This document shows positions 1 to 43,278 of a stretch of 43,278 nt of DNA, piece by piece (the stretch's first letter is position 1; each line of letters opens with the position of its first letter). The notes beneath the pieces are model-generated. The model saw only the letters and a list, made by a program, of their open reading frames with translations, did not search any database and was not told the origin of the DNA. The DNA is taken from assembly GCA_020052515.1 (NCBI GenBank), contig JAGVOW010000048.1, positions 1 to 43,278 of the forward strand. The letters are read 5' to 3'. Source of the stretch: Brevinematales bacterium. GTDB taxonomy: Bacteria; Spirochaetota; Brevinematia; Brevinematales; JAOACQ01. The position numbers and the translations under genes are program-made.

Positions 1-1
1 A

Positions 2-3000
2 AACCTATGGAACGGGGACAACTCCACTGCCGCTGTTGACTGGCTAAAAGCATTTGATCCCGCCTGCCTGCCTCTTCAAGCGCAGTATGACTACATCAGT
101 TATACTCCGGCAACTCCCGCTGCCGTTCAGGATTCGCTCAATGGCCTTCTGCACAATGGTGATTTTTCCCAGGGCACAAACTATTGGTTCAGCGGCAGCT
201 ATAACGGCGCAGCCAATTCTTCCGCCATTGAGAATGGCGCGTTTCATATGATACCGACTGCCCTGGACCCCACTCATTCCGTATGGAACATCCAGTTAAG
301 CCAGCCAGGGATATTTTTAAAATCATTTCATCAGTATCAACTGCAATACGACGTAAAAGCTTCCACGAGCCGGTCACTGAAAGTCCAATTAGCCATAAAT
401 AACGGCCCCTGGGACACCTATTGGTCAAGGGAACACTACCTGGCCACCAACTGGCAGACTATTACGACAAATTTTGCCTATCTCGGAACAGATGACCCGG
501 ACGCTTCGCTCCAGTTCCATTGCGGCAACAGCCTCGTTGACTTTTACATTGACAATGTGAAGCTGCTTGACCTCGGGCCACTGGTTATGGGAGATGAAAG
601 AGTCACCAACGGCAGCTTCAGCAACCCCAGCCTCAATCAATTGCCTTGGTGGAATTTTGTTGAGCACGGAGGTACCTGGCAGGTAGACGGAGCAAATAGC
701 AACGCGCACCTAAGCATAACTACCCCCGGTAGCGATATGGGCTGGCACGAACTTTGCCAACCAAATATTACTTTTTCAAACCTAGATATTAATCAATCGT
801 ATTATTTCCAGTTGAAATTTGACGCTAGATCTTCCTTACCCCAGGCAATTCATATACAGATGTGTGGTTATCAAAACTATATAGATAGCTGGGTGAATTT
901 GACCACCACGATGTCCAATTACATCATTCCTTTCGCCGCTACAGGAACTTCATATCTCGCAACATTGTTTTTCTGGATGGGCACTAATAGCGGCGATATT
1001 TATCTGGACAATATTTCGATCACAAGACCAACTACCAACATTTACAGCGGTAGTGTTGCAGCTCCTTCAAGCTTAACCGCTTCGGCTGACGCGACTTTGC
1101 CTCAGGTGGTTCTTGCCTGGACAAGCTCGGATAGCGCTGTTGCGGGCTTCAATGTTTATTACAGCACTACAACTACAAAGCCCACTTCGCCGCAAAAGGT
1201 TGTTAGCCCGGACGCGAGAAACGCTTTAATCACAGGCTTGAACTACAGCCAGCCTTACTACTTCTGGGTGGAGGCTTACGCGGGCACTTCTACCGCTTTA
1301 AGCCCTTACGTTCAGGCGACAACGGCTTCTGCACCTTCTGTGCAAGTCGCTCACTGGAACTTCAACGCGGGCACAGGAACCAGCGTTGTTGATTCCATTA
1401 ACGGCAACAACGGGACGATCTATGGCAATGCACAATGGGCCAATGGGCTTGACGGAAAAGCTTTATACTTCAACGGCTCGACCTATGTCAGCAACTTTAC
1501 CAGCATGACGGGTTTTCCAACTGCAAATGGTTCTTACACCATAGAGGCATGGGTCAGACCGAACAGAATGAGCATACAGGGCATCATCGGCTGGGGCAAC
1601 TACGCGAATAACTATCAGATCAATGCCCTGGAACTGACGAATGATGGCATCAAAAACTATTGGAAGGCGAATGATTTTCGCGCGACAACCCCATCCTACG
1701 CGGGACAGTGGGTTTATGTCGCGGCGACTTTTGACGGAACAACGCGTAAAATTTACACAAACGGCGCTTTAGCGGGATCGGATACTCCTACTTTAAACCA
1801 TGCCGCGCCGCTCTCCATTCTCAAGATTGGATGCGTTTACAGCAACTTCGAGGGGCTCATTGACGAGGTATCCGTCTGGAACGGAGCTTTACAGACTTCC
1901 GATATCCAGAATCATTACAATGTCTATTCCTCCGCCGCGAATACCCTAAATACCGGTACCTATCAGGTCGCTTACTGGAAATTCAACGAGGGCACCGGCA
2001 CGACTGTCAATGATTACAGCGGAAACAGCAACACGGGTATCATCAGCGGAACGGTGAAATGGACAAATGGAGTAAACTGCACGGCTCTGTCCGCTCTGTA
2101 TTTCGACAGTTCCATTTATGTGAATGTCAATAAAAAGATGGCCAATTTCCCGGTGAGCAACCAGCCCTACAGCATAGAAGCATGGGTCAGACCGCAGGGG
2201 ATGAGCTCAGGCGGTATTATCGGCTGGGGCAACAACGCGAATAATAACCAGGCAAACTACTTTGCACTGACGAACACAGGATTCAGAAATAACTGGAGAG
2301 GAAACGATCTGATTGCAGCTACTCCGACATTCGCGAGCAACTGGGTTCATGTCGTCGCTACGTTTGACGGCTCAACCCGCAAAATTTACACCAACGGCGT
2401 TGTAGCAAACTCAGACACTCCAGCGGCCGGACATAACGCTCCGCTCTCCAATCTGACGATAGGAGTGATGTTCAGCCAATATTTCCAGGGTGTTATTGAC
2501 GAGCTGTCCGTCTGGAGAGGCGCTTTATCGCAAGCGGATGTTACGGCGCATTATAATGTAAACGCGACCAACTCGCGCCGTGTCGCTTACTGGAAGTGCA
2601 ATGAAGCTAGCGGAAACATTCTGGATTCTACCGCCAGCGGCATTACAGGCACGGTAAACGCGGGTGTCAGCAGAGTGGCTTTTGGAAGTGGATACGCTCT
2701 CAGTTTCAACGGCACATCCGGCTCTGTGAACTGCGGCACCAGCGCGAACCTGAACTGTACCAATAACATTACAATTGAAGCCTGGGTCAAAACAACGGGC
2801 GCCGGAAACGGATATATGGTCCAGAAGTATGACTCGAGTTTGTATAAGGGCTATGCTTTAAGGATTAATAATGGATATTTACAATTCTGGGACGGTACCG
2901 CATGGTCAACCTCATCCGGGCAGTCGGCAATAGTGGATAACAACTGGCACTATGTCGCGGTAACGGGCACAGGAAGTTCCGGCACATTCTATTGTGACGG

Positions 3001-3178
3001 CCATACGGAAGGCACTTTTACCTTCCACACTATCCCGAGCAGCGCGTCTCAGACTCTGTACATCGGCAGTTACCTGGGTACGGGAAACTGGTGGAGCGGC
3101 CTGATTGACGAGGTGTCTATCTGGAACATCTGTTTATCGCCAGGGGACATCACAGCGCACTACAACGCTTCACATTAA
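2..3178 (+). CDS. Large secreted modular protein, 5' end outside window (CBM-like, FN3, three LamG domains)
   Basis: The frame is open from the left edge, so the gene begins outside the window; an in-frame ATG at 248 is internal. The visible 1058 residues hold two carbohydrate-binding-like beta-sandwich modules (about 140-585 and 600-1030, each beginning with an NGxF motif), one fibronectin type III domain (about 1063-1325) and three LamG/concanavalin A-like domains (about 1345-1925, 1965-2565, 2580-3172). The LamG units share motifs such as IEAWV and LIDEVSIWN. Such proteins are normally exported and bind glycans or cell surfaces; the signal peptide would lie upstream, out of view. LamG units 1 and 2 are similar even in DNA (offset about 633 bp), showing recent internal duplication. 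A substrate or enzymatic role cannot be read. It could be a client of the type II secretion system encoded later, which is inference only. Confidence 0.85.
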   Translation, partial: NLWNGDNSTAAVDWLKAFDPACLPLQAQYDYISYTPATPAAVQDSLNGLLHNGDFSQGTNYWFSGSYNGAANSSAIENGAFHMIPTALDPTHSVWNIQLSQPGIFLKSFHQYQLQYDVKASTSRSLKVQLAINNGPWDTYWSREHYLATNWQTITTNFAYLGTDDPDASLQFHCGNSLVDFYIDNVKLLDLGPLVMGDERVTNGSFSNPSLNQLPWWNFVEHGGTWQVDGANSNAHLSITTPGSDMGWHELCQPNITFSNLDINQSYYFQLKFDARSSLPQAIHIQMCGYQNYIDSWVNLTTTMSNYIIPFAATGTSYLATLFFWMGTNSGDIYLDNISITRPTTNIYSGSVAAPSSLTASADATLPQVVLAWTSSDSAVAGFNVYYSTTTTKPTSPQKVVSPDARNALITGLNYSQPYYFWVEAYAGTSTALSPYVQATTASAPSVQVAHWNFNAGTGTSVVDSINGNNGTIYGNAQWANGLDGKALYFNGSTYVSNFTSMTGFPTANGSYTIEAWVRPNRMSIQGIIGWGNYANNYQINALELTNDGIKNYWKANDFRATTPSYAGQWVYVAATFDGTTRKIYTNGALAGSDTPTLNHAAPLSILKIGCVYSNFEGLIDEVSVWNGALQTSDIQNHYNVYSSAANTLNTGTYQVAYWKFNEGTGTTVNDYSGNSNTGIISGTVKWTNGVNCTALSALYFDSSIYVNVNKKMANFPVSNQPYSIEAWVRPQGMSSGGIIGWGNNANNNQANYFALTNTGFRNNWRGNDLIAATPTFASNWVHVVATFDGSTRKIYTNGVVANSDTPAAGHNAPLSNLTIGVMFSQYFQGVIDELSVWRGALSQADVTAHYNVNATNSRRVAYWKCNEASGNILDSTASGITGTVNAGVSRVAFGSGYALSFNGTSGSVNCGTSANLNCTNNITIEAWVKTTGAGNGYMVQKYDSSLYKGYALRINNGYLQFWDGTAWSTSSGQSAIVDNNWHYVAVTGTGSSGTFYCDGHTEGTFTFHTIPSSASQTLYIGSYLGTGNWWSGLIDEVSIWNICLSPGDITAHYNASH
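317..588. repeat. 272-bp near-identical segment, copy 1
   Basis: This segment of the carbohydrate-binding-like module recurs at 3320-3591 in the same orientation, offset by 3003 bp. I count about five mismatches over 272 bp. Homology stops abruptly at both ends, so the two neighbouring genes share a swapped or duplicated module rather than overall ancestry along their length. Confidence 0.9.
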
Positions 3179-3207
3179 AAGCGATCGCGAAAGCTAAAAC
3201 GAACCAC

Positions 3208-3238
3208 GGGGCGTGTTTTCCAACACGCCCCTTCTCTA
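3208..3238 (+). terminator. Hairpin after the LamG gene, probable terminator
   Basis: A perfect 10-bp GC-rich stem (GGGGCGTGTT with its complement) closes a four-base TTCC loop at 3208-3231, 30 bases after the stop codon. It is followed by a weak pyrimidine tract, TTCTCT, rather than a clean T-run, so termination may be incomplete. Confidence 0.6.
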
Positions 3239-3301
3239 AATTGGCAATCCAAATTAATAGATTCCCGCCGTCATACGCTGTCCTTAACCCGTTTTTGCCA
3301 A

Positions 3302-4609
3302 ATGTTTGGCGAACTCTGGTTAAAATCATTTCATCAGTATCAACTGCAATACGACGTAAAAGCTTCCCCGAGCCGGTCACTGAAAGTCCAATTAGCCATG
3401 AATAACGGCCCCTGGGACACCTATTGGTCAAGGGAACACTACCTGGCCACCAACTGGCAGACTATTACGACAAATTTCGCCTATCTCGGAACAGATGACC
3501 CGGGCGCTTCGCTCCAGTTCCATTGCGGCAACAGCCTCGTTGACTTTTACATTGACAATGTGAAGCTGCTTGACCTCGGGCCAGTGGTTATTGTTACAAC
3601 TAATGCAAGCACTTATTCAATCAATGCCCCAACCGGGTTGACTGCTACACCGAAAGCCTTGCTACCCAAAATAACCCTTCACTGGACAGATAATTCATCC
3701 ATTGAGCAAGGCTATAAGATATACTACAGCAACGCGAATGTAAAACCGGCAAGCCCATTGATTGTTTCAAACGCAAACTCAACCGGCGCCCTGGTATCCG
3801 GCTTGAATTTGAGCACGACTTACTATTTCTGGGTAGACGCTTACTCTAATACTTTAACTTCCGCGGACGCCACTACACAGGCCACCACGGTAGGCGCTCC
3901 TTGGTCCCAGGCCACTGCAGCCGCGGCGTTTTCCGGCCGTTTTTCACATACATCTGTAGTATTTAACAACAAAATATGGACCATCGGTGGAGCGGACAGC
4001 ACTGGCTCCTTAACAAATGATGTCTGGTATTCAGCCAATGGCACAAACTGGTCCCGGGCAACAAACAACGCCAGTTTCGCTGCCCGCTATGGCCACACCT
4101 CAGTGGTGTTTAACAATGCGATGTGGGTTATTGGCGGATACCGCGACTATCACCGCAATGACGTCTGGTATTCAACCAACGGAACCAACTGGTCTCACGC
4201 AACCGCTTCCGCTGCGTTTACTGGACGCACGGGACATACATCCGTAGTCTTTAACAACAAAATGTGGGTCATCGGTGGACAGGCCGACGACGGCTCACTT
4301 ACAAACGATGTCTGGTATTCCAGCGATGGAACAAACTGGATTCAATCGACACCAGCCGCGGGATTTCCAGGCCGCATGTTCCATACATCATCGGTGTTTA
4401 ACAATAAAATGTGGGTCATCGGTGGATATAACGGCTCTTACTTTAACGATGTTTGGTATTCCAGCGATGGAATAAAATGGACAAAATCGACAACTGTTAG
4501 TGCCCGATACGGACCTACATCAACAGTGTTCAATAACAGTTTGTGGTTAATCGGCGGATATAATGGCAGCACTTACTTCAACGATGTTTGGTACAATAGC
4601 GCTCCGTAA
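3302..4609 (+). pseudogene. 5'-truncated modular protein with FN3 and kelch repeats
   Basis: From the ATG at 3302 the frame encodes 435 residues: a partial carbohydrate-binding-like module nearly identical to part of the upstream protein, an FN3 domain (about residues 105-195) and five kelch-type repeats of about 48 residues (units begin near 3901, 4051, 4192, 4338 and 4479). Each kelch unit carries a GR-HTSVVFNN-WVIGG pattern and NDVWYS, expected to form a beta-propeller. There is no signal peptide, no ribosome-binding site before 3302, and the first module starts mid-domain. This suggests a gene that lost its 5' end by recombination at 3320, although an intact function cannot be excluded. 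The frame is open back to the stop codon of the preceding gene (3178), so low-level read-through could in principle express it as an extension. Confidence 0.6.
3320..3591. repeat. 272-bp near-identical segment, copy 2
   Basis: This is the second copy of the segment at 317-588, at about 98% identity by eye. Its left boundary coincides with the start of homology just inside the truncated kelch gene, and its right boundary falls at the join to the FN3 region. Confidence 0.9.
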
Positions 4610-4638
4610 TGACTAGCTAAATCTTTTTTAAACTTCTT

Positions 4639-4676
4639 GGGCGGCGAAGAAATTTCTTCGCCGCCCCGTTTTTTTT
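4639..4676 (+). terminator. Rho-independent terminator
   Basis: A perfect 28-base palindrome rich in GC (GGGCGGCGAAG arm) at 4639-4666 is followed by CG and eight Ts. It lies 30 bases after the kelch gene and cleanly separates it from the lemA operon. Confidence 0.92.
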
Positions 4677-4729
4677 GCACCCAGCATAATTACGCTCCAT
4701 TCCTGCTTTAAACAGCCTCTTCATCAAGT

Positions 4730-4758
4730 TTGATTTTTACTCCGAAAATGATTATAAT
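4730..4758 (+). promoter_or_regulatory. Sigma-70-type promoter for the lemA operon
   Basis: TTGATT (4730-4735) and TATAAT (4753-4758) are separated by exactly 17 bases. Transcription would start near 4765, giving a leader of about 28 bases before the ATG at 4793. Confidence 0.75.
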
Positions 4759-4792
4759 TAACAGATACAAATTTATTTCAAGGGGTGAAATT

Positions 4793-5398
4793 ATGAGTAA
4801 AGGTTTAAAAATCGTGCTGATCATAGTGGGAATCTTAGTGCTTCTGGGCATCTGGATATCCAGCACTATCGGCGGCACTTACAACTCATTAGTCAGAATG
4901 GATGAATCGGTAAAAAGCGCATGGTCACAGGTGCAGAATGTGTACCAGAGGCGCGCGGACCTGATCCCGAACTTAGTAGAGACGGTAAAAGGCTACGCTA
5001 AGCATGAAAAGGAAACGCTTCTGGCTGTGGTTGAAGCGCGGAGCAAAGTGGGCTCTATGAAAATTGACCAGAGCGTGATCAACAATCCAAAGGCTTTCAA
5101 GCAGTTTCAATCTATGCAGGGAGAGCTTTCCAGCGCCCTTTCCAGATTGATGGTAGTAGTCGAGCAGTACCCTCAATTGAAAGCGAATGAAAATTTCCTC
5201 AATCTTCAAACTCAATTGGAAGGCACGGAAAACCGCATTACTGTTGAGAGAATGCGCTATAATGAGGCCGCGCAGGAATACAACACCAAGAGAAGAATGT
5301 TCCCAAACAATGTGATCGCTTCCCTTTTTAATTTTCAGGAAAAGGCTTACTTTGAAGCGGAAGCCGGAGCGGAAAAAGCGCCTAAGGTGAGTTTTTAA
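4793..5398 (+). CDS. lemA: LemA family protein
   Basis: This is a 201-residue protein with one N-terminal membrane helix (about residues 4-24: hydrophobic VLIIVGILVLLGIW) followed by the alpha-helical LemA domain with its NSLVRMDE, WSQVQNVYQRRADLIPNL and YN-A-YN patterns. Length is typical of the family. The start at 4793 is chosen because AGGGGTG lies six bases upstream and the membrane helix follows at once; longer in-frame starts have no ribosome site and would overlap the promoter. LemA proteins are inner-membrane proteins of poorly defined role, and are usually encoded with TPM-domain proteins, as here (next gene 4 bases downstream). Confidence 0.92.
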   Translation: MSKGLKIVLIIVGILVLLGIWISSTIGGTYNSLVRMDESVKSAWSQVQNVYQRRADLIPNLVETVKGYAKHEKETLLAVVEARSKVGSMKIDQSVINNPKAFKQFQSMQGELSSALSRLMVVVEQYPQLKANENFLNLQTQLEGTENRITVERMRYNEAAQEYNTKRRMFPNNVIASLFNFQEKAYFEAEAGAEKAPKVSF

Positions 5399-5402
5399 AT
5401 CA

Positions 5403-6254
5403 ATGAAGAGATTTATCAGCAAATGTTTCATTTCTATCTTATTTCTTAGCGCTTTTGTTTCGAGCATTTGGACCCTAGATATTCCCCCGCGGCCGCTGAA
5501 TTATGTCAGCGACTGGGCAGGGATTTTAAGCGCTTCCGCTAAAGAATCCATCTCACTGAGCCTCTATAATTGGGAAAAAACCACGGGCAATCAAATGGTC
5601 GTGGCTACTTTCCCTTCCTTAGAAAAAGAATCTTTAGAGGATTTTTCGATTCACCTGGCAGAGAAGTGGAAAATCGGCCAGAAGGGAAGGGATAATGGAG
5701 TCATTATTCTTATTTTTCAGGCGGAGAAGAAGGTCAGAATTGAAGTCGGTTATGGCCTGGAAGGGGCTCTGCCCGACATGCTTGGCGGCCAGATTATCCG
5801 CCAGGTTATTGCGCCAAATTTCAAAAACGGCGATTATGACACGGGAGTGAGAGCGGCTGTTTCTACTATTATAAAAATTATTGCGAAGGATAACGAAAAT
5901 GGGGCCGCTGTTTCTTCCGAAAGCGGCGAGCTGGACATGGAATCTCTTTCAAAGATGGCTGCCTGGCTTCCAAAGGTTGTGATTGGTTTTTTGGGCTTTC
6001 TTTTCTTGCTTTTTACTCTGGATATAGGACGTTACCGGTCTTATAGAAAAGGGCAAAAGGGTTATTCTTACGGCTATTCTTTCTGGGAATGGCTGGTTTT
6101 ATTCGGTATTACGCTTTTACTGTTAAAAATCCTTGTCCAGATTTTTTTCGCGAGGGGCTATGGCGGGGGACGCGGCGGCTTTGGCGGAGGTAGTTCCTTC
6201 GGCGGCGGAGGCGGCGGAAGTTTCGGAGGAGGAGGGGCAAGTGGCGGATGGTAA
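5403..6254 (+). CDS. TPM-domain (YgcG-type) membrane protein with glycine-rich tail
   Basis: 283 residues. An N-terminal signal or anchor segment (about residues 5-24) is followed by a TPM domain (about 30-155), recognisable from NYVSDWAGILS, the GQKGRDNGVIIL stretch and IEVGYGLEGALPD. Two hydrophobic helices follow (about 195-210 and 227-245), and the last 30 residues are almost only Gly, Ser and Phe, ending in GGW. This is the standard architecture of the TPM/YgcG family, whose members are membrane-anchored with the TPM domain outside the cytoplasm. The gene sits between lemA and a second TPM gene, a common trio. The biochemical role is unsettled; phosphatase activity has been reported for a plant relative. 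Confidence 0.92.
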   Translation: MKRFISKCFISILFLSAFVSSIWTLDIPPRPLNYVSDWAGILSASAKESISLSLYNWEKTTGNQMVVATFPSLEKESLEDFSIHLAEKWKIGQKGRDNGVIILIFQAEKKVRIEVGYGLEGALPDMLGGQIIRQVIAPNFKNGDYDTGVRAAVSTIIKIIAKDNENGAAVSSESGELDMESLSKMAAWLPKVVIGFLGFLFLLFTLDIGRYRSYRKGQKGYSYGYSFWEWLVLFGITLLLLKILVQIFFARGYGGGRGGFGGGSSFGGGGGGSFGGGGASGGW

Positions 6255-6708
6255 AAAAAGTTTTATACGTTCAGAGCATGCACCGTTTTTTTTCTCCAAG
6301 AAGGAAAAGGGTTTTATTGTCCATGCGATTGCCAGCGCCGAATTGAAGACTTCAGCGGAATTCCGCGTTCACACTGTTTCCAGAGTGAAAGAAGATGTTC
6401 TGATAGAAGCACAAAAAACTTTTGAAAAAATTGGCATGGCTAATACAGCCTTGAGAAATGGTGTGATGATTTTTTTCGCCATTAAAAACAGGCAGTTTGC
6501 CATTATCGGCGATAAAGGCATCCATGAGAAAATGGGGAAACAAGGCTGGGAAAACATTGCTTCCAGAATGGAAGAAATGTTTAAAGAAAACGATTTTGCT
6601 TCTGGAATTGCCTATGGCATTGAGCAGATAGGCGATGTGTTAAAAAAGCACTTCCCAAGAGCTAAAGACGATATAAATGAGCTTCCCGACGAGATTTCAT
6701 TTGGATAA
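6241..6708 (+). CDS. Second TPM-domain protein (short, soluble form)
   Basis: 155 residues from a GTG start at 6241, which overlaps the previous gene by 14 bases and has GGAGGAGGGG directly upstream (that tract also encodes the glycine tail of the previous protein). An upstream in-frame ATG at 6133 would read through that glycine tail in another frame and is rejected. The protein has the TPM core: FFSKKEKGFIVHAIASAE, TSAEFRVHTVS, RNGVMIFFAIKNRQFAIIGD, and a C-terminal helix. No signal peptide or membrane helix is visible. Short TPM partners of this type often follow a YgcG-like gene. Coupled translation with the upstream gene is likely. Confidence 0.85.
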   Translation: MADGKKSFIRSEHAPFFFSKKEKGFIVHAIASAELKTSAEFRVHTVSRVKEDVLIEAQKTFEKIGMANTALRNGVMIFFAIKNRQFAIIGDKGIHEKMGKQGWENIASRMEEMFKENDFASGIAYGIEQIGDVLKKHFPRAKDDINELPDEISFG

Positions 6709-6719
6709 AGAGGAAATTT

Positions 6720-8120
6720 ATGTCCATTCGTTTTTACAACACTTTGAGCCGGAGTATCGAAGAATTTATTCCCCTGAAAAAAGGGGAAGCCTCGCTTTAT
6801 ACCTGCGGGCCTACAGTCTATAACTATCCACATATTGGCAATCTTCGAACCTTTATTTTTGAGGACTTATTGCACCGCTGGCTTTCCTGCCGCGGCTATA
6901 AAGTGAAGCGGGTTATGAATCTGACTGATGTGGATGATAAAACAATCAAAAACTCGATTCAGCAGAAGATGGCACTTGCAGATTACACTCAAATTTACAA
7001 AAAGGCTTTTTTTGAAGACATTGAGGGCCTTTTTTTTCTAAAGGCGGACTTTTACCCGGCAGCGACGGATTATATAAAAGAAATGATAGAAATAATCCAG
7101 GGCCTCATAAAAAAAGGCTTTGCTTATGAAAGCAATGACGGAGTTTATTTTAAAGTTTCAGCCTTTGCGGACTACGGAAAACTGGCTCACATTGACCAGG
7201 AAACGCTTTTAGCCGGCGCAAGCGGCCGGTTAAGTACGGATGAATATTCTAAAGAACAGGTTTCAGACTTTGCCCTCTGGAAAAAATGGACTGCCGAAGA
7301 CGGCGCTGTAAAATGGGACTCGCCTTTTGGTGAAGGCAGGCCGGGCTGGCACATTGAGTGTTCGGCTATGAGCATGAAGCTTCTGGGAGAGACTCTGGAC
7401 ATTCACTGCGGCGGTGTGGATAATATTTTTCCCCACCATGAAAATGAAATCGCTCAGAGTGAGGCTTATACCGGCAAACCCTTTGTCCATTATTGGCTGC
7501 ATGCGGTGCATCTGGTGGTGGATGGCGAGAAAATGGCGAAATCAAAGGGTAATTTTCATACTCTCCGGGATTTAACCACGCAGGGTTATACCCCCAGAGC
7601 TGTCCGTTACGCGCTCATTACCACGCATTACCGCAAGCCTCTTAATTTTTCTTTTGATCTTCTCAAGCAGGCTGATTCCTCCTTGAAACGCATTGATGAT
7701 TTTGTTTTCGCGTTAAAGAACGTCAAAAATGAGGGAAGTAAAAATGAAGAGTTTTCCGGCTTCCTGGTAAAAAGCCAATCTAAATTTGAGTCTTCATTGG
7801 ATGAAGACCTCAATATCTCTGAGGCTATGGCCGCTCTTTTTGAATTGATCAGCCATTATTATGAAAATCAAAAAAATTATTCGCGCCAAAATGCGGTGGA
7901 AATTCTTTCATTTCTGGAAAAAGCGGACACCGCTTTAGGATTTATTCATAAAGAAGTAAAAGAAGAATTAAGCGATGAGGAAAAGGCCCTGATGGAAGAG
8001 AGAAATTTGGCGAAAAAGAATAAAGATTTCAAGAAATCTGATGAAATCAGAGATATACTCCTTAAGAAAGGCATTGAACTGCGCGACACAAAAGAAGGCC
8101 TTGTGTGGAAAAGATTGTAA
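6720..8120 (+). CDS. cysS: Cysteinyl-tRNA synthetase
   Basis: 466 residues, a normal length for this class I enzyme, which joins cysteine to tRNA-Cys with ATP. The HIGH motif is HIGN at residue 38, preceded by the zinc-ligand Cys29 in YTCGPTVY. Further zinc-site residues appear in WHIECSAMS (about 208-216) and HHENE (about 240), and the KMSKS loop is KMAKSKGN (about 270). The C-terminal part is the helical anticodon-binding region. AGAGG lies a few bases before the ATG at 6720. The gene follows the TPM pair after 11 bases and overlaps folK by 16 bases. Confidence 0.97.
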
Positions 8121-8563
8121 AAGAACACAAAGCGGTGGTCGCGATTGGAAGCAATAGCGGCAATCGGAAAGAAAACATCCGGACAGCCTTGAAAAGCTTC
8201 GCGTCATTTTGTCACATTGACAAATACTCCAAAGCTTATAAAACCAAACCTTACGGCAATAAAAATCAGCCGGATTTCATTAATATGGCTGTCTTGATTG
8301 AAACCAGCCTCAGTCCCACCGAACTTCTGGACAAGCTTCTGGAAATAGAAACCCATCTGGGAAGAGAGAGAACCATCCATTGGGGAGAAAGAACCATTGA
8401 CCTGGATATTATTTTTTACGACAATCTGGTTATACAAACCGAAAATCTCACTATTCCCCATCCGGATATGCAGAACCGGGATTTTGTGTTAAAGCCTTTG
8501 ATGGACATTTGTCCCGATTGGGAGCATCCGGTTTTGAAGAAAAAGGCCAGGAAATTAACATAA
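8105..8563 (+). CDS. folK: 2-amino-4-hydroxy-6-hydroxymethyldihydropteridine pyrophosphokinase (HPPK)
   Basis: 152 residues from a GTG start at 8105 inside the end of cysS (overlap 16 bases). The enzyme transfers pyrophosphate from ATP to the pterin in folate synthesis. Diagnostic features are AIGSNSGNR near the N-terminus, YKTKPYGN, the GERTIDLDIIFYD signature with the metal-binding Asp pair, and IPHPDMQNRDFVLKPL. No other folate-synthesis gene is adjacent, but a 5-formyl-THF cyclo-ligase gene occurs at 20114. The start is uncertain by a few codons, because there is no strong ribosome site and the gene is probably translated by coupling to cysS. Confidence 0.94.
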   Translation: MEKIVKEHKAVVAIGSNSGNRKENIRTALKSFASFCHIDKYSKAYKTKPYGNKNQPDFINMAVLIETSLSPTELLDKLLEIETHLGRERTIHWGERTIDLDIIFYDNLVIQTENLTIPHPDMQNRDFVLKPLMDICPDWEHPVLKKKARKLT

Positions 8564-8600
8564 ATCCCCCTAACCCTCTTTGAAAAGGGGGATTTCTTTT
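8562..8600 (+). terminator. Terminator hairpin of the C5/G5 type
   Basis: AAATCCCCC (8562-8570) pairs with GGGGGATTT (8587-8595), followed by CTTTT. It overlaps the folK stop codon and ends the lemA-folK run. A hairpin of very similar sequence occurs at 41271-41296. Confidence 0.8.
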
Positions 8601-8654
8601 GCTAAAATAACTTTTTTTCTTTAAAATAAAGGGCGATGGCAATAGGAGAAAAAG

Positions 8655-9788
8655 ATGGAAATAGAACTGCCGAATTGTGCCAAAATAGAAGTCAAGCGCG
8701 TGGTGCTGAAACTTGGCACAAAGCAGATTACTGATTTAAATCGAATTAACTATGAAAACATTTCCAGAATTGTAGAATCAATTGTAGCCTTGCGTAAAAA
8801 AGGCGTGGAATTTGTCCTGACTGTCAGCGGAGCGATTGGCCTGGGAATTTATGAGTTTTTTCAAAATGCAGAAGCTATTGAAAAGCTTTCTCTTTCTCAA
8901 AAACAGGCGCTTGCCGGAGTCGGCCAGGTTCGTCTTATGGAACTTTTTAAAGCTGAGTTTGCAAAGCATCAGTCGAAAATAGGCCAGGTTCTTTTGACCT
9001 ATTACATTTTAGATAACCGCGAGGCTTATCTCAACGCGAAAAACACTCTGAATTCTATGCTGGAAATGAACATTATTCCTATCATTAATGAGAACGACTC
9101 CGTAGCGGTAGAAGAAATAAAGGTAGGGGACAACGACCGGTTGGGTGCTTTTGTGAGCCTTCTGGTCGACGCTGACCTTTACATTATGCTTTCCGACATC
9201 GATGGATTTTATAAAAATTATCATACCGATAGCCAGGAACTCATCCGGGTAGTGGAAAATGTAAATCAGGTCCTTAAATACGCCGGGAAACAGGAAGAAA
9301 ATTATACAAAGGGAGGTATGATCACTAAACTAGAGGCGGCAAAAATTTCTACTTTAAGCGGAGTCAGCGCGGTCATAGCAAATGGCTTCAAAAAAGACAT
9401 ACTTGGCAGTATTTTCAACGGCTTATCAGAAGGTACTATTTTCTTACCTGCCGCGAAAAGTTTAAGCCATAAAAAACGCTGGATTTCGGCCAAGAAGACA
9501 AAGGGTAAAATCTTAATTGATGATGGCGCCAAAGAAGCTATTCGCCGCAATAAAAGCCTCTTGCCCAGCGGAGTCTTAGAAATAGAGGGGCCATTTCATT
9601 ACGGAGACCCTGTCCTGGTTGCAGACAAAAAGGGAAACGAAATTGCTATCGGTTTGGTCAATTATTCTTCCGAAGAAATCCGGATCATTGCGGGAAAGAA
9701 AAACAACGAAGTAGAAGCCATTCTTGGCAAAGAAAACCGATACTCATGCGTCATTCATATTGATAATATGGTACTTTATAACGTGTAA
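8655..9788 (+). CDS. proB: Glutamate 5-kinase with PUA domain
   Basis: 377 residues: an amino-acid kinase domain (about 12-270) and a C-terminal PUA domain (about 283-375). It phosphorylates glutamate in the first step of proline synthesis. Family motifs are VVLKLGTKQI (ATP site), VSGAIGLG, IPIINENDSV (glutamate binding), GDNDRLGAFVS and TKGGMITKLEAA. AGGAG lies seven bases upstream of the ATG. Oddities: the usual SSGA loop has a single Ser (VSGAI), and no proA or proC is nearby. The gene stands alone between two terminator-like hairpins. Length and domain order are normal for ProB, so the assignment is firm although the loop change could affect kinetics. Confidence 0.92.
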   Translation: MEIELPNCAKIEVKRVVLKLGTKQITDLNRINYENISRIVESIVALRKKGVEFVLTVSGAIGLGIYEFFQNAEAIEKLSLSQKQALAGVGQVRLMELFKAEFAKHQSKIGQVLLTYYILDNREAYLNAKNTLNSMLEMNIIPIINENDSVAVEEIKVGDNDRLGAFVSLLVDADLYIMLSDIDGFYKNYHTDSQELIRVVENVNQVLKYAGKQEENYTKGGMITKLEAAKISTLSGVSAVIANGFKKDILGSIFNGLSEGTIFLPAAKSLSHKKRWISAKKTKGKILIDDGAKEAIRRNKSLLPSGVLEIEGPFHYGDPVLVADKKGNEIAIGLVNYSSEEIRIIAGKKNNEVEAILGKENRYSCVIHIDNMVLYNV

Positions 9789-9794
9789 TAAAAC

Positions 9795-9830
9795 TTAGGC
9801 GCGGTTAATTAACCGCGCCTAAAGTTTCGT
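9795..9830. terminator. Bidirectional terminator between proB and the BMP lipoprotein gene
   Basis: A perfect 28-base palindrome (9795-9822, arm TTAGGCGCGGTTAA) sits between two converging genes, with A-rich and T-rich flanks on both sides (AAAC left, AGTTT right). This is the expected form of a shared terminator. Confidence 0.85.
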
Positions 9831-9850
9831 CCCGGGCTAAAGCCCGCGGC
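9830..9850. repeat. Short palindromic REP-like motif
   Basis: The core CGGGCTAAAGCCCG (9833-9846) with GC-rich flanks resembles a small palindromic motif I recall as dispersed in many bacterial genomes. Only one copy was noticed in this window, so repeat status rests on memory, not on the sequence. Confidence 0.35.
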
Positions 9851-9876
9851 TACATATAAAAATCCAATTTATCGAC

Positions 9877-10989
9877 TTACTCTCCCAGGCCTTTTACCCA
9901 CTCTGGAATCTGCGCTTCCGTTCCCGGAATAGAAATCATTTCATTCACCAATTTGAGTTTAATATTATCTTCCAGCTGCTCTTTTATCGGCTCTATCAGA
10001 GTCTTATTCGCGTCATCATAAACATAACCCATCGCCTCATCAACCAAGCCATAAGAGGTGATTCCTCCAGCTATCTTTCCATTTCTCATCGCTTCGCTCG
10101 CGGAAACAAAAATAGCCTGGCTTATTTTCTTTAGCATCGAAGTTATTATCGCTTTTGAGTAGTCAGGATAAACCAACGCCTCATCCACATCAGCGCCGAT
10201 AGCTTGTTTATTCATCTCTGTAGCCGCTTTAAAAACACCTGCTCCAGCGGGCCCGGCCATATTAAAAATAATAGAAACACCTTTTTTATACATCGCTCCA
10301 GCAGCCTTGTAAGCAGAATCAGCGTTTGCATTTTTGCCCAGATACTGTGACAAAATCATTCCGCCGCTTCTCAGGTTCTTATTTGCGTAAAGCGCTCCCG
10401 CCATAAAAGCGGCCTGCATCTTTTTCGCGAAAGGAGAATCAATTGCGCCAACAAACCCTACCTTACCGTCTTTGTTCAAAAGGCCAGCCATAGCTCCTAC
10501 CAAAAACGCGCCTTCATGCTCGCGGTAAATAATACAGGCTATATTACCGTTTGTGTTTAAATTTGGTATCACTGCATCGATTAATATAAACTGCGTCTTA
10601 GGAAAATCTTTTGCAACTGTTTTAACAGGCTCAGCAAAAGAAGCTCCGATTCCATAAACAGGAGTATAACCTTCTTTCGCCAATTTTGAAAGCAGCGTAA
10701 CTTTTTCCTCAGGGTCTTTTGGGGTTAAACAAACTATTTCTACTTCCTTTCCAAAATTTACTTTTGGAGTAGAGCCTTTAATATATCCGCTAAAACTTCT
10801 CGCGATAATCTCCAGCCCATAATAGGCGGAATCGTTAAACCCCTTGTCACCTCTGCCTTTTTCATCCAATACTACTCCGATAGCATTCTTCGAACCAAAA
10901 AGGCCTCCTTTGCCACATGCGGAAAAAACAAGAACAGCCAAAACCACTGCCAGTGCCAGCAATGAAATGCTTAGTGTTTTCTTTACCAT
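9877..10989 (-). CDS. BMP-family substrate-binding lipoprotein
   Basis: 370 residues. The start at 10989 has AAGGAGA seven bases upstream; a longer in-frame start adds six residues without support. The signal peptide ends in a lipobox, VFSAC, so the mature protein is lipid-anchored. The body is the basic membrane protein / PnrA fold: GVVLDEKGRGDKGFNDSAYYGL near the N-terminus, GIGASFAEPV, FILIDAV, and the GFVGAIDSPF and IIFNMAGPAGAGVF segments. Relatives bind purine nucleosides for ABC importers, so nucleoside uptake is likely. No permease or ATPase gene is adjacent. It lies 24 bases after nrdG and may be co-transcribed with the nucleotide-reduction genes, which would make sense for nucleoside salvage. 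Confidence 0.9.
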   Translation of the reverse strand: MVKKTLSISLLALAVVLAVLVFSACGKGGLFGSKNAIGVVLDEKGRGDKGFNDSAYYGLEIIARSFSGYIKGSTPKVNFGKEVEIVCLTPKDPEEKVTLLSKLAKEGYTPVYGIGASFAEPVKTVAKDFPKTQFILIDAVIPNLNTNGNIACIIYREHEGAFLVGAMAGLLNKDGKVGFVGAIDSPFAKKMQAAFMAGALYANKNLRSGGMILSQYLGKNANADSAYKAAGAMYKKGVSIIFNMAGPAGAGVFKAATEMNKQAIGADVDEALVYPDYSKAIITSMLKKISQAIFVSASEAMRNGKIAGGITSYGLVDEAMGYVYDDANKTLIEPIKEQLEDNIKLKLVNEMISIPGTEAQIPEWVKGLGE

Positions 10990-11013
10990 AAACTTCTCCT
11001 TTATCAATAAATT

Positions 11014-11613
11014 TTAAAAAACAGTTCGTATTTCCCTATAATCCTGAAAGAAAATAGCCTCACCTAATTCAACATTAAAAACTTTGAGGGCCTCCGGGTC
11101 CACTAAATCCCGAACCAATGTAGACCGAAACTGATGCCGAATACCGCTTTTTTGAATTACTTCTATAGACCTTTTAATTCTAAATAAGTCCACCTCCTCC
11201 AGCCCCACTGTTTCGGAATACAAACTAAAAACATTTTTAATGTCCATCGCCACAAAATCGAGAAGATTTTTTTCGATATAACTTTCCAGGACTTCCGGCA
11301 AATAGCCATTTGTGTCCAATTTGACCAGAAAACCTTCTTTCTTACACCACTCCAGAAAAGAAGCCAGATCTTCTCCCCATAAAGTCGGTTCCCCGCCGCT
11401 CACACAGACACCCTGGATTTTGCCTTTTTTCCCGGAGAGAAAATCACATACCCAAGTTTCCGGAAGATCCTCAATCTGATTCAAAACTTCTTCCTTCACA
11501 AGGCCTTGATTGTGGCACCAGGGGCAACGAAAATTGCACCCGCCTGTAAAAAGGGTGGTAGCCACCACCCCGGGATAGTCAACCAGAGAAACTTTCTGTA
11601 TCCCTTTAAACAT
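11014..11613 (-). CDS. nrdG: Anaerobic ribonucleotide reductase activating protein (radical SAM)
   Basis: 199 residues with the radical-SAM motif CNFRCPWC (CxxxCxxC, near residues 26-33), which holds the 4Fe-4S cluster, and the SAM-binding VSGGEPT segment. The N-terminus, FKGIQKVSLVDYPG, is typical of the NrdG2-type activases (about 190-240 residues). The enzyme abstracts a hydrogen from a glycine of NrdD to make the glycyl radical. Its ATG lies within the end of the preceding 50-residue glycyl-radical ORF (8-base overlap, ATGTTTAA), and there is no independent ribosome site, so translation is probably coupled. Being encoded beside a free-standing target peptide is notable. Confidence 0.92.
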   Translation of the reverse strand: MFKGIQKVSLVDYPGVVATTLFTGGCNFRCPWCHNQGLVKEEVLNQIEDLPETWVCDFLSGKKGKIQGVCVSGGEPTLWGEDLASFLEWCKKEGFLVKLDTNGYLPEVLESYIEKNLLDFVAMDIKNVFSLYSETVGLEEVDLFRIKRSIEVIQKSGIRHQFRSTLVRDLVDPEALKVFNVELGEAIFFQDYREIRTVF

Positions 11614-11758
11614 GGAGGTTTTTTTCGTAAGTATTCCTCTCGGAAAACTCCTGCTGCTTACCGGTATTCCAATGCTGTACCGGCCTATAATAGCCCACTA
11701 TCCGAGAATAAACCTCTGTTGGAACAACCAACTTCTTGCGAGAATTATTCGCCAGCAT
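11606..11758 (-). CDS. Free-standing glycyl-radical peptide of the class III ribonucleotide reductase
   Basis: A 50-residue ORF with the C-terminal glycyl-radical motif of NrdD: EVYSRIVGYYRPV followed by W-N-T-G-K-Q-Q-E-F. The radical glycine would be residue 22. Normally this segment is the last part of NrdD itself, but here NrdD ends at 11770 and this ORF is in a different frame (start-to-stop distance 14 bases). A strong GGGAGGGG ribosome site sits right before its ATG, which favours real independent translation over a sequencing slip. It overlaps the nrdG start by 8 bases. The closest parallel is YfiD/GrcA, a free glycyl-radical domain that serves pyruvate formate-lyase. A frameshifted single NrdD remains the alternative. 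Confidence 0.75.
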   Translation of the reverse strand: MLANNSRKKLVVPTEVYSRIVGYYRPVQHWNTGKQQEFSERNTYEKNLHV

Positions 11759-11769
11759 ATTCCCCTCCC

Positions 11770-13878
11770 TTATATGCTTTCTATGTACTTCCCATATTTC
11801 CGAAGCTCTTCTTCCGTATGTGGAAAAGGGCAATTCCAGTGTTCACCATCAATATACCCATGCACAGGACAAACAGAGAAAGTAGGAGTCAATGAGAAAT
11901 AAGGCAATCGATATTGTGAAGCAATCGTTCTTACAATACTTGCCACAGACTTTGGATCCTGGATCTTTTCTCCTAGAAAAACATGGATCACCGTACCGCC
12001 AGTAAACTTTGCCTGAAGAGAATCCTGATGGTCCAGAAGGTCAAAGATGTCATCCGTCGCGTTAACCGGCAGATGGACCGAATTGGTATAATAAGGCGCT
12101 TCCTCAGTACCCGAAGACAAAACAGCGGAATCCCTTTTTTTATCAGCCTTAGCCAGCCTGAAACTAGCGCCTTCCGCGGGAGAGGCTTCCAGATTGTAAA
12201 GATTACCTGTTTCCCGTTTGAAAACCTCTAAAGTCGAAAGCATAAAATCCAGTACTCTTTCGGCAAAAACCTTTCCTGCATCCGAATAATAAGAAATTTT
12301 TAAGAAATTCATAACCGCTTCATTCATCCCAATCAGACCAATCGTAGAAAAATGATTGGTCCAATAACGGCCGCTCTTCTTTTTTATATCCTGAAGGTAA
12401 ATGCGGGTATAAGGGTAAAGGCCCGTATCCGTCAATTCCTCAATCACCTTCCGCTTCATTTCCAGGGAAGTTTTTGATATCTCCATTTGGCCGCGCAAAA
12501 GCTCAAAAAATTCTGTCTCTGAAGCAGCTAACAAAGCTATTCTAGGCAGATTAATAGTCACTACGCCAATGGATCCGGTCATCGGATTTGCCGCAAAAAG
12601 CCCGCCTCTTTTGACATTATTTTCATTTTCTATCTCAGCGCTCAAAATGCTCATTTTATCGAGCTGTGCTTTTACTTCGCGGTTGTCCAGTTTCAAGCGG
12701 CAGCACATACTTCTGGCATCTTCTTCGCTCATATCAGAATTAATAAAATTACTGAAATAAGGCGTGCCGTATTTGGCTGTCATTTCCCAGATTGCATTGT
12801 AGGCAGGATTGCCCCAATCAAAATTTTTGGTAATATTGTAAGTGGGGATCGGAAAAGTAAAAGGGCGTTTTTTTGCGTCACCGGAGAGCATCACTTCCGC
12901 GAAGGCACGGTTAATCCATTCCAGCTCTTTTTGAAACTCAGAATAACTTTCGTCTTTTATCTCCCCGCCGATAATAACACCTTTATCCTTCAAATACCCG
13001 GGACAAACCAGGTCAAAAGTCAGATTGGTAAAAGGGGTTTGAAAACCTGTACGAGTCGGGACGTTTAAATTAAAAACAAATTCCTGCATAGCCTGACGGA
13101 CTTCCTCATAAGAAAGTTTGTCATAGCGGATAAAAGGCGAGAGAAGCGTGTCAAAATTCGCGAATGCCTGAGCGCCTGCCGCTTCGCCCTGCAGGGTATA
13201 AAAGAAATTGACTATCTGGCCTAAAGCTGAACGGAAGTGCTTCGCCGGGGAACTCTCGACCTTTCCCAGTACTCCACCAAAACCCTGAAGCAGAAGCTGC
13301 TCTAAATCCCATCCCACGCAATAAGCGGAAAGCGAGCCCAGATCATGAATATGAATGGCCCCGCTTCTATGCGCCTCGCCGATCTCCGGCAGATAGATTT
13401 TAGAAAGCCAGTAATTGGCCGTAATGCTGGAAGAAACATGAGCGTTTAAACCCTGCAGAGAATAGCTCATATTGCTGTTTTCATTGACGCGCCAGTCCCG
13501 AAGATGCACGTAGTCTTCAATCATATTGAGGCTTTCATTCAGGATCTTATTTACATTGCGCAACTCATTCCTTTTAGCGCGGTAAAGAATATAAGCTTTA
13601 GCGGTCTTCCGAAAGCCGATGTTCATCAGAGTATCTTCCACAATGTCCTGAATATGCTCTATCTCAATGACTTTGTCCTGGAGCTTACTCACTACCATAG
13701 CGGTAATTTCCCAGGCTTGATTGTAATTACCTTCCCGCGTGGCCTCAAAAGCCTTGTTCACCGCAGAGGCAATCTTAGAAGGGTCAAACTCGGCGACCCG
13801 CCCGTCCCTCTTTTTAACGAAGGCAACTTGGTCCACCGTGTTTTTAGACTTCAACAGTTCTTTGACGAGCTGCTCCAT
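11770..13878 (-). CDS. nrdD: Anaerobic (class III) ribonucleoside-triphosphate reductase lacking its glycyl-radical tail
   Basis: 702 residues. The start at 13878 has GGGGAGGGG eight bases upstream; a longer in-frame start at 13938 adds 20 unsupported residues. An ATP-cone allosteric domain occupies about residues 18-110 (VAFVKKRDGRVAEFDPSKI). The catalytic barrel follows, with SMCCRLKLD, NPMTGSIGVVTINLPRI and TFSVCPVHGY as recognisable family segments. It reduces ribonucleotides to deoxyribonucleotides without oxygen. The usual end has four zinc-ligand cysteines and then the glycyl-radical motif. Here the end reads CPVHGYIDGEHWNCPFPH plus 14 residues and stops, so the metal site may be Cys/His mixed and the radical glycine is missing. 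That motif is found in the next ORF, 11 bases downstream. A TATAAT-like -10 lies at 13927-13932. Confidence 0.92.
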   Translation of the reverse strand: MEQLVKELLKSKNTVDQVAFVKKRDGRVAEFDPSKIASAVNKAFEATREGNYNQAWEITAMVVSKLQDKVIEIEHIQDIVEDTLMNIGFRKTAKAYILYRAKRNELRNVNKILNESLNMIEDYVHLRDWRVNENSNMSYSLQGLNAHVSSSITANYWLSKIYLPEIGEAHRSGAIHIHDLGSLSAYCVGWDLEQLLLQGFGGVLGKVESSPAKHFRSALGQIVNFFYTLQGEAAGAQAFANFDTLLSPFIRYDKLSYEEVRQAMQEFVFNLNVPTRTGFQTPFTNLTFDLVCPGYLKDKGVIIGGEIKDESYSEFQKELEWINRAFAEVMLSGDAKKRPFTFPIPTYNITKNFDWGNPAYNAIWEMTAKYGTPYFSNFINSDMSEEDARSMCCRLKLDNREVKAQLDKMSILSAEIENENNVKRGGLFAANPMTGSIGVVTINLPRIALLAASETEFFELLRGQMEISKTSLEMKRKVIEELTDTGLYPYTRIYLQDIKKKSGRYWTNHFSTIGLIGMNEAVMNFLKISYYSDAGKVFAERVLDFMLSTLEVFKRETGNLYNLEASPAEGASFRLAKADKKRDSAVLSSGTEEAPYYTNSVHLPVNATDDIFDLLDHQDSLQAKFTGGTVIHVFLGEKIQDPKSVASIVRTIASQYRLPYFSLTPTFSVCPVHGYIDGEHWNCPFPHTEEELRKYGKYIESI

Positions 13879-14407
13879 AGATTCCCCTCCCCATTCTGCA
13901 CGCCCGCTTTTTTTCCCGTGGGGATAATTATATTGCATTTCTTTTTAAAAATCTACAAATTTTTTGTAATTTTTTTATTCATTACAGGACAAACAATTAA
14001 AATCAAATTAAAAGAGCGTTTTTTAATCTTATTTTACAACCCTTTATTTTACAGGCGCTTTTTGGAGCGGTGAACGAACCTCACCGATAAACTTGATAAA
14101 ATTATTTTTTTCTAAATAATCGCAATAATTTGCCCGAATGAAAATTTCTGGCTACAATATTCCCGCGCTGGAATAGATTTTTTGAGCTTATGATTCAACC
14201 CAATCTTTTTTTAGAAATACAAGTGCGGAATATATGATACTTTTACTCTGGTAATTTAGGTATTATTTATATGAAGTTTTGAAAAAAGGAAAAAAGGGTC
14301 TAAATTTGAACTTTGATCTATCTGATTATTTGAAATGATTATACTGGGAATAGTTTATGGATTGACTTTGAAGCCTTGATCGGGATTTTTCAGAGGAGAA
14401 GATTCAA
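13879..14407. other. AT-rich 529-base intergenic region between divergent nrdD and GNAT genes
   Basis: No convincing gene is present. The left end holds the nrdD leader, with TATAAT on the minus strand at 13927-13932 but no good -35 box. Small AT-rich hairpins occur (for example ATTATTT/AAATAAT at 14101-14120, and GGTGA/TCACC near 14070-14085). TATACT at 14340-14345 could be a -10 for the acetyltransferase gene, again without a clear -35. I saw no NrdR-box pair or riboswitch. Confidence 0.5.
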
Positions 14408-14911
14408 ATGACAGAACATAAAATTGTTGAATTAATACCTCAAAATAATGAAGAAGACTATAATATGATTCTTCCGGCGTTTTTATCTATCTGGAACGAT
14501 TTAGAACATCATAAATTTCTCACTTTTACCCTTCAACTATTTACAAAAGAAATGGCAAGCTCTTTTTTTAAACACCACCTGGATCAAGGCTGCCGCTACT
14601 TTGCAGTTATAGACGATTTAAAGACAATTTTTGCATTATCAGTTATTAAGATAAATAATATTGAATCTTTTGATATATTGGGATTGGGGGTCCGCCCTGA
14701 ATTTAAACATAAAGGTATTGGCGGCAGTTTAATCAAGCATGCAATCGATCTTGCGGCAAGTCTTGGCTTTAAAGCAATAGACGCTTCTGTATTTGCGGAT
14801 AATACCAATATGATGCGTGTTTTATTATCGTTTAACTTTATGCCAATACGTATCAATAATCATGCAAGAGCCGATGGCATAGATTTAGTTGTTATGAAAA
14901 AATACCTGTAA
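14408..14911 (+). CDS. GNAT-family N-acetyltransferase
   Basis: 167 residues with a typical GNAT core: a beta-strand LGVRPEFKHKGIGGSLIKHA (acetyl-CoA-binding motif A, with the R/Q-x-x-G-x-G/A pattern as KHKGIGG, about residues 100-108), a helix, ASVFADNTNMMRVLLSFNF (motif B), and a C-terminal strand. AGAGGAG lies upstream of the ATG at 14408. Substrate cannot be told. The gene is AT-richer than purB or nrdD and opens an accessory islet with two toxin-antitoxin loci, so it could itself be an acetylating toxin or a self-resistance enzyme; no antitoxin partner precedes it. Confidence 0.82.
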   Translation: MTEHKIVELIPQNNEEDYNMILPAFLSIWNDLEHHKFLTFTLQLFTKEMASSFFKHHLDQGCRYFAVIDDLKTIFALSVIKINNIESFDILGLGVRPEFKHKGIGGSLIKHAIDLAASLGFKAIDASVFADNTNMMRVLLSFNFMPIRINNHARADGIDLVVMKKYL

Positions 14912-14934
14912 TTAATGCCTCACAATGATTAAAT

Positions 14935-14969
14935 TTGACAAAAATAAGGAAACAATGTATATTCATTGT
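14935..14969 (+). promoter_or_regulatory. mazEF promoter with overlapping inverted-repeat operator
   Basis: TTGACA (14935-14940) and TATATT (14958-14963) are 17 bases apart. The -10 box lies exactly in the middle of an inverted repeat ACAATG/CATTGT (14952-14969), a good position for repression by MazE or the MazEF complex. Predicted leader is about 17 bases. Confidence 0.75.
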
Positions 14970-14986
14970 ATACACCGGAGGCTTAC

Positions 14987-15226
14987 ATGGAAGTTTCAAT
15001 TCAGAAATGGGGAAATAGTTTAGCGCTGAGAATCCCGAACAATTATGCTAAAGATGCGCATCTAAAAAAAGGTTCTCATGTCAATTTAATCAAAGAAGAT
15101 GACAGAATCATAATAATACCAAAAAAGGATGATATTAAACTGAAAGACCTTTTATCTCAAATTAATGAAAAAAATCTTCACAAAGAGGCATTTGAAGGAG
15201 CGCCAATTGGAAAAGAAATCTGGTAA
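14987..15226 (+). CDS. mazE: MazE-type antitoxin (AbrB fold)
   Basis: 79 residues from the ATG at 14987, preceded by CGGAGG. The N-terminal half is an AbrB/SpoVT-like swapped-hairpin DNA-binding domain: VSIQKWGNSLALRIPNNYA and KGSHVNLIKEDDRIIIIP. The acidic and polar C-terminal tail is expected to wrap the toxin. MazE neutralises MazF and, with it, represses the operon; an inverted repeat over the -10 box fits. The mazF ORF begins within its last 20 bases. Confidence 0.92.
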   Translation: MEVSIQKWGNSLALRIPNNYAKDAHLKKGSHVNLIKEDDRIIIIPKKDDIKLKDLLSQINEKNLHKEAFEGAPIGKEIW

Positions 15227-15554
15227 TTATACCCCTTCAAAAGGAGATGTTGTCTGGTTATCTTTTACCCCTCAAAGCGCTCATGAGCAAGCCGGGCATC
15301 GTCCAGCTATGGTTATATCCCCGAAAGAATATAATGAAAAAGTTGGCCTTGCTTTATTTTGCCCCATCACTTCAAAGATTAAGGATTATCCGTTTGAAGT
15401 CAGAATTAAAATTAAAGATAAAATTGATGGTGTTATATTATCAGACCAGATCAAGAGTCTTGACTGGAAAACCAGAAAGGCTCAATTAATTATTAAAGCG
15501 CCGATAGAAATTATTGAGGAAGTGATTAATAAATTCAAGCTGCTGATTGAGTAG
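15207..15554 (+). CDS. mazF: MazF-type endoribonuclease toxin
   Basis: 115 residues from a TTG start at 15207, chosen because AAGGAG lies six bases upstream and the length then matches MazF (about 110 residues). MazF cleaves mRNA at short sequence motifs. Conserved features are KGDVVWLSFTPQ, EQAGHRPAMVISP (with the catalytic Arg), CPITSKIKDYPFEV (with the catalytic Thr), and DGVILSDQIKSLDW. All are intact, so the toxin should be active. It overlaps mazE by 20 bases, so the pair is translationally coupled. Cleavage specificity cannot be read from sequence. Confidence 0.93.
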   Translation: MEKKSGNYTPSKGDVVWLSFTPQSAHEQAGHRPAMVISPKEYNEKVGLALFCPITSKIKDYPFEVRIKIKDKIDGVILSDQIKSLDWKTRKAQLIIKAPIEIIEEVINKFKLLIE

Positions 15555-15590
15555 AGGCTCTGAAATCATTGGGTTGCGGAGAGAAATAGA

Positions 15591-16151
15591 ATGGAGAAGC
15601 TCAAACTTTCTTTAGAAGAAAAAACAACGCTATTCAAAACGGTGAGGCTTACTATTGAGGAAAAACTGTTCGGCAAAATAAGTGTACCGATGCCTTCTCT
15701 TGCAGCGCCTGTTTTTTCTCAGAATTACGGGCTTTTTGTCACATTAACCATGGATAAAAATCTAAGGGGCTGCATCGGCTATGTGGAGGGGATAAAACCG
15801 CTTCGGGAAGCGGTAAAAGAAATGGCAATCCAGGCTGCCTTTCATGATCCCCGCTTCAATCCATTACAAAAGGAAGAATTAGATAAAATTCATATCGAAA
15901 TTTCGATCCTTTACCCGCTGGAAGAAGTAAAAGATTTTTCCCGGATCAAAGTAGGAAGGGATGGCCTGGTAATGGAACGCGGATTCAATAGAGGGCTATT
16001 ACTCCCGCAGGTGGCGGCGGAATACGAATGGGACAATATTGAATTTATGAATCAAACATGCCGGAAAGCCGGTATGGAAAAAGAATGCTGGAATAACGGC
16101 GCCAGGGTTCTAAAGTTCGAGGCCGAAGTTTTTGGAGAAAACGAACAGTAA
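15591..16151 (+). CDS. AMMECR1-domain protein (AmmeMemoRadiSam system protein A type)
   Basis: 186 residues with the family hallmarks: LFVTLTMDKNLRGCIGY (the RGCIG signature), LREAVKEMAIQAAFHDPRF, IEISILYPLEEV, and GLLLPQVAAEYEWD near the end. The domain is conserved from bacteria to man; in bacteria it is often encoded with a Memo-like dioxygenase and a radical-SAM protein. Neither partner is present here, so it is an orphan. Its molecular role is not established. It lies between two toxin-antitoxin loci in an islet that may have been acquired. Confidence 0.9.
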   Translation: MEKLKLSLEEKTTLFKTVRLTIEEKLFGKISVPMPSLAAPVFSQNYGLFVTLTMDKNLRGCIGYVEGIKPLREAVKEMAIQAAFHDPRFNPLQKEELDKIHIEISILYPLEEVKDFSRIKVGRDGLVMERGFNRGLLLPQVAAEYEWDNIEFMNQTCRKAGMEKECWNNGARVLKFEAEVFGENEQ

Positions 16152-16169
16152 ATTTAGGAGGTGAAAGTT

Positions 16170-16400
16170 ATGATTGCAGTCGGAATAAATGATGCGAGAA
16201 GTCATTTTTCAGAATTGATAAATAAAGTAGAATCAGGAGAGGAGATCGTTATTGAAGACTCCGGAAAACCAGTAGTAAAGATGGTACCTTTTGTTAAAAA
16301 ACAAAAAAAAAGAGTACTCGGATTAGAAAAAGGGGCAATTAAAATAAGTAAGGATTTTGACATATTACCGGAAGAACAATTAAAGGAATTCTATCTATGA
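16170..16400 (+). CDS. Phd/YefM-type antitoxin
   Basis: 76 residues from the ATG at 16170, with AGGAGGTG six bases upstream. The N-terminal domain, VGINDARSHFSELINKVESGEEIVIEDSGKPVVKMVP, shows the Phd/YefM DNA-binding and dimer pattern (shown here in two stretches: NDARSHFSELINKVESGE and IVIEDSGKPVVKMVP). The C-terminal part would bind the toxin. The stop codon overlaps the toxin start as ATGA. It may have outlived its partner, whose gene is internally deleted. Confidence 0.88.
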   Translation: MIAVGINDARSHFSELINKVESGEEIVIEDSGKPVVKMVPFVKKQKKRVLGLEKGAIKISKDFDILPEEQLKEFYL

Positions 16401-16633
16401 AATATCTGCTGGATACTCATGTTTTTCTCTGGATGATCAGTGACCCGAAAAAACTTTCTAAAAAATCAAGGCTTTTGATTAATATAAAGCATGCGCTCAA
16501 CATATACAATTTACCTCTTTTTCATAAGGATCCGTTTGATAGAATGATTGTGTCTCAATCCCTTATAGAAAACATTCCAATAATTACGGCTGATTTAGAA
16601 ATAAAAAAATACCCTATCCATGTTATTTGGTAA
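16397..16633 (+). pseudogene. PIN-domain (VapC-type) toxin with internal deletion
   Basis: 78 residues, against about 125-130 for this PIN subfamily. The N-terminus (KYLLDTHVFLWMI, first catalytic Asp) and the C-terminal half (NLPLFHKDPFDRMIVSQ, ENIPIITADLEIKKY) are both well preserved and in frame. The middle 45-50 residues, including the region that normally carries the WEI/K stretch with a conserved acidic residue, are missing; the join is near 16485-16492. The likely cause is an in-frame deletion of about 140-150 bp. The product probably lacks RNase activity, though a small folded remnant could still bind the antitoxin. Confidence 0.75.
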
Positions 16634-16661
16634 CAGGTTAACATTAAATAAAGAGGAATTT

Positions 16662-18086
16662 ATGGCTATTTACACCAATCCATTGGAAACACGTTACGCG
16701 TCTTTTGAAATGCTTTCTCTTTTCTCAGAAGAAACTAAGTTTTTGACATGGCGGGACTGCTGGATCGCCCTGGCCGAAGCGGAAAAAGAATTGGGGCTGG
16801 AAATAAGTTCTGAGCAGATTGACGATCTGAAGAAAAACCGCGAGAATCTCAATCTGGAACGAACTAAAGCGATTGAGAAAGAAATCCACCATGATGTGAT
16901 GAGCCACATCCGCGCTTACGGTGAAATCGCGCAGAAAGCAAAAGGCATCATTCATCTGGGCGCTACTTCTGCCTATGTCACGGACAATACAGACATGGTC
17001 ATTATGAAAAAGGCGCTTTCTTTAGTCAAACAAAGGCTCATTACACTGATTCATACTTTAAGAGAAAAGTGCATGCAATACAAAGGCCTGCCGGTCCTTG
17101 GCTACACCCACCTTCAGCCGGCCCAGCCGACTACTCTGGGCAAGCGCATAAGTCTCTGGCTTTATGACTTACTGCTGGATTATGAAGATTTAGAAAACCG
17201 GATTCAAAAGCTCATTACGCTGGGAGTAAAAGCGACGACCGGCACTCAGGCGAGTTTCATGGAGCTTTTCGAGGGAGATAAAGAAAAAGTAAAACGGCTG
17301 GACAAATTAGTCGCTGAAAAGCTGGGCTTTTCAGAAAGCACCCCTGTCAGCGGACAGACCCTTTCGCGGAAAATCGACGTGCAGATTCTTTCTGTATTAT
17401 CGGGCATCGCGCAATCGGCGCACCGAGCGGCAAACGATGTGCGTCTTTTACAGCATAGCGCTCAACTGGAAGAGCCTTTTGACAAAAAGCAGGTAGGGTC
17501 ATCCGCTATGCCCTACAAGCGCAACCCCATTCTCGCTGAACGGATGACCTCATTAGCTCGCTATGTTATCAATGATGTTTTAAACGCATCTTATACTTAC
17601 GCCTCCCAATTTTTAGAAAGGACTCTGGATGATTCGGCAAACCGAAGGCTTTCTATTCCTGAGGGGTTTCTGGCCACAGACGCAATTTTAATTATCTACC
17701 AGAAGCTCATCGAGGGTCTGGTTATCTACCCGGAAGTGATTCACAAGCACCTTGCCGACAATCTGCCTTTCTTTGCTACAGAGAATATTTTAATGGAAGC
17801 CGTCAAACTGGGAGGAAACCGTCAGGAACTCCATGAAGAAATCAGGAATTTTGCTATGAAACAGGTGGAAGCCGTGCGGAAAGGGGGAAAATACGATATG
17901 CTTGCCGAAATGAAAAAGAGCGGGAAATTCCCCATTCCAGAATCTGTGTGGGAGAAAATCGGCGATTTTGGCCAATACATTGGGCGGGCGCCTCAGCAGG
18001 TGGAGGAATTCATCCGCGACTACATAGACCCTGTTTTGCAAAGAAACCCGGAAGCCATCGGTATAAAAGCGGAAATACGGGTTTAA
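16662..18086 (+). CDS. purB: Adenylosuccinate lyase
   Basis: 474 residues from the ATG at 16662 (AAGAGG upstream; a longer in-frame start at 16620 overlaps the PIN remnant and is rejected). The enzyme splits adenylosuccinate and SAICAR in purine synthesis. It belongs to the fumarase/aspartase superfamily: IHLGATSAYVTDN, the TGTQASF segment, and the signature GSSAMPYKRNP near residue 280 with the mobile catalytic Ser loop. The length and the C-terminal helical domain match eukaryote-like PurB forms of about 475 residues. ispE follows two bases later. Confidence 0.96.
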   Translation: MAIYTNPLETRYASFEMLSLFSEETKFLTWRDCWIALAEAEKELGLEISSEQIDDLKKNRENLNLERTKAIEKEIHHDVMSHIRAYGEIAQKAKGIIHLGATSAYVTDNTDMVIMKKALSLVKQRLITLIHTLREKCMQYKGLPVLGYTHLQPAQPTTLGKRISLWLYDLLLDYEDLENRIQKLITLGVKATTGTQASFMELFEGDKEKVKRLDKLVAEKLGFSESTPVSGQTLSRKIDVQILSVLSGIAQSAHRAANDVRLLQHSAQLEEPFDKKQVGSSAMPYKRNPILAERMTSLARYVINDVLNASYTYASQFLERTLDDSANRRLSIPEGFLATDAILIIYQKLIEGLVIYPEVIHKHLADNLPFFATENILMEAVKLGGNRQELHEEIRNFAMKQVEAVRKGGKYDMLAEMKKSGKFPIPESVWEKIGDFGQYIGRAPQQVEEFIRDYIDPVLQRNPEAIGIKAEIRV

Positions 18087-18088
18087 TT

Positions 18089-18928
18089 ATGATTATTTTT
18101 TCTCATGCTAAAATCAACCTTTTCCTGGATATTCTGGGAGTAGATTCTGTTGACCACTATCATTTTCTGGACAGTTTGTTCCAGGAAGTTTCCTTAGCGG
18201 ATGAAATTCACATTGAAGAAAGCAAATCAGACTCTGTTGTTTTTGAGCACCTGGATATTACCGGCGACACCACTGTCAATAAAGCGCTGCGGCTTTTTAA
18301 AGAAAAATTTGCAGTTAAAGAAAACTTCTCTATTCGCGTCAAAAAGGCCATTCCTGCCGGGGCGGGCCTGGGTGGAGGAAGTTCGAATGCCGCAACAGTA
18401 CTGGGTGCCCTTTCTAAAATTACCGCTATTCCTGAAGATGAAGTATTGGAGCTTGGCCAAAAAATCGGAAGCGATGTGCCGTTTTTTTTCACGGGAGGGC
18501 TTTGCCGCGTCAGAGGGAAAGGTGAAATAATTGAACCCTTAAAGAAGAGATTAGATAACATTTTTTTTCTGATCGTTTACCCCAATATTTCCATTTCCAC
18601 AAAATGGGCTTATTCGCTCGTTAATAACGAAAAAAGAGAAAAGCTTTTAGAAAAATTTCTCAATAATCTTTCATTTAACATTCAGTGGCTCAAAAATACC
18701 GCTTATAACAAATTTGAAGCCTTTGTGTTCCCGGCAAGCCCGGGACTTCTAGAAGCAAGAATTAGGCTGGATGAGCTTTTATCAGCGCCTGTCTCCTTTA
18801 TGAGCGGAAGCGGCTCATCGCTGGTGTTCGCTTATTCCGAAGAGAAAGAGGCAAAAAAAGCCGGGAAAACAGTGCGGGATCAGTCCGCCTACCCGGCTTT
18901 TTTATGCCGGCCTTTGTACCGTGGTTAA
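18089..18928 (+). CDS. ispE: 4-diphosphocytidyl-2-C-methyl-D-erythritol kinase
   Basis: 279 residues, a normal length. This GHMP kinase carries out the ATP-dependent step of the non-mevalonate isoprenoid pathway. Motifs: SHAKINLFLDI at the N-terminus, the ATP loop PAGAGLGGGSSNAA (about residues 90-103), SDVPFF, and the C-terminal MSGSGSSLVF. The start at 18089 follows the purB stop by two bases, and the usual N-terminal motif begins there, so the longer frame back to 17948 is rejected. The last 25 codons contain a complete terminator-like hairpin with a T-run that ends before the stop codon, which is unusual. The ending FLCRPL still resembles the family's C-terminus, so the frame looks real. 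Confidence 0.93.
   Translation: MIIFSHAKINLFLDILGVDSVDHYHFLDSLFQEVSLADEIHIEESKSDSVVFEHLDITGDTTVNKALRLFKEKFAVKENFSIRVKKAIPAGAGLGGGSSNAATVLGALSKITAIPEDEVLELGQKIGSDVPFFFTGGLCRVRGKGEIIEPLKKRLDNIFFLIVYPNISISTKWAYSLVNNEKREKLLEKFLNNLSFNIQWLKNTAYNKFEAFVFPASPGLLEARIRLDELLSAPVSFMSGSGSSLVFAYSEEKEAKKAGKTVRDQSAYPAFLCRPLYRG
18854..18903 (+). terminator. Terminator-like hairpin inside the end of ispE
   Basis: AAAAAAGCCGGG (18854-18865) pairs with CCCGGCTTTTTT (18892-18903), with a smaller inner stem GCGG/CCGC. The T-run finishes 23-25 bases before the TAA at 18926-18928. A transcript ending here would lack a stop codon. Confidence 0.7.
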
Positions 18929-18942
18929 CCTCGTTTTATCAA

Positions 18943-18993
18943 ACTTTATAAAGTTCGTTTTAAATTGACATGCTTTATAAAGTATTGTATATT
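18943..18993 (+). promoter_or_regulatory. fic promoter with two palindromic operators
   Basis: TTGACA (18965-18970) and TATATT (18988-18993) are 17 bases apart. The perfect palindrome ACTTTATAAAGT (18943-18954) lies upstream of the -35 box, and a second CTTTATAAAG (18973-18982) lies in the spacer between the boxes; the centres are 29 bases apart. This is a classic repressor layout. The -10 box is only six bases from the ATG at 19000. Confidence 0.8.
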
Positions 18994-18999
18994 TAAAGT

Positions 19000-19917
19000 A
19001 TGGATACAGAAGAAAAACTTCAACTCATCAAAAGGTTGTCTGGAAAAACTCAGGAAATGCTCGCGGCAGACCTTGGGGTGTCTTTTCCGACGTTGAACAG
19101 CTGGATCAATGGGAGATCCATCCCGCGAAAAGGAGCGGAACAAAGAATAGACGAACATTTTCTACGTTTAACCGGACAAAACGTAATCCCGGGAAATCTG
19201 ATTGACGGTAAAAAAGCTCTTATACTTAAGAAAAAAGAGCGGCATCCGGGTTTACTTCGATTATTGAAAGAACGCATAGACATATACGAAGAATTTTTAC
19301 TATCCTTTACTTACAACACCAACCGGATTGAGGGAAGCACCCTGACCGAACCCGAAACAGCGGCAATCCTTTTCCAGAACACCGCTTTACCGGACAAATC
19401 AATTATTGAGCAGATGGAAGTGAAAAACCACCAGGCGGCTTTTAAGTATTTATTGCAGCATTTATCGAGCCAGGGAACCATTACTGAGGAATTTGTTTTA
19501 AAGATGCACGCCATTTTGCTCAATGGAATTAGAGACGATGCCGGACAATATCGCCACCATGCAGTCAGAATCGCCGGCTCAAATGTCCCAACAGCCAATT
19601 ACATGAAAGTACCAGCTCTGACACAAAGCTTGATAGAGGATATCAGTAAGCCGGGAAAAGATATCATCCATTTTTCCACAAAAGTGCACAGCCGCTTTGA
19701 GCAAATTCATCCTTTTTCAGACGGGAACGGCAGGATTGGGCGGCTTCTGCTCACTGCTATACTTTTAAAAGATGATTTACCGCCGGCAATTATTCCTCAG
19801 GAACAAAGACGCTTTTATATTCTCTATCTCAACCAGGCACAGCTTAAAAACGATTACAGCCGGTTGGAAGATTTTATCTGCGAGGCTATCCTTAAGAGTT
19901 ATGATATACTTGGATAA
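19000..19917 (+). CDS. Fic-domain protein with N-terminal HTH domain
   Basis: 305 residues. Residues about 5-60 form a Cro/C1-type helix-turn-helix (TQEMLAADLGVSFPTLNSW-NGRSIPRK pattern). A Fic domain follows, with the intact catalytic motif HPFSDGNGRIGR (about 240-251) for transfer of a nucleotide monophosphate, usually AMP, to a target hydroxyl. The inhibitory motif (S/T)xxxE(G/N) is present as TNRIEG (about 106-111), as in class II Fic proteins that hold themselves inactive. The HTH plus the palindromic sites at its promoter suggest self-repression. The ATG sits at the predicted transcription start, without a ribosome site, so the mRNA may be leaderless. The target protein is unknown. Confidence 0.92.
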   Translation: MDTEEKLQLIKRLSGKTQEMLAADLGVSFPTLNSWINGRSIPRKGAEQRIDEHFLRLTGQNVIPGNLIDGKKALILKKKERHPGLLRLLKERIDIYEEFLLSFTYNTNRIEGSTLTEPETAAILFQNTALPDKSIIEQMEVKNHQAAFKYLLQHLSSQGTITEEFVLKMHAILLNGIRDDAGQYRHHAVRIAGSNVPTANYMKVPALTQSLIEDISKPGKDIIHFSTKVHSRFEQIHPFSDGNGRIGRLLLTAILLKDDLPPAIIPQEQRRFYILYLNQAQLKNDYSRLEDFICEAILKSYDILG

Positions 19918-19958
19918 AAAAACATAACTCCAGCCTTTTTGCTCGGTTTTACAGAAAC

Positions 19959-19996
19959 ACACAGAACAACCTTCAAGATTCCGTGGCGTTCTGTGT
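19959..19996. other. Imperfect hairpin between fic and the 5-formyl-THF cyclo-ligase gene
   Basis: ACACAGAAC (19959-19967) pairs with GTTCTGTGT (19988-19996) around a 20-base loop. It lies between converging genes and could help end transcripts, but no T-run adjoins it. The rest of the 196-base gap is AT-rich and shows no gene. Confidence 0.35.
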
Positions 19997-20113
19997 CATT
20001 GAGTGGCCCTCTTTCGTTTTTTATTCCATTCGAAGTAAATTCAAACTCTATCATGATATTACAGTTTAAACCCCTAAAAATTGAAGTTTTTTGAAAATAT
20101 TTTTTTACAGCCG

Positions 20114-20674
20114 CTATTTCCTGATTTTAATCAATTCCGATTCGCTCGCGATAAAGTCCAGTTGAAAATCATTTACCGTATGAGGAACTTCCGGCAAGAT
20201 TTGAAAATCATAACTAATGCCCACCGTCTTTTGAATAGAAGCCTTTGAAAGGTAGCGATCGTAATAACCCTTCCCATAACCTATACGGTAGCCGTCTTTG
20301 CCAAAAACCACTCCTGGAACAAACGCCACATCGATTTTTCCAAAGTAAGGCTCTGTATCCGGCTCAGGGATATTATACGCCCCCAGTTTGAAATCAAAAT
20401 AGAAATCGTGGATAATATAAGGTTCAATAAAATCCAGATTAATCAGCTTCGGAAAGAGAACCGTTTTTCCCTTCAGAAACAAATCTCTGGCAAGAGGAAG
20501 CAAATCCGCTTCACGGTTGATCGGCACATAAAAAAGATAAACTTGTTCATCCCCGAAAATGAAATCTTCCAGGTTACGCATAATCCGAAAAGACCTCATC
20601 TCCACACCCTCGCGGGACAAGGCTTTTCTCATTCGTAAATAATTTTCCCTTAAAGCTTTTTTTGCGTTTGTCAT
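20114..20674 (-). CDS. 5-formyltetrahydrofolate cyclo-ligase
   Basis: 186 residues, the usual length. The enzyme converts 5-formyl-THF to 5,10-methenyl-THF with ATP. It has the basic N-terminal helix (KKALRENYLRMRKAL), FYVPINREADL, and the strong signature VPGVVFGKDGYRIGYGKGYYDRYL, seen here as VPGVVFGKDGYRIGYGKG followed by YYDRYL. It is the last gene of the minus-strand run that starts with lysS, 14 bases after the nuclease-like gene, and has a weak ribosome site. Confidence 0.94.
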   Translation of the reverse strand: MTNAKKALRENYLRMRKALSREGVEMRSFRIMRNLEDFIFGDEQVYLFYVPINREADLLPLARDLFLKGKTVLFPKLINLDFIEPYIIHDFYFDFKLGAYNIPEPDTEPYFGKIDVAFVPGVVFGKDGYRIGYGKGYYDRYLSKASIQKTVGISYDFQILPEVPHTVNDFQLDFIASESELIKIRK

Positions 20675-20688
20675 AATAAAACTCGCTC

Positions 20689-21312
20689 TTAACTCAATAT
20701 CCTTTCGGATAGTTTTTTTATTTTCGCGATTTCGTCACGAATTTTTGCCGCTTCTTCGTATTTTTCTTCCTTCACAGCCCACTCCAGCTGAATCAGAAGA
20801 GATTTTAACCTCTTTTCATGGCCATAATCCATTCGGTTTGAACAACCATCTTCTATGCCCATGGACTCCTTCTCCTGCTTTAAACCAGATTCAATCAGTT
20901 CCTTCAAGGAATCATCCATACTCACCTTTTCGAGCACTTCCTCAGTAGCAAAAACAGGGACTCCCAGCCTTAACGCCATGGCGACACCATCTGATGGACG
21001 AATATCGTAAAAAGAGCCTTTTCCCGCCGCTTCTCCGGAATAAATCCGGGCAAAGTAAATTCCTTCTTTCAGGTCATAAATAACTAATTTTTCCATTTCT
21101 ACATAATTATCTATCAATATCTTGCTGAAAGCGTCATAAATCATAGGAACAGCGTCTTGCGAATCTTCTAAAACCGCTAATATACCGTTAGCCTCAAAAT
21201 CACCAATCACCATCGGAAGAAATTTCTCTTCATCATTTACGCCGCGCATAACCAGGAGGTATTCATCATCACTATAGAAAATACCCAGCGGTAAAAACTC
21301 CTGCAGAACCAA
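20689..21312 (-). CDS. Bifunctional-nuclease-domain (DUF151) protein with C-terminal UVR motif
   Basis: 207 residues from a TTG start at 21312, supported by GAGGAGG five bases upstream. Residues about 15-135 are the BFN/DUF151 domain, with LPMVIGDFEANGI and DIRPSDGVAMALRLGVPVFA as hallmarks. The last 40 residues are a UvrB/UvrC-type helical hairpin (LEWAVKEEKYEEAAKIRDEI). Some plant and bacterial relatives are nucleases, and some act in stress responses; the catalytic role here is unproven. It lies between an exported HEAT-like protein and the folate enzyme gene. Confidence 0.9.
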   Translation of the reverse strand: MVLQEFLPLGIFYSDDEYLLVMRGVNDEEKFLPMVIGDFEANGILAVLEDSQDAVPMIYDAFSKILIDNYVEMEKLVIYDLKEGIYFARIYSGEAAGKGSFYDIRPSDGVAMALRLGVPVFATEEVLEKVSMDDSLKELIESGLKQEKESMGIEDGCSNRMDYGHEKRLKSLLIQLEWAVKEEKYEEAAKIRDEIAKIKKLSERILS

Positions 21313-21323
21313 GTTTTCCTCCT

Positions 21324-22004
21324 CTATTTAGTATTAATCTTCTCTACAGCCTGAGCAATATAGTCACGCATTACAATTCTTCTCTCACCTTCTTTATAAA
21401 CCATTCCTCCCACTTTTCTCTGCATCCTGAACAGCACCGGAATAGACGATCTTGACTTATGTGAAGCCAGAGCATCCACCAGTTCCTTCACCACGCTCGA
21501 GTCCGAACCGGAATAAGCCGAAAGAGCATAATCATTCAGACTTTGCAGAGCAGTTTTAGACATAGTCAATTTCCCCAGAGAAGAAAGAAAACAAAGCATC
21601 GCTATCCGGTCCCTTCTATTGATGTCCCGGAAATAATTCGCCAATATTTCCCCATCATTGGTGCTTCCCATATTTCCAATAATGAGTACGGCTAAATAAA
21701 AAATATTTTTATAATCGGCAGATTGCTGGTCTTTGCCCTGATTAGCCGATGGATTCGCGCTCGCTAATAAACCCTGCACCCTGGCTTTCGCGGAAACCAT
21801 GTTTAATTCTCCCACCCTTTTTAGAGCGCTGAAAACAACCTCTAAATCTTTATCGTCCAGGGAAGTAAGAATGGTTTGAACGTCATTAATGTTTCGAAAT
21901 TGCGCGTCAAAAGAACTCTCGTAGGGATAATCCGAGATGTCAAAAGAAAACCCCGCACTGCTTACCATCATGGCAACCACAAAAAACAAAATCGCCCTCA
22001 ACAT
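21324..22004 (-). CDS. Exported HEAT-repeat-like protein
   Basis: 226 residues with a cleavable signal peptide (about residues 1-20, ending SSAGFS) and no lipobox. The mature part is alpha-helical, with repeated pairs of helices such as LEVVFSALKRVGELNMVSAK and VVKELVDALASHKSRSSIPV, resembling HEAT-like repeats that act as protein-binding scaffolds. AAAGGAGG stands eight bases before the ATG. It is therefore probably periplasmic. I do not recognise a specific family. Its neighbours (a lipoprotein and a 572-residue helical protein) suggest a shared envelope function. Confidence 0.7.
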   Translation of the reverse strand: MLRAILFFVVAMMVSSAGFSFDISDYPYESSFDAQFRNINDVQTILTSLDDKDLEVVFSALKRVGELNMVSAKARVQGLLASANPSANQGKDQQSADYKNIFYLAVLIIGNMGSTNDGEILANYFRDINRRDRIAMLCFLSSLGKLTMSKTALQSLNDYALSAYSGSDSSVVKELVDALASHKSRSSIPVLFRMQRKVGGMVYKEGERRIVMRDYIAQAVEKINTK

Positions 22005-22019
22005 AAATCTATCCTCCTT

Positions 22020-23738
22020 TCATTCCAAATTTAAATAAGTGGGCTTATCCACCAGAAGGGAAAATCCGCTTAGATCACCTTCTGAGAGAAGAAAATGAAC
22101 AGCCGAACACAAGTAATATGCATCCCGGACAATTTCTATTACTTTTTTTTCATTAGCAAATCTTTCTCCATCCACCTTTTTGTCAAATCCCAGAATACCC
22201 TCAGGATTCTGCAAAATTTTCTTGTTCTCTTCATAATCAGACACCGTTATAAAAAAGATTTTCGAAAACTCTTCCATAAACTCTTTCACGTACCGGCGCA
22301 GTATACGGGAAACCTGGCTGCGCTGAAGTCCCTGTTGATTAGAACGGACGCTTCTTTCCTGAATACTGATATAAGCATCTCCTTCTAATTTTTTAATCTC
22401 CTTGAGGACTTTTAAATATTCATTAATCCGCTCAAATACCCCGCTCAACTTATAATAATTCATAGATAAATCTTTCTTAATATCAATTCTTTTTCCCTCA
22501 GAAAACAAAATATTAAAAGCCACTTTATTAGAAGTTATAATAAAAGAAAATTCTTTATCAAAAAAATCAACCATAGAATAAGTTAAAAAAACCTTGTCTT
22601 TAATTGAGAAAAATGCCCTCGGATCCTTCTGGTCAAAATAACCCTGGAGTATCTGCGAAAAACGAAGGCTTCCCAGAATCAGTTCCAGCCCCTTTTTAAT
22701 GGGATTATTTTCTTCCAGAGAAATTTCCATCGGAGCGCTTTCATTTTTTTCATCATCGTCTGAAATGATCGCTGTTTTGGCCTTTTTTGCCCCGGCTGCG
22801 CTCGAAACACTAATTGCCAGGTCCTCCTTCCACTTACCGGTATAATATCCCACCGCGTCCTCTTCCTGAAAATCAACATAATCTTTGAAATCCAGCTTTC
22901 TGAATATTGCCCCGCTTTTGTAATAATAATCAATCAAAGCAAAAAGCCGCGGGTAGATTTTCAAGAAAATGAAATCTACATAAGAAAGAATTTTTTTCTT
23001 ATTCCGGTACACCATAGTAGAATCCAGGCTTTTTAATTCTTTTTCCCAGAGCATGGCTTTTTCTAAAGCTGCCTTAAGAGAAAAATAATAAGGCTGAAGT
23101 ATATAAAGGGATTTAAACAATTGAATAAAATATTGCTTTGCTTCGCCAACCGGATTATAAGCCTGCCGGATTAAAGACAATTGATCGAAGAGGTCATGGT
23201 TATAGAGGCTGTCCAGCCGGTAAATCAGCTCAAAGTAATAAGGAAAAACGATATCCACTGAAAATCTATTTTTGATTTCGCTCTGCAAAAGTTTGTCTTG
23301 ATAAAGAAGAGGCGCCAGAATCATTTTGGTATTTAACAAAACATTTTGATAATGCGTCAAAATCAGGTCTTTAAAACTGTTTTTAAAATTTTCCGCATTC
23401 CAGTTCAAAATCCCGGTCAGCACGCATCCCAGTTTAGCGGAAAAACGGGAAATCCAGAGATTAACCGGATTGTTTTTTTGCCCGGCCGGGCTCAAATCCA
23501 TTGCTTTTAGTCTACCTTCTTCCTGTCTTTTTTTTCGGATATCCTCATTGATAGGAGAAACCGCTCTTTGAGAAAGATTTCGCTGAAACGTTAAGCGATG
23601 TTTTTTATCCCCCTTATCCAGATCCACCACTTTACCACCGGCTTTGACAAATCTATTAAACATCTCTTTCTTCTTGGTCTCATCCAGAGCGTCTAATTTC
23701 AATCTGTCACGAATCTGTTCGAGTTTATCTTTCTTCAT
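22020..23738 (-). CDS. Uncharacterised 572-residue helical protein
   Basis: No family recognised with certainty. The N-terminus is highly charged (KKDKLEQIRDRLKLDALDE, then MFNRFVKAGGKVVDL) and has no signal peptide or membrane helix, so it is probably cytoplasmic or peripheral. The body (about 90-330) is rich in Tyr, Phe and Leu, with predicted long helices. An acidic, low-complexity stretch near residues 320-345 (DDDEKNESAP) separates a second helical part. The ATG at 23738 overlaps the end of the upstream lipoprotein gene by 14 bases, implying coupled translation. A MFNRFV-AGGKVV-like start vaguely recalls spirochaetal hypothetical proteins, but I cannot confirm that. Confidence 0.65.
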   Translation of the reverse strand: MKKDKLEQIRDRLKLDALDETKKKEMFNRFVKAGGKVVDLDKGDKKHRLTFQRNLSQRAVSPINEDIRKKRQEEGRLKAMDLSPAGQKNNPVNLWISRFSAKLGCVLTGILNWNAENFKNSFKDLILTHYQNVLLNTKMILAPLLYQDKLLQSEIKNRFSVDIVFPYYFELIYRLDSLYNHDLFDQLSLIRQAYNPVGEAKQYFIQLFKSLYILQPYYFSLKAALEKAMLWEKELKSLDSTMVYRNKKKILSYVDFIFLKIYPRLFALIDYYYKSGAIFRKLDFKDYVDFQEEDAVGYYTGKWKEDLAISVSSAAGAKKAKTAIISDDDEKNESAPMEISLEENNPIKKGLELILGSLRFSQILQGYFDQKDPRAFFSIKDKVFLTYSMVDFFDKEFSFIITSNKVAFNILFSEGKRIDIKKDLSMNYYKLSGVFERINEYLKVLKEIKKLEGDAYISIQERSVRSNQQGLQRSQVSRILRRYVKEFMEEFSKIFFITVSDYEENKKILQNPEGILGFDKKVDGERFANEKKVIEIVRDAYYLCSAVHFLLSEGDLSGFSLLVDKPTYLNLE

Positions 23739-24381
23739 TAAAATACCCTATCCATTCAAAAAAGCCCTCGCCAACCAACTCTCTTCCTGAATAATTTTCT
23801 TCTTCCACAGAAAAATCTTGATTGGAGAAAAAAGTGATATCAAACACGACAGAATCGCCTCCTTCTTCCAGACGAATCCTTTTTGGAAGACCCCCATCAA
23901 ACCGCTTTAATACAGATAGTTTTATCACCCTTTCCACGTGCTGAAACATTATATCTTTTATTCTATTATTTTCAAGTAAAATTGAGTTTATTTCCGCATC
24001 TTTTTGTATTCTCTGACTATCTAAAGTCAAAAAAAGCATATAAAAATACCTGGTTAAGAAAATAGAAATTTTCCGGCTTATTTTTCTATAAACCGTCTTC
24101 TCGTTATGTACCCACAATTCATTTCTTCCATCAGCAAGGCTCTCAAAGTCAAAAAACGCCTGATTTAAGAGGTTATCATAGACCCGAATATGAAAGCTTC
24201 TTTCTCCGTTTAAAGCCGCTTCCCCATTTCCCTGGAAATCATGGCCTGAAACAGATAAAAAAATAAAGAATTGGAACCCAATAAAATTAGGGCTTTCATT
24301 CCGAACTATCCGGCTTTTCGCACAGCCGGTTAAGAAAAGAACTGCAGCATAGAAAACAATTCCTACCGCTCTTTTTTTCAC
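23725..24381 (-). CDS. Uncharacterised lipoprotein
   Basis: 218 residues from a GTG start at 24381, with GCGGGA upstream inside the previous gene's stop region. The signal peptide ends with a lipobox LTGC (Cys at about residue 20), so the protein is lipid-anchored. The mature part mixes beta-strand-like segments (ERSFHIRVYDN, VVFDITFF) with a central helical region. No known domain was recognised. It begins three bases after the PmbA-like gene and overlaps the next gene by 14 bases. These tight joins argue that it is functionally tied to the 572-residue protein. Confidence 0.7.
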   Translation of the reverse strand: MKKRAVGIVFYAAVLFLTGCAKSRIVRNESPNFIGFQFFIFLSVSGHDFQGNGEAALNGERSFHIRVYDNLLNQAFFDFESLADGRNELWVHNEKTVYRKISRKISIFLTRYFYMLFLTLDSQRIQKDAEINSILLENNRIKDIMFQHVERVIKLSVLKRFDGGLPKRIRLEEGGDSVVFDITFFSNQDFSVEEENYSGRELVGEGFFEWIGYFNEER

Positions 24382-24383
24382 AT

Positions 24384-25697
24384 CTATCCCGCTACTGAGA
24401 TTTTATCAAACAAAATAGAAGGGGCAAAAAGACTTCCATTTTTATGTAATTTATTTTCCATCAATAAGATACGCTTCCAGACATCGTAGACATTTCCGGA
24501 AATCATGGCATCCTTGATCCTGCCTTTGACCCTACCCTTTTCAATCAAATAGCCCAGCTCAATATTTACGGAAAAATCGCCCGCCACGACATTGCTCATT
24601 CCACCGCCCAGGAATTCACAAACCAGAAGCCCATAATCCATAGAACGAATCATCTCTTCCAGAGAAGCATTTCCCTGAGACAAAACCAGGTTTGAAAATT
24701 GAGGCGCCGGCAGGGAAGAAACTCCCCTGGACCCATGCCCGGTACTTTTAGTGTTTAGCTTTTTCGCCATTGCCAGATCAAAGATAAAATTCTTAAACAC
24801 CCCATTTTCAATAATAGGCTTTTTCTCCGGCATCACCCCTTCATCATCGAAAGGATAACTGTCCATCCCCTTTTCATAGAACGGATCATCCACAATCGAA
24901 AATCGGCTATCCGCGATCTCTTTACCCAATTTATCCGAAAGAACGGAAATACCTTTATAGAGGGTTTTCGCGTTCGCGGCAATTTCTATCGGTTCTAATA
25001 ATAACCCAAGGGCTTCAGGAGCAAAAAGCACCGGATAATAGCCGGAAGAAATATTTGTTTTTTTCAGCGCATTCCGATAACGCCATTCAATATTTTCAAC
25101 CATTTCTTTCACACGAATATCTATAGAATGAGAAGAATCCCCATCCCCGACAGATAATATACTCTCGTCCTCATCCACCAGTATCATATTGGCAGAAATT
25201 CCCAGATAAGTGCTATCATAGGAACCCCAGAAACCGCTTGTATTTGCCAGATAATGCGTTTGACGGCCCCTCGAAATCCCGACATTGATTTTTGCCTGTT
25301 TATCTATTGCCTTGAGTTCTTTCAGCAGGTTTTCTCCCATCTGAAGCCCTTCTTCCTTTGAAAAAGCAAGCGTTTGGGGATAAAAAAGATCCATTTTTTG
25401 AAAATTCCATGGGGAAGGAAGGCCAAAATCCAGCTCTTCTCCCAGAGATGCGCTTTCCTTCGCTTTCTGCAGAAGAACTTCACCGTCAGAAAGAGAGTTT
25501 ACAAAGGAATTACCTATTTTGCCGTTTTCAAAAAGCCTCATCCCTATGGCAAAATGATCCATATCTTCAACAGATTTTAGCTGGTCCATATCAAAATCAA
25601 TGGAGAAAGACTCCGCGCTGGAAGCGACCACATCTCCCTTTTCAATAGATTTCAAAGCAGTTCGAATAAAAGATTCCAATTCCTGCGCTTTTATCAT
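24384..25697 (-). CDS. TldD/PmbA-family protein (PmbA-like)
   Basis: 437 residues, typical for PmbA (about 450). The TldD-PmbA complex is a protease that matures peptides such as microcin B17 and degrades CcdA; PmbA lacks the zinc motif of TldD. I see no HExxxH motif here, in line with the PmbA side. Family segments include GISRGRQTHYLANTSGFWGS, the IEIAANAKTLYKG stretch, FDDEGV (the conserved DDEG-like turn), and the C-terminal GDFSVNIELGYLIEKGR and KGRIKDAMISGNVYD. No tldD lies in the window, so the partner would be elsewhere. It starts three bases after lysS. Confidence 0.9.
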   Translation of the reverse strand: MIKAQELESFIRTALKSIEKGDVVASSAESFSIDFDMDQLKSVEDMDHFAIGMRLFENGKIGNSFVNSLSDGEVLLQKAKESASLGEELDFGLPSPWNFQKMDLFYPQTLAFSKEEGLQMGENLLKELKAIDKQAKINVGISRGRQTHYLANTSGFWGSYDSTYLGISANMILVDEDESILSVGDGDSSHSIDIRVKEMVENIEWRYRNALKKTNISSGYYPVLFAPEALGLLLEPIEIAANAKTLYKGISVLSDKLGKEIADSRFSIVDDPFYEKGMDSYPFDDEGVMPEKKPIIENGVFKNFIFDLAMAKKLNTKSTGHGSRGVSSLPAPQFSNLVLSQGNASLEEMIRSMDYGLLVCEFLGGGMSNVVAGDFSVNIELGYLIEKGRVKGRIKDAMISGNVYDVWKRILLMENKLHKNGSLFAPSILFDKISVAG

Positions 25698-25700
25698 ACA

Positions 25701-27179
25701 TTATCTCGCTTTAAGAGTCGGGAAAAGGATGGTGTCGCGTATCGAATTCGTATCAATGAGAAACATCACCAATCGGTCAATGCCTATTCCCATCCCTCCG
25801 GCTGGAGGCATGCCATACTCCAGCGCATGAATATAATCCTCATCCAGAAACATCGCTTCATCATCCCCGCCGGCTTTCTTTTTCGCCTGCGCCATAAAAC
25901 GCTCCGCCTGCACAAACGGGTCATTCAACTCCGAAAAAGCGTTTGCTATTTCCCGCCCCATCACATAGCTCTCAAAACGTTCTACAAACTCCGGATCATT
26001 TTCCTTCGCTTTTGATAAAGGGGAAATCTCCGCCGGGTATTCATAAATAATGGTAGGTTCCATCAAATTAGGCTCTACATATTCTTCAAAAAGTATATTG
26101 AGAATGCCCCATTTTTCTTCATAGCCGTTGATTTGATCGAAGCCCCTTTTCTTCGCGTACTCCAGAGCGTCCTTCTGAGTTTTGATCTTTTCAATCTCCA
26201 CTCCGCCCAGATCTTTGAGGGCATCCACATACTTTATCTTTTTCCACTTTGAAAAATCTAATACCGCGCCCTGGTATTCAAATTGAGCGCTGCCCTTCAC
26301 AGCGAGAGCGAGCGTTTTCATCAATTCTTCAAATAAATCCATCATATCCTGGCAATCCCCATAGGCCTGATAAAGCTCAAGCATCGTAAATTCAGGATTG
26401 TGCCTGGTATCAATTCCCTCGTTCCTGAAATTCCGGCCGATTTCAAAAACCCGTTCGAAACCGCCCACAATCAATCTCTTGAGATAAAGCTCAGGAGCGA
26501 TCCTCAAAAATAAATCCATATCCAGGGCATTGTGATGAGTAATAAAGGGTTTTGCCGCCGCTCCTCCAGGAATAAGCTGCATCATAGGTGTTTCTACTTC
26601 TAAAAATTTTCTTTCAGCCAGGAACTTTCGGATGTGCTCAATAATTTTAAAACGAACCAGAAAATCACTCTTTACTTTGTCATTCACTATCAGATCCAGA
26701 TAACGCTGACGGTAACGGATTTCCACATCCGTCAGTCCATGCCACTTTTCCGGCAGGGAATGCATAGACTTGGCTAGAATGGTAAAATCTTCCACCAGAA
26801 CAGTAATCTCACCTTTATGTGTTTTGAAAACATTGCCCGAAACGCCGATGATATCGCCCGCGTCTAAAAGCTGAAACAAAGGGTATTTCTCTTCTCCCAG
26901 AATATCCTTGCGGGCATAGATCTGTATTGTTCCATGGCTATCTTTTAAAGTAACAAACTGCGCCTTCCCAAAATCCCGCAACAGCATCATTCTTCCAGCG
27001 ATTTTTACTTTAAATTCCTTTTCCCCGTTCTGCGTAAATTTTTCTTTTATCTCAGAGGAATAATCCTCAAACCGGAAACGGTTTGGATAAGGATTTACAT
27101 TTTTCTTCTTCAATTCAGACAACTTTGAAAGTCTCGCTTCCCTCTCATCGGTCAATAGATTTTCTTTTTCTTCAGGCAT
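25701..27179 (-). CDS. lysS: Lysyl-tRNA synthetase, class II
   Basis: 492 residues from the ATG at 27179, with AGGAGT seven bases upstream; the longer frame to 27227 would run through a hairpin and lacks support. An N-terminal OB-fold binds the anticodon (about 55-150: VKIAGRMMLLRDFGKAQFV). The class II core shows motif 2 (FRNEGIDTRHNPEFTM) and motif 3 (GMGIGIDRLVMFL). It charges tRNA-Lys. It heads a seven-gene minus-strand run. Its leader of about 143 bases contains a 55-nt perfect palindrome and a terminator-like hairpin next to the ribosome site, so expression may be attenuated. Confidence 0.96.
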   Translation of the reverse strand: MPEEKENLLTDEREARLSKLSELKKKNVNPYPNRFRFEDYSSEIKEKFTQNGEKEFKVKIAGRMMLLRDFGKAQFVTLKDSHGTIQIYARKDILGEEKYPLFQLLDAGDIIGVSGNVFKTHKGEITVLVEDFTILAKSMHSLPEKWHGLTDVEIRYRQRYLDLIVNDKVKSDFLVRFKIIEHIRKFLAERKFLEVETPMMQLIPGGAAAKPFITHHNALDMDLFLRIAPELYLKRLIVGGFERVFEIGRNFRNEGIDTRHNPEFTMLELYQAYGDCQDMMDLFEELMKTLALAVKGSAQFEYQGAVLDFSKWKKIKYVDALKDLGGVEIEKIKTQKDALEYAKKRGFDQINGYEEKWGILNILFEEYVEPNLMEPTIIYEYPAEISPLSKAKENDPEFVERFESYVMGREIANAFSELNDPFVQAERFMAQAKKKAGGDDEAMFLDEDYIHALEYGMPPAGGMGIGIDRLVMFLIDTNSIRDTILFPTLKAR

Positions 27180-27196
27180 TTTTCTACTCCTATGAG

Positions 27197-27221
27197 AAAA
27201 AAATCGCTCTGCGATTTTTTT
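27197..27221 (-). terminator. Terminator-like hairpin in the lysS leader
   Basis: AAAAAAATCGC and GCGATTTTTTT form a perfect 11-bp stem around a three-base loop. On the lysS strand it is followed by the T-run and lies five bases before the AGGAGT ribosome site. It could be an attenuator, or could simply sequester the ribosome site region. Confidence 0.55.
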
Positions 27222-27253
27222 CGGCAATTTTAAGATCTCTTACTGGTATAACA

Positions 27254-27308
27254 ATCCCAATTCCGTTTGTAGAGACGCACAGTGCGTCTCTACAAACGGA
27301 ATTGGGAT
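27254..27308. repeat. 55-nt perfect palindrome (27-bp arms, one-base centre)
   Basis: The two 27-base arms are exact inverse complements around A27281. The inner part, GTAGAGACGCAC/GTGCGTCTCTAC, matches a palindromic motif I recall as dispersed in many bacterial genomes. It lies within the predicted 5' leader of lysS and would fold into a very stable RNA hairpin. Only this copy occurs in the window. Confidence 0.85.
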
Positions 27309-27328
27309 CGGTAACTTGTTACCCGTTT

Positions 27329-27357
27329 AGTATAATGGAAAGAAAAAGAATAATCAA
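27329..27357 (-). promoter_or_regulatory. Sigma-70-type promoter for lysS
   Basis: On the minus strand TTGATT (27357-27352) and TATACT (27334-27329) are 17 bases apart. Transcription would start near 27322, giving a leader of about 143 bases. Confidence 0.72.
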
Positions 27358-27447
27358 GCGAAGAAAAGAGTGATTTCCTCATCTCCAAAGGCGGCGATTC
27401 GAATTATCGCCTTTAGAGATATTTATTTTTGCCGCCTTACTATGAAG

Positions 27448-27476
27448 TTGCGAAAAGAATCTTGCCTTATTATAAT
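27448..27476 (+). promoter_or_regulatory. Probable ackA promoter
   Basis: TTGCGA (27448-27453) and TATAAT (27471-27476) are 17 bases apart, placing the transcript start near 27483 and the leader at about 28 bases. A 12-bp hairpin with one mismatch (27382-27418, AAAGGCG arm) lies just upstream between the divergent lysS and ackA promoters. Confidence 0.6.
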
Positions 27477-27510
27477 AAAGATCAATTCAAAATATAAAAG
27501 GGAGTTGCAC

Positions 27511-28704
27511 ATGAAAGTCCTGGTCATCAACTGCGGAAGCTCTTCACTGAAATACCAATTTATTCAAACGGAAAACGAGGCGGTTATTACGAAAGGCTTG
27601 ATTGAAAAGATCGGCGGTGATGCTGAGTTTACTTTTTGCCGAAAAAACGGCGAGAAGGTTAAGAAAAATCTGTCGGTAAAAAACCACACCGAAGCCCTCA
27701 AAGAAGTAATCGCCAATTTGGGAGAAAAAGCGAATGGTTTCATAAATTCCTTAGACGAAATAGAGGCCATAGGGCACCGCGTAGTGCATGGCGGTGAAGA
27801 ATTTTACAAATCCGTATTGATCAACGATCAGGTGATAGCTTCTATTGAAAAATTTTCCGAACTGGCACCCCTGCATAATCCTCCGAATCTGCAGGGAATC
27901 CTGTCCTGCAGGGAAGTCCTTCCTAACACAAAGCAGGTAGCTGTTTTTGACACGGCTTTTCATCACAGTATGCCGGAAAAATCTTTTATGTATGCTTTAC
28001 CTTATGAGTATTATGAAAAATACCTGGTTCGCCGTTATGGTTTTCATGGTACTTCCCACCGCTATGTCGCATTGAAAACAGCCGAATTTTTGGGCAAAAA
28101 AATAGAAGAATGCAATCTTATTACCTGCCACTTGGGGAATGGCTCCAGCATTACGGCTATTAAAAACGGCAAATCAATTGATACTTCTATGGGATTTACT
28201 CCCCTGGAAGGAATTATTATGGGAACCCGGTGCGGTTCTATTGATCCGGCGATTATTTTTTTTCTGATGAAAAAAGAAAACCTTTCGGCTAAACAAATGG
28301 ATGATGTGCTCAACAAAAAAAGCGGGCTTCTGGGCATTTCCGGTATTTCAAATGACCTGCGGGAAATCGACCAGGCTCTGGATCAAGGGAATAAAAGGGC
28401 ATTACTGGCCAAAGAGCTTTTGATAAGGAGCATCCGGAAGCACATTGGAGCTTATATGGTAGAATTGGGAAGAATAGACGCTATTATCTTCACTGCCGGC
28501 ATCGGAGAGAATGAGTGCAGCGTCCGGGAAAAAAGCTTGTCCGGCCTCGAAGAATTCGGTATAAAAATTGACCCGCAAAAAAATGAATCCCTCAAAGGAA
28601 AACCAGGTGATTTCAGCACGCCAGAGTCTAAAATAAAAGCGTTGGTAGTGCCTACCAACGAAGAATTGATGATTGCTTTAGAAACCCAATGGGTACTTCA
28701 TTAA
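27511..28704 (+). CDS. ackA: Acetate kinase
   Basis: 397 residues, the usual length. The enzyme makes ATP from acetyl phosphate and ADP, a key step of acetate fermentation. Motifs: INCGSSSLKYQ at the N-terminus, GHRVVHGGE, FDTAFHHSMP, FHGTSHRYV, CHLGNGSSI, GFTPLEGIIMGTRCGSIDP and FTAGIGENE. The start at 27511 has GGGAG upstream and coincides with the conserved N-terminus; the longer frame to 27370 is rejected. No phosphotransacetylase gene is nearby. Its last four bases overlap the convergent small gene at 28701. Confidence 0.97.
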   Translation: MKVLVINCGSSSLKYQFIQTENEAVITKGLIEKIGGDAEFTFCRKNGEKVKKNLSVKNHTEALKEVIANLGEKANGFINSLDEIEAIGHRVVHGGEEFYKSVLINDQVIASIEKFSELAPLHNPPNLQGILSCREVLPNTKQVAVFDTAFHHSMPEKSFMYALPYEYYEKYLVRRYGFHGTSHRYVALKTAEFLGKKIEECNLITCHLGNGSSITAIKNGKSIDTSMGFTPLEGIIMGTRCGSIDPAIIFFLMKKENLSAKQMDDVLNKKSGLLGISGISNDLREIDQALDQGNKRALLAKELLIRSIRKHIGAYMVELGRIDAIIFTAGIGENECSVREKSLSGLEEFGIKIDPQKNESLKGKPGDFSTPESKIKALVVPTNEELMIALETQWVLH

Positions 28705-29021
28705 GCACCAAAAGCTTTTTTGCGCACCTGATCGATGGTATTAGATTTGTTTATATCCGGAAGAACCGAATTGGCTTTTTCATAGGCGGAAATAGCCTGC
28801 TCGTAGCTTTTTGAACTCTCATAGACTTTACCCTGCTTGAAATACCACTCCGCGAAGTCCTGCACCATTTCTTTACTGTTGCTTCTCGGTAGATCTACAG
28901 AGCCTGCAGAACCGCCTTCTCTCATTTTCAAAAACTGAGAAAAATCCTTCTGACGCTGCGTTGATTCGACACTCTTAACTGAATTAGTATGCTGGATAGG
29001 CGCTAATCCTTCAATCTTCAT
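28701..29021 (-). CDS. Small TPR-like protein
   Basis: 106 residues. The first 45 residues are polar and likely disordered (QHTNSVKSVESTQRQKDF). Residues about 50-90 hold one tetratricopeptide-like helix pair, MVQDFAEWYFKQGKVYESS and YEQAISAYEKANSVLPD, suggesting a protein-binding role. AAGGTG lies seven bases upstream of the ATG. There is no signal peptide. It follows tmRNA by 48 bases and converges on ackA, overlapping it by four bases. No named family recognised. Confidence 0.7.
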   Translation of the reverse strand: MKIEGLAPIQHTNSVKSVESTQRQKDFSQFLKMREGGSAGSVDLPRSNSKEMVQDFAEWYFKQGKVYESSKSYEQAISAYEKANSVLPDINKSNTIDQVRKKAFGA

Positions 29022-29068
29022 AAACGCACCTTCTTTCTAAAGGCCCCCTTTAGCCAAACACAAAAAAT

Positions 29069-29414
29069 TGGAGGCGGTGGGAATCGAACCCACGTCCTGA
29101 AACCGAAACAGATAAGCCTTATTCACAAGCTTAGTTTTATTTTAATCTCGAAACAAACGGGAAACAAAACAAACCCGTTTGCCCCACAGCCGAAAAACTT
29201 CAGAATCCGGGTCCGGCACCCCAGAAACCTATCCTTCTTTTTTGACCCGCAAGCATTCCCGAAGGAATGAAAGGCTTACAGGAGACAGCCGTTAGGCTGC
29301 CATTGCATACGCGTAATTATCGTTTGCAATTATATTTTTGAGCCTTTTAAAGGGTTACTCAGCCCTGCCTGAAGCCTAAACGGTTCGTGTTTCAGTCGAA
29401 AGCCGAACGCCCCC
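29069..29414 (-). ncRNA. ssrA: Transfer-messenger RNA
   Basis: tmRNA rescues ribosomes stalled on mRNA lacking a stop codon. The 5' end GGGGGCG pairs with the 3' end CGCCTCC, giving a seven-pair acceptor stem with the G3-U wobble that alanyl-tRNA synthetase needs, plus discriminator A. The T-arm reads GGGTTCGATTCCC. The tag frame (29327 to 29292) encodes A-N-D-N-Y-A-Y-A-M-A-A and a TAA, with the degradation signal AA at the end. The final CCA is not in the DNA and must be added. A T-run immediately after the 3' end may serve for termination. The length, 346 bases, is typical of a one-piece tmRNA. Confidence 0.97.
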
Positions 29415-29425
29415 TTTACTATTTA

Positions 29426-29454
29426 ATAATAACTTATTATTTACCAAAAATCAA
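29426..29454 (-). promoter_or_regulatory. ssrA promoter
   Basis: On the minus strand TTGATT (29454-29449) and TATTAT (29431-29426) are 17 bases apart, 11 bases before the mature 5' end. The short extra leader fits 5' processing by RNase P. Confidence 0.65.
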
Positions 29455-29464
29455 GGGTAAATAG

Positions 29465-29495
29465 AAAAAATAGTAAATTTCTTTACAAAATTTAC
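29465..29495 (-). terminator. AT-rich terminator after the cyclase gene
   Basis: On the minus strand GTAAATTT (29495-29488) pairs with AAATTTAC (29480-29473) over a seven-base loop, followed by TATTTTTT. It lies between the long secretion-operon run and ssrA and is modest in strength because it is AT-rich. Confidence 0.55.
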
Positions 29496-29556
29496 CCTTT
29501 CTATTATCGGAAAGCGAGAGGAAAAAATTTAGGGTTTAGTAAAAATAAATTTGAAC

Positions 29557-31467
29557 TCACCCGCCAGCCAGAATTCTGACAATTTTAACCTTATTTTCCT
29601 TTCCTTTTACTTCAATTGGATCCGCATTTTCAAAACGGTACTTGTTTTTGGCCTGATTAAACAACGTTTGCGAGGCTAGAATTTCTCCCGGCAAAGCCGC
29701 AGAGCAAAGCCTGGAAGTAAGATTCACCGCATCTCCTATGCAGGTAAAATCCATCCTAAAACCAGTTCCTATATTGCCCACCACCACATCTCCGCCATGA
29801 ACGCCAATCCCGACTTCGAAATAAGGAAGCCCCTTCTTTTTTCTTTCCTCATTAAATTCTTTAATGCCCGTCATCATAGCGGCCGCGGTCGAAATAGCCG
29901 TATCCGCTTTTTTTTCTCCCCCAAAATGCGCCATAATCTGGTCGCCCACATAATCATCTATATCGCCCTTTCTGGCCCGAATAATTTTTGCCTGAATCTC
30001 AAAATAAAGATTCAACACCTCAATAACCACTTCCGGCGGGTTTTTCTCAGAAAAAGAAGTGAACCCTCGCACATCAGAAAAAATAAAGGCGAAATTTTTC
30101 TTGCCGGTTTTACCCAAAACCAAAGAACTGCTGAAATCCTTTTGCTGGTTAATCATGGACCGGGTGGATTGCGAAACAAATTTTTCCAGATGGTATTTGG
30201 CCTTCATTTCGCTGAGCATATTGTTAAAAATATCAGAAAGCCTTCCAATTTCATCCCGCGAACCGATGCAAATTCTTCTCTCCAAATCGCCGTCACTCAC
30301 CGCCAGCGCCCATTTTTCCAAATTTTTTAAATTTTTAATCATAAAACTAACCAGAATCAAGGAAATAATCGTACTCAACACCAAAATAATGAGCGCGATA
30401 TAAAAAGCTGTCTTTATGTCTTTGTTCAAATCTTCTTTAATTTTATTTACATTAAAAAGAATAGTCAAAGCCCCCAGACGCCTGCTTTCATCCAGTCTTT
30501 TATAAAGAGTCTCCAGGGTTTGCGTTATCTTCTGCTGGATTTCCCCCACATCTTTTGCCCGGTCATTTTGATAAGCGTCAAATTTTTCAGTCTTCAGTCG
30601 TAAAAGCCATTTTTCATTCCACATCCACCCTTCGCCATCTCTGATCGAACTTCTTCTTTTATCCATTACCTGAGAAAATAGTTCCAAGAAAAGAAAGTCG
30701 ATATCTCCTTTCTTGCTTTGTTTTTCCTGACGTTCCTTTTTAGCCGGCTTACTATTGGGGTCAAATTCTTTATTCAAGCTGGATTTATATTTATTCCATA
30801 AAAATTTAATAATTTCATTCTTTTTGTCCCTATCAGCGCTCTGGTACTTTTCATAGTATTTTTTATAATCCCGCATCAGCTCAATTAATTCGCCGCTATG
30901 CAGAAAAATAGGGAAACTAATTGCCCTGTAACTCTGCGCTTTTTTACCCTTCTGTTTTGTTTCAAAATCCGTAAAGATAAGCTTTTCCTCTTTTTGAGAG
31001 AGCGCTTGATTAATATAATGAAGTTGAGTGTAAGTTTTGTTTTTGTCCCCGGCAAATGTGCTGAAAACCACTCTTTTATTTACGTCGGAAAGCATGATTT
31101 TTTCGCTGTCATCATTATAACGTATGAAATTTCCGGATTCCCGAACAATCGCATCATACTTTAGTTTTATTTCTTCTTTGGTAGTCGCCCGGTCTCTTTC
31201 TAAATAAAACTCCGCCGGGCCGCTCAATATCTGGGTCAACGCTCCCGCTTTACTGTTCTTTTCCTCTTCCAGGATTCTGCGTTGATTCAAATACATAATG
31301 CATGTCAATGTGAAAATGACAAAGCTCATAAAAAGGAATAAGAGGCCAATAAATCGAATCCTCAAGCCAAAATAAACTTTTCGGACTTTCTGTTTTGAAG
31401 AAAGTTTGAAATTTAGCCATTTTCGAAAGAAGTCAGCTATTATTTTTAAAACATTCTTTTTCTTCAT
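29557..31467 (-). CDS. Membrane-bound class III nucleotide cyclase with HAMP domain
   Basis: 636 residues from the ATG at 31467 (AGAGGG upstream). Two membrane helices (about residues 36-60 and 350-375) flank a large charged extracytoplasmic sensor region of no recognised fold. A HAMP linker (about 376-428) and a class III cyclase domain (about 450-630) follow. Metal-binding Asp residues are present in FSDVRGFTSFSE and in VGDQIMAHFG, and the transition-state Asn and Arg in GDAVNLTSRL. The lysine that usually reads adenine (as in DKFIGD) is Asp here (DDYVGD), an acidic change reminiscent of guanylate cyclases, so the product could be cAMP or cGMP. It is the last gene of the type II secretion run. 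Confidence 0.92.
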   Translation of the reverse strand: MKKKNVLKIIADFFRKWLNFKLSSKQKVRKVYFGLRIRFIGLLFLFMSFVIFTLTCIMYLNQRRILEEEKNSKAGALTQILSGPAEFYLERDRATTKEEIKLKYDAIVRESGNFIRYNDDSEKIMLSDVNKRVVFSTFAGDKNKTYTQLHYINQALSQKEEKLIFTDFETKQKGKKAQSYRAISFPIFLHSGELIELMRDYKKYYEKYQSADRDKKNEIIKFLWNKYKSSLNKEFDPNSKPAKKERQEKQSKKGDIDFLFLELFSQVMDKRRSSIRDGEGWMWNEKWLLRLKTEKFDAYQNDRAKDVGEIQQKITQTLETLYKRLDESRRLGALTILFNVNKIKEDLNKDIKTAFYIALIILVLSTIISLILVSFMIKNLKNLEKWALAVSDGDLERRICIGSRDEIGRLSDIFNNMLSEMKAKYHLEKFVSQSTRSMINQQKDFSSSLVLGKTGKKNFAFIFSDVRGFTSFSEKNPPEVVIEVLNLYFEIQAKIIRARKGDIDDYVGDQIMAHFGGEKKADTAISTAAAMMTGIKEFNEERKKKGLPYFEVGIGVHGGDVVVGNIGTGFRMDFTCIGDAVNLTSRLCSAALPGEILASQTLFNQAKNKYRFENADPIEVKGKENKVKIVRILAGG

Positions 31468-31501
31468 CCGCAACCCTCTGCTTAAACTGTTTAATCATAA
31501 C

Positions 31502-31518
31502 ATCTTTTCAGAAAAGAT
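31502..31518. repeat. 17-base palindrome between the S4 and cyclase genes
   Basis: ATCTTTTC and GAAAAGAT are arranged around a central A, in the 59-base gap upstream of the cyclase gene. It could be an operator or a weak hairpin; nothing else supports a function. Confidence 0.35.
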
Positions 31519-31526
31519 TCAATGGT

Positions 31527-31931
31527 TTAATGATCGTATTTGAATTTTGAAACCTCGCGGCGCTTCTTCTTGTTCTCCCGAAATCCCTTCCAGTCCTTAC
31601 GGCCGCGCTTCTCCTGCTGGTCAACAATCGCGATCATCTCAGCCATTTCCGGCGTAATACCTTCCTTTTCATGCGCTTCATAAAGCTCACGGGCCAGCTT
31701 CGCGGATAACGAGCGTTTGGTCATCCCCTTGATGGTAAAGTCACAGTAGCGCGAGCCTATTTTGATAGTCAGCGCATCGCCTATTTTGACATTTTTGGCT
31801 GGTTTCACACGGGCTCCATTGAGTTTGACATGGCCGCTTTCCACTGCTTCGGCGGCATCACTTCGGCCTTTGAAAAAACGAGCGGTCTTCAGCCACTTGT
31901 CCAGCCTTTCTTCTAAAATAACTTCCGGCAT
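31527..31931 (-). CDS. S4-domain RNA-binding protein (HslR/RqcP type)
   Basis: 134 residues from the ATG at 31931, with GAGGGA four bases upstream. An alternative ATG at 31943 overlaps the previous stop as ATGA and would add four residues. Residues about 7-75 are an S4 domain: RLDKWLKTARFFKGRSDAAEAVESGHV, here RLDKWLKTARFFKGRS then VKLNGARVKPAKNVKIGD. The C-terminal tail is very basic (KGFRENKKKRREVSKFK). Relatives bind the large ribosomal subunit in heat-shock or stalled-ribosome rescue. It is linked to the secretion operon by overlap with the last pseudopilin gene. Confidence 0.88.
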   Translation of the reverse strand: MPEVILEERLDKWLKTARFFKGRSDAAEAVESGHVKLNGARVKPAKNVKIGDALTIKIGSRYCDFTIKGMTKRSLSAKLARELYEAHEKEGITPEMAEMIAIVDQQEKRGRKDWKGFRENKKKRREVSKFKYDH

Positions 31932-31939
31932 AAAATCCC

Positions 31940-32383
31940 TCATTGAGAATAATAAAAAATTTGTTTCTTCCCCTTAAAGAACGCCATAATCTGCCAATTG
32001 ATCCGGACATATTTTCCTATGGACGTAATTTTTATTTCGCCCCCACTGCTTGGGCGGATCTCTATTTTCCCTTCTTTTTTCTCAAAAACGGCATACTCTA
32101 AAGAAACTTCGGCTTGATAATTCGTGTCATCAAATAAAATAAATGTCTTTTTAAAAGGAATCTGTATTTTCCCGGATTTCCATTCTTTCAACGCCAGCTC
32201 CATGCCGCTTCTGGCGTTGAGATAGGCCTGATAACGCTTTGCCTCTCCATCCAGAAGATGGTAGCGCATGAGAGAAGTAAAACTAAAGGAAAATAAGAAA
32301 ACAGTGAGAATAATAATGACATTCAACGCAATAATAAAAACAGACCCTTTGTTCTGGAGAAAAAGATTTTTTATACTTCTCAT
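31940..32383 (-). CDS. Minor pseudopilin-like protein (GspK/PilX-like)
   Basis: 147 residues. After a short basic leader (MRSIKNLFLQNKG) comes a hydrophobic helix SVFIIALNVIIILTVFLFSF that looks like a prepilin N-terminus cleaved after Gly. The Glu at position 5 of the mature protein is absent, as it also is in GspK. Next is ARSGMELALKEW, a pattern found in GspK and PilX proteins. It is shorter than true GspK (about 300 residues), so it lacks the large helical domain. Stop and start of the neighbouring genes abut (32383). Its likely role is at the pseudopilus tip. Confidence 0.72.
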   Translation of the reverse strand: MRSIKNLFLQNKGSVFIIALNVIIILTVFLFSFSFTSLMRYHLLDGEAKRYQAYLNARSGMELALKEWKSGKIQIPFKKTFILFDDTNYQAEVSLEYAVFEKKEGKIEIRPSSGGEIKITSIGKYVRINWQIMAFFKGKKQIFYYSQ

Positions 32384-32850
32384 TACCGCACTCGAATTCT
32401 ATAATTTTCAACCGATCCATTCGTATCGGAATATAGAGCCACTAAATTGGAAGTGTTGGAAATAATTTCTAACTCCAGCTTCATTCCTAAACTCCCTAGA
32501 GAAATTTCTCGAATTTTCTCGTCCTCTCCCTCACTCTTTCGGATAAATTTATTCTGGTCTATTTGATAAGACACTTTCCGGATAGAAAAGTGATTTTCTT
32601 CTTTTAAGAATGGCACTTCCAATTCTATCCTATCCTCCGTCTTTTTAAAAGAAAGAGAATTCTCCAAATCCCTCTGAAGAATATTCTGGATCTGAAATTT
32701 CGCAAAGGCTGGAATCTCCTTCTGATATTTATTCATAAAACGGAAATTATTTAGTAATGACTGAGTAAAAATGAGCAAGATAGCGGTGGTAATCGACAAA
32801 ACTACAAGCATTTCTACTAAGGTGTACCCGGCATTATTTTTTTTCTTCAA
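32383..32850 (-). CDS. Minor pseudopilin, GspJ-like
   Basis: 155 residues from a TTG start at 32850, chosen because AAAGGA lies seven bases upstream and it gives a short basic leader (eight residues, KKKNNAG) before the cleavage site. Longer in-frame ATG starts produce an oversized leader. The mature end GYTLVEMLVVLSITTAILLI has the methylated first residue and Glu5. The body is beta-rich, as in GspJ. It overlaps the preceding gene by 17 bases. GspJ identity is by position and size only. Confidence 0.78.
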   Translation of the reverse strand: MKKKNNAGYTLVEMLVVLSITTAILLIFTQSLLNNFRFMNKYQKEIPAFAKFQIQNILQRDLENSLSFKKTEDRIELEVPFLKEENHFSIRKVSYQIDQNKFIRKSEGEDEKIREISLGSLGMKLELEIISNTSNLVALYSDTNGSVENYRIRVR

Positions 32851-33157
32851 GCCTGATTCCTTTAAAATCCAGTATTTTATTAGTTTTTTCATCGTAAAAC
32901 TCAATAGCAAGCCAATTGATGCCATCCTCTTTCTTTTCTGATCGGAAAAGAATGTTCTGCTGATTCGTCTCTTCTAAATCCAAAAAATACTGCTTTGCAG
33001 TCAATAGAAAAGATGAATAATTCTCCACTCTTTTATTCACGCGCATATTTTCAATGAGCCCCTTCGCGATCACAATGTAGCAGGCACTTATCATCGCCAG
33101 GGTCATCACCACTTCTACGAGAGAAAATCCCTCTTTACCAGTTACCGATATCCGCAT
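32834..33157 (-). CDS. Minor pseudopilin, GspI/GspH-like
   Basis: 107 residues from the ATG at 33157, with GAGGGA four bases upstream. The leader MRISVTGKEG is cleaved before FSLVEVVMTLAMISACY, which has Glu5 of the prepilin motif. The small C-terminal domain fits GspI (about 120 residues). It overlaps gspG by 23 bases in another frame, so translation is coupled. A longer start at 33208 lies inside gspG and would bury the leader. Confidence 0.8.
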   Translation of the reverse strand: MRISVTGKEGFSLVEVVMTLAMISACYIVIAKGLIENMRVNKRVENYSSFLLTAKQYFLDLEETNQQNILFRSEKKEDGINWLAIEFYDEKTNKILDFKGIRLEEKK

Positions 33158-33572
33158 CGTATCCCTCGCCTCCGGCCTTTTTGTCCCTGCCCAGAGAAAA
33201 TAAATCATAAGAATGAGGATTATGGCCCCCCGGGCTTTTGTATTGATAAGGCATCCCCCAAGGGTCTTTCGGCAATTTCGGGCTTTTTAAATAAGGCCCT
33301 CGCCAGTTCGGCGCGTTCTCCGGCTGACTGACTAATTCTTCCAGAGAAACGGGATACCTGCCATTGTCCGATTCATAGAGGTCTATGGCTGTGCCCAAAC
33401 CCGTCTGAATGTCAGTCACCGCGGCCGTTCTCCTGGCTTCCTCAGTACGACCCATAAAGCGGGGCATAATAATCAGCGCAAGCGTGGTCATAATAATAAT
33501 AACAATAATCAGCTCAATCAACGTCACACCCTTTTCGTTGGATAAAAACTTTAGGAATTTTTGCTTTCGCAT
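33135..33572 (-). CDS. gspG: Type II secretion major pseudopilin
   Basis: 145 residues. The leader MRKQKFLKFLSNEKG precedes the mature start VTLIELIIVIIIMTTLALI, with Glu5. The C-terminal domain is typical of GspG: YESDNGRYPVSLEELV, the WRGPYLKS segment, KDPWGMPYQY (calcium-site region), and SYDLFSLGRDKKAGGEG near the end. GGAGGTGG lies upstream of the ATG. It is separated from gspF by a toxin-antitoxin cassette; in most systems the two genes adjoin. Confidence 0.95.
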   Translation of the reverse strand: MRKQKFLKFLSNEKGVTLIELIIVIIIMTTLALIIMPRFMGRTEEARRTAAVTDIQTGLGTAIDLYESDNGRYPVSLEELVSQPENAPNWRGPYLKSPKLPKDPWGMPYQYKSPGGHNPHSYDLFSLGRDKKAGGEGYDADIGNW

Positions 33573-33592
33573 GATAAACCACCTCCAATTTT

Positions 33593-33619
33593 GCCATCGT
33601 GCTGATCGAATAAATCGGC
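33593..33619. repeat. 27-bp direct repeat, copy next to gspG
   Basis: These 27 bases are identical to 34306-34332, which encode the last codons of gspF. The two copies bracket the DUF433/DUF5615 cassette (offset 713 bp) and mark an insertion or duplication event. Confidence 0.92.
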
Positions 33620-33629
33620 TCCGGTAATT

Positions 33630-33983
33630 TCATTCGTAGACTATACATTTCAAGTCCAGAATTAAAAAGCATTTGTTTGATATCGTTTGGTCTATGCAGT
33701 TATTTAAAAACCATTTAAGACGTTCTAATATACTTGCCGCATCAGGTCGTTTCAATGCTATAACAACTATTCCAGAATGAGGTTTTAGCTTTAAATGAAT
33801 TGAGTGAGAAAAATCTTTGTCTGTCGTCAGGAAAATGGCTCCGGCCTTTCTTGCCAATTCAAAGATTATTTCATCCTTCAAACCTTCTTGATCGGTACCT
33901 CGTACATCCAGAACTGCATAGCCTCTATCTGACAATAGATAGGCGGCTTTTTTAGGGAAATTTTCATCCAGAAAAAATTTCAT
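33630..33983 (-). CDS. DUF5615-type PIN-like toxin
   Basis: 117 residues. The start MKFFLDENFPKKAAYLL with its LDEN motif, and LTTDKDFSHSI with TTDKDF, are hallmarks of the DUF5615 PIN-like family, putative ribonucleases paired with DUF433 proteins. The conserved acidic residues (Asp6, Glu7, and the Asp pair in TTDKDF) are present. It overlaps the DUF433 gene by four bases (ATGA). The pair sits inside the type II secretion run and has its own promoter. Confidence 0.88.
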   Translation of the reverse strand: MKFFLDENFPKKAAYLLSDRGYAVLDVRGTDQEGLKDEIIFELARKAGAIFLTTDKDFSHSIHLKLKPHSGIVVIALKRPDAASILERLKWFLNNCIDQTISNKCFLILDLKCIVYE

Positions 33984-34207
33984 GATTTCATCTCAATCGA
34001 ATAAGTTTCAAATTGGGCCAGTTCACTGCCAAACGAGAGCGCCGCCTGAATATCCTCTTTTGTAATATTAGGATAATTATTAACAATATCCTCCATGATT
34101 GCCCCATTGGCAAGATCAGCAAGAATATTACTGACAAGCACTCTTGTCCCCTCAATAACAGGTTTTCCATGACATATTTGAGGATCGATAATAATTCTTC
34201 TGTTCAT
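33980..34207 (-). CDS. DUF433-type antitoxin
   Basis: 75 residues from the ATG at 34207, with GGGGAGGAA six bases upstream. The sequence IIIDPQICHGKPVIEGTRV followed by ILADLANGAIMEDIVNNYP is the DUF433 signature (helical, related to winged-helix DNA binders). It is the usual partner of DUF5615 toxins, and probably binds DNA at its own promoter at 34238-34266. The frame to 34222 adds five residues without support. Confidence 0.88.
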   Translation of the reverse strand: MNRRIIIDPQICHGKPVIEGTRVLVSNILADLANGAIMEDIVNNYPNITKEDIQAALSFGSELAQFETYSIEMKS

Positions 34208-34237
34208 TTGATTCCTCCCCATTCAATGACTGGAAAA

Positions 34238-34266
34238 ATTATAGTGTAAAGAGTGAATAGAGTCAA
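34238..34266 (-). promoter_or_regulatory. Promoter of the DUF433/DUF5615 cassette
   Basis: On the minus strand TTGACT (34266-34261) and TATAAT (34243-34238) are 17 bases apart, one of the strongest promoters in the window. The leader is about 24 bases. Because no terminator follows the toxin gene, it can also drive gspG and the pseudopilin genes. Confidence 0.78.
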
Positions 34267-34298
34267 AAGTTTATAATTTTTATCTGTAACTATTCATT

Positions 34299-35492
34299 TT
34301 ACCGCGCCATCGTGCTGATCGAATAAATCGGCAGAAGCGCGCTCATCACGATAAAACCGATCACCAGCCCAATGGCCAGAATCATAATCGGCTCAATCAA
34401 TACCAGCACTCGCTTTATGTCCTGCGCGGACTTCTCTGATATTCTTTCCTCTATCCCGGCAATGATATCCGAAAGTTTCCCGCTCTTGTCGCCAATGGAA
34501 AGCATCTGCAATGTGCTATTGGAAAAAACGAGCGGCCCTTTTTCTCCCATCTGAATGCCTTCCCCTTTTTTTAAAGAAGCAATAATGTTTTCTATCAAAT
34601 TCTGCAGAACAACGCTTTTCACCACCTGGCTCAAAATTTCTAAAGCGGAATTGAGGTGAATTTTATTTTTCAGCATGAGGCTCAAAGGCTTGAAAAAATC
34701 GATGTTTAACAGCAACCGATAAAGCTCGCCCGCTTTTGGAATCTTCAAAATCCCTATTTCTATGGCCTTCCTTCCTTTTTCTGTCTTCATGTAACGCTGA
34801 ATTAAAAAAATGATCCCAAAAAGAAAAATGATGATCCATACAAAATAATTTTGAACAAAAGAAACCGTCTGCATCAAAGCAATGGTCATATCAGGAAGTT
34901 TTGCGTCAAAGCCTTTAAAAATCTCGAATAATTGAGGAAGAACATACAAAACTAAGTAAAACAAAGTAAACATGCTCAGTCCCATTAAAAAAACAGGGTA
35001 ATAAAGCGAAGATAAAATATTTTCCCTGAGTTCCACATTCTTACGGGTGTAGGATTGAAGCTGTTTCAGGACTTCCTTAAGCTTTCCTGTTTCTTCCCCC
35101 ACCCGGACCATAGCGCTATATAAAGAGGGAAACAAAGGAAAACTCATAATCGTCTGATAAAACGATTTGCCCTTTTTCAGTTCCACAATCATTTCTTTTA
35201 ATACATTTTTCATATAAGCTGTCCGCTCTTCTTGAAAGAGTATCTCCAGCGAATTTACCAGCGGAATGCCGGCGGAAAGCATATTGGCCAATGATTCTGT
35301 AAAATCCGCCACAATTTTATCTTTATTAAAGACGATGTGAGAGAGAAAAACGGAGTCTTTCAGCGGCTTTAATGAAAGAACAAATTTGCCTTCTTTTTGA
35401 AGAATGTCCAGCGCCTCTTTTTCGGAGAGGGCGGGAAGAACCCCTTTTGTTTTAATACCGTTTTTATCTACTTCCACATACTGCCACTTCAT
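34299..35492 (-). CDS. gspF: Type II secretion inner-membrane platform protein
   Basis: 397 residues, normal for GspF. It has an N-terminal strand-rich part, two GspF helical domains (about 65-190 and 265-390), and three membrane helices (about 165-190, 215-240, 370-392). Motifs: LANMLSAGIPLVNSLEIL, MVRVGEETGKLKEVL and LSIGDKSGKLSDI. It anchors the ATPase and the growing pseudopilus. The start forms an ATGA overlap with gspE. Its last nine codons are repeated exactly at 33593-33619, beyond the toxin-antitoxin insert. Confidence 0.95.
   Translation of the reverse strand: MKWQYVEVDKNGIKTKGVLPALSEKEALDILQKEGKFVLSLKPLKDSVFLSHIVFNKDKIVADFTESLANMLSAGIPLVNSLEILFQEERTAYMKNVLKEMIVELKKGKSFYQTIMSFPLFPSLYSAMVRVGEETGKLKEVLKQLQSYTRKNVELRENILSSLYYPVFLMGLSMFTLFYLVLYVLPQLFEIFKGFDAKLPDMTIALMQTVSFVQNYFVWIIIFLFGIIFLIQRYMKTEKGRKAIEIGILKIPKAGELYRLLLNIDFFKPLSLMLKNKIHLNSALEILSQVVKSVVLQNLIENIIASLKKGEGIQMGEKGPLVFSNSTLQMLSIGDKSGKLSDIIAGIEERISEKSAQDIKRVLVLIEPIMILAIGLVIGFIVMSALLPIYSISTMAR
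34306..34332. repeat. 27-bp direct repeat, copy at the end of gspF
   Basis: This copy lies within the final codons of gspF (IYSISTMA region) and is the likely source of the identical copy at 33593-33619. Confidence 0.92.
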
Positions 35493-36919
35493 ACTTCCAC
35501 CACCCGGCTCAATTCTTCCAGGGTTGTAAAGTCCTGCAAAACCTTGCTCACAGCGTCCTGTTTGAGGGTAAAGAAGCCTTCGCTTTTCGCAATGTCTTTG
35601 ATTTCCTTAGCTGACGTACCCTTCAAAATAGCCTGCTGTATGGGCTCACTGATCTTTAGTACCTCAAAGATTGCCGTCCTGCCTTTGTAGCCCGTATTGC
35701 CGCAGGTTTTACAGCCTGCCCCATGGTAAAAGGTTTTCTTGTTTTCCATGCCGAATTTTTCTATCCATCTCTTTTCCGGTTGATAAGCCGTCTTGCAGTC
35801 CGTACAAATCTTCCTCGCGAGCCTCTGGGCAATAATGACTTTCAGGGCCGGCGCTAAAAGATAATTCTCGACTCCTAAATCCATCATTCTATTGACAGCG
35901 GCAATACTGTCATTGGTATGCAGGGTAGAAAGCACCAGATGCCCGGTCAGGGCGGCCTGAATGCCGATTTTCGCGGTCTCCTGGTCCCGCATTTCTCCCA
36001 CCATCATAATATCAGGGTCCTGTCGAAGAATGGAACGCAGGCCCGCCGCGAAAGTCAGTTCTATATCCGGATTGACATGGATCTGATTAATGCCATGGAT
36101 TTGATACTCTATCGGGTCTTCAATAGTAATAATTTTGCTCTTACCGTCATTCAATTCCTGCAGAAAAGCGTAAAGCGTTGTGGACTTTCCGCTTCCTGTA
36201 GGGCCGGTCACCAATATCAAGCCTTGATGAAGAGAGAGAATGTCTTTTATTTTCTCCTCTTCTTTTTCTTCCCACCCCAGGTCTTCTATGCGGATGAGCC
36301 CTTTCCTTTTATTGAGGATACGAATTACAACGCTTTCCCCGTACAAAGTAGGCACTGTGGAAATTCTGAAATCCACTGACTCATCATTCTTCTCCAGATT
36401 ATAGCGGCCATCCTGCGGCAAACGGCGCTGAGCGATGTCCAATCCGCTTAACAATTTTATCCTCGAAACAATAGCGTTGTAAAAGGCCTTGTGAGGCGAG
36501 GGGTATTCTTGTAAAACACCGTCCAGCCGAAGCCGGATATTGATACTTCCCTCAAAAGCCTCAATGTGAATATCACTGGCATTTTTTTGAATAGCGTCTT
36601 CGAAAAGTAAATTAACAAATTGAATGATGGGCTCTCTGTTCACCAGATCATCCATATTTTCCAGGTCCGCCTGGCTATCTGAGAGATTAAAAGAAGAATT
36701 GAGGGTTTCAACTGCCGACAGCACTGTCTTTTCTTGAACTTTCCCAGGCTGCTCAGCCGCTTTCCTCTTTTGAAATTTCACGAATTTATGGGTGAGAACA
36801 GTTAAATATTGCTCCATTTCCAGGCCAGGCTCTTTTTCTCCCTCGAGATAAATAAAATCCTTGTCCTCATCCTGGATAGAAAGCTGGTAATTTTCGTACA
36901 ATTCTTCACTTATGCCCAT
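35489..36919 (-). CDS. gspE: Type II secretion ATPase
   Basis: 476 residues. A short N-terminal domain is followed by the ATPase core with Walker A GPTGSGKSTT (about residue 240), the Asp box IIIEDPIEYQ-like segment (IITIEDPIEYQ), Walker B DPDIMMVGEMRD, and the His box TGHLVLSTLHTND. Near the C-terminus two CxxC pairs (CTDCKTAY and CKTCGNTGYKG) form the zinc-binding domain found in GspE and PilB. It powers pseudopilus assembly from the cytoplasm. The start overlaps gspD by 14 bases, and the end overlaps gspF as ATGA. Confidence 0.96.
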   Translation of the reverse strand: MGISEELYENYQLSIQDEDKDFIYLEGEKEPGLEMEQYLTVLTHKFVKFQKRKAAEQPGKVQEKTVLSAVETLNSSFNLSDSQADLENMDDLVNREPIIQFVNLLFEDAIQKNASDIHIEAFEGSINIRLRLDGVLQEYPSPHKAFYNAIVSRIKLLSGLDIAQRRLPQDGRYNLEKNDESVDFRISTVPTLYGESVVIRILNKRKGLIRIEDLGWEEKEEEKIKDILSLHQGLILVTGPTGSGKSTTLYAFLQELNDGKSKIITIEDPIEYQIHGINQIHVNPDIELTFAAGLRSILRQDPDIMMVGEMRDQETAKIGIQAALTGHLVLSTLHTNDSIAAVNRMMDLGVENYLLAPALKVIIAQRLARKICTDCKTAYQPEKRWIEKFGMENKKTFYHGAGCKTCGNTGYKGRTAIFEVLKISEPIQQAILKGTSAKEIKDIAKSEGFFTLKQDAVSKVLQDFTTLEELSRVVEV

Positions 36920-39083
36920 TGGTAAACTCTCTGTTTATTTCTTTGAGTTGTTCTGGTGTAAAAGAAGGTGTTTGTTTTATTTCCTCTTCTTTTACTCTAC
37001 TTAAATCTTGAGAAGAAACGACCACATAAGGCGTAATAAAAAGCACCAGCTCTGTCTTTTCTTTTTTCTTGGTTTCACTCTTAAATAAATACCCTAAAAT
37101 CGGTATTCTGCCCAGAAACGGAATTTCGTTCGCGTCTACCGTTTCCTTTGTGCTCATCAGCCCGCCCAGGACAGCCGTCTGATTGTCCCCGGCCATAATA
37201 GTAGAGCGAATCTCCCTGGTAATAATATTAGGATAATCTACATTGCCGCTCGCTTCGATATCATTTACTTCCTGTGTCACGTCCAGAGTCACGGTTTTTT
37301 CATCGTTTATCTGCGGCTTCACAGTCAGCTTCAATCCCACATCGCGGTACTCGGCTTTTTTACTGGTGGTTATATTATTTTGATCCGCCCCTGTAATGGA
37401 TATTGTCTCTGTAATAAAAGCTACTTTTTTTCCAATATTAATGACGGCTTCTTTGTTGTCCAGCGTGAGGATGTGAGGGGTAGAAAGAACATTCACGGTG
37501 CCCAGAGTACCCAGAGCGTTGAGAATAAAGTTGAGCCCGGTGGATTGAACCGTAAACCCGGACGTCGGCGCCGTACCGAACTGCTGAAGTATTTTAATAG
37601 GCGGAATAGCACCATTGGCAATATTCTGAGGAAGATTCACAATCTGATTCCAATCCACACCGACTTTAGATTGATCGGAAAAGGAGACTTCAACAATCAA
37701 TACCTTAATAAGCACCTGGGAAAGTTTTTTATCCAGCTCGTTTAAAAGCTTTCCCAAATCATAAATTCTCTCGCTGGGAGCGCTGACTACAATACAGTTG
37801 ATATTTTTCTCGGCATAAAAAACCGCCGGCTGTTTATCGCCATAAGAGCTGGAATAAATAGACTTAAATATCTGAACGATATCATCGGCCTTTTGATTCT
37901 GAAGCTGGAAAACCTTTGTCGCCACTTCTCCTGCTTTGTAACCGGTGTCTTTTATTTCTCTCTCAAAGACATTTACCACTTCCATGATTTTTTTATAATC
38001 CTCATCCAAGCCAATAAAAATAAGGGAATTCCTCTCCGGAAACTCCATCACCCGAGTCTCCGGATTCAGCGGCATTGCTTCTTTCTTCATCTGTTGTGTG
38101 CCTTCACGCCTCCAGTTGTTCTCCTGTACAGGCTGGCCCAGCACAAATATCTGATTGATCAGCTCAATCATTTTTTTAGGGTTTAAATATTTCAAGGGAA
38201 TAATCATTAATTTATTATTATTCAAGTTATTATTGCCAGCGGCAGGCAGAATTTCAATATCAATTTTTTTGATGAAATTTTTGAGATTCTCAATTTCCTC
38301 CTTTCCGCCGATAGCGATAAAAGCGTTTGCTTCGCTCATCTTGATCAGCTTGAGCGTAGGTTCTTTTCGAATCCCGCCGCTGCGAGGAGAAATTTTCTGC
38401 ATAGCCGGGTTCGCCGTGTCAATAATTTTCAAGTCATTGAACCCATCCAGGATAATACTCTCCATTTTATCAACTGAAATGTGCTTAAGATAAATGATTT
38501 CAGAATCCTTCCCCTGAGAAACTTCCTGTTTATCCAATTCTTTAATCAATTGAAACACTTTCTTTATGTTGGAAGCCGCGTCTGTAATAATAATTTTATT
38601 CATCGCCTGATTGATAGAAATTTTCCCATAGAGGGAAACAAATGGGCGAATATTGTTAATAATAGACTCGGCATTGACAACTTTCAGTGTAATAATGTAA
38701 GTAATGATCTGCGCGCCGTCCGCGAGCTTGCTGATGTCCTCATCGGTACGGATCTCTGTTTTGATCTGCTCCTGCGAAAGAGGCACAACGGTGAGAATAT
38801 TATTCTGCCTTTCTATAGTGTAGCCCAGATCCCGTAAAGTAGAATAAAGAATAGCAATAATCTGCTCTTTCGAGAGTTCCTCTTTATTTATAATAGTAAC
38901 ATTGCCTTTGAGATTTGGATTCGGGATAATGGTCATCCCAGTAATATCACTTACATAATTCAACACACTGCTGATATTCGCGTTCTGGAATTCCATAAGC
39001 CTGTATTTTTTTTCTCCCGCCTGCTGGGAAAAACTAAATAGGAAAAGATTCATAGCTATCAAAATCAATAAAACTTTCTTCAT
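36906..39083 (-). CDS. gspD: Type II secretion secretin
   Basis: 725 residues from the ATG at 39083 (AAGGAGA nine bases upstream; an ATG two codons earlier is only three bases from it). A signal peptide (to about residue 20) precedes N0-N3 domains (about 30-455), which include an LKYLNPKKMIELI unit and an internal low-complexity stretch near 295-310 (PAAGNNNLNNN). The secretin core follows with VLSTPHILTLDN, the VPFLGRIPILGYLF-like EIPFLGRIPILGYLF and ELVLFITPYVV. It forms the outer-membrane channel. No separate pilotin gene was seen. Confidence 0.96.
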   Translation of the reverse strand: MKKVLLILIAMNLFLFSFSQQAGEKKYRLMEFQNANISSVLNYVSDITGMTIIPNPNLKGNVTIINKEELSKEQIIAILYSTLRDLGYTIERQNNILTVVPLSQEQIKTEIRTDEDISKLADGAQIITYIITLKVVNAESIINNIRPFVSLYGKISINQAMNKIIITDAASNIKKVFQLIKELDKQEVSQGKDSEIIYLKHISVDKMESIILDGFNDLKIIDTANPAMQKISPRSGGIRKEPTLKLIKMSEANAFIAIGGKEEIENLKNFIKKIDIEILPAAGNNNLNNNKLMIIPLKYLNPKKMIELINQIFVLGQPVQENNWRREGTQQMKKEAMPLNPETRVMEFPERNSLIFIGLDEDYKKIMEVVNVFEREIKDTGYKAGEVATKVFQLQNQKADDIVQIFKSIYSSSYGDKQPAVFYAEKNINCIVVSAPSERIYDLGKLLNELDKKLSQVLIKVLIVEVSFSDQSKVGVDWNQIVNLPQNIANGAIPPIKILQQFGTAPTSGFTVQSTGLNFILNALGTLGTVNVLSTPHILTLDNKEAVINIGKKVAFITETISITGADQNNITTSKKAEYRDVGLKLTVKPQINDEKTVTLDVTQEVNDIEASGNVDYPNIITREIRSTIMAGDNQTAVLGGLMSTKETVDANEIPFLGRIPILGYLFKSETKKKEKTELVLFITPYVVVSSQDLSRVKEEEIKQTPSFTPEQLKEINREFTNGHK

Positions 39084-39097
39084 AAACATACATCTCC

Positions 39098-39571
39098 TTA
39101 TTTCTTCCCCAGCTTCAAAACAACTTTTTCCCCGTTTTCACCTACTATTTCCGCTTCACTATCCCGTATTTTCTTAACCAGCCATCCCCTCGCCTTCTGC
39201 CCTTCCTGCACATAATAATAGTTCCCGGAGGCGTCCTCAACAGAAGCCTTATATACCCCTTTCACCTTGCCTGTGCCGGTCAAATAGAGTTTTACCATTA
39301 CCGGCCTGCGTTCCCCAGATGCAGCTTTTTCCTGGTAAAACAAATCAGAAGAAAGGAAAAGAACTTCTCCCTTGTTTCCAGTAACCGCGTGGCTGCCTTC
39401 TGCCGAAAAAACGCCTGAATCCCGGGGAGAATTCATTTGATAAATAGAAATTCCCAGAACCGCGCATAAAACAAAGCCCGCCAAAAAAAGGCCTGCCAGC
39501 CATTTTTTATCCAACAGAAAAAGCGCAAATGTCTGATAAAGATTACTTCCCCATATTCTGATTTTTTCCAT
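39098..39571 (-). CDS. GspC-like / PilP-like assembly protein
   Basis: 157 residues. A cytoplasmic start (MEKIRIWGSNLYQ) leads into one membrane helix (about 26-48), then a linker and a small beta domain (about 85-157) that ends VKKIRDSEAEIVGENGEKV then VLKL, a pattern typical of the HR domain of GspC and of PilP. It lies directly before gspD, as gspC does, and would join inner membrane to secretin. No PDZ domain is present. Its ribosome site AAAGGA is just downstream of a MITE-like insertion. Confidence 0.72.
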   Translation of the reverse strand: MEKIRIWGSNLYQTFALFLLDKKWLAGLFLAGFVLCAVLGISIYQMNSPRDSGVFSAEGSHAVTGNKGEVLFLSSDLFYQEKAASGERRPVMVKLYLTGTGKVKGVYKASVEDASGNYYYVQEGQKARGWLVKKIRDSEAEIVGENGEKVVLKLGKK

Positions 39572-39583
39572 TTTTTATCCTTT

Positions 39584-39686
39584 TATACTAAAACAAAATT
39601 GGTTTGCCGGAAAAACAACGCTCAAACCCTTGTAAAATCTATATACTGTTTCAACTTATTTTGCAAACCAATTTTGTTTTAGTATA
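39584..39686. mobile_element. 103-bp MITE-like element with 24-bp perfect terminal inverted repeats
   Basis: The arms 39584-39607 and 39663-39686 are exact inverse complements, starting TATACTAAAAC, around a 55-base AT-rich centre with no ORF. The outer TA dinucleotides could be a TA target duplication, as made by IS630/Tc1-mariner-type transposases. The element supplies the last codons and stop of the upstream GspM-like gene. Removing it with one TA would leave that gene ending a few bases before the GspC-like ATG, a natural operon join. Confidence 0.75.
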
Positions 39687-40179
39687 ACACCTGAATTATT
39701 CCCTCAAAATGATAATCCGAACCCTTCAAAAACTGAATATCCACTTTCTGAAAAAAAGTGAGAAAATCCATTTTTTCCAATTTTAAAATAAAGTCCAGAA
39801 TTTTCTGGATATTCCCTGTCGATTCAAAATGAACCAGAAAGGCCCTGTCTGTGTTTTCTGTCTTCTTCAATTTTAAGAGCCCCAGCTGACTCTCTTCCGC
39901 GGCCCGCATAAGAATGTTCAAGAAATCTGAAGTCTTTCCCTTAAATAAATCCTTCTGCCATTCTTTGTGAAGCGTGTAATTTCTCAAATAGGCAAGGGTC
40001 TTAAGGCCTTCCTCTGTCTTTAATGCCAGCTCTTCACTATAGTTCCTCATAGGAGATAAAATCAGACGATCGGCCAGCAGGAAAGAAAAAATTACTGCCC
40101 CAATCAGGAAGAGCCATTTTTCCCTCGCGTTCAGACTTTTGAGCTTATCTTTTAATCTGGAAAACAATCCGCTTTTCAT
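39679..40179 (-). CDS. GspM-like assembly protein
   Basis: 166 residues from the ATG at 40179 (AAGGTGG eight bases upstream; the GTG at 40191 lacks a site). A basic cytoplasmic start with LNAREKWLFLIGAVIFSFLL, one membrane helix (about residues 22-42), and a periplasmic ferredoxin-like domain are as in GspM/PilO. It overlaps the GspL-like gene by 35 bases. Its final residues Leu-Tyr and stop lie in the arm of the MITE-like element; before that insertion it would have ended within a few codons of the same place. Confidence 0.75.
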   Translation of the reverse strand: MKSGLFSRLKDKLKSLNAREKWLFLIGAVIFSFLLADRLILSPMRNYSEELALKTEEGLKTLAYLRNYTLHKEWQKDLFKGKTSDFLNILMRAAEESQLGLLKLKKTENTDRAFLVHFESTGNIQKILDFILKLEKMDFLTFFQKVDIQFLKGSDYHFEGIIQVLY

Positions 40180-41251
40180 TCGTTTTTCCACCTTCTTCTA
40201 TTCGAAAAGAATAGAAGTTTTTTTCGCTTTCTAACGCTTCTTTTATCTTATTCACTTCCAACAAATCACTTTCCAGGACAGTCAGCTCTGCTTCCCCTTC
40301 CCTAAGCTGAAAACGGTAAATTTTCCTGCCCTTTGGAAAATATTGGTTAACGCTATTCAATACTGTACTAATCGGCACGACCTTTATTTCCGATTTTTTT
40401 TTGATAGACTCCAGATCCGCCATTTTATGTACTTCTTGAAACTTTTTAATCTCAGCCTCTATCCGGTCAAGATTTTGCTTTCTGCCGGAAAATTGCGCGT
40501 TAGCAAAAACGAGAATAATAATAAAGCTCAAAGCAGTAACAGCCGCAATGATTTGCCAGAAGAGCCTTTTTAAAGAATTCTGAATAACGCTCAAAAAAGA
40601 AGCGGGCATAAAAGAAAAACTTTTTTCGTTAAACAATTCCGCTTTTTTTTCTTTCAACTCTGGAAGCGGTAAACCCAGGCTCAGGACATATTCTTTTACT
40701 CTCTGTTCTACTTCTTTTAAATCTTCTTTTCCACAAGTTTTCCATCCAATTAAAGAACCATTATAATAAATACGAAAGCCCCTGTCTACCCTGCTCACAA
40801 AAAGCTCTTTTTCATCAGACAAAAAATCTCGAATCGCAAAGAAAGGAACAAAACCCATCTTTATAAAAGGAAGATAAGCCTCTAAATCCTTCTGCTTAAC
40901 ACCCAGCAGAGTCAGAGAGAGATTCTTTGGGCATTTTCCCCAGATATAGTAAGAAAACACAAAATCTTCCCTTGTTTTAAAGTACTTGCGGCTTTCATTT
41001 AAAATGAGCTTCTCCAGAAGTTTTTCATCCTGAAAGGGTACCTCAATGTTTTTGAACAGCAATTCTTCAGGTTCCAGTGTGATTTTTATTCTTTTTGGAA
41101 AAGTGATGGCAGATTTTTTTAACCCAGATTCCAATTCTTCTTTCAAGATATTTTGCTCATTCAAGAGAATAGCTTGCCCCGCTGCCTTTTCCTCAAAACT
41201 CTTGAGCGTCACGCTATTAGCAGAAAAAAACACTTCTGTATAGAAAGACAT
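40145..41251 (-). CDS. GspL-like assembly protein
   Basis: 368 residues. The N-terminal half (about 1-215) has an actin-like/PilM-like character seen in cytoplasmic GspL domains, with a strand-rich start (SFYTEVFFSANSVTLKSFEE). One membrane helix lies at about 232-252 (QIIAAVTALSFIIILVFANA), then a coiled-coil and a small periplasmic ferredoxin-like domain. It would recruit the ATPase to the inner membrane with GspM. CTGGAG lies upstream of the ATG. Overall similarity to known GspL is by layout and gene order rather than by strong motifs. Confidence 0.72.
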   Translation of the reverse strand: MSFYTEVFFSANSVTLKSFEEKAAGQAILLNEQNILKEELESGLKKSAITFPKRIKITLEPEELLFKNIEVPFQDEKLLEKLILNESRKYFKTREDFVFSYYIWGKCPKNLSLTLLGVKQKDLEAYLPFIKMGFVPFFAIRDFLSDEKELFVSRVDRGFRIYYNGSLIGWKTCGKEDLKEVEQRVKEYVLSLGLPLPELKEKKAELFNEKSFSFMPASFLSVIQNSLKRLFWQIIAAVTALSFIIILVFANAQFSGRKQNLDRIEAEIKKFQEVHKMADLESIKKKSEIKVVPISTVLNSVNQYFPKGRKIYRFQLREGEAELTVLESDLLEVNKIKEALESEKNFYSFRIEEGGKTNEKRIVFQIKR

Positions 41252-41270
41252 ATTATTCTCCAGTTTTCCT

Positions 41271-41300
41271 AATTCCCCCTTAAAAAAGGGGGAATTTCTT
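41271..41300. terminator. C5/G5 hairpin between prepilin peptidase and GspL-like genes
   Basis: AATTCCCCC (41271-41279) pairs with GGGGGAATT (41288-41296) over an eight-base A/T loop. It closely resembles the folK terminator hairpin. On the minus strand it is not followed by a long T-run, so it may only partly end transcription inside the operon, or may be a processing site. Confidence 0.5.
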
Positions 41301-41748
41301 AAAGAGACATAACATCTACTAAAACCCCACAGACAGCAATAAAAAATCCAAATGGGATCGGCTCTTCCAGCTTTCGCTTTTTCAAAGCCGCCAGTACTAA
41401 GGAACTGACAAGGGCAGAAAAAGCGCTCAAAAGAATAATAAAGAGCCCCTGTTCCCAGCCTTTAAAAAGCCCGACAGCCGTCATCAGCTTGATATCCCCG
41501 CCGCCGATGGTTTCTTTTTTCAAGAAGCAAGAGGTCAAAAACCCCACAGCGAAAAAGAGACCGCCTGTCGATAGGATTCTCAGAACAATATCTGAAATTC
41601 CAAATCCATTGACCAGGCAATAAAACAAAGCAACCCCTATACCCGGAAGAGTAATCCAATCCGGAATGATATAGCGTCGCACATCGAAATAAGCCGCGCC
41701 CGCAAGCATTAAAAGATAAACAGCGGTAAAAAGGTAAAAATCTATCAT
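41299..41748 (-). CDS. Prepilin peptidase (A24 aspartic protease), short form
   Basis: 149 residues from the ATG at 41748, with five or six membrane helices. The two catalytic Asp residues are in YFDVRRYIIPDW and GGGDIKLM. The protein lacks the N-terminal domain with zinc cysteines and methyltransferase activity found in GspO/PilD, so it may cleave but not methylate prepilins, like archaeal and TadV-type enzymes. It stands at the head of the secretion run. No ribosome site precedes the ATG, but a promoter (41756-41784) would start transcription at or next to it. An alternative TTG at 41784 is inside that promoter. Confidence 0.88.
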   Translation of the reverse strand: MIDFYLFTAVYLLMLAGAAYFDVRRYIIPDWITLPGIGVALFYCLVNGFGISDIVLRILSTGGLFFAVGFLTSCFLKKETIGGGDIKLMTAVGLFKGWEQGLFIILLSAFSALVSSLVLAALKKRKLEEPIPFGFFIAVCGVLVDVMSL

Positions 41749-41755
41749 TGTAAAT

Positions 41756-41784
41756 AGTTTAACCCAAACTCTCTTTTTGGTCAA
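41756..41784 (-). promoter_or_regulatory. Promoter of the prepilin peptidase / type II secretion run
   Basis: On the minus strand TTGACC (41784-41779) and TAAACT (41761-41756) are 17 bases apart. Seven bases separate the -10 box from the ATG at 41748, implying a leaderless or nearly leaderless mRNA. Confidence 0.6.
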
Positions 41785-41804
41785 ATCATTTTTTCCAGAA
41801 AAAG

Positions 41805-42338
41805 CTATTCATTCATCTGTTTCACTTTAATCAGGTTGGTGAGATCAAAGCCATTTTTAAGAGCCGTATTGAGTAAATTTTGATAGAGGCCATCTTCCAG
41901 CTTTGGTTTCCGGCTCAAAATCCATAAATAGTCTTTTGTACTGCTGGTAACCATTGCGTACTGATAGTTCGTCTGGTCCAGTTCGAAAACTATATAATCA
42001 CTGCCAAACCAGAGAAAAAAACTGACAAAAAGCTTTGAGGGCAATTTTGGGTCCTGCACCCTTGCATTACCGTACGCGGCAGATTTTCTGCCATTTTTTA
42101 TTCCTTCATTGAGAACATCCACCCGGCCATCGCTTTTTAGAGTGTAAGTTGCCGTCACATAATCCAGGCCGTCTTCGAAAGGAGTGGGAAGCCTGGCTAT
42201 CTCGTACCATTTACCCATATACTTATTCACATCCAGATTTTCAACCGGTTTGATGTCTGCCGTACTCATACTGCCCCCATAAAGTATGGCCGAAAAAAAT
42301 AATAGAGAAAGAACCACTATTGAAACTTTGTTAACCAT
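41805..42338 (-). CDS. Bacterial lipocalin (Blc-like)
   Basis: 177 residues. A signal peptide (about 1-24) has no lipobox cysteine, so unlike E. coli Blc this form is probably soluble in the periplasm or secreted. The mature part is a lipocalin barrel: MGKWYEIARLPTPFE (the GxW motif), ATYTLKSDGRVDVLNEG, LFVSFF-WFGSDYIVFELD, and the C-terminal YLWILSRKPKL. Blc-type proteins bind fatty acids or lysophospholipids and help in membrane repair under stress. A promoter lies at 42363-42391, and a GGGGG tract precedes the ATG. Confidence 0.93.
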   Translation of the reverse strand: MVNKVSIVVLSLLFFSAILYGGSMSTADIKPVENLDVNKYMGKWYEIARLPTPFEDGLDYVTATYTLKSDGRVDVLNEGIKNGRKSAAYGNARVQDPKLPSKLFVSFFLWFGSDYIVFELDQTNYQYAMVTSSTKDYLWILSRKPKLEDGLYQNLLNTALKNGFDLTNLIKVKQMNE

Positions 42339-42362
42339 AAAAACCCCCTTTGTATTGTCAAA

Positions 42363-42391
42363 AGTTTAAGAGACATCTTTGTTCACGTCAA
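42363..42391 (-). promoter_or_regulatory. Lipocalin promoter
   Basis: On the minus strand TTGACG (42391-42386) and TAAACT (42368-42363) are 17 bases apart; transcription would start near 42356, about 18 bases before the ATG. Confidence 0.68.
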
Positions 42392-42405
42392 ATATAACAG
42401 TCAGT

Positions 42406-43149
42406 CTAAAAGGCTAAACCAATAAAAAAATCTAATGTAAAATAATTATAACTTATTGCTCTATCCGTGTTTTGATATATCCCTACTAATGATTCAGTCG
42501 ATGAATAACTGTCAAAGTAATAAGAACCGGATAATCCAATAACAATAAAGTTTACAATAAAATTCAAACCAATATTCGGACAGATACTGAATCCATTTAA
42601 AGGAAAAGATTTTATATTATCGAGCACTCCCAGATAACTAAAATAAGATGCGTACGGTTTTAATGCCGCCGATAAATAACCTGCTTTCACTCCAAAATAG
42701 AAGCTTCCTAAAAACTCATCACCGCTATTGCCAAATGGAATATGGTAATTAACTCCGCCATAAAACCCGTTGCCGCTTATTAAACCTCCGGAATATTCTT
42801 TTTTCTCATAGTCTCTTCCATCTCCCACTTCCACGCTTTCTTTTATTTGAATAGGATTATAGGACAATACAAAGCCAAACCGGTTCCACAATATTTCTCC
42901 ATTTATTCCCCAAATTTCAGCCTTCGGATCCGGTTTCCCATATTGGCTGGTGCCGTCGCTGTAGGAAACTCTTAATGTCCAGAAATTTCTTTCCTCATCC
43001 ATAATTGTTCCATTGAGATTGCCAAACTGCACGCTGCCAAATAGCTTCAGAATAAAAGAATAATCGTCAAAATTTTTCGCATACGCAAGCGAATTTACCA
43101 GGCCGAATACAAACAAAAACAATCCTGTAATAAAAAACTTCTTTTTCAC
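42406..43149 (-). CDS. Putative outer-membrane beta-barrel protein
   Basis: 247 residues from a GTG start at 43149, with GGGAGGAGAT directly upstream. A signal peptide (about 1-24, ending NSLAYA) is followed by alternating strands rich in aromatic residues (FGFVLSYNP, GFYGGVNYHIPFG, FYFGVKAGYL, YFTLDFFIGLAF) and a C-terminal Phe, the usual end of outer-membrane barrels. Eight or ten strands would fit the length. No named family recognised. The 67-base gap to the lipocalin gene contains that gene's promoter. Confidence 0.72.
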   Translation of the reverse strand: MKKKFFITGLFLFVFGLVNSLAYAKNFDDYSFILKLFGSVQFGNLNGTIMDEERNFWTLRVSYSDGTSQYGKPDPKAEIWGINGEILWNRFGFVLSYNPIQIKESVEVGDGRDYEKKEYSGGLISGNGFYGGVNYHIPFGNSGDEFLGSFYFGVKAGYLSAALKPYASYFSYLGVLDNIKSFPLNGFSICPNIGLNFIVNFIVIGLSGSYYFDSYSSTESLVGIYQNTDRAISYNYFTLDFFIGLAF

Positions 43150-43278
43150 CTATCTCCTCCCAAAAATTTTATTTTAAAAATATTCATCCCCCGTTCCATT
43201 TTTTTCTTTTACCAGGCTTCCGGCATAGTCAGCGAAGTGTCGCGGAAAAATGTTCTCACAGCATAGCCTGCCACGAGG
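43150..43278. other. Right edge: leader of the barrel gene and possibly the 3' end of another minus-strand gene
   Basis: On the minus strand two frames are open from the right edge. One ends TSLTMPEAW then TAA near 43210, the other runs to about 43174 ending TGDEYF. Either could be the last codons of a gene outside the window; composition does not decide. No hairpin or tRNA was seen. Confidence 0.3.

Follow-up and report, generated by a model that had tools for sequence, protein, structure and literature searches.

Why would a housekeeping gene carry a structure resembling an intrinsic transcription terminator within its last codons, upstream of its own stop codon? This question is raised by ispE in the 43,278-nt stretch of DNA from a Brevinematales bacterium that was analyzed here (the window). 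ispE extends from 18089 to 18928 on the plus strand and comprises 279 codons followed by the stop codon TAA; its product scores 157.1 bits against TIGR00154 (cut-off 138.7), the model of its fold has a pLDDT of 92, and the top PDB matches obtained using Foldseek are IspE structures. In the final codons of this gene, a terminator-type hairpin with a perfect 12-bp stem is present at 18854 to 18903 on the plus strand. Based on the evidence below, we favor, with reasonable but far from full confidence, that this hairpin is a genuine, probably two-way intrinsic terminator that evolved in ispE after the gene moved to its present neighborhood and that insulates the downstream fic gene.

The arms of the hairpin, AAAAAAGCCGGG (18854 to 18865) and CCCGGCTTTTTT (18892 to 18903), pair over 12 bp, including six G-C pairs. 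The downstream arm ends in a T6 run (18898 to 18903, plus strand) in codons A270-F271-L272, and the predicted RNA 3' end is at approximately 18903 to 18905. The T run starts 31 nt upstream of the end of ispE and ends at 18903, i.e., 22 nt upstream of the in-frame TAA at 18926 to 18928; stem, T run, and stop codon are, thus, exactly where the original prediction placed them. The order of U run and in-frame stop codon is the one described for brfA. Read on the minus strand, this hairpin is followed by a T7 run (18853 to 18859), making it a terminator candidate in both directions. RNA folding of 18854 to 18903 gave −23.5 kcal/mol (z = −4.2), and only 1 of 200 shuffles folded equally well. The core energy is −17.4 kcal/mol on the plus strand and slightly stronger, at −18.8 kcal/mol, on the minus strand. 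The former value is within the range of −11.8 to −26.2 kcal/mol of ten other strand-hits used for comparison (from 12 intergenic ones in our first sample of the genome); per base, the ispE hairpin is weaker than nine of these ten.

As in intrinsic terminators, the GC-rich part of the stem, with its six G-C pairs, closes right at the T6 run. The T6 run is followed by A-T-G, and we judge it adequate, but not strong, as a termination tract. The loops of intrinsic terminators are usually approximately 3 to 8 nt, and a short loop is typical rather than strictly defining. The ispE hairpin has a 26-nt loop, which folds itself into an inner hairpin (18871 to 18890) of 5 bp plus 2 bp; some other strong elements of the same genome have loops of 18 to 22 nt. 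Our consensus scan, which was limited to loops of at most 8 nt, missed the ispE hairpin because of this limit, and with the same limit it lists no terminator candidate between ispE and fic, in agreement with the earlier claim that no other terminator lies there. Among known RNA families, a scan of the window detected tmRNA only. In an arm search, the hairpin with 11-bp arms occurred a single time in the genome, which rules out a repeat or mobile element. When the flanks are included in the fold, the stem is extended by GGCA/TGCC with one bulged A between. These four additional pairs enclose the T run in an extended duplex, as might be expected if the stem were an RNA-processing or stability element that protects the 3' region of the mRNA or is cut there, and that does not terminate transcription. 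We regard such a role as very improbable because T6 right behind a GC core is the hallmark of a terminator and because ribosomes translating the gene would unfold the stem in the majority of messages.

If the hairpin is a terminator, how old is it? The idea that relatives might keep the hairpin at the same place was not borne out: a comparable hairpin is absent from the end of ispE in all 11 genomes of the same order (G002 to G012), ruling out for this order that it is an old feature of the gene. In these 11 genomes, spoVG lies 31 to 48 nt after the ispE stop codon (counted from an inner start in locus L014), and in 9 of the 11, prs, as read by eye, is found further downstream within the retrieved flank. 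Pfam confirmed SpoVG in the three relatives scanned for it and prs in the one relative scanned. In the genome of the window, spoVG, tRNA-Gln, and prs are together on contig C55 (L101, G000:C55 1501 to 2886), without ispE. Conversely, ispE and purB, the gene that precedes ispE in the window, are far apart or on separate contigs in G002, G003, and G005, and the gene after purB is not ispE in these three genomes or in G001. The latter is the sole other genome of the same family among those compared (86% complete), and no match to ispE was detected in it. Because ispE neighbors spoVG in all 11 same-order relatives and lies apart from purB in the three of them examined for it, ispE most likely moved away from an ispE-spoVG operon to purB. 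A DNA search of a plasmid collection with ispE gave no match.

The C terminus of IspE aligns without gaps with those of seven relatives in families f2 and f3, from MSGSGSS to P-x-Y-R, and the hairpin, therefore, most likely arose by substitutions within the coding sequence, with the original stop codon being kept. The K-K-A-G residues encoded by the 5' arm are not common to the relatives. Given the same gap-free alignment, the insertion of a terminator cassette is unlikely, as is a mis-called stop codon or a frameshift. A wider check covered 73 of the 76 loci L004 to L079, the window included (L071, L076, and L078 were omitted as partial matches; the loci contain at least one duplicate since L007 lies inside L034). 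Besides the window, a hairpin and T run were found in the coding end of ispE in two loci, L020 and L029, with four G-C pairs each, and downstream of the stop codon in eight other loci. In L020 (G046, same phylum), a 7-bp hairpin followed by TGTTTTTT lies 30 nt before the end of ispE, i.e., at nearly the same place as in the window; L017, the sister of L020, has kept the T run and lacks the hairpin.

Is the hairpin, then, more than a chance product of the codons that it occupies? Our genome-wide controls used a sample of 1,271,524 of the 2,615,017 bases of the window's own genome, the window included, in which 1,093 genes were called using a purpose-made simple hexamer model. Hairpins of a strong class, with at least six consecutive pairs (one G-U pair and a 1-nt gap allowed), six of them G-C, followed by T6, gave 35 strand-hits in these 1,271,524 nt; the ispE hairpin accounts for two of them, one per strand, and the other 33 are intergenic. 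Hairpins of a stricter build, with at least 12 Watson-Crick pairs including A6/T6 and at least six G-C pairs, gave eight strand-hits in the same sequence, corresponding to four two-way elements; three are intergenic, and the ispE hairpin is the sole coding one. Accordingly, the strict build is present in 1 of the 1,093 called genes, and it was absent from 40 within-gene synonymous shuffles of all 1,093. The three intergenic look-alikes (on C55, C60, and C96 of G000) share with the ispE hairpin the 12-bp arms, the A6-GC...GC-T6 build, and the two-way architecture but differ from it in that the ispE hairpin is inside codons; they are intergenic according to the purpose-made gene calls, and the C55 element is at most 70 nt from a contig end. 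We conclude that the full 12-bp build is unlikely to have arisen by chance.

This conclusion applies to the strict build. A weaker form (at least six Watson-Crick pairs, six of them G-C, followed by T6) was found once in the real genes versus seven times in total in 40 shuffles, with one of these seven being in the last 105 nt; its strict mirror gave no sense and two antisense hits, and the loose mirror of the strong class gave three coding hits, both strands together. Similarly, six pairs with four G-C followed by T5 gave three hits at gene ends (last 100 nt) versus five in the A-run mirror control. With looser definitions, coding-end hits are, thus, at the level of the controls. A permissive scan, based on a T-rich tract and a fold energy of −12 or better, gave 432 sense and 420 antisense coding hits in 709,792 nt, demonstrating that fold energy alone is uninformative, and was dropped as non-specific. 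A canonical scan (loops of at most 12 nt) of the 566 genes of the first sample found candidates within the last 105 nt for 9 genes and within 150 nt past the end for 30; the most frequent position of such candidates is 30 to 44 nt past the gene end (10 of 42 in the binned set; 709,792 nt). Rho was found in the window's genome, and, together with the low number of gene ends followed by canonical candidates, its presence raises the possibility that much termination in this organism may be Rho-dependent.

The protein end of IspE is itself predisposed to such hairpins. When the ispE tail alone was recoded using the codon usage of the genome, 300,000 draws yielded 12-bp/T6 arms (no G-C minimum) 751 times and the 6-GC/T6 form 247 times. 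The T run alone comes cheaply, from Phe and Leu codons, and F271 is an F in all seven f2/f3 relatives. This conservation, the yield of 12-bp/T6 arms upon recoding, the similar numbers of coding hits in the loose controls, and the structures in L020 and L017 are what would be expected if the hairpin had no function, with the Phe/Leu codons of the C-terminal strand giving a T run that matches the upstream arm by chance in one gene. We nevertheless consider this explanation unlikely, because strict cases were lacking in the synonymous shuffles and because the hairpin is located where a boundary is required and is built like the terminator candidates of this genome.

Where, then, is this boundary? 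The purB gene (16620 to 18086, plus strand), which is supported both as an ORF and as a gene call, encodes adenylosuccinate lyase (TIGR00928, 369 bits); a second in-frame ATG at 16662 agrees with the start in relatives. Only 2 nt separate the purB stop codon from the ispE start. Further upstream, the window contains genes of the toxin-antitoxin type, i.e., MazE-like (14966 to 15226), PemK/MazF-like (15309 to 15554), and Phd/YefM-like (16161 to 16400). Next to these, a 78-residue PIN fragment (16397 to 16633), the match of which is confined to the C-terminal portion of the PIN profile, extends across the called start of purB. On the other side of ispE, 71 nt (18929 to 18999) separate its stop codon from an HTH-Fic gene (19000 to 19917, plus strand), the product of which matches PF01381 (HTH_3) and PF02661 (Fic/DOC) over the cut-off. 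Within this gap, a consensus scan identified a fic promoter candidate, TTGACA-17-TATATT, at 18965 to 18993 on the plus strand (11 of 12 matches); it is the best of nine matches, against 8.8 that chance alone would give across the scan. Two perfect CTTTATAAAG palindromes, for which strand is not applicable, flank the −35 element of this candidate with a start-to-start distance of 29 nt. The first (18944 to 18953) is a putative operator upstream of the −35 element, and the second (18973 to 18982) is located between −35 and −10. Based on this arrangement, the palindromes probably serve as operators to which the HTH domain of Fic would bind, and the fic promoter looks autoregulated. In E. coli, the majority of the intrinsic ends reported are 25 to 75 nt after the stop codon (PMC12207403). 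Because the 71-nt gap is largely filled by the promoter candidate and the palindromes, the coding end of ispE may be the available place for a terminator here.

The two-way architecture allows for the possibility that the hairpin mainly stops antisense transcription from the convergent genes to the right of fic, and that its position on the plus strand is incidental. The T7 run and the stronger core fold on the minus strand agree with this, as does the presence of a convergent minus-strand gene ending at 20114, from which the consensus scan lists no minus-strand terminator up to the end of ispE. However, this explanation assumes antisense read-through across approximately 1.2 kb, and the other three members of the strict class are also two-way, so that symmetry says little. 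Overall, we find it improbable that the minus strand is the main target.

Rather, we infer from the gene order that the hairpin insulates fic. According to this model, as the RNA polymerase reaches the T6 run at 18898 to 18903, the GCCGGG/CCCGGC stem would close, and the transcript would be released if no ribosome is near. In contrast, a ribosome following closely would cover the 5' arm, resulting in read-through and in a message with a stop codon from which full-length IspE could be synthesized. In a folding exercise, the full stem closed only with the RNA free from about 18860 onward, arguing that a close ribosome would prevent stem formation. In E. coli, a terminator placed 38 bp before a stop codon retained 40% of the control efficiency, and for one placed 5 bp after the stop codon, the efficiency was below 10% (PMC4824070); based on these coupling data, partial termination would be expected at the ispE hairpin. 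The main benefit would be that transcription of purB-ispE is kept out of fic; in addition, transcription on the minus strand would be kept from running back into ispE. As a by-product, some ispE mRNA would end at approximately 18903 to 18905, i.e., after codon 271, and would lack a stop codon, and the ribosomes on it would be freed by tmRNA-SmpB. The resemblance of the hairpin to the genome's own intergenic A6-GC...GC-T6 elements and the lack of another candidate before fic argue for an insulating terminator; against it, the 26-nt loop is long, and the canonical candidates in this genome sit 30 to 44 nt past the gene end, where ribosomes mask less.

Does the hairpin also connect IspE to ribosome rescue? 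The tmRNA gene is real (29066 to 29414, minus strand; tag ANDNYAYAMAA), and SmpB is also present in the genome. Because the hairpin is wholly upstream of the stop codon, RNA terminated there would be stop-less and, hence, a substrate of tmRNA-SmpB, and to this extent the original prediction appears sound. It also has a precedent. In Bacillus subtilis, brfA has a Rho-independent terminator in its coding region before the stop codon, giving rise to stop-less mRNA and trans-translation; of its 71 sense codons, the terminator allows a product ending near residue 62, approximately nine codons before the stop codon, compared with approximately eight in ispE, and this was demonstrated using reporters and synonymous mutations (PMC6881298). 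The difference is that brfA encodes a small rescue factor that is active in its truncated form and for which termination was experimentally shown, whereas ispE encodes a metabolic kinase and its termination is predicted. Similarly, the mRNA of arfA of Escherichia coli is left without a stop codon through termination and/or cleavage by RNase III, and trans-translation holds its product down (PMC6881298); ArfA, however, is a rescue factor with feedback, and no such link is known for ispE. In E. coli, a tR2 terminator placed late in a coding sequence, 38 bp upstream of the stop codon (PMC4824070), likewise still functions partly, but it belongs to an engineered construct, and coupling may differ in the present organism. 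Finally, E. coli RNA 3' ends internal to ORFs are also within coding regions, with aceK int having an intrinsic terminator score of 5.9, i.e., above the threshold; these ends were studied as sRNAs or premature termination, and the main text of that report leaves tmRNA unmentioned (PMC7815308). None of the papers searched combined ispE, a transcription terminator, and tmRNA, and in the small sample of literature covered, we met no metabolic gene with a pre-stop terminator that feeds tmRNA. The ispE hairpin may be a further predicted case of a known type, an intrinsic terminator before a stop codon.

The end of the protein bears on whether the residues encoded after the hairpin might be dispensable for an active protein. 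Residues 270 to 273 form the last beta-strand in the modeled IspE and span the predicted cut point; for this reason, IspE truncated after residue 271 would probably be a poor product. The codons past the hairpin (18904 to 18928, plus strand) encode the rest of L272 and C-R-P-L-Y-R-G, followed by the stop codon, and the P-L-Y-R of the window IspE corresponds to P-V-Y-R in the seven f2/f3 relatives, one of which has H for R (P275 and Y277 are conserved in seven of seven and R278 in six of seven). This match suggests that full-length IspE is still made and selected for and that read-through is common. The P-x-Y-R motif is missing from all four f4 relatives, which align with gaps, and the tail may, therefore, matter less than assumed.

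We also considered the proposal that the hairpin is a regulatory device, in which the bulk of the ispE mRNA has no stop codon, IspE is tagged for destruction, and its level depends on rescue capacity, as with BrfA and ArfA. The brfA-like geometry, the presence of both tmRNA and SmpB, and a predicted end that would cut the last beta-strand of a confidently modeled domain speak for it. However, IspE is a metabolic kinase and not a rescue factor as BrfA and ArfA are, leaving no feedback logic; the hairpin is missing from all 11 same-order ispE genes; the codons after it match those of seven relatives, suggesting common read-through; and a following ribosome would reduce termination (PMC4824070). 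The suggestion that the amount of IspE is tied to ribosome-rescue capacity, therefore, finds no support in our analyses, and we regard such regulation as possible but unlikely. Insulation of fic would be a simpler role that accounts equally well for these observations. The more specific scenario, in which the in-frame terminator is so efficient that most ispE mRNA is stop-less, IspE derives mainly from ribosomes that keep up with the polymerase, and isoprenoid flux is set by coupling together with tmRNA capacity, seems to us doubtful indeed; if it were true, the brfA/arfA scheme would no longer be confined to rescue factors.

Altogether, ispE of this bacterium is a clear-cut natural candidate for a housekeeping gene whose codons double as a terminator, a feature apparently acquired once the gene had new neighbors: same-order relatives without the hairpin keep ispE beside spoVG, and the relocated ispE carries it. 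If the hairpin is not functional, it is a warning not to interpret hairpins at the ends of genes as regulators linked to ribosome rescue. If it is functional, it would imply that bacteria can live with an mRNA boundary upstream of the stop codon of an ordinary gene, and may even put it to use, while tmRNA bears the cost.
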